Below, one piece after another: positions 1-44,074 of a stretch of 44,074 nucleotides of DNA. The notes under the pieces were generated by a model. That model saw only the letters and a program-made list of their open reading frames with translations. It made no database searches and was not told the DNA's origin. A program made the position numbers and the translations under genes. The stretch spans positions 99,769-143,842 of the forward strand of contig JAMPXW010000001.1 of NCBI GenBank assembly GCA_023701005.1, in the 5' to 3' direction. The DNA comes from Burkholderiales bacterium (GTDB lineage: Bacteria; Patescibacteriota; Minisyncoccia; Phycocordibacterales; UBA9973). Numbering within the stretch: position 1 is the stretch's first letter; every line of letters begins with the position of its first letter.

Positions 1-2601
1 ATAAATAGACTATTAGGAGACACAAATAAAAAAGAAAACACAGAAAAAGCTGATGACGAGGAGGCAAAACTCCTTGAAGCTCTAGAAAAAAGTGAAAAGA
101 AGATAAATGATGCACAAGAAAATATAAATAAAACAGAAAAAGCCCTCCTTGAAGCCACTGAAGCTTTAAAAAATTTGAATACCCAAGAAAAAATAAACAA
201 CATAACTTCTAACACTAAAGACATTTTGGAAAAACATAGACCAAAATTTACTAGATATAGAAAAGAAGAGGAAGAAAAATTAAATACAGAAGAAGAATCA
301 ATTTCACAAAAAGAAACTGTAAATCAAGGAACAAACGAAAAACTATGGGACAAAAAAACAGCAGAAGAAATAAAATTTGAGGAAAGCCCAAAAGACCCTA
401 ATAAAAAAGATGCACCTCTTTCTGACCAAGGAGAAGGAATCCCAGATACAAAAGAAGCAAAAGAATTTTTCGAAAAATTACCAGAAGAATCTAAGGAAAA
501 AATAAAATTTGGATTAAGTACTGTAGGTTTCTTGGTTGAACAGAAAAAAAACAATTTTTATGCAAAAACTTTTGGCTATCTATCAGAAAAAAGTGCAGCA
601 AAAAGTAAAACCGTCTCAAATTTCTTAAAAAATTTAGGGAAAGGATTTGAAAAAGACTCAAAAAAAGCTTTTAATACAGCAGAAAGAATAACAAACGAAG
701 GAGAGAAACATAAAAGAGAAAATGCTACTTTGTTATTTGGGAATATTTTAAGACACGGCAGAATGATCACAGATCTTTCTGGAATTTCTTTTGCTTCACC
801 ATTACGTTATGTAATGATGGCCGGAATGGCTCTTTCTCGTGGGTCTAAAGCAGCACTGGAAACACGTTTAGAAAACGAAGGAGTAATAGAAAAAACAAGA
901 ATACAAGATATAGAAGAAGCAGAAAAAGAAGCATGGAAAATATATAATAAAGCAAAAGATGAAAACAATGGAGAAATTCCTTCTGCTGAAAAATTAAAAG
1001 ATTCTTATTTAAAAGAACTTCCAAATGATATTCTGAAAAGATTTAGAAACCCAAAAGCTTCGAACACAATAATCCAAAATGCAATAAAAATGCAAATGGA
1101 AGATAGTGTTCTTACTATTAGTAATAAAATATATAATATTGAAAAAAACTCAAAAATTTCTGACACAGAAAAAGAACAAAAAATAAATAATATTTTCAAA
1201 AAATATGAAGAAAAATTATTAGATTATGACAAGATAATTTCACAATATGGAACAGTGGACGTATTGTCTGTAGCTGGACGTTATGCACAAACATTAGGGA
1301 AAGGAGTCGTAGCCGTAGCCACAATAGAAACTTTGTATTTATCTGCAGAAAAAACAATAGAAAATATATCTAAAATATTATCCAGTAATGAAACATACAT
1401 ACCAGAAACAAGCGCAACACAGCCTATAGCAAAAATAGATTCCAGTAATGTAAAAAATCCTACTGATTCACTAAAATTAAAAACACCGGCAAATATTCTG
1501 GAACAGCAAGATTCTTTAAAAGGGAATCCCGGGGCAAAAAACCTAGAAAAAGTTTTAGAAGACAGTACAAAAACTGAAAAACCAATACTAACAAACCAAG
1601 AAAAAATAGACATAGAAAACAATAAAATTCTTGAACATTTTAAAAACCAAGAAACGACAATACACAAAGGTGAAGGAGTAGAACACTCTTTCATCAGGCA
1701 AATCGAAGGAAATAAAGAATTAGCAGAAAAATTAAAATTAGAATCTAATTTCAAGGGAGATTTAAATGATCCAAAAGTCCTTCATTCTTTTGCTCAACAT
1801 CAGGCGCATATAATAGCCATGGACGAAGGCTACGTAAATGATTCTGGCCAAGAAGTTAGAATAACAGAAGCAAATAAAGTTAGTTATGAAATAAAAACCG
1901 GAGCAAACGGAGAAATAACAGTGGAAGAAAAAGGTATCAACGGAGAAGATCCAAATAAATACGAAAAAATTTATGAAAAACAAGAAACAACACACGAAGA
2001 TAAAAACACTTTTGATAACACATACACTGAAGAAAAACCTTATGATGAACAAGAAGAAATAATGAAACATATAGATTCTTCTAATTATGAAGATACAACA
2101 AATCACACAGAAACAACAAGTGGACACAAAGTGATAGAGTACGATGATACTCTCAAAGAAAATGCTCCAACTCAAATAGATGAAGCAAACATTACTAAAA
2201 CTATTTTAGGAAAAGAATATACAGCTTTGACGTGGGCAAAAGCTCCAGAGAATATTTATCATATAAATTTAGATCAATTCAAAGAAATGAATGAACTAAA
2301 TACTAAAAACATTGATTTTATAATAAATAATAGTCCTTCTAATGACATAGAAAAAACAGAATTAATATCTATCTTAAAAGAAGATAAAGCTGCTGCATTA
2401 ATAGGAATGGAAGATAGTGATATAGATAAACCATATCGCTCTTTGGGAGCATACATAAACAAACTACATGAAATAACAAAACTTGAGCCAAAAAGTAGAA
2501 CAATAATCACTCCAGCTGAAACAAACGAAAATTATATTTATAGAGCCTTAATGAAAGCAGCTGAATTAAAAAAACTAGGTGAACTAAAATTATCAAAATA
2601 A
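1..2601 (+). CDS. Large helical, Lys/Glu-rich hypothetical protein, 5' truncated by the window start; C-terminal region carries a 'GxEHxFxRQI' domain shared with the CDS at 9988-11937
   Basis: Reading frame 1 is open from base 1 (INRLLGDTNKKENTEKADDEEAK...) through the listed ORF starting at TTG 175, so the real start is upstream of the window. Ends TAA at 2601. Confidence 0.8.
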   Translation: MNRLLGDTNKKENTEKADDEEAKLLEALEKSEKKINDAQENINKTEKALLEATEALKNLNTQEKINNITSNTKDILEKHRPKFTRYRKEEEEKLNTEEESISQKETVNQGTNEKLWDKKTAEEIKFEESPKDPNKKDAPLSDQGEGIPDTKEAKEFFEKLPEESKEKIKFGLSTVGFLVEQKKNNFYAKTFGYLSEKSAAKSKTVSNFLKNLGKGFEKDSKKAFNTAERITNEGEKHKRENATLLFGNILRHGRMITDLSGISFASPLRYVMMAGMALSRGSKAALETRLENEGVIEKTRIQDIEEAEKEAWKIYNKAKDENNGEIPSAEKLKDSYLKELPNDILKRFRNPKASNTIIQNAIKMQMEDSVLTISNKIYNIEKNSKISDTEKEQKINNIFKKYEEKLLDYDKIISQYGTVDVLSVAGRYAQTLGKGVVAVATIETLYLSAEKTIENISKILSSNETYIPETSATQPIAKIDSSNVKNPTDSLKLKTPANILEQQDSLKGNPGAKNLEKVLEDSTKTEKPILTNQEKIDIENNKILEHFKNQETTIHKGEGVEHSFIRQIEGNKELAEKLKLESNFKGDLNDPKVLHSFAQHQAHIIAMDEGYVNDSGQEVRITEANKVSYEIKTGANGEITVEEKGINGEDPNKYEKIYEKQETTHEDKNTFDNTYTEEKPYDEQEEIMKHIDSSNYEDTTNHTETTSGHKVIEYDDTLKENAPTQIDEANITKTILGKEYTALTWAKAPENIYHINLDQFKEMNELNTKNIDFIINNSPSNDIEKTELISILKEDKAAALIGMEDSDIDKPYRSLGAYINKLHEITKLEPKSRTIITPAETNENYIYRALMKAAELKKLGELKLSK

Positions 2602-2641
2602 TACTTTGGTAAAATCTACTACGGGGTGTTATATTTGATTG

Positions 2642-4798
2642 ATGGAAGATCATCTAAAAGGACTCAATCCTAAACAAAAAGAAGCCGCTATCCACATGGA
2701 AGGACCTCTTCTTATCGTTGCAGGAGCAGGAGCAGGAAAGACCAAAACGATAACCCACCGAATATTAAACCTAATCAAAAATGGAATCGCTCCAGATAAA
2801 ATTTTGGCTGTCACATTTACAAACAAGGCGGCAAAAGAGATGAGAGAGCGAGTATTTAATTTATTAAAAGAACAAAAAAGCTTCCTCGGTGATTCTTTTT
2901 CTCAGGTCCTCGGTTCTCCGGGGCCCCGAACCCCGGCCAGACCAGTTCGAAAAAGTACCCCCGACGAAGCTAACGCAATAGATTCTAATGTGACTGAAAT
3001 TGGTCCTTTTATTAGCACCTTCCACTCTTTAGGGGTATATATAATAAAAGAAAATGCCAGAATACTTGGATTAAATAGACATTTTACCATTTTGGATGAT
3101 GGTGATTCGACATCTTTAATAAAAGAATCCCTAAAAGAGCTCGGACTGGACCCAAAACAATATGACCCAAAAAGAATAAAGGGGATCATTAGTCGAGAAA
3201 AGGGTAAATTTACTCATTTGGCCGATTACGAAGAAAGAACTCATGATTATTTAAGCAAAGCCGTCTCTCAGGTTTGGAATTTGTATGAAAAGAAGAAAGT
3301 AAAAGAAAATTCTTTAGATTTTGACGACCTACTTTTAAAAGCAACAAAATTATTAAAAGAAAACGAGCAAATAAAAAAATTCTATCAAGATAAGTGGAGT
3401 CATATCCATATTGACGAATATCAGGACACAAATGAAGTGCAATATCTCATGTCTCGCTTGCTTTCAGAGAAAAACAAAAACATCTGTGTAGTCGGCGATG
3501 CAGATCAAAATATTTATTCTTGGCGCGGAGCAAACTTAAAAAATATTTTAAGTTTCGAAAAAGATTATGGAAAAGATACAAAAATAATATTACTCGAGGA
3601 AAATTACAGATCTACTCAAAATATTTTAGAAGCAGCAAATCATGTAATAAAGAAAAATAAATATAGACCAGATAAAAATTTATTTACTAAAAATAAAATC
3701 GGAGAAAAAATAGGCCTTTATGAATCTATCGATGAAACAGATGAAGCTGACTTCATCGCCACAAAAATCTTGGAGATTTTAGATCAGGAGGGTTCTCCCG
3801 ATTTTTCGTCCCTGCGCCCTTCCCCGAGTACGGATTGGGACCCTCGGGAAGTTCAAAATCGAAAGAACCCTCCTCATCAAGAAAAATTTTCTAACCTCGC
3901 TGACATAGCAGTTTTGTATCGGGCAAATTTCCAATCTCGTGTATTGGAAGAAGCAATGTTGAGATACAATATTCCTTATCAAGTTTTAGGAATAAAATTT
4001 TTCGAAAGAAAAGAAATAAAAGATACTTTAGCTTACATAAGAGCAGCATTAAACCCTGAAAGTTTATCTGACATAAAAAGAATTATAAATTTCCCCACAA
4101 GAGGAATAGGGAAGGTGACCCTCGTAAAAATATTTGCAAAAGACATTGAAGATCTTCCGATAAAAACAAAAATTAAAATAAATAATTTTTATAAAATTCT
4201 TGAAGAAATAAGAGAAAAAATTGGGAAAGAAAAAGCTTCTGACATTATCAAATATACGGTGAAAAAATCTGGCATAGAGACAGAGCTTTTGGGTGGCGGA
4301 GAAGAAGACATAGAGAGATTAGAGAATATAAAAGAATTAGCTACTTTAGCCTTAAAATATGATAATTTAAAGGATGGAATGGGAATTGAAAAATTATTAG
4401 AAGACGCTTCTTTGGCCTCAGATCAAGACTCAATCAGTATAAATGTCGAAGCAAAAGCGAAGACTCTGACAGAAGGAGGAACTGTAAAATTAATGACTGT
4501 GCACGCGTCGAAAGGACTAGAATTTAAATATGTATTCATCACTGGATTAGAAGATGGACTTTTCCCTCATAGAAGAGATGGAGAAACAAAAAATACAGAA
4601 GACAGTGAAGAAGAGAGGCGGTTGTTTTATGTGGCTCTAACCAGAGCAAAAGAAAAATTATTTTTATCATTTGCAAATTTCAGAACTATTTTCGGTTCAC
4701 GACAAATAAATGCTCCGTCAGAATTCATTTCCGATATACCAAGTGATATCATTGAGAAAGAAGGCGAACAAGGGAGAATAAAAACAATTTATATATAA
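2642..4798 (+). CDS. uvrD: UvrD/PcrA/Rep-family superfamily 1 DNA helicase containing two in-frame palindromic insertions
   Basis: LNPKQKEAAIHMEGPLLIVAGAGAGKTKTITHRI (Walker A), AVTFTNKAAKEM, HIDEYQDTN, GDADQNIYSWRGA, ENYRSTQNIL, VHASKGLEFKYVFITGLEDGLFPHRR, EERRLFYVALTRAK. ATG at 2642 preferred over TTG at 2639. Confidence 0.95.
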   Translation: MEDHLKGLNPKQKEAAIHMEGPLLIVAGAGAGKTKTITHRILNLIKNGIAPDKILAVTFTNKAAKEMRERVFNLLKEQKSFLGDSFSQVLGSPGPRTPARPVRKSTPDEANAIDSNVTEIGPFISTFHSLGVYIIKENARILGLNRHFTILDDGDSTSLIKESLKELGLDPKQYDPKRIKGIISREKGKFTHLADYEERTHDYLSKAVSQVWNLYEKKKVKENSLDFDDLLLKATKLLKENEQIKKFYQDKWSHIHIDEYQDTNEVQYLMSRLLSEKNKNICVVGDADQNIYSWRGANLKNILSFEKDYGKDTKIILLEENYRSTQNILEAANHVIKKNKYRPDKNLFTKNKIGEKIGLYESIDETDEADFIATKILEILDQEGSPDFSSLRPSPSTDWDPREVQNRKNPPHQEKFSNLADIAVLYRANFQSRVLEEAMLRYNIPYQVLGIKFFERKEIKDTLAYIRAALNPESLSDIKRIINFPTRGIGKVTLVKIFAKDIEDLPIKTKIKINNFYKILEEIREKIGKEKASDIIKYTVKKSGIETELLGGGEEDIERLENIKELATLALKYDNLKDGMGIEKLLEDASLASDQDSISINVEAKAKTLTEGGTVKLMTVHASKGLEFKYVFITGLEDGLFPHRRDGETKNTEDSEEERRLFYVALTRAKEKLFLSFANFRTIFGSRQINAPSEFISDIPSDIIEKEGEQGRIKTIYI
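2879..2971. repeat. Palindromic in-frame insertion, family A copy 1, inside uvrD
   Basis: 23-nt arms 2879-2901 / 2949-2971 complementary at 19/23 positions. Core 2897-2953 matches the reverse complement of polA 36862-36917 at about 49/57 positions (manual alignment, one gap). Encodes ...SFSQVLGSPGPRTPARPVRKSTPDEA..., not expected between the UvrD motif 'TNKAAKEM..' and 'FISTFHSLG'. Confidence 0.85.
3786..3874. repeat. Palindromic in-frame insertion, family B copy 1, inside uvrD
   Basis: Outer arms aggagggttct (3786-3796) / agaaccctcct (3864-3874), plus cgatttt/aaaatcg. Core 3801-3860 is 55/60 identical to rsmA 5196-5255. Encodes FSSLRPSPSTDWDPREVQN. Confidence 0.9.
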
Positions 4799-4812
4799 AA
4801 TCATAAAACATT

Positions 4813-4897
4813 TAAAACCGAAAAATTTTTGAGCCTTCGCCTTCGGGGACATAAGGACAGGGGACCAACACGACTCTTGAAATTTTTGTTTTAAAAG
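4813..4897. repeat. Diverged intergenic family-B-like element between uvrD and rsmA
   Basis: Reverse complement reads ...agagtcgtgttggtcccctg...gaaggcgaaggctcaaaaat..., resembling the family B 'gagtacgagttgggaccct...gaagctcaaaat'. Flanked by an imperfect inverted repeat around aaaaattt/gaaattttt. Confidence 0.45.
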
Positions 4898-4912
4898 TTT
4901 TTATAAAAAATT

Positions 4913-5761
4913 ATGAAAGCAAAAAAATCATTAGGTCAGAATTTTTTGAAATCAATTCTCGCCTTAAATAAAATAACAGAAGGTGGAGAAATATCTAAAG
5001 AAGATATCATTTTGGAAATAGGACCAGGGAAAGGAGCTCTCACAGAAAAACTTTTAGAAAAAGCTTCGTGTGTCATCGCTGTAGAAAAAGATAGAGAACT
5101 TTTTATTTTCTTACAAGAAAAATTTAAGAAAGAAATTGATAATAAAAAATTAATTTTAATTAATGAAGATATCTTGAATTTCAAAATATCTTCTCATTTT
5201 TCGTCCCTGCGCCCTTCCTCGAGTACGAGTTGGGACCCTCGAGAAGCTCAAAATCAGAAGATATTTAAAAATTCTAAATATAAAATAATTGCCAACATAC
5301 CTTACAACATAACTGGTGCAATTTTGAAAAAATTTTTAGAAGAAGAAATACAACCAGAAAGAATGGTTTTAATGGTTCAAAATGAAGTAGCCAAAAGAAT
5401 CGTTGCAAACAATGAACCAGAAAGTATATTGTCTATATCTGTAAAAGCCTATGGTGAGCCCAAAATAGTGATGAAAGTACCCGCAAGGTATTTTTCCCCA
5501 GCACCCAAAGTAGATTCAGCAATCATTTCAATAAAAAATATCTCTAGAAAGCTATTTATCGAAAATAAAATAGATGAAAAGGAGTTTTGGAAGCTAATTC
5601 ATGCTGGTTTTGCCCATAAAAGGAAAAAATTATCTTCAAATCTTAAAAATTTAGTGTCAGAAACAATCAAAAAAGATCTAGAGAATAAAAGGGCAGAAGA
5701 ATTAAAACTCAAAGAATGGATAGATATAATTAAATCCACAAATATAAACAAAAAAGAGTAG
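4913..5761 (+). CDS. rsmA: 16S rRNA (adenine-N6)-dimethyltransferase RsmA/KsgA with one in-frame palindromic insertion
   Basis: KKSLGQNFLKS, ILEIGPGKGALTEKLL, IANIPYNITGAI, PAPKVDSAII, FAHKRKKLSSNL. Confidence 0.95.
   Translation: MKAKKSLGQNFLKSILALNKITEGGEISKEDIILEIGPGKGALTEKLLEKASCVIAVEKDRELFIFLQEKFKKEIDNKKLILINEDILNFKISSHFSSLRPSSSTSWDPREAQNQKIFKNSKYKIIANIPYNITGAILKKFLEEEIQPERMVLMVQNEVAKRIVANNEPESILSISVKAYGEPKIVMKVPARYFSPAPKVDSAIISIKNISRKLFIENKIDEKEFWKLIHAGFAHKRKKLSSNLKNLVSETIKKDLENKRAEELKLKEWIDIIKSTNINKKE
5184..5266. repeat. Palindromic in-frame insertion, family B copy 2, inside rsmA
   Basis: Outer arms aaatatcttct (5184-5194) / agaagatattt (5256-5266), perfect 11 bp. Core 5196-5255 is 55/60 identical to uvrD 3801-3860. 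Encodes FSSLRPSSSTSWDPREAQN between ILNFKISS and the NPPY-like IANIPYNI. Confidence 0.9.
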
Positions 5762-5793
5762 CTTCTGTATAATAAAATTGATACAATATATGA

Positions 5794-6192
5794 GTGAAAA
5801 AGGGCATAATTTTATTTTTGCTAATTATTTTTTTGGTATTTGCTAGCACAAGTACTGCCTTTGCGTATTCATCTTTTGGAAGAATGTTCGCCGGGAAAAT
5901 AACTAACACCAAAGCTACAGAAATAGCTCAATGGGAAGCTGCAGGATATATTTGTCCGATGTTTGGTACATCAATATCTATAATACCCATAGGCTCACCT
6001 CATGGAACTCCGGTAAATTATTTTATACCCTCCTATATATCATCCGCAACAAGAACAAATCCTTCTTTGAGTAAATTAATTATAGGGAGATACAGTGGGC
6101 AAACAATGATAACATGCACTCTCTATTCTGACCCGCCACAAACACAGACAGTTAGTCTAAATACTATAAATCTTTTTGGAACATCCAGATAA
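5794..6192 (+). CDS. Small secreted hypothetical protein (N-terminal hydrophobic signal-like segment, two Cys)
   Basis: GTG start; MKKGIILFLLIIFLVFASTSTAFAYS signal-like N-terminus; located at the head of the T4SS-like locus. Confidence 0.6.
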   Translation: MKKGIILFLLIIFLVFASTSTAFAYSSFGRMFAGKITNTKATEIAQWEAAGYICPMFGTSISIIPIGSPHGTPVNYFIPSYISSATRTNPSLSKLIIGRYSGQTMITCTLYSDPPQTQTVSLNTINLFGTSR

Positions 6193-6209
6193 ATAAAAAT
6201 TTAAAACAA

Positions 6210-7148
6210 ATGACATCAGAAAAATATTTAAAATATCTACCTAGTAAAAAATTTGCAATAATAGCAAGTTCTGTAATTGTTTTAGGGACAATAATTTTTG
6301 TAATATTTTTTATGTCTTCAGATGGAGAAAATTTTATTACTGGAAATAAAAAAAACAATTCTGCATTAAAAGTAGAAAATCAAACAATTGCAGAATTGAT
6401 TCAAAAAGATTCAGACAAGGATGGAATTACTGATTGGGAAGAAGACCTATGGGGAACAGATAAAAACAAAAAGATAACTTTCGGTGATATGAATGATGCG
6501 ACATACATAGAAAACAAAAAGAAAGAGCTCAAAATAGAAAGCAGTGTGAATGAAACCAAACTAACAGAAACAGAAAAATTCGCAAGAGAATTTTTCACTA
6601 GCTATTCTGCAATGAAATCATCTGGAGAAATAGATGATGAAACAATTAAAAATTTTTCCAGCGCATTGGGGCAAAAAATAGTAAATCCAGAATTGATAGA
6701 CAAATATACGGAATCAGATATAAATATAAATAATATAGATAATTTAGAAAGCAGAAAAGAATATTATGAAAAAATCAGAAATATTTTTAAAAAATATCAA
6801 TCCTCTGGGTTAGGGGATGAATTAGAAATTATAAGTACCGGACTTGCCTTAAATTCTTCAAATGAAAATATAAAAGATTCTACTGAATACGAAAAATTGC
6901 CAACAATAGCGAAAGCTTATCAAGAATTTGCAAAAGAAATAACAAAAGTAAGTGTGCCAAAAAATTTAAAGGAATACCATCTATCAATAGCAAACAGTGC
7001 TAATAATACTGGAATAAGCGTCCTTGGTATGGCAAAAATAGTGTCTGACCCCGTCGTAGGATTGTCTGGGCTTTCTCAATATCAAAAATATAGTGATAGT
7101 TTGATAAAAACAGTTACCGACTTAGAGACATTTTTAGCAAAACAGTGA
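6210..7148 (+). CDS. Membrane-anchored hypothetical protein with a calcium-binding-like DxDxDGxxDxxE motif
   Basis: N-terminal TM KFAIIASSVIVLGTIIFVIFF followed by DSDKDGITDWEEDLWGTD (thrombospondin type-3 / EF-hand-like loop). Confidence 0.7.
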   Translation: MTSEKYLKYLPSKKFAIIASSVIVLGTIIFVIFFMSSDGENFITGNKKNNSALKVENQTIAELIQKDSDKDGITDWEEDLWGTDKNKKITFGDMNDATYIENKKKELKIESSVNETKLTETEKFAREFFTSYSAMKSSGEIDDETIKNFSSALGQKIVNPELIDKYTESDININNIDNLESRKEYYEKIRNIFKKYQSSGLGDELEIISTGLALNSSNENIKDSTEYEKLPTIAKAYQEFAKEITKVSVPKNLKEYHLSIANSANNTGISVLGMAKIVSDPVVGLSGLSQYQKYSDSLIKTVTDLETFLAKQ

Positions 7149-7174
7149 TATAATATAAGACATAAAATATAAAA

Positions 7175-9985
7175 GTGAAGAAAAAATATTTTCATAATAT
7201 AATAACTTCAATCCTTATCTCAAGTTTTTTCTTGATGCCATATTTTGCTATGGTAGAAAAAGCAAAGGCACAAAATATCTCCGGATATACAAGTGGCTTG
7301 GCTCCAGCGATAGCGAGACTGCCACAATGTCAGGCAGTGATGGGTCGTGGAATAAAAAGTTTATTTAATGGTATTGGAAATCTGTTTAGTAGTGGTAGCA
7401 CAACCTCAGGTTCTTCTGGCAATGAACAATTTTTACCTACAATCGCCGAAGGTGGAGATATTTTTAGTGAACAAAATGAGATAAACGCAGCAATGAACAA
7501 AGCTGAAAGCGATAGCTTAAAATCAGTAGTCAGCGCTGCTGGCAGTGCTGCTTCAGGTATATATGTCACTCTTCCTGAAACAACAGAATTAAAACTTAAT
7601 GAAATCCAAGCACACACTAAAGCTGCTGAAGAAAGCGCAAAAGCAACTGAAGAAAATGACTTATGTGTAAAAAGCATAGGAAGATTAATTATAAAAATGC
7701 TTTTACAAAAAATGACAGTAAGTACTGTAAATTGGATAAATAGTGGTTTCGAGGGCAGCCCAGCTTTCATACAAGACCCAGAAAAATTCTTCAGTGATAT
7801 TGCAAAAAATGAAGTTTTACAATTTGGATTAGAAATAAACAACCCTGATTTATTTCCTTTCGGAAAAGAATGGGTAAAAAACAATGCCTTAGTTTTCAAT
7901 AATAAATTCCAAGACAATGCACAATATTCTTTAAATAAATTAATTCAAGAAACAAATCCAGCATATGATGCTACTACTTTCAGTCAAGATTTCAGCATGG
8001 GTGGGTGGGATGCATGGTCCGCTATGACGCAAATCCCCGCCAACAATCCTCTCGGTTTCAAACTAATGGCTGATAATGAAATACAAAAAAGGCTCACGGG
8101 CACAGCACAATCAAATGCAGAAAATATTCGTGAAGCATTACAGCAAGCAAATGGATTTTTGGGAGATCAACGTTGTATAAATCCAGAAGGAATAACCAGA
8201 GAACAACACAACGAAGCATTAATAGATGGCAAAAAAGATTCTAATGGAGATATTATTGGTATATGTGAAGAATGGGAATACGTAACACCTGGATCAATGG
8301 TCGCCAAGGCAGCGACAGACACAATGGGATTCACAAAAGACTCCTTATTAAGCGCTGATGATTTAAACGACGCAGTAGCAGCTCTAATCGATGCATTTTT
8401 GGGACAATTTTCTTCTAAATTAATGGAGGATGGCTTTGCTAATTTAGGAGATGAAGGGATAAATGGATCTCTCCTAGTAGATAGCGGTTTTGATTCTACT
8501 CCATATAAATCTAGAACTCAAAAAGATTTTATACCTTCGCAACTTTCAAGTTCTTGGCTACAAGCAAATCCAGATTTTGATATACGCACAGACCTAACCC
8601 AAGCGTTAATAGATGAACAAAGAACTTACATAGACAAACTAGAATTACAAAACAAAGAACTAATTTCCACTACTGATAACAAAGAATACAAAATGGGTTC
8701 TAACGGAATTTCAAACGCTTACGGTCTTTTACCTGCAATTTATCAACTCGATTATTGTATCCCAGGTCCACACCCAGGATGGGAAGAAGATTCAAAAAGG
8801 ACTTTAGATAGTGTGCTAAATTTAGTAATACCGGAATCAGCAGGAAGTATTGAAGATAAGTCAGAAGTAGCTATCGTTGGAGCAGTAAAAACTATCGCCC
8901 CCCTAGCAGGTGCTGCAGTAGGAGCAAGTATTGGTTCAGTCGTACCGGTCGTCGGGACATTAATAGGTGCTGCAATAGGATCCCTGGTCGGTTTTGTTGT
9001 AGATTTGTTTTCCTCTGATGATGCCAATGAAAAATTAGCAAAATACTACTCAACTCAGATAGAGGCACTGATAGGCCTAAAAGTTAATCCGGACGAGGAA
9101 TCTTCTGTTGCAAATAATATACTCAGCAAACAAGGAATGGTACAGGGAATAAATAATATACTATATCAGTATGCTAATCGCATAAATAAATTTTATGATT
9201 CTAAATTATTACCTACTGTTACACAGAGAGCTACTACAAATTTCTATAATATAAATGGATATTATCAGATGATAAAAAATAACGAAAACAAAATAGCTTC
9301 TTTGATAAATATAAAAAATTCATTAAATTCCATAAAAGAAGCTATAGATAAACTAAATGATGAATATCCAACAATAGAAGAAAGAGGTGAAGAATATGAA
9401 AACAAATTAAAAGTACAGATAAACGCATTTGGCAGACTATCTTCCGAAATGGTAAATGGAGAAGATATAAGTAAGGCAGATTTACTTTTAAAACAAATAA
9501 TAGATAAAAAAAATATAGTATATAACGATTTGTTAAAAGGTCCTTATGGTTGTGAAAAAAATTTAGAAAATAAATTACCAAATGGACCATTTTCTAAACA
9601 AATTATAAACACAAAAAGAATGATTTATCCATTCCCTATAATATACGATTATAATGTATTAACAAAAAACCAAAATATCCCTGACCCTTGGCAAAGCGGT
9701 TTTAAAGAAAACAAAATGACATTCAACACAGACAAGGACGCTCAGGGACCAGCATTCTTACCAAACGTATTTTACCAAACAGGAGATGTTGCTCAAGATT
9801 CTGCGGCGCAACAAGCATTTTGCCAAGGTATTAATGACATTAGTTTGTGTATGATAGAAATAAGATCAATCTTCCCATTACATAGCCCTCAAACAACAGT
9901 AGGATCAAGTAATTTTAATTCTGGAAATTCAAAAATTCAATCTAGAGGTAGTGGTAAATTTGAAACAGTGATCGGAATTTATTAA
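7175..9985 (+). CDS. Large secreted/membrane hypothetical protein of the T4SS-like locus
   Basis: GTG start; signal-like N-terminus; internal Gly/Ala-rich hydrophobic segment GAAVGASIGSVVPVVGTLIGAAIGSLVGFVVDLF (glycine-zipper-like). Confidence 0.7.
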   Translation: MKKKYFHNIITSILISSFFLMPYFAMVEKAKAQNISGYTSGLAPAIARLPQCQAVMGRGIKSLFNGIGNLFSSGSTTSGSSGNEQFLPTIAEGGDIFSEQNEINAAMNKAESDSLKSVVSAAGSAASGIYVTLPETTELKLNEIQAHTKAAEESAKATEENDLCVKSIGRLIIKMLLQKMTVSTVNWINSGFEGSPAFIQDPEKFFSDIAKNEVLQFGLEINNPDLFPFGKEWVKNNALVFNNKFQDNAQYSLNKLIQETNPAYDATTFSQDFSMGGWDAWSAMTQIPANNPLGFKLMADNEIQKRLTGTAQSNAENIREALQQANGFLGDQRCINPEGITREQHNEALIDGKKDSNGDIIGICEEWEYVTPGSMVAKAATDTMGFTKDSLLSADDLNDAVAALIDAFLGQFSSKLMEDGFANLGDEGINGSLLVDSGFDSTPYKSRTQKDFIPSQLSSSWLQANPDFDIRTDLTQALIDEQRTYIDKLELQNKELISTTDNKEYKMGSNGISNAYGLLPAIYQLDYCIPGPHPGWEEDSKRTLDSVLNLVIPESAGSIEDKSEVAIVGAVKTIAPLAGAAVGASIGSVVPVVGTLIGAAIGSLVGFVVDLFSSDDANEKLAKYYSTQIEALIGLKVNPDEESSVANNILSKQGMVQGINNILYQYANRINKFYDSKLLPTVTQRATTNFYNINGYYQMIKNNENKIASLINIKNSLNSIKEAIDKLNDEYPTIEERGEEYENKLKVQINAFGRLSSEMVNGEDISKADLLLKQIIDKKNIVYNDLLKGPYGCEKNLENKLPNGPFSKQIINTKRMIYPFPIIYDYNVLTKNQNIPDPWQSGFKENKMTFNTDKDAQGPAFLPNVFYQTGDVAQDSAAQQAFCQGINDISLCMIEIRSIFPLHSPQTTVGSSNFNSGNSKIQSRGSGKFETVIGIY

Positions 9986-9987
9986 AA

Positions 9988-11937
9988 ATGAAAAAAAATA
10001 TATTAACAACGATATTAATACTGACAATCTTTCTCACACCATTCATGTCTTTCGCCGACCTTCCAATATGGGAAGATGATGATGGCACAGGATCTGGTGG
10101 TGGATATACTTATCCTGGACCTGGAATAGGGGGAGGAAGTGGCTCTTCTTCTGGTTCTTCAACCAGCTCAAAATCTAACCTTTTTGTAGACACACTAAAA
10201 GCTGATTATATAACTTATACAACAGCCAGACTTCATGGAACAGGAGGAGATACATTAAATTCTACATTACCTTTGACTGGATATTTTCGATACTCCAGAA
10301 TAGAATTATCTCCCATCTTTTGTAATGACACATATGGGACAAACATGATTTCAACAAAAGATATCAAATTAGGATCTACTTTGAACTATAACGAAACAAC
10401 AAAAAATGGGAATTTGTTCACTAGTAGCAATTCAACAAATTCTTTCTATCAAGATATTTCTAATTTAGTTCCAGATACAACTTACTATTATTGTGCAATA
10501 ATTTCTAATAAAGAAAACATAGCTTATGGTGGTGCTAGTATCGTCAAACAATTTCATACTAGTCCATATAAAACGACAGTGCGAACAAATGGAGCAACAT
10601 CTATAAAATCTACTTCAGCTGTTTTGAATGGATCATATAGCTCTGTAGAAAAAACTGTGACAACATATTTTGAATATAAAAAAGCTACGACATCTAGCAC
10701 GACTTCTTGGGAACAAGACTGTGAAGAAAAATATAGTTTGAAAGACAACGTAGGTGTTTCTTCTGCAAATATATATGGAAAATTAAAATGTAATTTATCT
10801 GGGTTAGAACCTTACACCAGATATCAATTTAGAGCAGTAGCCAAAAATACATCCGGCACAGAAAATAAAATAACTTATGGAAATACTCTCAGCTTCACCA
10901 CGAGCCCTAATATAGGCCCTGAAACAGGTGGAACGGGCACGAGTGGTGGTTCTGGCACGGGGAGTAGAGATACAACTCCTCGAGATTCTAGAGACCCTAG
11001 AGATCCAATTACAAATAAATGTCCAAACGGTGCTACAAACTATCCATCTTGCACCACCAATCCTGATGGAACTTGTGTAAATGGAAAAACGAATCCTCCT
11101 AGATGTGATTCTAGTGGACCTAAGATTTGTTCTAATGGCGCAACAAATTACTCATTATGTACTACATACTCAGATGGAACTTGTGTGAATGGAAACACAA
11201 ACCCTCCTATTTGTACTAGTACAGGAGCGGGAACAGATGGAGGGACAAATGGAGGAGGTACTGGCGGAACTGGCACAGATACAGATGGAGGAATAGGAAC
11301 ATGGACAAGCGGAGGAGGTACTGGCGGAACTGGCACAGAAATAGGTTCTGGAACAGGCACAACAGGAGGAAGAACGAGTGGCACATGGAGCACAACTAGA
11401 GGATCAGGAACATGGGTTGCCACGACAGGCACAGGTGGAATAGCAGGTGCAACTTGGTATGGAACAGGGAATGGTACAGGTACATGGGTAAGTGCTACAG
11501 GTTCTGGAACATGGACAAATGGTCTAGGTACAGGTGGTGCAGGAAGCGGTACATGGGGACAACCTTTAACATTAGGACAGACAGCAACTCCTCCAAATGA
11601 TGCTATTGTTCGATATCATGAAGGAATAGAACACGTATTTGTAAGACAAATCGTAAAAAACAGAAGTCTAGCAATTAAATATGGATATCAAGAAGGAACA
11701 GATTTACAAGCATTCGCTTGGTATCTAGCAGACGAATTTGCAAAAATGTTTGGTTACATTGATGAAAATAGAAAAGAAATCCGCGTAAGTCTTCCAGATA
11801 TAGCGGCATATCAACTCGTGTTGCTCGGAAATCAATTAACTGTTTACGAATATTATGACAACACTATCGTAGATGTTAGAAATGTGACGACAACATTCAA
11901 GGAAGCTTCTGATTACGAATATTATTTCAAGAAATAA
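9988..11937 (+). CDS. Secreted repeat protein: Fn3-like region, Cys-containing tandem repeats, Gly/Thr/Trp-rich low-complexity linker, C-terminal 'GIEHVFVRQI' domain
   Basis: Signal-like N-terminus; 'TTYYYCAII...' and 'PYTRYQFRAVAKNTSG' Fn3-like strands; NGATNYPSCTT.PDGTCVNGKTNPPRC duplicated; GTGTWVSATGSGTWTNGLGTG. Confidence 0.7.
   Translation: MKKNILTTILILTIFLTPFMSFADLPIWEDDDGTGSGGGYTYPGPGIGGGSGSSSGSSTSSKSNLFVDTLKADYITYTTARLHGTGGDTLNSTLPLTGYFRYSRIELSPIFCNDTYGTNMISTKDIKLGSTLNYNETTKNGNLFTSSNSTNSFYQDISNLVPDTTYYYCAIISNKENIAYGGASIVKQFHTSPYKTTVRTNGATSIKSTSAVLNGSYSSVEKTVTTYFEYKKATTSSTTSWEQDCEEKYSLKDNVGVSSANIYGKLKCNLSGLEPYTRYQFRAVAKNTSGTENKITYGNTLSFTTSPNIGPETGGTGTSGGSGTGSRDTTPRDSRDPRDPITNKCPNGATNYPSCTTNPDGTCVNGKTNPPRCDSSGPKICSNGATNYSLCTTYSDGTCVNGNTNPPICTSTGAGTDGGTNGGGTGGTGTDTDGGIGTWTSGGGTGGTGTEIGSGTGTTGGRTSGTWSTTRGSGTWVATTGTGGIAGATWYGTGNGTGTWVSATGSGTWTNGLGTGGAGSGTWGQPLTLGQTATPPNDAIVRYHEGIEHVFVRQIVKNRSLAIKYGYQEGTDLQAFAWYLADEFAKMFGYIDENRKEIRVSLPDIAAYQLVLLGNQLTVYEYYDNTIVDVRNVTTTFKEASDYEYYFKK
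11020..11220 (+). repeat. Two tandem Cys-rich protein repeats (NGATNYxxCTTxxDGTCVNGxTNPPxC)
   Basis: CPNGATNYPSCTTNPDGTCVNGKTNPPRC and CSNGATNYSLCTTYSDGTCVNGNTNPPIC in the translated CDS. Confidence 0.8.
11251..11340 (+). repeat. 29-bp exact direct repeat with 60-bp period
   Basis: ggaggaggtactggcggaactggcacaga at 11251-11279 and 11311-11339. Confidence 0.9.
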
Positions 11938-12007
11938 TATATAAAAAGACAAAGAAAGATGATAAAATATAATGGGTGAAAAGAAAACGCTTTCGTAAGT
12001 TAAAAAA

Positions 12008-14782
12008 ATGAATAAAGTCTCAACAAAAATAATAATATCAGTATTGATGGTGGCCATTTTCATGGCGCCTATTTCTGCTGGTATTAGAATCGATAAAAAT
12101 AAAAATTTATCTTTAAATATCGAAACAAAAAAAGCAGAAGCAGAGAATATCCACCCTCTTTTAAAAGAGAGTTCAATTGAATGGATAAACTCAAGTCAAA
12201 CAACAGCACAATTTACTATTGATATAAAAACTGGAACGAATGTTTATGATAAAGAAAATGACGAAAGCTACCCTGAATGGAATTTTATTGAACTTCTTGA
12301 TGTTGGATTCTTTTCTCCAACAATAGAAAAAAACCCAGCCGCAATAAAAAATGCAGTAATTTTAGCAATCTTTGATGGAGAAAAAAATATAAAACAAATA
12401 TACGACATATCTCAAACATTAGCATCAAAAACAGTCGGTGTAAGTTCTATTTGGAGATTGGGAGCATATAGTTGGTTTCCTCCAAAAAGTCTCAACATAC
12501 AAAATATAATAGTCGGCGACCTTTCTGCTGGAATGAATTATACTGCTGGTCTGTATTATAAAAGCACAGACGGAACAGGTGACACCTCTATATTAAATGG
12601 GGGGAAATATTGGAACTTTGGAAAAACAAAAACTTTATCTTTTAGAACGAGCAATGAGAACGAGGGACAAATAGGAAATACCGAAGCAGGAAATGAAAAA
12701 GGGACAGAAACCACAAGCCAAGCTGGATATTTTGACATAGATTGTGGCGTGACTAATATCGGTGGGTGTGTAGCTCAGTTTCTTTTTAGTATTTGGGAGG
12801 CATCAGCGGTAATTGCAAGATTCGCAGGACAATTTCTTGATTTTTTCATTTATTATGCAACTAACAGTTCTTCATATTCTAATTTATTTGTAGAAAAAGC
12901 ATGGGCGGCAGTACGTGATATTGCAAATATATTATTTATAATTGCCCTATTTTATGTAGCAATCAAAACGATACTCGGTTTAAATGTTTCTAATAATAAA
13001 AAGTTAGTAGGGATGGTAATCGCAATGGGTCTAGTAATAAATTTTAGTTTGTTTACTACAAAATTAGTAATCGATGGATCAAACATTTTAGCAAAAGTTT
13101 TTTATAATAACATAACCTCAAAATATAAAGGCACGAATGAAGTAGCAATAGAGAATAATGGACAAAAATCAATATCAATTGGAATAATTGATAAATTCAA
13201 TCCACAAGGGATATTAACACCAGAAACCTATACAATGATAACAGCCAATGGTATGGGAACTTTTATTTTTTTGACTTTATTTTTAATAGCAATAACTTTG
13301 TATACTGCTTATATTTTCTTTTCTGTGGCTTTTCTTTTTGTTGCAAGAGTCGTTTCTTTGTGGATCGCAATGATTTTCTCTCCTATCGCATTCGCTTCGT
13401 ATGCAGTACCTTTTGATATTCCCGGATTCGGCCACAAAGAATGGTGGGATAATTTAAGCAAAAATGCAATGCTCGCTCCTATATTTATATTCTTCTTATA
13501 TATAATAATTTTATTCACTGGTTTTTTAGGAGATATAGTTTCTTATGAAGATAATGGTAATCTAACATCATTAGCAAATCTAATGCAACACGTAATGAGT
13601 GTAGCTATACCATTCATAATTATTGCAATCTTGCTAATGAAATCAAAAGAATTCGCAGAAAAATTTGCTGGAGAAATAGGGAAGTCAATAAAAGGAATAG
13701 GTGGAGCATTAACAGGATTGGCTGTTGGTGGTGGAGCTTTAACTGCTGCTTTTGCTGGAAGAACAGCCTTTGGAAGAACTTCAGCAGCTGCTTCTAGGAG
13801 TGATTCAGCGGAAGCCTATAAAAACAGAGCAACATTGGGAAGGGATCTCACCATTAAAGAAAAAACTTGGGGTAAATTTGGTAATTACATAAACAAAACT
13901 CAAGAAAGTGTAGGGCATGTTGATCATGCAAGACATGAAATGGATGAACTAAAAGAAAAAGCTGGGCTAAAAGGAGTAAATGATAAGTTTTTATCTAAAC
14001 AACAACAAGAAAAACTTCAAGATACATTTTCAAAAGAAAAACGATCTGAAATTGAATCAGATATTAAAAGAGGTAAAAATCTAAAAGGCGAGGAAATAAC
14101 AGAAGCAATGGGTGGAATAAATCAATATAGAAAAGACAACCGTCAAGCTGTATCTCAAAATATAATTGATCATCCAGAAGAAGGTGATTTAGAAGAAAAA
14201 ACAATAAAAAGAAAAAGAACTATCACCAATTCATCTGGAGAAAAAGAAGAAATTGAAGAAGAGGTTGGAACAGGCAAAATGATATTATCAGATCAAGGAA
14301 AAAAGAAGGTGGAAGATGAATTAAGTAGAAAATTTGAAGAAATAACTGAAACCTTACGAAAGAAACTAGCAAAAGAAAGATTTGAACATATAAAAGGAGA
14401 AGCAGAAAAAAATGTAAATGTCGGAAAGAGACTAATGTCTAAATCTACAAGTGGAAGTTATGATATAAGAAACTTCACTACAAAAATGCATGAAAATGAC
14501 ACAAAAGGTCTTGCTGGTCTTTCTAATAAAGCACTTGCAGGGCTAACTGGGGCTGTCGCTCTTGGAATAAGAAGCGGTATGAAAATTGGTAAAGCCGGCC
14601 TAGGCACAAGTTCTTTCGGAACACCACAAAAAGAATTTTTTAAAGACATTGGTAATACAATAACTGAATCATTAAAAGGTATAAAAATTGATGTTAAATT
14701 AGGTGCTGGTGGGGGAGGTGGACACGATTCTCATGCTAAAAGCGATGACCATGGAGGGCATGGAGGTGGGGGACATCACTAA
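12008..14782 (+). CDS. VirB6/TrbL-like polytopic T4SS membrane protein with long cytoplasmic region and His/Gly-rich C-terminal tail
   Basis: Multiple TM segments (DIANILFIIALFYVAIKTILG; LVGMVIAMGLVINFSLFTTKLVID; GTFIFLTLFLIAITLYTAYIFF), charged helical domain, tail GGGGGHDSHAKSDDHGGHGGGGHH. Confidence 0.65.
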   Translation: MNKVSTKIIISVLMVAIFMAPISAGIRIDKNKNLSLNIETKKAEAENIHPLLKESSIEWINSSQTTAQFTIDIKTGTNVYDKENDESYPEWNFIELLDVGFFSPTIEKNPAAIKNAVILAIFDGEKNIKQIYDISQTLASKTVGVSSIWRLGAYSWFPPKSLNIQNIIVGDLSAGMNYTAGLYYKSTDGTGDTSILNGGKYWNFGKTKTLSFRTSNENEGQIGNTEAGNEKGTETTSQAGYFDIDCGVTNIGGCVAQFLFSIWEASAVIARFAGQFLDFFIYYATNSSSYSNLFVEKAWAAVRDIANILFIIALFYVAIKTILGLNVSNNKKLVGMVIAMGLVINFSLFTTKLVIDGSNILAKVFYNNITSKYKGTNEVAIENNGQKSISIGIIDKFNPQGILTPETYTMITANGMGTFIFLTLFLIAITLYTAYIFFSVAFLFVARVVSLWIAMIFSPIAFASYAVPFDIPGFGHKEWWDNLSKNAMLAPIFIFFLYIIILFTGFLGDIVSYEDNGNLTSLANLMQHVMSVAIPFIIIAILLMKSKEFAEKFAGEIGKSIKGIGGALTGLAVGGGALTAAFAGRTAFGRTSAAASRSDSAEAYKNRATLGRDLTIKEKTWGKFGNYINKTQESVGHVDHARHEMDELKEKAGLKGVNDKFLSKQQQEKLQDTFSKEKRSEIESDIKRGKNLKGEEITEAMGGINQYRKDNRQAVSQNIIDHPEEGDLEEKTIKRKRTITNSSGEKEEIEEEVGTGKMILSDQGKKKVEDELSRKFEEITETLRKKLAKERFEHIKGEAEKNVNVGKRLMSKSTSGSYDIRNFTTKMHENDTKGLAGLSNKALAGLTGAVALGIRSGMKIGKAGLGTSSFGTPQKEFFKDIGNTITESLKGIKIDVKLGAGGGGGHDSHAKSDDHGGHGGGGHH

Positions 14783-14837
14783 AAGTAGTTGAAAGTAAAA
14801 AGTTTATAAAGTTCACAAGATAAAAAATTAATAAAAA

Positions 14838-15740
14838 ATGGATCAAGCACAATTACAACAAAAAATCGCAGAATATTTCTTAAAACTTCCACAGGAAGCT
14901 CAAGAACTTTTTTCTAGTATGCAATGGCTAGAAAAATTAAAAGAAATAAGTACAAAATATGATTTAAGTGAAGAACAAATACAAACAATAGGCACAGAAA
15001 CAACTCTCGTTCTTTTGGGAATTATTCATGCAGAAGAATATGTGGATATTATAAAGAAAGAAATTAACATAGGGGAAAAAAATTTAGATAAACTCCTCTC
15101 AGAAATAAATGATGCTATCTTTAAAGACATAGGCCCTCAGCTGGAAGAAACTTTCTATAAGAATAATGGCATCAAGACAGAAATACCCAACAAACTAGAC
15201 GAACGTTTTGATAATCTTTCAAAAGAAACGAAAGATGCGATAAAAGCATCAGATTATCAAACAAAAATTTACGAAATAGGCCAAAAAAATGGACTCACTA
15301 TCTATCAAATAGGCTTGTTGGGAGAGGCAACATTAAATGTAATGTTGGGTATAACTTTACCAAACAAATTTGAAGAATCATTAATAAATATTGGGTTACC
15401 AAAAGAAAAAACTTTAGAATTAGCTAACGATATAAACGAACAGATATTAAGAAAAATCCGTGAAGAATTGGTAAAAAATATAAACAAATCAAATAGTAAT
15501 TTTGAAAAAAATAAATCCCTAGAAAGCAGAGAAGAACTTTTAAGCAAAATAGAAAACCCAGAACCAGTAAAACCAATATTAAATCCAAACATACATCCGA
15601 TATTATCACAGAAACTCACAGGTCCTTTTCAAATACCAAAAGCTGAAACAGACCACACTCTGAGCAATTTAAGCAAAAACACAGAGGAAGAAAAAAACAA
15701 ATTACCGAAAGTAGACCCATACAGAATGCCGATAGAGTAG
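14838..15740 (+). CDS. Hypothetical helical protein with an apparent internal duplication
   Basis: Two similar segments: 'LPQEAQELFSSMQWLEKLKEISTKYDLSEEQIQTIGTETTLVLLGIIH' and 'LSKETKDAIKASDYQTKIYEIGQKNGLTIYQIGLLGEATLNVMLGITL'. Confidence 0.65.
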   Translation: MDQAQLQQKIAEYFLKLPQEAQELFSSMQWLEKLKEISTKYDLSEEQIQTIGTETTLVLLGIIHAEEYVDIIKKEINIGEKNLDKLLSEINDAIFKDIGPQLEETFYKNNGIKTEIPNKLDERFDNLSKETKDAIKASDYQTKIYEIGQKNGLTIYQIGLLGEATLNVMLGITLPNKFEESLINIGLPKEKTLELANDINEQILRKIREELVKNINKSNSNFEKNKSLESREELLSKIENPEPVKPILNPNIHPILSQKLTGPFQIPKAETDHTLSNLSKNTEEEKNKLPKVDPYRMPIE

Positions 15741-15795
15741 GAAGGCACACAAAAACGCTAGGCAGTTAACGATTCTTAATTTATAATTGATTTAT

Positions 15796-16230
15796 ATGCA
15801 ATTTAAGGTACCACAATTTTTGGAAATAGAAGACAAAATATTTGGCCCATTCACTTTCAAGGAATTTGCTTATTTAACAGGTGGCGCCGGAATATGTTAT
15901 ATATTGTTCAAACTTCTAGGAATATATTTAGGAGCTATTCCAATATTGGCCGTGGCGGGTTTTTCTCTTCTCTTAACTTTCTATCACCCAAATGGCAAAC
16001 CCTTCATAAACATGGTAGAAGCAGGAATAAAATATGCCATGCAAGACAAATTATACATATGGAAAAGACATGAGATAAAAGTGAAAGCCCAACAACAAAA
16101 AGAAATGCGAATAGGTTCTCAATTAAAAACTGAAACAATGAATGAGAAAGGGGTTAGACTATCCGGAAGTAAATTAAGAGATTTAGCCTGGAGTTTAGAT
16201 ATTTTAGATGTAAAAAAAGAAAATAATTAA
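15796..16230 (+). CDS. PrgI family protein (T4SS locus)
   Basis: MQFKVPQFLEIEDKIFGPFTFKEFAYLTGGAGICYILFKLLG; conserved PrgI-family N-terminus and two TMs, adjacent to VirB4. ATG 15796 preferred to TTG 15787. Confidence 0.75.
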   Translation: MQFKVPQFLEIEDKIFGPFTFKEFAYLTGGAGICYILFKLLGIYLGAIPILAVAGFSLLLTFYHPNGKPFINMVEAGIKYAMQDKLYIWKRHEIKVKAQQQKEMRIGSQLKTETMNEKGVRLSGSKLRDLAWSLDILDVKKENN

Positions 16231-16238
16231 TTATATTT

Positions 16239-16880
16239 ATGGCATTAAACGCAAAAGCAACTCAAGAGTTTGTACCAATCAAGGAAGTCCGTGATGGTAT
16301 CGTCGTACTGAAAGACGGAGGATTGAGGGCTATCGTCTTAGCAAATTCCATAAATCTATCTTTAAAATCTGATGATGAACAAAGAGCCACGATACTTCAA
16401 TTCCAAAATTTTCTAAATACTTTAGATTTTTCTATTCAGATGTCGGTACAATCAAGGAAATTAGATATTCGTCCGTATCTTTTGCTTTTAGAAAACAGAA
16501 TGAAGGTACAAAACGAACCATTGTTAAAATTGCAGACGAAAGAATATATAGATTTCATAAGAAATTTTACAGAATCAGTAAACATAATGACAAAAAACTT
16601 TTTTATTGTTGTGCCATATACAAATGTGAGCTTGGGGCCAAAAGTAAATGTTTTCAAAAAAATATTTTCCAGAGATAATGCAAGAGAAGAAGAATTAAAA
16701 AACCAACTCGATTTCGAAGAAAAAAGATCCCAACTAGAAGAGAGGGTGAGTGTCATACAACAAGGTTTAGCACGTTGTGGTATAAAATCAGCCCAACTTG
16801 GAACAGAAGAAGTCGTGGAAGTATTTTATAAAGTATTTAATCCAGGAGAATTAGAAGGTAAAATAGATATGGAGCAATAA
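16239..16880 (+). CDS. TraC-like / VirB4 N-terminal-domain-like protein
   Basis: FVPIKEVRDGIVVLKDGGLRAIVLANSINLSLKSDDEQRATILQFQNFLNTLDF; lies directly between PrgI and VirB4. Confidence 0.6.
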   Translation: MALNAKATQEFVPIKEVRDGIVVLKDGGLRAIVLANSINLSLKSDDEQRATILQFQNFLNTLDFSIQMSVQSRKLDIRPYLLLLENRMKVQNEPLLKLQTKEYIDFIRNFTESVNIMTKNFFIVVPYTNVSLGPKVNVFKKIFSRDNAREEELKNQLDFEEKRSQLEERVSVIQQGLARCGIKSAQLGTEEVVEVFYKVFNPGELEGKIDMEQ

Positions 16881-16884
16881 ATAT

Positions 16885-18726
16885 ATGGGAATATTTGATA
16901 AATTATTAGGTAAAAATACAACAAATAATGAAGAAGTGCGTGCTTCTGTTTTGGCTGTGCTTCCTGAAGAGATATATGAATCAGCCAAACTAGAACTCCA
17001 AGACATCGTCGCTCCTTCTGCTCTCAAAATAGAATCAAAATCAATAAATTTAGGAGACAAAATAGCTCGTACTTTTTTTATAATATCTTATCCAAGATTT
17101 TTGACTGACAATTGGTTTTCTCCAATAATAAATCTCGATAAAGTTTTTGATGTTTCAATATTTGTACATCCGATAGATACTTCTCTGGCATTAAGACAAT
17201 TTCAAAAGAAGGTCGCTGAAGTTCAAAGCCAAATAAGCGTACGAGAAAGCAAAGGAATGGTTAGAGACCCTATGCTCGACACAGCTTATCAAGACTTAGA
17301 AGGGTTACGTGATAATCTCATTCAAGCTCAACAAAAAATGTTTGATGTGAGTATATACATCACCATATATGCAGACAATGAACTAGAGCTTTTCAAAGTT
17401 GAAAACGAAGTAAAATCTATTTTGGAATCTAAATTAATATATATAAAACCAGCATTATTCCAACAAGAAGATGGTTTCAAAAGCGTGATGCCTCTCGGCA
17501 ATGACATTTTGGATATTCACCAAAAATTAAATTCTGAGCCTTTGTCTAGTGTATTTCCTTTTATATCTTTCGACCTAACTTCTGATAATGGAATACTTTA
17601 TGGAGTAAACAGGCACAATTCTAGTCTCGTCATTTTTGATAGATTCTCTCTTGAAAACTACAATTCTGTTACATTTGCCAAATCTGGTTCTGGTAAAAGT
17701 TATGCAACAAAATTAGAAATATTAAGATCTCTAATGTTTGATGTAGATGTGATAGTGATAGACCCAGAAAGAGAATATGAATATTTGGCGGAAGCCGTCG
17801 GTGGAAGATACTTTAATATTTCTCTTTCTTCAGATCACCACATCAATCCTTTTGACTTGCCTGTGCCTCGTGAAGACGAATCCACAGAAGATGTTTTAAG
17901 ATCAAACATAATAAATCTAGTAGGATTATTCAGGCTCATGCTCGGAGGCCTGACACCAGAAGAAGATTCTATGGTAGATCGTGCCATTTCCGAAACTTAT
18001 GCTATCAAAGACATCACCCCCGATTCTGATTTCACAAACATAGAACCTCCTCTTCTTTCTGATTTTGAAATGGTATTAGCAGGGATGGAAGGAAGTGATT
18101 CTGTAATGCAAAGATTGGTAAAATATACAAAAGGTTCTTGGTCTACTTTCTTGAACAGACCTTCTAATGTAGATATCAATAAAAAATTCGTAGTATTTTC
18201 TGTTAGAGACATGGAAGATGAACTGAAACCCGTGGCTATGTATATTGTCATGCACTATATATGGATAACTGTTCGTAAAAACCTCAAAAAACGCCTTCTC
18301 GTTGTAGATGAGGCTTGGTGGATGATGAAATCAGAAGATACTGCTTCTTTCTTGTATTCTATAGCCAAAAGAGGTAGAAAGTACTATCTCGGACTCTCTA
18401 CTATCACTCAAGACGCTGCAGACTTCATGAAATCTCCCTATGGTGTACCTATCGTGACAAACTCTTCTATACAGCTTTTATTAAAACAATCACCCACGAC
18501 AATAGACGTTTTACAAAAAACTTTTAATCTTACTGATGAAGAAAAATATTTACTTCTAGAGTCAGGGGTAGGGGAAGGAATATTCTTTGCTGGATTAAAA
18601 CATGTCGCTATAAAAGTCATTTCTTCTTATACCGAAGATCAAATAATCACTTCAGACCCATCTCAAATACTATCAATCAAAAAAGCAAAAGAAGATCTAG
18701 AAAAACTGGAGGTTGAAGGGAAATAA
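16885..18726 (+). CDS. virB4: VirB4-type T4SS ATPase
   Basis: VTFAKSGSGKSYATKLEILRSLMFDVDVIVIDPEREYEYLAEAVGG (Walker A), RLLVVDEAWWMMKSEDTASFLYSIAKRGRKYYLGLSTITQDAADFMKSPYG. Confidence 0.92.
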   Translation: MGIFDKLLGKNTTNNEEVRASVLAVLPEEIYESAKLELQDIVAPSALKIESKSINLGDKIARTFFIISYPRFLTDNWFSPIINLDKVFDVSIFVHPIDTSLALRQFQKKVAEVQSQISVRESKGMVRDPMLDTAYQDLEGLRDNLIQAQQKMFDVSIYITIYADNELELFKVENEVKSILESKLIYIKPALFQQEDGFKSVMPLGNDILDIHQKLNSEPLSSVFPFISFDLTSDNGILYGVNRHNSSLVIFDRFSLENYNSVTFAKSGSGKSYATKLEILRSLMFDVDVIVIDPEREYEYLAEAVGGRYFNISLSSDHHINPFDLPVPREDESTEDVLRSNIINLVGLFRLMLGGLTPEEDSMVDRAISETYAIKDITPDSDFTNIEPPLLSDFEMVLAGMEGSDSVMQRLVKYTKGSWSTFLNRPSNVDINKKFVVFSVRDMEDELKPVAMYIVMHYIWITVRKNLKKRLLVVDEAWWMMKSEDTASFLYSIAKRGRKYYLGLSTITQDAADFMKSPYGVPIVTNSSIQLLLKQSPTTIDVLQKTFNLTDEEKYLLLESGVGEGIFFAGLKHVAIKVISSYTEDQIITSDPSQILSIKKAKEDLEKLEVEGK

Positions 18727-18766
18727 ACACTAGGCATTAGGCTTTAGCTGATATATAATTAAAGAA

Positions 18767-19747
18767 ATGCAGAGAAAATTTATACTATACATATTAGTAT
18801 TCGTAATGGCTTTCATGGCCTCTTTTGCCAATGCTCAAATTAGGAATACGGACATCGTACTCTCTATAACACCAACAAATACACTTCCTAATCAAAATGT
18901 ATCTGCAAAACTTAGCAGTTATGTTGTTGACTTAGATAAATCAAACATATCTTGGTCTATCGATGATGCAGAAATGAGCAATGGAATAGGCAAGAAATCT
19001 TTTTCTTTCAGAACGAAGGAATCCGGTTCTCAACTGATGCTATCTGTAAACATTGAAACAGCAGACGGGCAAAATTTATCAAAAACAATGACAATAATTC
19101 CAACTGATGTAGATATATTATGGGAAGCTCATGATGCTTATGTGCCACCATTTTACAAAGGAAAAGCTTTGGCTCCTTCGCAGGGTGAATTTAAAATAGT
19201 TCCCATTCCAAACATAATAAATCAAACAGGGAAGGTAAACACAAACAACTTATCTTATACATGGAAAAAGGATGGCAAGGTCCAATCCATCTCTTCTGGT
19301 TGGGGTAAAAATTATTTCATATTTAGAAATAGTTATTTAGACAAGGTAAATAATATTGAGGTAAAAATTTCTGACATCACTGGCAACACTACAGCGATAG
19401 GTAAAATAAATTTAAATACTACAAAACCAAAAATACTTTTTTATGAAAATGATCCATCTTTGGGAGTAAAATGGGAAAAATCTATAAATGATAACTTATC
19501 TATAAACAAAGAGGGGGGAATGATCACAGCAGAACCTTATTTCTTTTCACCAAAAGATATAAATTCAAAACAATTGAATTTTGATTGGTATATAAATAAA
19601 AGTAAAATATCTACACCTGAGCCCAAAAACACTCTTTCAGTAAAAGGAGAAGAAGGTAAATCTGGGAGTGCAGCCATAAAACTGATTATCAATAATGTAG
19701 ATACGATTTTCCAAACAATGGAAAAACAAATCAATGTATCATTCTAA
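18767..19747 (+). CDS. Secreted hypothetical protein, Ig-like beta-sandwich style
   Basis: Signal-like N-terminus KFILYILVFVMAFMASFANAQ; repeated '.LSYTWKKDGK' and 'LNFDWYINKSK' Ig/PKD-like segments. Confidence 0.6.
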   Translation: MQRKFILYILVFVMAFMASFANAQIRNTDIVLSITPTNTLPNQNVSAKLSSYVVDLDKSNISWSIDDAEMSNGIGKKSFSFRTKESGSQLMLSVNIETADGQNLSKTMTIIPTDVDILWEAHDAYVPPFYKGKALAPSQGEFKIVPIPNIINQTGKVNTNNLSYTWKKDGKVQSISSGWGKNYFIFRNSYLDKVNNIEVKISDITGNTTAIGKINLNTTKPKILFYENDPSLGVKWEKSINDNLSINKEGGMITAEPYFFSPKDINSKQLNFDWYINKSKISTPEPKNTLSVKGEEGKSGSAAIKLIINNVDTIFQTMEKQINVSF

Positions 19748-19748
19748 T

Positions 19749-21233
19749 ATGAAAAATAATTTCAAAAAAATAATAGCTTCAACTTATTTATTTGCAATAC
19801 TTTTTGGATTATTTTTACCTTTTAATTATAGTTTCGGACAAAGTCCAAGTAATCGTTTGGTAATCTCAGCTGAAAAATTAAACATAAAAGCAGAAGAAAG
19901 TGTTTTAATATCAGCCAAAACATACAATCTTGGGAACAAATTAGTTATTTTTAAAATATCTCCAAATCAAGGATTATCTATAGGATCTTGTACAACAGGG
20001 GAAGTAGGCTCTGATTACATATCGTCATGCCAAACAACCCTGAAAACTACAAAAGATGCTAATGGAACATTCATAATAACTGCATCTACTAATTATAATG
20101 GAACATTAAACTCAGCAAATAAAATTGAATTAAAGATAGAAAAAGGCTTAACAACAATAGTGTGTAAGGAACCACAAATATTAAACGAAAAAAAAGACGC
20201 CTGCATAACACCACCAGTAACGACACCACCAAACACTCTTCCAGGTGGAAACAATGCAGGCACATCAAGCACAGCGAAAGACACAGATGTTATTTATGAA
20301 CCATTAGCGCCATTACCAGGGGATGGTGGTGTATTACAAAAAGAAATAAATACACAAGAAGATTGTGCTTTCGGAAAATATCTAAACATAATAATTAAAT
20401 TAATAATTGGTATCTCTGCTGTGCTAGCAATGGTTATGATAACGATGGGGGGTATAGAATACATGACCAGTGAATTAGTTTCAGAAAAATCTGCAGGCAA
20501 AGATACTATTCAAAATGCAATTTTAGGATTATTAATAGCCTTGGGTTCTTATTTAATATTAAATACCATAAATCCCCAACTACTTAATGTATGTTTAGAT
20601 AAATTACCAACAGCAGAAATTACAATAATAGAAAATTTCGAAGCCAGTGGTGCGTTAACTTTTGATGGAACACCAATAAAAGTTAATTTTAACAAAGAAG
20701 CCTATCCTTCTGCAAAAATAGCAGAACAAAAAACTGGTGTTAGTAAATCTTTAATTTTAGCTATATTTGCACAAGAAACAAATAATGGAGCTAATACCGG
20801 CGGTTGTAATTATACAAATGCAAATATGAGCCCAGGTGAACTAATAGCTTTAAAAGAAATTACCAGTGACTGGGCTACTGTGAAAATGTCATGTAGTGGC
20901 GGAGGAAGCAGCCATGGTGGAGCTATTGGACTTACTCAATTTCTCCCATCTACATGGAAACAATTTAGGGGAGAAGCAGAAAAACTCTTAGGCCATAGAC
21001 CAAATGCATGGAACATCGGAGATGCTTTAATGATGACCGCATTAAAGTTAAAAAGTAATAATGGTATAAAAGACCCAGAAGGTGCTGCTTGTAAATACTT
21101 CGGCAGTTGTAATGTGACTATAAGTTGTGGAAATAATAAAAAAGGAACATATGGACAATGTGTCATGGGTAAAAAATTAAGCATAGAGCAACAAATATCT
21201 GACGCAATTAAAAAAGGTGAAATAACTCCATAA
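19749..21233 (+). CDS. VirB2-like pilin region fused to a lytic transglycosylase (VirB1-like) domain
   Basis: IIIKLIIGISAVLAMVMITMGGIEYMTSELVSEKSAGKDTIQNAILGLLIALGSYLILNTINPQLLN (two-TM VirB2/pilin-like), then ILAIFAQETNNGAN...GGAIGLTQFLPSTWKQF (SLT-like motifs). ATG 19749 preferred. Confidence 0.75.
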   Translation: MKNNFKKIIASTYLFAILFGLFLPFNYSFGQSPSNRLVISAEKLNIKAEESVLISAKTYNLGNKLVIFKISPNQGLSIGSCTTGEVGSDYISSCQTTLKTTKDANGTFIITASTNYNGTLNSANKIELKIEKGLTTIVCKEPQILNEKKDACITPPVTTPPNTLPGGNNAGTSSTAKDTDVIYEPLAPLPGDGGVLQKEINTQEDCAFGKYLNIIIKLIIGISAVLAMVMITMGGIEYMTSELVSEKSAGKDTIQNAILGLLIALGSYLILNTINPQLLNVCLDKLPTAEITIIENFEASGALTFDGTPIKVNFNKEAYPSAKIAEQKTGVSKSLILAIFAQETNNGANTGGCNYTNANMSPGELIALKEITSDWATVKMSCSGGGSSHGGAIGLTQFLPSTWKQFRGEAEKLLGHRPNAWNIGDALMMTALKLKSNNGIKDPEGAACKYFGSCNVTISCGNNKKGTYGQCVMGKKLSIEQQISDAIKKGEITP

Positions 21234-21241
21234 ATAATAAT

Positions 21242-22495
21242 ATGTCAAAAAGAAATCTTATATTAATGATAATAGTTCTCATAATAATAGTAGCTACTTT
21301 GTTCGGTTATTTTTATATGTATCAACCACAAGCAAAGACAGGGGAGAATGTAGAAGGAACAAATTTCTTTGCTGATTTTCTGCCATTTGGAAAAAGCAAA
21401 ACTACAACAAACACAAATACTGAAACACCAGCAGATATTTCTGGCTTTGTACCTGAAGAAAATCAAACAAAAGATTCTAATTTAAATAAGATATCTAGTT
21501 TTCCAATCGCTGGTTATGGAATATTTATGAAAGAAAAAAATGCAGGAGAATATGCTCCAGCACTAAGGTATGTAAATAAAGCAAACGGAAATATCTATCA
21601 AACCTTCGCTCATGAAATAGACGAAAGAAAATTTTCATCTACTATTATTCCCAAGGTCCACGAAGCTTTCTTTGGCAACAAAGGAGAATCTGTCGTAATG
21701 CGTTATCTAAAAACAGACGGAAAAACAATCGAGACTTTTGTCGGAGCCTTAGAAAAAGAATATTTCGGAGCTGATTCAATAGGAACAAACGATGTAAAAG
21801 GTTCTTTTTTACCAGAAAACATATCTGACATAAGTGTCTCTCCTGATTTATCTAAAATATTTTATCTATTTGAAAGCAATGATAGCGTCATAGGGGTTTC
21901 ATATTCACTACAAACAAACTCTAAAACACAAATCTTTGATTCTCCTTTCACTGAATGGCTCTCTTTTTGGCCAAACAGTAAAATGATAACCGTCACAACA
22001 AAACCTTCATATAATGTCCCTGGTTATTCTTATATAATAAATCCTGAGAGAAAAGATTTTAATAAAATAGTAGGAGAAATAAAAGGTCTTACAACGCTTG
22101 CAAGCCCAAATGGGAAGTCGATGCTATATTCTGATAACAATTTATCACTAAGTATATTAGATATAGAAAATAAAAATACAAACTCAATAGGGATAAAAAC
22201 ACTTCCTGAAAAATGTATCTGGACTAAAACAAGTGACACAATATATTGTGCAGTCCCAAAATACTTAGAACAATCTCAATATCCTGATTCTTGGTATCAA
22301 GGAGAAATATCTTTTTCTGATCAAATATGGAAAGTAGATGTGGCAACAGGAAATACAACTTTGTTGTTAGACCCTATAACATCCACAAACGGAGAAGAAG
22401 TAGATGCTATCAAGCTTGGCTTAGATGAAAATGAAGACTATTTATTTTTTGTAAACAAAAAAGATTCTTATCTTTGGGAGCTAAAACTAAAATAA
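21242..22495 (+). CDS. Membrane-anchored hypothetical protein, beta-propeller-like
   Basis: N-terminal TM NLILMIIVLIIIVATLFGYFYMY; repeating strand segments resembling WD40/TolB-like propellers. Confidence 0.6.
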   Translation: MSKRNLILMIIVLIIIVATLFGYFYMYQPQAKTGENVEGTNFFADFLPFGKSKTTTNTNTETPADISGFVPEENQTKDSNLNKISSFPIAGYGIFMKEKNAGEYAPALRYVNKANGNIYQTFAHEIDERKFSSTIIPKVHEAFFGNKGESVVMRYLKTDGKTIETFVGALEKEYFGADSIGTNDVKGSFLPENISDISVSPDLSKIFYLFESNDSVIGVSYSLQTNSKTQIFDSPFTEWLSFWPNSKMITVTTKPSYNVPGYSYIINPERKDFNKIVGEIKGLTTLASPNGKSMLYSDNNLSLSILDIENKNTNSIGIKTLPEKCIWTKTSDTIYCAVPKYLEQSQYPDSWYQGEISFSDQIWKVDVATGNTTLLLDPITSTNGEEVDAIKLGLDENEDYLFFVNKKDSYLWELKLK

Positions 22496-22584
22496 AATTC
22501 CCCTCTTGAGGGGTGGCTCGTTTACGAGACGGGGTGGAAAATTCATCCACCTCTCTCTAAAGGGTACTCATCAAGAGGAGAATT
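22496..22584. repeat. Palindromic element, family C intergenic copy, exactly between convergent stop codons
   Basis: Terminal IR aattcccctcttga / tcaagaggagaatt with inner hairpin ggtgga/tccacc. Its reverse complement matches uvrB 40997-41080 at about 48/55 positions over the first 55 nt. Confidence 0.9.
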
Positions 22585-23092
22585 ATATTGCACCTATGTA
22601 TTTAATAACTACTCTACGAGAAGGTCCTTCACCTTGTGATTCTGTTTTTATATCTGTGGCATCTGATAAAAATTCATGGACTATTCTGCGTTCAAAAGCT
22701 GTCATAGGATCAATCTCTATATTTGATTTAAAATATCTAGCTCTTTCTGCCATCATGTGTGCTATCGCGTGTATACTTTCAACCTTCTTTTTTTGAAAAC
22801 CATTTATATCTATCAATATCCCTAAACCTTCTTGTTTTTCTCCTTGTTCTAAGCTGGAAGGATTTTTAGTTTCAATCATTCTGCGGGCAATATGATTTAT
22901 AGCAGAAAGTGCTTCACCTCCTCTTTCCCAAAAATAATGAGGTTGGCTTACTTCTACAGAAAACCAAACAGTTTTATCTCCATTTGACTTAAAAGAAGAT
23001 GGTTTATCTTCATCAACAGAAATTTTACTTACGTTTACGGTTGTTTTCTCTATTAATTCCTTTATTAAGTTTTGCATTTCTTCTTTGTTCAT
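22583..23092 (-). CDS. jag: Jag/KhpB-like RNA-binding protein (R3H domain)
   Basis: MTAFERRIVHEFLSDATDIKTESQGEGPSRRVVIKYI (R3H motif); conserved position next to yidC. Confidence 0.85.
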   Translation of the reverse strand: MNKEEMQNLIKELIEKTTVNVSKISVDEDKPSSFKSNGDKTVWFSVEVSQPHYFWERGGEALSAINHIARRMIETKNPSSLEQGEKQEGLGILIDINGFQKKKVESIHAIAHMMAERARYFKSNIEIDPMTAFERRIVHEFLSDATDIKTESQGEGPSRRVVIKYIGAI

Positions 23093-23099
23093 AAAGTTT

Positions 23100-23828
23100 T
23101 TATTTTATTATCTCTAAAGCAACCTTTCTTTTCTTGTTTGCATACATTTGTTGGCCTATTGCAAATATATTACTCGTAATCCAATATAATGCAACTGCTC
23201 CAGAAACTCTATATGCAATAAAAGCAACTATGAAAGGGAAAACGTACTTCATTTGTGTTTGCATGCTTTGAGTTAAATTATCCTGGAAAGAATTAGATTT
23301 ACTCTCTGAAACAGCTGGCTTAGGCATAAGAATAGCCTGGAAATATTGAGAAACTCCTGCAAGTAAAGCCAGAACCAAACTATGAGTACTAAGATCTAGT
23401 ATACCTAAAAAGACTGTATTTATATATTCTGGAGCTTTTATAAAAGAATAAAGAAGACCATTCTCTAAATTCAAACCTTTAAGAAATACATAATATAAAG
23501 CAAAAATTATAGGAATTTGAACCAAAACCAAAAGACAACCAGAAAAAGGGTTTGTTTTGTGTTGCTTATATAGATCGAAAGTTTGTCTAGCCTGTTCCTC
23601 CTTGCTTGCGCCTCCTTCTTTTATCTTTTTTAGCTCTGGAGCCAATAAATTCATCTTTATCTGACTTTCAATGGACTTTTGAGAAAAAGGAAATAATATC
23701 GCCTTAACTAAAATAGTAAGGATAATGACAGCAATACCAACATCTCCACCAGGAATAATTGAAACTAAAAAAGCCAAAGCATTTAAGAGTGGCTTATATA
23801 AAACTGTATCCCAAATATTTGTTAACAT
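23100..23828 (-). CDS. yidC: Membrane protein insertase YidC/Oxa1
   Basis: GGDVGIAVIILTILVKAILFPFSQKSIESQIKMNLLAPELKKI...; GCLLVLVQIPIIFALYYVF; conserved neighbourhood. Confidence 0.95.
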   Translation of the reverse strand: MLTNIWDTVLYKPLLNALAFLVSIIPGGDVGIAVIILTILVKAILFPFSQKSIESQIKMNLLAPELKKIKEGGASKEEQARQTFDLYKQHKTNPFSGCLLVLVQIPIIFALYYVFLKGLNLENGLLYSFIKAPEYINTVFLGILDLSTHSLVLALLAGVSQYFQAILMPKPAVSESKSNSFQDNLTQSMQTQMKYVFPFIVAFIAYRVSGAVALYWITSNIFAIGQQMYANKKRKVALEIIK

Positions 23829-23881
23829 CTACTTATTCTATATGAAAACAACCAAAAAAACTAGAGCTTTGCTTTATCTTT

Positions 23882-24124
23882 TTATTTTAACGGATCCATG
23901 TGATTTTTTTGCCATGGATGACAACGCAAAATACGTACAAAACCTAAAAAAAATCCTTTTAAAATACCATATTTTTGAATGGCTTGTTTCGTATACTCTG
24001 AGCAAGTTGGATAAAAAACACATGAATTATTTCTCATCAAACCAAAATATTCTAAAAATCTGCTCAAAAGTTTAGCTATATATTTCTGATAAAAACCAAT
24101 AATTTTTAAAAAGATAAAATTCAT
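23882..24124 (-). CDS. yidD: Membrane protein insertion efficiency factor YidD
   Basis: IGFYQKYIAKLL...CVFYPTCSEYTKQAIQKYGILKGFFLGFVRILRCHPW. Confidence 0.95.
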   Translation of the reverse strand: MNFIFLKIIGFYQKYIAKLLSRFLEYFGLMRNNSCVFYPTCSEYTKQAIQKYGILKGFFLGFVRILRCHPWQKNHMDPLK

Positions 24125-24480
24125 ATTTTTTCTAAAATAACCTTTATTTCCTTGTCTAAATTAGAGATGGGATTATTCTTTTTATTTTTTAAACCACCAA
24201 AAATATCTACACTTTTTTTACCAAAAATAAAAACACCCATAATACCAGCAGGCAACAGGTTAAAATAATTTTTTAAAACATAATAACCACGCCTTCTCAA
24301 TAAATTTCTCTCAACCGCTTTTTTTGAAACTGTTTTAGGTGTAATAAAAGATATCCTTTTATTTTTGTTTTTAGATAAAATAAAAAATTTAAAAGTTAAA
24401 TTAGTAGAATTAACAAAATGCCCAGATTTAAATATCTGTTCTATTTGTTTAGTGTTATTTATATTTTCCTTAGGAAGCAT
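24121..24480 (-). CDS. rnpA: Ribonuclease P protein component
   Basis: RISFITPKTVSKKAVERNLLRRRGYYVLKNY (RnpA RNR motif) and gene order. Confidence 0.9.
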   Translation of the reverse strand: MLPKENINNTKQIEQIFKSGHFVNSTNLTFKFFILSKNKNKRISFITPKTVSKKAVERNLLRRRGYYVLKNYFNLLPAGIMGVFIFGKKSVDIFGGLKNKKNNPISNLDKEIKVILEKI

Positions 24481-24481
24481 A

Positions 24482-24616
24482 TTATACAGAAAGTTTAGCT
24501 CGTCCTTTTCTTCTTCTTCTTAAAAGGACCTTACTGCCTGTTTTACTCTTAGATCTTACTAAAAATCCATGAGCTTTAGCTCTCTTTCTCTTTTTAGGTT
24601 GATATGTTACTGACAT
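24482..24616 (-). CDS. rpmH: 50S ribosomal protein L34
   Basis: Not in the ORF track (44 aa). Reverse strand translates as [44 protein letters not shown], with L34 hallmarks, between rnpA and dnaA. Confidence 0.95.
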
Positions 24617-24755
24617 AAAAAGAGTATACCCCAACATTGATTTTAAGTCAAAAAAATAATAATTTATTAAGTAAAATAATTATCAACAGTTTATCAACAG
24701 AGTTAATAAGTTTTTTAAAATTGCGTTTATAAATTGTGTAGTATAATCTCTACCA
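24617..24755. promoter_or_regulatory. rpmH-dnaA intergenic region with two DnaA-box-like sites (candidate oriC part 1)
   Basis: TTATCAACA at 24680-24688 and 24691-24699 (one mismatch from TTATCCACA), 11 bp apart, in an AT-rich spacer directly upstream of dnaA. Confidence 0.7.
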
Positions 24756-26114
24756 ATGGATACAAAACAACTTTGGAAAAACTGTCTAGTAGAAATCGAA
24801 GCAGGTGTCTCTAAAGCAAACTTTAGTACCTGGTTCAAAAATACTTGCATTTTAAAAGAAGAAACTGGCATTGTGTATGTTGGTGTACCAAACGAATTTG
24901 TTCGTGATTGGTTAAAAAATAAATATCACAAATTAATAACTAAAACGATAGCTGATGTTTATGAAAACATGCGTGCCGTAGAATATGTAATCACAAAAAT
25001 AGAAAGTACAAAACAAGAACCCATTAAAACCAACAACATAAACAATCTAAATATTCCAACAAACAAAGAACTACCATTAAAAGATTTATATATAAATCCT
25101 GATGATAATTTAAACCCCAAATATCGTTTTGATTCTTTTATAGTAGGAACATTCAATGAACTTGCTTATGCTGCATCTCAAGCAATAATAGAAAACCCTG
25201 GCACCAAATATAATCCATTCTTTGTGTACGGGGGGACAGGCTTAGGTAAGACACACCTATTACAAGCTGTTGGTAATTCAATAAAAGAAAAATATGCAAA
25301 TAAAAAAGTACACTACCTAACTTTAGAAAAATTCGCTACTGATTTTATAAATTCACTACAAAGCAACAAAGCTAATTCATTTAAAGAAAAATACCGTAAA
25401 TATGATCTCCTAATTATAGATGATATTCAATTTATAGGTAAAATGGAAAAAATCCAAGAAGAATTATTCCATACTTTTAATACTTTCTACGAAAATAATA
25501 AACAAATAATATTTTCATCAGATAAACATCCAAACTACATACCAGAACTCGCAGATCGATTAAAATCACGTTTTGCTGCAGGTATGATAGTAGACGTATC
25601 AGAACCAGAATATGAGTCGCGTTTAGCTATTTTAAAAGTAAAATTAAGAGAATTGGATGTAGATCTAGATCAAGAAGTGGTGGAATACGTAGCCTCTGCA
25701 ATACAAGGAAATATTCGTGAATTAGAGGGTAGCTTAAATACAATAGTTTGCCACTATAAATTAAAAAACAAACCATTAACCGTTGTTGAGGTAAAGAATC
25801 TACTAAAAAACAACATAAAACCAAAAAAGAATGTCGCCATCAAAGATGTTGTAAAAACTGTCAGTGATTATTATTCCCTAGAAGAATCCTCTGTCTATGA
25901 AAAAACAAGAAGAAAGGAAATTGTTAAAGCAAGACAGGTTGTAATGTATCTACTCAGGGAAGATTTTAATGTATCTTATCCATTGATAGGTCAAAAACTT
26001 GGTGGAAAAGATCACACAACAGTAATACATTCTTATTTAAAAATAAAAGAAGATTTAAAAAACGACCCACAACTTCTGCAAGAATTAGAACAAATAAGAA
26101 TTATGTTTAAATAG
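24756..26114 (+). CDS. dnaA: Chromosomal replication initiator DnaA
   Basis: NPFFVYGGTGLGKTHLLQAVGN, LLIIDDIQFIGK, RFAAGMIVDVSEPEYESRLAIL, LIGQKLGGKDHTTVIHS. Confidence 0.98.
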   Translation: MDTKQLWKNCLVEIEAGVSKANFSTWFKNTCILKEETGIVYVGVPNEFVRDWLKNKYHKLITKTIADVYENMRAVEYVITKIESTKQEPIKTNNINNLNIPTNKELPLKDLYINPDDNLNPKYRFDSFIVGTFNELAYAASQAIIENPGTKYNPFFVYGGTGLGKTHLLQAVGNSIKEKYANKKVHYLTLEKFATDFINSLQSNKANSFKEKYRKYDLLIIDDIQFIGKMEKIQEELFHTFNTFYENNKQIIFSSDKHPNYIPELADRLKSRFAAGMIVDVSEPEYESRLAILKVKLRELDVDLDQEVVEYVASAIQGNIRELEGSLNTIVCHYKLKNKPLTVVEVKNLLKNNIKPKKNVAIKDVVKTVSDYYSLEESSVYEKTRRKEIVKARQVVMYLLREDFNVSYPLIGQKLGGKDHTTVIHSYLKIKEDLKNDPQLLQELEQIRIMFK

Positions 26115-26359
26115 CTGTTAATATCTCTGTAAAAGACTTGTGTAAAATTATAATAATTAAAGAAATATCTGTTGAAAACAATTAATAAAAATAAACAAAA
26201 AATATTTTTAAAAAACTATCCAGATTTAATTAAAAATTATTATAAATATAAACAATACAAAATTAACAAAATAACTTTATAAATCAACACATATTTAGTT
26301 TATCCACTTATCAACAACCTTAATAGTACTAATAAATTATATATATAAGATATAAACAT
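26115..26359. promoter_or_regulatory. dnaA-dnaN intergenic region: AT-rich tract plus DnaA-box-like sites (candidate oriC/DUE)
   Basis: Extremely AT-rich 26150-26290, followed by TTATCCACT (26300-26308) and TTATCAACA (26308-26316). Confidence 0.7.
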
Positions 26360-27457
26360 ATGAAAATAGAATGCGGAATAGAAAAAATCAAAAATGGAAT
26401 TTTACAAGTAGAAAAAATTACAGGTAAAAATCTTACCCTACCTGTATTGAGTTCTGTTTTATTTATAGCTAGTGGTAAATCTTTAAAACTTCGTGCTACA
26501 AACCTAAGTCTTGGTGTTGAAATAGAAATACCTGCAAAAATTGAAAAAGAAGGAATTGTAGCTATTTCTGGTGGAACACTAGCTGGAATATTTTCTAATG
26601 TTTTTCAAAACGAAAATGTTCAAATAGAAAGTATTGATGGAAATTTAATGCTTAAAACAAAAAAGAGTAGAATAAAACTGAAAGGACAAAATCATGATGA
26701 TTTTCCAACCATACCAATAGTAGAAGGTAAAACTTTTGAAATACAAGCGAAAAAATTAATAGAGGGTATTAAATCTGTTTATTATAGTTCTTCTGTTTCA
26801 GACATAAAACCAGAAATATCAAGTGTTTATATGTATTCTGATGGTGATAATCTTGTTTTTGTTTCTACTGATTCTTTTAGATTAGCTGAGAAAAAAATAA
26901 AGATTAAAAACATAGAAGAAATACAAGGTATATTAATACCATTTAAAAACATACCAGAAATTTTAAGAATTTTTAGTGAAATAGAGGATGATGTTAGGGT
27001 TTGTTTTAATAAAAATCAAATATCTTTTTCTTCTGATGGTGTTTATTTAACATCAAGAATAATAGATGGTGTTTTCCCAGACTATCGTCAAATAATACCA
27101 AAAGATTTTACAGTTGAAGCTGTTGTTTTAAAACAAGATTTATTAAACGCACTAAAGTTATCAAATATATTTTCAGATAAATTTAATCAAATAAATTTAT
27201 TGATTAATCCAAAAGAAAAAGTTTTTGAATTGTCTTCTCAGAATAATGATGTTGGTGAAAATAAAACCTACTTAGATGCAGCTCTAAAAGGAGAGGAGGT
27301 TGTTTTGGGTTTTAATTATAAATATTTCTTAGATTGTTTTCAATCTATAAATTCAGATAGTATATCAATAAAAATTAATCAATCTTCTAAACCCATGATA
27401 ATATCTGGTGCTTCTGATAATAGTTTTACTTATCTTATAATGCCGATGAATAGGTAA
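26360..27457 (+). CDS. dnaN: DNA polymerase III beta subunit (sliding clamp)
   Basis: LPVLSSVLFIASGKSLKLRATNLSLGVEIEIPA; FVSTDSFRLAEKK; DGVFPDYRQIIP; C-terminal YLIMPMNR. Confidence 0.97.
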   Translation: MKIECGIEKIKNGILQVEKITGKNLTLPVLSSVLFIASGKSLKLRATNLSLGVEIEIPAKIEKEGIVAISGGTLAGIFSNVFQNENVQIESIDGNLMLKTKKSRIKLKGQNHDDFPTIPIVEGKTFEIQAKKLIEGIKSVYYSSSVSDIKPEISSVYMYSDGDNLVFVSTDSFRLAEKKIKIKNIEEIQGILIPFKNIPEILRIFSEIEDDVRVCFNKNQISFSSDGVYLTSRIIDGVFPDYRQIIPKDFTVEAVVLKQDLLNALKLSNIFSDKFNQINLLINPKEKVFELSSQNNDVGENKTYLDAALKGEEVVLGFNYKYFLDCFQSINSDSISIKINQSSKPMIISGASDNSFTYLIMPMNR

Positions 27458-27465
27458 ATATAAAG

Positions 27466-27723
27466 ATGATAGAAATAAAAGATTTACTTCTTAAATTTAA
27501 TAACTTACTCTTTTCTGAGGAGTTTAAAAAAGACTCAATAATTAGTGTTATAAATGAAACAATTGGTTTAAGTTTAGAGAGTAAGGATGTAGAAATAAAA
27601 AATAATATTGTTTATTTAAATATAAAACCTATTTATAAGAATGAAATTCTTATAAAAAAAGATATAATTTTTTCCAAATTAAAAAGCATCCTTGGAAAAA
27701 AGACACCAAATAAAATAGTTTAG
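27466..27723 (+). CDS. Small hypothetical protein, possibly DUF721/DciA-like
   Basis: 85 aa immediately after dnaN; pattern of beta strand 'NNIVYLNIKPIYKNEILIKKDIIFSKLKSIL' is compatible with DUF721 but weak. Confidence 0.45.
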   Translation: MIEIKDLLLKFNNLLFSEEFKKDSIISVINETIGLSLESKDVEIKNNIVYLNIKPIYKNEILIKKDIIFSKLKSILGKKTPNKIV

Positions 27724-30236
27724 TTTTTAACTTTAAATACTACTGTATTTTCTGATCTATTATAGTTAGTATCATAAGAGATTATTTTTAATTCATTTTC
27801 TGTCCTTAGGTTGTCTAAATCTTCAGGCGTAAATGAGAAATTAAAAGGATATTTTATATTATCTACAAAAATATCGTTTATAAAAATATCCATTTTTTGT
27901 ATTTGTGATGTTGTGAGTTTTGTAAAAATTAGTTGTATTTTTTGATCTCTTTCATATATATCATTTATATTTGGTTCTGTGATCGTTATCATTTGTAAGT
28001 TTTGTCCTGTGTGTATATCGTCTGTTTCATTTGGTTTTTCTGCCCAAGTTGTTTTGTTATATTTTTCGTTATTTTGTGACCACCAGTTTTGTATTGGAAT
28101 TTCCCAGTGATTAAATTGGGAATCCTCACTTGGATTTGATGGGGAAGGTCCTAATATATCATTTTTATTTACCCAATATAAAATAGAATGCACATTAGTT
28201 ATTACTTTTTCTTCTAGTGTTTCTTTTGGTGTGAATTCACTGGCTAGTTTGCCTGATATTTTATCTATAAAGAAATTTTCATTTCCTTGCCAGTATCCAC
28301 GAAGTATAGGTTTAACCAACATTGGGTCTAGCTCTAAATTTGGTTTTTCAAATTTTTCACTTGGTAATATTTTAAGTGCTTCAACCATAAATGAATTCCA
28401 TATTGGTCCAGCTACAGCAGAGCCACCTTTTTTCATTGGCTTGTTGTCATTATTACCAGCCCAAACACCGACAGCGATAGAGGGGGTGTATCCAATGGTC
28501 CAAGCATCCTTGTTACTATTTGTTGTTCCTGTTTTTGCAGCCACTTCTTTACCAGGAATAAATAAGGTAGAGGAAGATCCGAAGGTTGGAATACGTGCAT
28601 TGTTGTCTGATAAAACGTTTGAGATAGTTAAAGCTGTATTTTTTGGTAATACTTCTTTTGGGTTTGGCTTGTATTCTTCTAATATGTTTCCATTCATATC
28701 CTCTATTTTTAATATTCCAGTATATTGGTTTTTTATTCCATCATTTGCAAAGACAGAATATGCAGAAGTAATATCAAGTAAAGATACTTCTCCACCTCCT
28801 ATGACTAAGGTGAGTCCATATCTGCCTATATCTGTCAGTGTGCTAATTCCCATGTCTTCTGCTGTTTTTAATGATTCATTAAGTCCTGCTAAATAAAATA
28901 ATTTTACAGCAGGGATGTTTCTTGATTGTGCTAAGGCATCTCTTAGCTTAATAGGTCCAACTGTTTTTCCGTCGTAGTTTTGTGGCATATAACAATTTGC
29001 TTGGTTGTGTCCTGGCAGAGCTTTGCCGTACGCATTACATGTCGTTTGAAATTCTGTGGGAAGGTCAAACAACACAGTGTCTGGGGTGAAGCCTTTATTG
29101 AATGCTGTGGCGTATATAAACGGTTTAAATGAAGAACCAGGCTGTCTTAGGGCTGTAGCTATGTTAAAATTGCCATCGATCTCTTTATCAAAGTAATCCC
29201 TAGAGCCAACCATCGTTAATATTTGTCCAGTTTTAGGGTCTATTGCTACCAAGCCTGCATTTTCACCATTCCAATCTTTTTTGTTTTTAAAAGCACCATC
29301 TTTTACTATTGTTTCTCCCTTTTCTTGAAGACTATAATCAAGAGAGGTTGTGACTTTTAAGCCCTTACTTTCCACTGCTTCTACACCGTATTTTTGTTCT
29401 AGATAATCTTTAATAAAAAATACAAAATGAGGGGCTTTTATCCCTGTTTTTGCTTGGGGTATAAAAGTTACTACTTCTTTTAAAGCATTGTTGTATTCTT
29501 CCTCAGTGATGAAATTTAATTCTTTCATTCTGGATAATACTAAATTTTTTCTAGTATTTAATTTTTCTTTATTTTTACCGTAAGGAGATAGAGTGGTGGG
29601 TGATTGAGGAATTGCAGCCAAATAAGCAGCTTCAGCTAAGGTTAGATTTTCAGCATTTTTATTAAAATATGTTTTTGAAGCTTCCTCTATTCCATAAACA
29701 TTACCACCATAAGGATTTTCATTTAGATAATATTCTAGAATTTTTTCTTTAGACATAGAGCTGTCTATTTTTATTGCCAACACCCATTCTTTTATTTTTC
29801 TAACGATAGATTTTTTTGAAGTAAGGAGGGTATTTTTGATTAATTGTTGTGTTATTGTTGATCCTCCTCCTCCGATACCTACATTGAAAAGATTAGACAA
29901 CACGGCTCTTACTGTTGATGTTATTCTCACCCCACTGTGATTATAAAATTCAGAATCTTCTATTGCGACTGTGGCATTCTTTATGTTGGCACTCATTTTT
30001 TCGAATGGAATATTTGTTCTTTTTACATCTTGGTGTATGTCGTAAAGTAATATTTCGCCAGTACGGTCATATATTTTTGTTGAATTTATTATCTTTCTAT
30101 CCTCAAAAGAATGGAAGTCTGGAATTTTAAGAGATGAAACATAAATAATAATTATTCCAACAAATAAAATAAAAATACCAATTAAAAAATATAGTAAATT
30201 TTTTGGGATTCCTATTTTTTTTGTGTTTCTTTTCAT
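27720..30236 (-). CDS. Class A penicillin-binding protein (transglycosylase GT51 + transpeptidase)
   Basis: VAIEDSEFYNHSGV, GGGSTITQQLIKN, LNENPYGGNVYGIEEAS; transpeptidase RQPGSSFKPFIYATAF, SRN, KTGTTNSNKDAWTIGY. Confidence 0.95.
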   Translation of the reverse strand: MKRNTKKIGIPKNLLYFLIGIFILFVGIIIIYVSSLKIPDFHSFEDRKIINSTKIYDRTGEILLYDIHQDVKRTNIPFEKMSANIKNATVAIEDSEFYNHSGVRITSTVRAVLSNLFNVGIGGGGSTITQQLIKNTLLTSKKSIVRKIKEWVLAIKIDSSMSKEKILEYYLNENPYGGNVYGIEEASKTYFNKNAENLTLAEAAYLAAIPQSPTTLSPYGKNKEKLNTRKNLVLSRMKELNFITEEEYNNALKEVVTFIPQAKTGIKAPHFVFFIKDYLEQKYGVEAVESKGLKVTTSLDYSLQEKGETIVKDGAFKNKKDWNGENAGLVAIDPKTGQILTMVGSRDYFDKEIDGNFNIATALRQPGSSFKPFIYATAFNKGFTPDTVLFDLPTEFQTTCNAYGKALPGHNQANCYMPQNYDGKTVGPIKLRDALAQSRNIPAVKLFYLAGLNESLKTAEDMGISTLTDIGRYGLTLVIGGGEVSLLDITSAYSVFANDGIKNQYTGILKIEDMNGNILEEYKPNPKEVLPKNTALTISNVLSDNNARIPTFGSSSTLFIPGKEVAAKTGTTNSNKDAWTIGYTPSIAVGVWAGNNDNKPMKKGGSAVAGPIWNSFMVEALKILPSEKFEKPNLELDPMLVKPILRGYWQGNENFFIDKISGKLASEFTPKETLEEKVITNVHSILYWVNKNDILGPSPSNPSEDSQFNHWEIPIQNWWSQNNEKYNKTTWAEKPNETDDIHTGQNLQMITITEPNINDIYERDQKIQLIFTKLTTSQIQKMDIFINDIFVDNIKYPFNFSFTPEDLDNLRTENELKIISYDTNYNRSENTVVFKVKN

Positions 30237-30274
30237 ATTTTAATCATAACAGAAATTGTGTTATAATTCGAGTT

Positions 30275-31471
30275 ATGAAAGTTGTAACTGATGAGAAAAT
30301 AATAGATGAGGTGTTGAATAGGGGTGTTATTTCTGGTATTTTACCTAGCAAGGACGAATTTAAAAAGGTATTAATGTCTGGTAAAAAAATAAAGATATAC
30401 ATAGGTTTTGATGCTACTGCAGATACACTACATTTAAGTCATGCAAAAAACATAATGCTTTTAGAAGATTTCCGTAAATTGGGGCACGATGCAATACTTT
30501 TGTTTGGTGATTTTACTGCCAGGATAGGAGATCCTTCTGGACAGACAGGGACGAGAGCTACTTTGACGAGAAAACAAGTTTTGGATAATGTTAAAAGCTG
30601 GAAGAAACAAATAAAAAATTTAGGTAAATTTACTGGGATAAAAGATACCATTAAAATTAAATTTAATAGCAAGTGGCTCGCTCCTCTTACATTAGAAGAT
30701 GTTTTAAATTTGGCCTCCAAGACGACGGTACAACAAATGATAGAGAGAGATATGTTTCAAAAAAGAATAAAAGAGGGAAAACATATATTTTTACATGAAT
30801 TTATGTATCCTTTAATGCAAGGTTATGATAGTGTCGCAATGGAAGTGGATGCTGAAATGTGTGGCACAGACCAAACTTTTAATGCTTTAATGGGTAGGAC
30901 ACTTTTGCGTAAAATAAAAAACAAAGAAAAATTTGTAGTGACAGTTAATTTAATGGAGAATCCAAAGACGGGTGATTTGATGTCAAAAAGTAAAGGGACA
31001 GGAGTTTTTTTGAATACGAAACCAAAAGAAATGTTTGGAGGCATAATGGCTCAACCAGATGAAATGATAGAAGTTTTATTGATTAATTGTACCAGGTTAT
31101 CGAAAGATCTTATAAAAGAAATAATTAATTTAGGTCCACTTGAGGCAAAAAAGAGAACAGCTTTTGAAATTTTAAAGATAATTTTTTCTGAAAAAGAAGC
31201 AGAAAAAGCTAAAGAAAGTTTTGTAAGTACTTTTCAAAAAAAAGAGATACCAGATGAAATGATAGAAATATCAAATCTTGAAAATAAAACCTTAATGGAT
31301 CTTTTGGTAGATAATAATGTTTTGGCTTCAAGGGGTGATTTTAGAAGATTGATAAAAGAGGGTGCTATTTCTAATTTGGATGGAGACGAAAAGATAAATG
31401 ATGTCAATTTTATTCCGAGAAATGATATGAAGTTTAAAATAGGGAAAAAAAGGTTTGTAAAAATAAATTAA
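30275..31471 (+). CDS. tyrS: Tyrosyl-tRNA synthetase
   Basis: IYIGFDATADTLHLSHAKNIMLL, FTARIGDPSG, MQGYDSVAME, MSKSKGTGVFL; S4-like C-terminus. ATG 30275 chosen (ORF track start 30203 extends into the upstream divergent gene). Confidence 0.93.
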   Translation: MKVVTDEKIIDEVLNRGVISGILPSKDEFKKVLMSGKKIKIYIGFDATADTLHLSHAKNIMLLEDFRKLGHDAILLFGDFTARIGDPSGQTGTRATLTRKQVLDNVKSWKKQIKNLGKFTGIKDTIKIKFNSKWLAPLTLEDVLNLASKTTVQQMIERDMFQKRIKEGKHIFLHEFMYPLMQGYDSVAMEVDAEMCGTDQTFNALMGRTLLRKIKNKEKFVVTVNLMENPKTGDLMSKSKGTGVFLNTKPKEMFGGIMAQPDEMIEVLLINCTRLSKDLIKEIINLGPLEAKKRTAFEILKIIFSEKEAEKAKESFVSTFQKKEIPDEMIEISNLENKTLMDLLVDNNVLASRGDFRRLIKEGAISNLDGDEKINDVNFIPRNDMKFKIGKKRFVKIN

Positions 31472-31478
31472 ATAAAAT

Positions 31479-31510
31479 AAAAAGACGGAAGCCCTGCTTC
31501 CGTCTTTTTA
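31479..31510. terminator. Rho-independent terminator hairpin after tyrS (bidirectional)
   Basis: aaaaagacggaagc-cct-gcttccgtcttttt: long perfect stem with A-tract/U-tract. Confidence 0.93.
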
Positions 31511-31511
31511 T

Positions 31512-31649
31512 TTAGTGATCCTTATCAGGATCTTCTTCTTCGTAATCGTTTAAATCAAATTCTTCAGGTTCCATTAATGGATCTATGAGATCTTCATCTT
31601 CTAGAGGATCCATACCACCCATCAAATCTTCTTCTTCATCGTAACTCAT
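31512..31649 (-). CDS. Small acidic protein (45 aa), hypothetical
   Basis: Not in the ORF track. Reverse strand: MSYDEEEDLMGGMDPLEDEDLIDPLMEPEEFDLNDYEEEDPDKDH*, bounded by the tyrS terminator and an AT-rich spacer. Confidence 0.6.
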   Translation of the reverse strand: MSYDEEEDLMGGMDPLEDEDLIDPLMEPEEFDLNDYEEEDPDKDH

Positions 31650-31780
31650 ATAAAAAATTTATTATTTTTTATTTTTTAAAACAACACTCGACCAAATTAA
31701 TTTAAATAAAATTTATTTTCTTTATTTTTATCAAAAACAAAAATGTTTAGCAAGAGAAAAATATAAAATATGTGGATAAC

Positions 31781-32257
31781 TTATCTATTATGGGCAAATG
31801 CAGTTAAAGCGATAGCTATGGCGTCTAATTCATCGTCAGATTTTTTGTTATTATCTATATCTACTAATATCTTTACCATCCTCATAACTTGTTCTTTGTT
31901 GGCCTTGCCGTAGCCAGTAGTAGCTATTTTTATTTGAGGAGGGGAGACCTCAAATATCTGGAGATTTGCGATAGATGCTTCATATAATATTACTCCACGT
32001 ACTTCTGCTACGTGCATGACAGTCTTTTGGTTTGTGTTTAAGAAAAGTGTTTCGATTGCTAATTTTTCTGGTTTAAATTTTTTTATTATATTTTTTACTT
32101 CTTTGCCAATAGACAAAAGTCTTTCAGAAAAATCTATTTTTGATGATGTATGAAAACACTCAGAAAACAAAACTTTTTCTTTTTTGTCTCCTTTATTTTT
32201 TTCGAGTATTGCCACACCCAGTCTTTCAAATCCAGGATCTATCCCTAATATACGCAT
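31781..32257 (-). CDS. ruvC: Holliday junction resolvase RuvC
   Basis: MRILGIDPGFERLGVAIL, LAIETLFLNTNQKT, EVSPPQIKIATTGYGKANKEQV, DDELDAIAIALT. Confidence 0.96.
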   Translation of the reverse strand: MRILGIDPGFERLGVAILEKNKGDKKEKVLFSECFHTSSKIDFSERLLSIGKEVKNIIKKFKPEKLAIETLFLNTNQKTVMHVAEVRGVILYEASIANLQIFEVSPPQIKIATTGYGKANKEQVMRMVKILVDIDNNKKSDDELDAIAIALTAFAHNR

Positions 32258-32260
32258 ATA

Positions 32261-32800
32261 TTATTCTGCGTTAGTGTAGACATCTTGGACGTCATCGTTT
32301 TCTTCCAAGTCCTCTACTAATTTATCTAATAATTCTAAATCTTCATCAGAAAGAGGTGTTAATATATTTGGTTTCCATATCATTCCTTCCTCTGTTTTTT
32401 CTTTATTAAAAGACCAAGCCACAGAGCCTATGCTAGCCAAAGGAAAACCATTTTTTGAAAGGATGTGTTTTATGTCTTGAGCAGTTCTGTTTTTGCTATC
32501 TGTGAGGGTTTCTATCATCATTCCGACTCCTCCTGGGCCATATGCTTCATAAGTGATATTTTCCATTTGAGAGGATGGCTCAGATGCTTTCTTTATTGCT
32601 CTCTCTATGTTTTCGGAAGGCATATTTACCTTTTTTGCTTTTTCTATTGCCGCACGAAGCCCTGGAGCGTTTATATCACCCTTACTGAGTCTTGCTTCTA
32701 CTCCTATATATCTGACTAGTTTAGAAAAAATTTTACTTTTTTTTGAATCAGTAATAGCTTTTTTGTGTTTTATTTGTGCCCATTTATTATGTCCTGACAT
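32261..32800 (-). CDS. yebC: YebC/PmpR family protein (N-terminal and part of core)
   Basis: MSGHNKWAQIKHKKAITDSKKSKIFSKLVR, ERAIKKA, YEAYGPGGVGMMIETLTDSKNRT. Confidence 0.95.
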   Translation of the reverse strand: MSGHNKWAQIKHKKAITDSKKSKIFSKLVRYIGVEARLSKGDINAPGLRAAIEKAKKVNMPSENIERAIKKASEPSSQMENITYEAYGPGGVGMMIETLTDSKNRTAQDIKHILSKNGFPLASIGSVAWSFNKEKTEEGMIWKPNILTPLSDEDLELLDKLVEDLEENDDVQDVYTNAE

Positions 32801-32806
32801 TTTGTT

Positions 32807-33850
32807 TTAAATTAATTTATTTTGCTTGTTTTCTTTTATATCAAAACCAAGATGTAAATAAGCTTTGTCTGTGGCAACACGTCCACGAGCTGTTCTTTCC
32901 AATAATCCTAATTGTATTAAATATGGTTCAACGACTTCTTCTACTGTTGCTTCTTCTTCAGACATTGCCGCGGCTATGGTCTTAAGACCAACGGGGCCAC
33001 CATTAAATTTTTCAATTAATATTTCTAGAAACTTTCTGTCGGAAGAATTTAATCCTATTTCATCTATTGCCAACATGTTTAGGGCGTCTCTTACTGTTTT
33101 TTCATCTAAACTTTTTTTGTGTACTTGTGCAAAGTCACGTGCTCTTTTCAAAAAATAGTTTGCTGTGCGTGGTGTAAACCTACTACGTTTTGCTATCTCT
33201 TTTAAAGCCCCTTCATCTAATTCTGTTTTTAATAATTTACTGGAACGTTTTACTATCTCTGCGATCTCTTCATTTGAATAAAATTCTAATCTAAAAACAC
33301 CACCGGAAAAACGTGAACGTAGGGGAGAAGAGACTAGCGCGACACGAGTCGTCGCAGCTATCAAAGTGAAGGGAGGCAAATCTAGTTGGATTGTTCTAGC
33401 AGAAGGACCTTTACCTATAATAATATCTAAAACCCCAGACTCCATAGCTGGATATAATATTTCTTCAACCATTTTGTTTAATCTGTGAATTTCGTCAATA
33501 AAAAGTATATCCCCAGAGGCTAGGTTTGTGAGTATTGAGGCTAGATCGCCTACTTTTTCTATGGCAGGTCCTGAAGTTATCTTCATTTGCTTTCCAGTCT
33601 CCTTTGCTATGAGGTGGGCGAGGGTAGTTTTCCCCAATCCTGGGGGGCCATAAAATAAGATATGTTCAGGAATGTGACCTCTTTCTTCAGCGGCTCGTAA
33701 TAGTATTTTAACGTTGTCTTTTATGTGTTTTTGGCCAATATATTCTTCCCAGTGAGTGGGTCTTAGGGCTTGGTCTAGAAAGGAATCATCAGAATTAACA
33801 TTGTTTTCAACATCAGGATTTTTGGATTTTTTAGGTTTTTCACTTGACAT
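32807..33850 (-). CDS. ruvB: Holliday junction branch migration helicase RuvB
   Basis: LRPTHWEEYIGQKHIKDN, HILFYGPPGLGKTTLAHLIAKE, LFIDEIHRL, FTLIAATTRVALVSSPLRSRF, GLLERTARGRVAT. Confidence 0.97.
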   Translation of the reverse strand: MSSEKPKKSKNPDVENNVNSDDSFLDQALRPTHWEEYIGQKHIKDNVKILLRAAEERGHIPEHILFYGPPGLGKTTLAHLIAKETGKQMKITSGPAIEKVGDLASILTNLASGDILFIDEIHRLNKMVEEILYPAMESGVLDIIIGKGPSARTIQLDLPPFTLIAATTRVALVSSPLRSRFSGGVFRLEFYSNEEIAEIVKRSSKLLKTELDEGALKEIAKRSRFTPRTANYFLKRARDFAQVHKKSLDEKTVRDALNMLAIDEIGLNSSDRKFLEILIEKFNGGPVGLKTIAAAMSEEEATVEEVVEPYLIQLGLLERTARGRVATDKAYLHLGFDIKENKQNKLI

Positions 33851-33960
33851 TTTTTTATAATATGCTATACTTCTAAAAGTGGTTAATTATCAACACCCTA
33901 TCCACAAGGCTTTACACATTATAGCATTTGTATTAATTTCTTTATAGTATAATAGTTTTT

Positions 33961-34118
33961 GTAAGAGAATATTAATCTCTAAGCAATCAGCCATCGGTTA
34001 TACAGGTTTGCATAGGACGTTTTGGTGCCCTTACAGGTTCCTGGAGCTATCCTTTAATGATTTGTTACTTTTAGGGCTTAGCTTTAAAAGGATTGTTTAG
34101 AGATTAATGAGCTCTTCT
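33961..34118 (+). ncRNA. Structured small RNA candidate, 6S RNA-like architecture
   Basis: Non-coding gap with -10-like TATAAT at 33948-33953 just upstream. Multi-segment closing stem: AAGAG (33963-33967)/CTCTT (34112-34116), ATTAATCTCTAA (33971-33982)/TTAGAGATTAAT (34097-34108), CAATC (33984-33988)/GATTG (34091-34095); internal hairpin atccttt/aaaggat. Followed by a terminator. Confidence 0.6.
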
Positions 34119-34121
34119 AAT

Positions 34122-34154
34122 AAAAAAACTTAGCTTTAACGCTAAGTTTTTTTA
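34122..34154. terminator. Bidirectional rho-independent terminator
   Basis: aaaaaaacttagc-tttaac-gctaagttttttt; serves the ncRNA on + and abuts the pilB stop on -. Confidence 0.9.
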
Positions 34155-35852
34155 TTCTTCTAGTAAGTCTACGACACTTTGTACTTCTTCCAGAGAGGTG
34201 ACACCATTTAAAATTTTTACTACACCGTCTTGTCTCATGGAGAGTATTCCTTGGAGGCGAGCAACTTTTTTAATTTCACGCTCGCTTGGATTTAGTGGCA
34301 TTATTTTTTCTATCGCTTCATCTGTTTTTATTGCTTCAAATATTCCTATTCTTCCTTTGTAGCCTATCATATTACATTCTTCACAACCAACGGGAGAGTA
34401 AAGTTTTATAGTAGTATTTGGATCTATGTTGTAATTTGTTAAACTTTTACCTTCTTCTTTTATTCCATTCATTATATTGTTTAAGACTTTCAATTCTTTT
34501 TCATCTGGTATTTTTTCTTTTTTACAATTATTACAAAGTTTACGTACTAAACGTTGAGCTATAGATAAAGACAAAGCAGATACCATTATCTTTGGATTTG
34601 CTTCTAGATCTATAAGTCGTGGAATCACTCCTGCAGCATTATTTGTGTGAAGAGTAGAAAATACCATATGTCCTGTTAAAGCAGCTTCTATGCCTGTTTT
34701 AGCTGTTTCTTTGTCACGTATTTCTCCCACCATGACCACATCTGGATCTTGTCTCAGTGCAGATTTTAATCCTTCTAAGAATGTATAGCCTTTTTCTTCA
34801 TTTGTTTGTGTTTGTGTTATTCCTGGTAAATGATATTCGATAGGATCCTCGATAGTTATTATTTTAATTTCTGGCGAATATATTTTTCTTAAAAAAGCAT
34901 AGAGAGTTGTTGTTTTACCAGATCCTGTGGGCCCTGTCACCAATATCATCCCGTTTGGTTTTTTTATTTCTTCTTCTATAACAGAAAATAAAAATGGTTC
35001 TATGCCTATGTCTTCTAATTTTACTTGTATAGATTTAGGATCAAGGATACGCATGACAATAGATTCACCATAAGCACCTGGTATGAGGGAAGTACGTATA
35101 CTTAATTCTTCACTTCCTTCCATTATGCTAAAACGACCATCCTGTGCGATTTTAGAGTTTAATTTCATTCCAGAAAGGAGTTTTATTCTGGAATTAAATA
35201 AATGATAAATATTATTTTCAAAAAACATTACATCATGAAGTATCCCGTCTAGTCTTAATCTTAATCTACTTCTATCTTTTTCTGGTTCTACGTGTATGTC
35301 AGAAGCTTTAATAGAAATAGCGCCAGCCAAAATTATCTCTAGCATTTTAGAAATTCGATGAATTTGATTTCCGACCATTGCTTCTTCTATTAATTTTTCT
35401 ATGTCTTTTATTGTTTTTATATCTTTGCCAACTTCTTTTAATATGTCTCCAGAAATATCTAAACCACCTACTTTTGAATTTTCCGCTAGAGAAAGTTCTT
35501 GATATCTTGCCCAAACTTTTTCTAAAGAAGCGAGAGAAACCATATAAAAGGTGGGGATTAAACCCTCTCTTTCTATTTGTTCTTTTATTTTTGAAAGAAG
35601 ATCAGGAGATGGAACACGTACAGCTATAAAGATATTTTTACCGAATAATTTGAATGGTGCTATTTTGAGATCTCTAGCATCTTTTTCAGAAATTGCTCTT
35701 AGGGCTTCATTATCTATGCCCAACCTAGCTAAATCAATATATGGAAGTTTGTATTTTGATTCAGCAAGCACCGCTACAAGCTCTTCTTCTTCTTGTTTTT
35801 TTATTTCATCAAGTTGTTTATTTTGTTTTTCTTCATCAAAATCAGTTACCAT
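34152..35852 (-). CDS. Type IV pilus assembly / type II secretion ATPase (PilB/GspE family)
   Basis: ILVTGPTGSGKTTTLYAFLRKI, IEDPIEYHLPGITQTQTN, LRQDPDVVMVGEIRDKETA, GHMVFSTLHTNNA, tetracysteine CNNCKKE...CEECNMIGYKGRIGIFE. Internal ATG at 35852 (MVTDFDEEK) preferred. Confidence 0.95.
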   Translation of the reverse strand: MVTDFDEEKQNKQLDEIKKQEEEELVAVLAESKYKLPYIDLARLGIDNEALRAISEKDARDLKIAPFKLFGKNIFIAVRVPSPDLLSKIKEQIEREGLIPTFYMVSLASLEKVWARYQELSLAENSKVGGLDISGDILKEVGKDIKTIKDIEKLIEEAMVGNQIHRISKMLEIILAGAISIKASDIHVEPEKDRSRLRLRLDGILHDVMFFENNIYHLFNSRIKLLSGMKLNSKIAQDGRFSIMEGSEELSIRTSLIPGAYGESIVMRILDPKSIQVKLEDIGIEPFLFSVIEEEIKKPNGMILVTGPTGSGKTTTLYAFLRKIYSPEIKIITIEDPIEYHLPGITQTQTNEEKGYTFLEGLKSALRQDPDVVMVGEIRDKETAKTGIEAALTGHMVFSTLHTNNAAGVIPRLIDLEANPKIMVSALSLSIAQRLVRKLCNNCKKEKIPDEKELKVLNNIMNGIKEEGKSLTNYNIDPNTTIKLYSPVGCEECNMIGYKGRIGIFEAIKTDEAIEKIMPLNPSEREIKKVARLQGILSMRQDGVVKILNGVTSLEEVQSVVDLLEE

Positions 35853-35917
35853 TTGTCTTTTAATAATACAACATTTTTTTATGAATAACCAATCACAAAA
35901 ATGATATAATCTACTTA

Positions 35918-38341
35918 ATGAACAAAGATGTGGAAACAACACAAAAGACGATAGTTTTATTAGATTCTCATGCGATCATTCATCGAGCCTATCATGCTTT
36001 GCCCAAGTTTTTATCTTCAAAAGGTGAGCCGACTGGTGCTTTGTATGGTCTTTCTAGTATGTTGATGAAAATAATCACCGATTTAAAGCCTGATTATATC
36101 GTTGCTTGTTATGATTTGCCACAGAAAACTTTTAGACATGAAGCGTATGATGGATATAAAGCAGGCAGAGCTAAGACAGAAGATGCATTGATTTTACAGT
36201 TGAAAAATTCCAGACAAATTTTTGAAGCTTTTAATATTCCGATGTATGATGCTCCAGGCTTTGAAGCTGATGATGTTTTGGGAACAATTGTAGAAAAATT
36301 AAAAAACAATAAGGACATAAACATAATAATAGCTTCGGGCGACATGGATACGATGCAACTTATCGATGGAGGAAAAGTAAAAGTATATACTTTGAAAAAG
36401 GGGATCAACGATACGATTTTATATGATGAAGAAAAAGTTTTTGAAAGATTTAATTTTAAACCTAAGCTTTTACCAGATTATAAGGGGTTGAGGGGTGACC
36501 CATCAGATAATATTATAGGCATAAAAGGTATTGGAGAAAAGACAGCCACGACTTTGATATCAAATTTTGGAACGATAGAAGAAATATATAAACAAATCAA
36601 AAACGATGAGAAGGTTTTTTCAAAGATTGGGATTTCTCCTAGAATAATAGAACTTATAAAAAACAACGAAGAAGAAGCTTTGTTTTCAAAAACTTTAGCA
36701 AAGATAAGGACAGACGCGCCAGTTGATTTTAAAATTCCAGAAAAAACTTTTTGGGAGAATGCAGATTTAAAGAAAATGGAAGACATGTTTGCTACTTTTG
36801 AATTTAGAAGTTTGTATTCAAGATTAAAAATTTTTTTTGATGGGAAATTGGAGAAAGAAAGTTTTGGAGCTGGTCTGGCCGGGGTGGGGGACCCGGGGAA
36901 TCGAGGACCCGAGAAAATTTTGCTTTCTCCAATTTCCCCAGCGAGACTCCAAGAAACAGCTATTGCTCTTTGGATTTTAAATTCAGATATAACTAATCCT
37001 TCTTTGGATGATATTTTGCATTATGCAAAAACATCTTCTTTTGAAGAAGCTGAAAAATATATTTTCAGACAATTAAAAGAGAAAGGCCTGGAAAAGGTTT
37101 ATGAAGAAATAGAAAAACCCATAATTCATATAGTTAAAAACATGCAAGATTATGGAATTCTTATAGATAAAAGTTATTTTGAGAAATTATCCAAAGAATA
37201 TCATGAAGAATTAGATAAATTAACAGAAAAAATTTACAAGATTGCAGGCGCAGAGTTTAATATAAATTCACCCAAACAATTAGGTGAAATTCTTTTTGAT
37301 AAAATGGGAATGAAGTCTAGTAAAAAGAAGAATGCCAGTGGTTCTTTCTCTACGAAAGTTTCTGTGTTGGAAGAGCTAGAAGAAGATAACCCGATTATAA
37401 AAGAAATACTTGCGTATCGAGAATTACAAAAATTGCTCTCGACTTATATTGATGTTATCCCTTTTATGGCGGGAGAGGATGGAAGGTTGCATGCTAAATT
37501 TTTACAAAATGGCACGACAACAGGCAGATTTTCTTCACAAGATCCAAATTTACAAAATTTACCAATCAAAACAGAACTTGGTAAAAAAATAAGAAATGGT
37601 TTTATCGCAGGCAAAGGAAACAAACTTGCAGCTTTTGATTATTCACAGATAGAATTGAGAGTTGCTGCCATACTATCTCAAGATGTAAAGATGACACAGA
37701 TATTTCGTGAGGGGAAAGATATTCATACAGGAGTGGCATCTTTTGTATTTAATGTTCCTCAAGATAAGGTAGATGGTGAGATGCGTCGCAAAGCGAAAGT
37801 TATAAATTTTGGAATAATTTATGGCATGGGTGTCTCTTCTTTAAGAAAAAGTTTGGGAGGCGACAGAAAAGAAGCACAAAAATTTTATGATAATTATTTT
37901 AATCAATTTTCTGGTGTACGTGAATATTTAGAAAGTGTCAAAGTCTTTGCAATGAAAAATTCTTATACAGAGACATTATTTGGGAGACGCAGATTTTTTC
38001 CTAATATAAATTCCAGAATTCCTTTTTTAAAGAATATGGCAGAAAGAACAGCTACTAATGCTCCGATTCAAGGTACAGCGACAGCCGATATTATAAAGTT
38101 AGCTATAAGATTTTCGGAAGAAGATTTGAGAGAAGCAAACCTACTAGACAGAGTACACCTAGTTCTACAGATACATGATGAATTAGTGTATGAGATAGAT
38201 GAAAATATATTACCAAAAGCTGAAGAAATTATTAAAAATGCTATGCAGAATGTACTAGAAAGATCTTATTTAAAATACAAAACAGACATTCCTTTATTGG
38301 TCCATTTAGGATCAGGGGCCAACTTGGGGGAAGTAAAATAG
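35918..38341 (+). CDS. polA: DNA polymerase I with an in-frame palindromic insertion
   Basis: 5' nuclease (LLDSHAIIHRAYHALP, EADDVLGTI, GDPSDNIIGIKGIGEKTA); polymerase (TTGRFSSQDPNLQNLPI, AFDYSQIELRVAAILS, RRKAKVINFGIIYGMG, QIHDELVYEI). Confidence 0.96.
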   Translation: MNKDVETTQKTIVLLDSHAIIHRAYHALPKFLSSKGEPTGALYGLSSMLMKIITDLKPDYIVACYDLPQKTFRHEAYDGYKAGRAKTEDALILQLKNSRQIFEAFNIPMYDAPGFEADDVLGTIVEKLKNNKDINIIIASGDMDTMQLIDGGKVKVYTLKKGINDTILYDEEKVFERFNFKPKLLPDYKGLRGDPSDNIIGIKGIGEKTATTLISNFGTIEEIYKQIKNDEKVFSKIGISPRIIELIKNNEEEALFSKTLAKIRTDAPVDFKIPEKTFWENADLKKMEDMFATFEFRSLYSRLKIFFDGKLEKESFGAGLAGVGDPGNRGPEKILLSPISPARLQETAIALWILNSDITNPSLDDILHYAKTSSFEEAEKYIFRQLKEKGLEKVYEEIEKPIIHIVKNMQDYGILIDKSYFEKLSKEYHEELDKLTEKIYKIAGAEFNINSPKQLGEILFDKMGMKSSKKKNASGSFSTKVSVLEELEEDNPIIKEILAYRELQKLLSTYIDVIPFMAGEDGRLHAKFLQNGTTTGRFSSQDPNLQNLPIKTELGKKIRNGFIAGKGNKLAAFDYSQIELRVAAILSQDVKMTQIFREGKDIHTGVASFVFNVPQDKVDGEMRRKAKVINFGIIYGMGVSSLRKSLGGDRKEAQKFYDNYFNQFSGVREYLESVKVFAMKNSYTETLFGRRRFFPNINSRIPFLKNMAERTATNAPIQGTATADIIKLAIRFSEEDLREANLLDRVHLVLQIHDELVYEIDENILPKAEEIIKNAMQNVLERSYLKYKTDIPLLVHLGSGANLGEVK
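36842..36938. repeat. Palindromic in-frame insertion, family A copy 2 (opposite orientation), inside polA
   Basis: Outer arms gggaaattggagaaag (36842-36857) / ctttctccaatttccc (36923-36938), 16 bp perfect. Core 36862-36917 is the reverse complement of the uvrD family A core. Encodes SFGAGLAGVGDPGNRGPEKIL. Confidence 0.9.
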
Positions 38342-38367
38342 GTTGTTTTTTGTGATATAATGAACTT

Positions 38368-38856
38368 ATGGAATTAGTTGGAAACGAACAAAATATACAG
38401 GATAAAAATATTCATAAAAATAAGGTTCATAAAGTATTAGCCCATTCATACTTGTCTTTCTTTTTGTTATTTTTAGTCGGCATGTTTTTGGATTTTATTT
38501 TTCCACTCAAGATTTTTAATGGAAGTAATTTGATGTTTATTGGTGTTGTTTTGTTAATTTGTGGAACTTTTTTAATATTTTGGGCACAAAGATCTTCTTT
38601 AAAATTACAAAAGGAAAATATGACAAAAGATGTTTTTTATCGTGGTCCGTATCGTTATACCAGAAGTCCAACGCACTATGGTTTATTTTTTTTAATGTTG
38701 GGTTTTGGTTTTACCGCCAATGCTTTGTTTATGGTTTTATTTTCTGTATTTTCATTTTTTATCACCAAATTTGTGTTTATTAAAAAACAAGAAAAAATAT
38801 TAGAAGAAAAGTATGGATCTCCTTATATTGAATACAAGAAATTAGTAAGATTTTAA
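38368..38856 (+). CDS. Isoprenylcysteine carboxyl methyltransferase / PEMT-like membrane methyltransferase
   Basis: VFYRGPYRYTRSPTHYGLFFLMLGFGF...EKILEEKYGSPYIEYKKLVRF with multiple TMs. Confidence 0.8.
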   Translation: MELVGNEQNIQDKNIHKNKVHKVLAHSYLSFFLLFLVGMFLDFIFPLKIFNGSNLMFIGVVLLICGTFLIFWAQRSSLKLQKENMTKDVFYRGPYRYTRSPTHYGLFFLMLGFGFTANALFMVLFSVFSFFITKFVFIKKQEKILEEKYGSPYIEYKKLVRF

Positions 38857-38858
38857 TT

Positions 38859-39506
38859 ATGATATATCTTTTTTGTGGGGATGATGTAAAAAAGAAACAC
38901 GATAATTACGAAAAATTTATAAAATCTATATCCCCAGATATGGAAGTTTTTTTTATTGGTAAAAATGATTTTAATCCTATTCAGATAGAAAGTTTTTATT
39001 CCGGTTCTGGTTTGTTTTTTAAAAAATGTGTAGTTGTTTTTACTAATATATTTGAGAGAGAAGAAACACTTAAATTTATTTTAGAAAAATTAGATTTAAT
39101 AAAACAATCAGATAATGATTTTGTTTTTTTGGAAAGCAAGATAAACAAAGCAACATTAGAAGCTTTTAAAAAAATTGAAGCAGATATAAGTAATTTTGAA
39201 CTTTCAAAAGAGAAAAAAGAGAAATATAATAATTTTTTATTAGCAGATGCTTTTTCTCAAAGAGATAAGCTTCATTTGTGGATATATTTTAGACAAGCTA
39301 TGAATGTGGGGGTGGGCATGGAAGAACTAATTGGTGTTTTGTTTTGGAAAGCAAAAGATATGATTTTGAAAAATAATTTTAATAAATTTTCTGAAGAAGA
39401 ACTTCAAAATTTTGTCACTAAGATTTCTTATTTATTACCTGAAGCTAGAAAAGAAGGCAGGGATGCAGAAGTAGTATTTGAGCAGTTTTTGCTTGAGGTT
39501 TTTTAA
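38859..39506 (+). CDS. DNA polymerase III delta subunit-like (HolA-like), short
   Basis: MIYLFCGDDVKKKHDNYEKFI...SGSGLFFKKCVVVFTNIFER...WIYFRQAMNVGVGMEELIGVLFWKAKDMIL. Confidence 0.6.
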   Translation: MIYLFCGDDVKKKHDNYEKFIKSISPDMEVFFIGKNDFNPIQIESFYSGSGLFFKKCVVVFTNIFEREETLKFILEKLDLIKQSDNDFVFLESKINKATLEAFKKIEADISNFELSKEKKEKYNNFLLADAFSQRDKLHLWIYFRQAMNVGVGMEELIGVLFWKAKDMILKNNFNKFSEEELQNFVTKISYLLPEARKEGRDAEVVFEQFLLEVF

Positions 39507-39539
39507 AAATCTGTTATTATAACAAAGTCATATAAAAAT

Positions 39540-39612
39540 GCGCCCGTAGCTCAGCTGGTAGAGCAGATCCCTTTTAAGGATAAGGTCCTCGGTTCGATCC
39601 CGAGCGGGCGCA
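39540..39612 (+). tRNA. tRNA-Lys (anticodon TTT), no encoded CCA
   Basis: Cloverleaf: gcgcccg/cgggcgc acceptor, D-arm gctcagctggtagagc, anticodon loop CTTTTAA, T-arm ctcggttcgatcccgag; discriminator A followed by CAA. Confidence 0.95.
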
Positions 39613-39634
39613 CAACATAAATTTATTTCTACTA

Positions 39635-41881
39635 ATGTTATCTAAAAATATATTTAAATTGCATAGCCCTTTTAAGCCAGCAGGCGATCAACCCAAGGCT
39701 ATTTCAGAGATTTTAAGTGGATTAAATAAGGGTATAAATAGACAAACCTTAGTGGGAGCCACAGGAACTGGTAAGACTTTTACCATGGCTAACGTGATAG
39801 AAAAATATAATAAACCTACTTTAGTGATAGCACATAATAAAACCTTGGCAGCCCAATTAGCTTCTGAGTTTAGAGAATTTTTCCCAGATGCAGCAGTACA
39901 TTATTTTGTATCTTATTATGATTATTATCAGCCAGAAGCTTACATGCCGGCATCAGATACATATATTGAAAAAGATTTAAAAATAAATAAAGAAATAGAT
40001 AGACTTAGACATGCCACTACACAGGCCTTACTCACGAGACGTGATGTAATAATAGTTGCCTCAGTTTCTTGTATATATGGTTTGGGTAGTCCTTCAGAAT
40101 ATGAAAAAGTTAATTTAAAACTTAATGTTGGAATGAAAATTGATCGAATGACTTTAATGAAAAAATTAATTGGTATTCATTTTGAAAGGACAAATGCAGA
40201 TTTAAATCCAGGGCAATTTCGTTCTATTGGTTCTATCGTTTCTTTTATGCCTGTTTCTGAGATGATGATGTATCAGATTGATATATTAAATGGAATAATT
40301 TCAAGAATTAGAAAAATAGATCCAGTTTCTTCTAAAATAATTAAAGAGGAAAATAATATTTTTGTTTTTCCTGCGAAACATTTTATTACTGAAGATGTAA
40401 AAAAGAAAAAAGCTTTGGTTGAAATAAAAAAAGAATTAACAAAACAGTTAAAGAAATTTGAGAAAGAAGGGAAATTATTAGAAGCAGAAAGAATAAAGAG
40501 AAGAACAAATTATGATTTATCAATGATAAAAGAAGTTGGATATTGTAGTGGTATAGAAAATTATTCTAGATATTTATCTGGTAAAAAAGAAGGAGAACCA
40601 CCAGAGACATTACTTTCTTATTTTCCGTTTTCCCCGAAGCCTGGCTTAGGGGCAGATGGGAAAAAACAAAAGGCCCTAAGCCAGGCTTCGGGGGAAATTC
40701 CTGATTTTCTGACTATAATTGATGAATCACATGTTACATTACCACAACTTCAAGGTATGTATGCAGGAGATGCCTCACGTAAAAAAACTCTTATAGATTA
40801 TGGTTTTCGTTTGCCTTCAGCAAGAGACAATAGGCCTTTAAAATATGAAGAATTTAAAGAAAGAATAGGGCCTGTTGTGTATACTAGTGCTACTCCAGGA
40901 AATGAAGAAAAAACGGAAAGTGGAAAGTTAATAGAACAGATTATTCGTCCGACTGGTCTTGTAGATCCAGAAATAATAGTGAGACCTGTTAGTGAAAATT
41001 CTCCTCTTGAGAAGTACCCTTTAGGGGGAGGTGGACAAATTATCCACCCCGATACAAGCATCACCCATCAAGAGGGGAATAAGTACCCTGGGCAGATACA
41101 GGATTTTATAAAAGAAACAGAAAAGACAATCAAAAAAGGTTTTCGTGTTTTGGCTACAACTTTGACTAAAAGAATGGCAGAAGATTTGTCTGTATACTTA
41201 AAAGAGAAACATATAAAAGCAGAATATTTACATAGTGATATAAAGACGATAGATAGAATAAAAATTTTGACAAAATTTAGAAGAGGGGAATTCGATATAT
41301 TGGTAGGAGTTAATCTTTTGCGTGAAGGACTTGATCTTCCGGAAGTTGCCTTAATTGGAATTTTGGATGCCGACAAAGAAGGATTTCTTAGATCGGAAAC
41401 ATCTTTGATACAAACCATAGGAAGAGCTGCTCGTAATAGTGAAGGAAAGGTTATTCTTTATGCAGACAACATTACGGGTTCTATGAAAAGAGCAATAGAA
41501 GAGACTACGCGTCGTAGAGATATTCAGTTGGTTTATAATAAAAAGAATGGGATCACTCCGAAAACTATTTTGAAAAATATTAAAGACATAACACAGGAAA
41601 TGGAGAGTGAACATGGCAAGGCTGTAAATACAGAATTAGAATTAGATATTGAATTGTTCAAGAAAGTGTTTACAAAAGAAAAGAGTAATAAAGGTAAAAA
41701 TGAATCTGATTCTATAAAAAATATTTTCATTTCAGATGAAGAAAGAAATAAGATGGTTTATGAAAAGATAATAAAGATGAAAGAGAAAGAAATGAATAGG
41801 GCTGTGAAAGAATTAGATTTTGAGACAGCAGCTATTTTGAGAGATGAAATAATTGTATTAAAAGATAAAATGGATAGATAA
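39635..41881 (+). CDS. uvrB: Excinuclease ABC subunit B with two in-frame palindromic insertions
   Basis: [90 protein letters not shown]. Confidence 0.97.
40632..40693. repeat. Perfect 20-bp inverted repeat with 22-nt loop (orphan family D) inserted in frame in uvrB
   Basis: ccccgaagcctggcttaggg (40632-40651) / ccctaagccaggcttcgggg (40674-40693). Encodes [25 protein letters not shown] between YFP and [10 protein letters not shown]. Confidence 0.93.
40998..41080. repeat. Palindromic in-frame insertion, family C copy, inside uvrB
   Basis: Arms attctcctcttga (40998-41010) / tcaagaggggaat (41068-41080), 12/13; inner ggtgga/tccacc. Matches the reverse complement of the intergenic element 22496-22584. 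Confidence 0.92.
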
Positions 41882-41883
41882 AA

Positions 41884-44074
41884 ATGAAAAATGAGAAAAA
41901 TATAGACAAAATAATAGTAAAGGGTGCTAGGACACACAATTTAAAGGATATAAATGTAGAGATGCCAAGAAATAAAATGGTTGTCATTACTGGCGTTTCT
42001 GGTTCTGGTAAATCATCTTTGGCTTTTGATACTATTTTTGCTGAAGGACAGAGAAGATATGTAGAATCTTTATCTTCTTATGCTAGGCAGTTTTTGAATC
42101 AAATGCCGAAGCCAGATGTGGATGAAATAACGGGACTTTCTCCTGCTATATCTATTGATCAGAAATCTCGTTCCAACAACCCACGTTCCACTGTCGCCAC
42201 CATCACAGAGATTTATGATTATTTGAGAGTTATGTATGCCCGCATTGGGCATCCGCATTGCCCTTTGTGTGGAGAGGAAATAAAGAAACTTTCTAATGAA
42301 GAAATATTAAATTTTATTTTCGATAAAATAAAAACAATTAACAAAGGTAAGAAAAATAAAAAGTCGGTAATGGGCGTAGAATGGGATGAAACAGAAATAA
42401 AAATATTTTCACCAATTGTGCGTGGACGTAAGGGTGAATATTATCAACTTCTGTATGATTTGTTGAGCAAGGGTTTTTCAGAAATTCGTTTAGATGGAAA
42501 TATAAAAAAACTTCGTGAGCAAATAATTTTATCTAAAAACAAAGCACACAATATTGATATTTTAGTAGACCGTTTTTTAGTTCATGAATTTTCTAACAAC
42601 AAAGAAGCTGCTAGGGTTAGATTGTCTGAAGCCACAGAAAGAGCATTGCTTGAATCAGATGGATTAGTGACAGTTTCTTTCGAAGGAGAAGAATTCACCA
42701 TGTCTTCAAGATTTGCTTGTAAAAATGATGGCTTTTCTTTTCCAGAAATAGAGCCCAGGCTTTTTTCTTTTAATTCTCCTTATGGAGCTTGTGAAGTTTG
42801 CCATGGGTTAGGATCGAAACATTTTCTAGGAGAAGAACCTTGCGATGCTTGTAAAGGAGCAAGACTTAGGAGAGAAGCTTTGAATGTTTTTATTAGTTCA
42901 GGGCAGAAACGCAAAAATATTTTAGAGATTAGTTCTCTTTCTATAGAAGAAGCGGCGGAATTTTTTAAGAGTTTAAAGCTATCAGAACAAGAAAAAGAAA
43001 TTTCTTTCCCTGTTGTTAAGGAGATAGAAGCGAGACTTCAGTTTATGTTAAATGTTGGATTAGATTATTTACAACTTTCTCGTAAAGCAAATACTCTTTC
43101 TGGAGGGGAAGCACAACGCATCAGACTAGCATCACAATTGGGATCGAGGCTTGTAGGGGCTTTGTATGTATTAGATGAACCTACGATAGGCTTACATCAA
43201 CGCGACAATGATAGATTGATCAAGACACTAGAAAATCTTCGTGATTTGGGAAATACTATTTTGATTGTTGAACACGATGAAGATACTATTTACGCATCAG
43301 ATTATATTGTAGATATTGGTCCAAAGGCAGGAGTTCATGGCGGAGAAGTCGTCGTTTCTGGTTATTTAGATGATTTGCTTACTGCGAAAAAGAACACAAA
43401 CAATTCTAGGACATTGGCTTTTTTAAGAGAAGAAGAAAAAATTACAATTCCAGAAAAAAGACGTCAATCTAAAGGAATTTTAAAAGTAGTTGGTGGAAAA
43501 ATTTTTAATATTAAAAATTTAAACGTAGAAATTCCTTTAGGTGTTATGACTTCTGTCACAGGTGTTTCAGGATCGGGTAAAAGTTCTTTAATGTATGAGA
43601 TTTTGTATAAAAATTTACAAGGAAGATTGGAAAGAAAATACAGGACAGCACAAATATTTAATTGTGCTTCTTTTTCTGGCACTGAATATTTATCAAGAGT
43701 AATTTTGATTGATCAGTCTCCGATAGGCAGGACGCCGCGTTCAAATATAATGACTTACACTGGAGCTTTTACTCATATTCGTGATTTGTTTGCTGCCACA
43801 GAAGAGGCAAGATTACGCGGATGGAAATCTAATCGTTTCTCTTTTAATGTTAAAGGTGGACGTTGTGAATCTTGTGAGGGTAATGGGCAGATTGCTGTTG
43901 AAATGCATTTTTTACCTACAGTGTATGTGACTTGCGATGTTTGTAATGGTAAAAGATTTGATAAAGAAACACTCACAGTCAAATATAAAAAGAAAAATAT
44001 ACATGAAGTTCTTCATATGACAGTTGAAGAGGGTTTAACATTTTTTAAAGATATTCCAGCTATATATGATCGCT
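41884..44074 (+). CDS. uvrA: Excinuclease ABC subunit A (3' truncated by window end)
   Basis: Not in the ORF track because it has no stop. Translates [71 protein letters not shown]...; CPLCGEE zinc-binding; [38 protein letters not shown]. Confidence 0.97.

Follow-up and report, generated by a model that had tools for sequence, protein, structure and literature searches.

The 87 bases between two convergent stop codons at positions 22496-22582 of the window, by which we mean the whole stretch of 44,074 nucleotides that was analysed, consist entirely of one copy of a palindromic repeat, here named family C. Copies of this family are dispersed among genomes of Ca. Nomurabacteria, and they are tolerated in-frame inside protein-coding genes as well as between genes. 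Taking the data as a whole, the best explanation, in which we place moderate confidence, is that family C is a non-autonomous, gene-less mobile palindrome, probably once moved by a homing-type nuclease of the DUF559 family.

The element next to jag and its family

The coding sequence at 21242-22495 ends with a TAA stop codon at 22493-22495 and the family C element begins at 22496, while at the other side its final two matching bases, 22583-22584, overlap the TAA stop codon of jag, which is located on the minus strand at 22583-22585. The preliminary description of this DNA had claimed that the element fills the convergent gap exactly and overlaps the jag stop codon, and this holds, as 87 of 87 gap bases belong to the repeat. 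The features concerned are as follows.

22496-22584, minus strand (the canonical strand): full family C palindromic element, AATTCTCC...GGGGAATT
22496-22538, minus strand: right half (RH), also found alone and flanking DUF559 genes in relatives (from the alignment and half-copies)
22546-22584, minus strand: left half (LH), a diverged inverted version of RH (from the alignment of copies)
22500-22513, minus strand: end hairpin CCCCTCAAGAGGGG, followed by AATTTTATTTT on the minus strand (terminator-like for jag)
22515-22530, minus strand: side hairpin h3 (GTCTCGTAAACGAGCC), hypervariable among copies with compensatory changes (covariation test)
22567-22580, minus strand: LH end hairpin, CTCCTCTTGATGAG here and CTCCTCTTGAGGAG in the consensus (from the alignment of copies)
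21242-22495, plus strand: 417-aa coding sequence without a family assignment, convergent with jag, synteny conserved across the genus
22583-23092, minus strand: jag/eloR (R3H domain, PF01424)
40997-41080, plus strand: family C copy within uvrB, translated as 28 residues
39635-41881, plus strand: uvrB, host of the intragenic copy

The Jag/EloR product was assigned by its match to the R3H domain, the score for NF041568 being below the cut-off. The copy in uvrB lies in the opposite orientation to the element at 22496 and is about 80% identical to it, so the preliminary description was correct in calling the latter an inverted copy of the insertion in uvrB. As RNA, the element at 22496 folds with z-scores of -7.5 (plus strand) and -5.3 (minus strand); a search of Rfam with the family C element gave no match.

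The host is a tiny, symbiont-like bacterium, and similarity searches of its 692-kb genome returned six matches to family C with E-values from 2e-41 to 4e-13. Within the genus, 23 of 80 genomes contain the family at a threshold of E <= 1e-8. The E-values within the own genome, the folding z-scores and this recurrence rule out chance; family C is a real family with multiple copies. When 85,462 species were scanned for an exact 21-mer taken from the left end, 71 stretches matched. Almost all of these are titled Nomurabacteria or Paceibacterota, a few come from uncultured MAGs without a title, and two (L201, L209) are family C copies in one MAG labelled Simkania, possibly by mis-binning. These matches place the family in one lineage, Ca. 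Nomurabacteria.

The alignment of 39 full copies and of halves reveals on the canonical strand the layout AATTCTCCTCTTGAGGAGTACC[h1]GGGGGAGGTGGA, a spacer of 5-12 nt, and TCCACCCCG[h3]CCACCCCTCAAGAGGGGAAT. The element of about 85 bp, which is small and has no coding capacity of its own, thus comprises two halves that are inverted relatives of one another, with terminal inverted repeats of about 40 bp, unit ends AATTC[T/C]CC and GGGGAAT, and a small hairpin terminating each half (CTCCTCTTGAGGAG in the LH consensus and CCCCTCAAGAGGGG); halves also occur on their own. The side hairpins h1 and h3 vary in length and sequence among copies and retain their pairing: in h3, 122 of 147 inner positions are paired in 49 distinct loops, against 94 +/- 3 after shuffling of the right arms (0 of 5000 shuffles reach the observed value), and in h1 all 22 of 22 positions in 11 long loops are paired, against 16 +/- 1.4 in shuffled arms. 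RNAalifold recovered almost no covariation from the gapped alignment because the side hairpins are of unequal length. As they change in sequence yet stay paired, it is the folded single strand that matters and that is conserved, the pairing data being equally compatible with DNA and RNA.

DUF559 nuclease genes between family C ends

In six relatives, inverted right halves bracket a DUF559 gene, and across the 80 genomes family C halves flank six of six genes of one DUF559 clade (C-type), which makes this nuclease a candidate mobiliser. The half-element encodes the start of the DUF559 protein and also its stop, through TTC CCC TCT TGA. Family C elements are found in five of the six genomes with a C-type DUF559 gene versus 18 of 74 without one (Fisher p 0.007, uncorrected for phylogeny). 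The C-associated nuclease belongs to PF04480 and matched 3hrl by sequence; its predicted structure (pLDDT 89) matches the folds of 3hrl and of the homing endonuclease I-Bth0305I (3r3p; E 4e-4, probability 1.0), and more weakly that of Vsr. An E-x-D-G-x-x-H motif is invariant across 44 sequences. A DUF559 domain or unit is also located in-frame in the editing region of LeuRS in several species, beside palindrome-like peptides. The LeuRS of some Nomurabacteria additionally carries inserted serine-hydrolase-like or NUDIX domains, as seen in L257 and L274 and, by eye, in L290 and L317.

The link is an association within one genus, and its six loci are connected to one another through descent or transfer. 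Different inverted palindromes enclose the remaining DUF559 genes of the genus, 25 of 51 lying above the 99th control percentile. When DUF559 loci were sampled more widely in the phylum, 17 of 22 exceeded the 95th control percentile, a weaker result as the 99th percentile of the control is high there. With other clades carrying other palindromes, a preference of palindromes for such intergenic spots could also account for the flanking position. Against the DUF559 reading it has to be considered that the own genome contains family C while no DUF559 gene was found in it; for want of that gene, the copies in this genome are probably immobile now. A DUF559 nuclease acting in trans probably once moved family C.

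A transposase of the RAYT/Y1 type was our first hypothesis for the mobiliser, and it was dropped. In REPINs, a REP doublet is moved in trans by an IS200-like RAYT (Y1) transposase, and family C, with its two inverted hairpin units and solitary halves, shares this layout; moreover, Y1_Tnp genes occur widely in the genus, two of them in the own genome. However, none of the 75 Y1 loci examined is flanked by a pair of family C ends, the ends do not bear a GTAG tag, family C is absent from some genomes that contain Y1 genes, and the two Y1 genes of the own genome are flanked by different hairpins of their own in direct repeat, which together render this reading unlikely. These directly repeated hairpins are located at 1962-1987 and 2647-2672 of L083 and at 1734-1790 and 2555-2611 of L084; they differ between the two genes and look like neighbouring terminators.

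Insertion sites and the terminator question

The fetched loci yielded 82 unique full copies, of which 75 had flanks long enough to be classified, using open reading frames called by a simple longest-ORF rule. In-frame positions inside ORFs account for 32 copies, and the 43 intergenic copies for which genes were called on both sides comprise 32 in tandem (co-directional), seven divergent and four convergent arrangements. One element type therefore occupies coding and non-coding places alike, as the preliminary description had stated. Both strands of family C keep an open frame, which allows in-frame copies within housekeeping proteins: 29 copies read NSPLEEYP...ATPQEGN and three read the other strand as IPLLRGG...GTPQEENF. 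The host genes include uvrB, tgt, tsaD, leuS, pheT, polA, rsmA/ksgA, purD and uvrD, identified with Pfam/NCBIfam for uvrB and leuS and read from the sequence for the remainder. An AlphaFold model of the UvrB protein of the window reached a mean pLDDT of 52.7, too low to place the insert. Intergenic copies tend to begin at a stop codon, as they do with both genes at 22496; 21 of 40 gene ends that face an intergenic copy lie between -3 and +4 nt from the element.

The locus at 22496 is one member of a recurrent pattern, in which unrelated palindromes occupy common sites. At the uvrB site RPVS-x-YPGQ, seven genomes are empty (exactly 18 nt) and 12 more have 93-120 nt, being occupied by family C in three cases and elsewhere by at least three unrelated palindrome groups; depending on the species, the tgt site before ALFGIVQGG contains family C or one of many unrelated palindromes. 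Of the uvrB and tgt inserts, which form 13 clusters, 33 of 35 fold at z < -2 (median -4.9). The jag gap, filled by family C here, contains other palindromes in other relatives and is close to zero in about 9 of 30.

Several further inserts were observed in the window and in relatives. A second palindrome family (TTTTTCGTCCCTGCGCCCTTC...GGGACCCTCGGGAAG) is located at 3794-3866 (uvrD) and 5189-5261 (rsmA/ksgA) of the window, and in G032 and G008 it occupies the tgt site. Two repair genes, uvrD (2918-2953) and polA (36862-36897), hold a third, inverted family (GGTCTGGCCGGGG...), and an insert resembling it is present at the uvrB site of relatives. A further lineage-specific insert in uvrB spans 40628-40706 (residues 332-357); the alignment shows several positions of this kind, with variable inserts. 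The palindrome in the jag gap of L143, L144 and L165 (G022, G032 and G027) has the core CCGGTACGGATTTTT...CCTGAAG, and inverted flanks that differ from locus to locus, such as AGCTAAAGAAACAAC.../...TTTCTTTAGCT, lie on either side of it, as though the palindrome had been inserted in a host hairpin or were extending one.

That the element at 22496 is retained as a bidirectional transcription terminator of the convergent genes, a function proposed in the preliminary description, is weakly supported and in our judgement improbable. It does form a strong stem-loop on both strands, the jag gap of many relatives contains some palindrome, and on the jag strand the hairpin CCCCTCAAGAGGGG runs into the T-rich tail AATTTTATTTT. 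On the side of the coding sequence, however, the strand continues with AATTATATTG, so that a hairpin with a T-tract was found on the minus strand only. The expected enrichment of family C between convergent genes was not borne out (four of 43 intergenic copies), and 32 copies are located within translated genes. The eight bases beyond the element contain on average 2.3 T for intergenic and 1.9 T for intragenic copies, which shows that family C has no built-in T-tract, and the roughly 9 of 30 relatives without any gap indicate that the jag spot can do without an insert. A terminator that acts in the jag direction only is possible; the terminator idea fits the jag strand only and is not a family-wide property.

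Proposed mode of spread and known systems

A classic MITE of a DDE transposase, the full copy of which would lie outside the sample, would be in line with the terminal inverted repeats, the small size and the missing coding capacity, but this is very improbable, given that DUF559 genes are the only genes found between family C ends and that no target duplication was found, no flank length standing out in a test that is weak on diverged copies.

Under the DUF559 reading, the full element would be a MITE-like product in which the two ends of a nuclease-bearing unit were joined without the gene. The nuclease, with its predicted I-Bth0305I-like fold, would open the target and repair of the break would copy the element in, and the gene-less form would be copied in trans without a detectable target duplication. 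Selection would then keep harmless copies, either in-frame in protein loops or directly after stop codons. The copy at 22496 would accordingly have landed between two convergent stop codons, at a spot where many relatives appear to have acquired unrelated palindromes independently, and any terminator effect on jag would be a by-product. This movement is deduced from the distribution of copies across species rather than from close strain pairs. A broader proposal, which we put forward tentatively and consider rather less probable than its opposite, is that Patescibacteria contain a class of mobile elements built around a DUF559/EDxHD homing-type nuclease, which lies between palindromic ends and spreads gene-less palindromes that are translated harmlessly in essential proteins; the permissive sites shared by unrelated families (uvrB, tgt, leuS and the jag gap) would then be homing targets and not merely tolerant loops.

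The closest known systems are the RPEs of Rickettsia and intragenic REP dimers. RPEs are palindromes of roughly 100-150 bp in several families, which are present in intergenic regions and in-frame in conserved genes, where they are translated into a short peptide, and for which the enzyme is not known (PMC2229807; PMC10969869); the uvrB gene of R. conorii has likewise been hit twice (PMC3733652). Family C resembles them as a dispersed palindrome in-frame in conserved protein genes, but it occurs in another phylum, is about 85 bp long and has ends that flank a DUF559 nuclease gene. Neither encoded peptide of family C matched NCBIfam including the RPE domain models, and the exact 21-mer had no match in Rickettsia. 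REP pairs are found inside uvrA/B/D, polA and tRNA synthetase genes as well as at positions downstream of genes, those with a CGTC tag lacking a known transposase (PMC3733652). With these GTAG and CGTC dimers family C shares the inverted hairpin pairs and the uvr, polA and tRNA synthetase targets, whereas it differs in its larger and more complex fold, in its DUF559 association and in its unit ends, at which neither tetranucleotide was found.

As in the bacterial MITEs RUP, Correia and ERIC, family C is a gene-less unit of terminal inverted repeats, and in agreement with the MITE definition these repeats are common to a gene-bearing element (six of six C-type DUF559 genes); unlike those MITEs, it is frequently inserted in-frame in coding sequences, with no target duplication detected. 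With I-Bth0305I (EDxHD) and Vsr the associated nuclease shares its predicted fold, and residence in-frame in conserved genes is homing-like; in contrast to EDxHD homing endonucleases, there is no intron or intein, the termini are palindromic and gene-less copies outnumber gene-bearing ones.

In-frame palindromes in repair genes were already known (PMC3733652). As far as the papers searched extend, the lineage, the nuclease bracketed by family C ends and the occupation of one exact site by unrelated families across species are new; a literature search for DUF559 together with palindromes or inverted repeats returned nothing relevant. No enzyme had been linked to in-frame palindromes like RPEs and CGTC REPs, and their mode of movement has therefore been an open question for two decades; a family with ends that bracket a homing-type nuclease offers a concrete, testable enzyme. 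It would also follow that many "lineage-specific insertions" in CPR proteins such as UvrB, Tgt, LeuRS and PolA are translated mobile DNA, which bears on how these bacteria are annotated, on the prediction of their protein structures and on their phylogeny.
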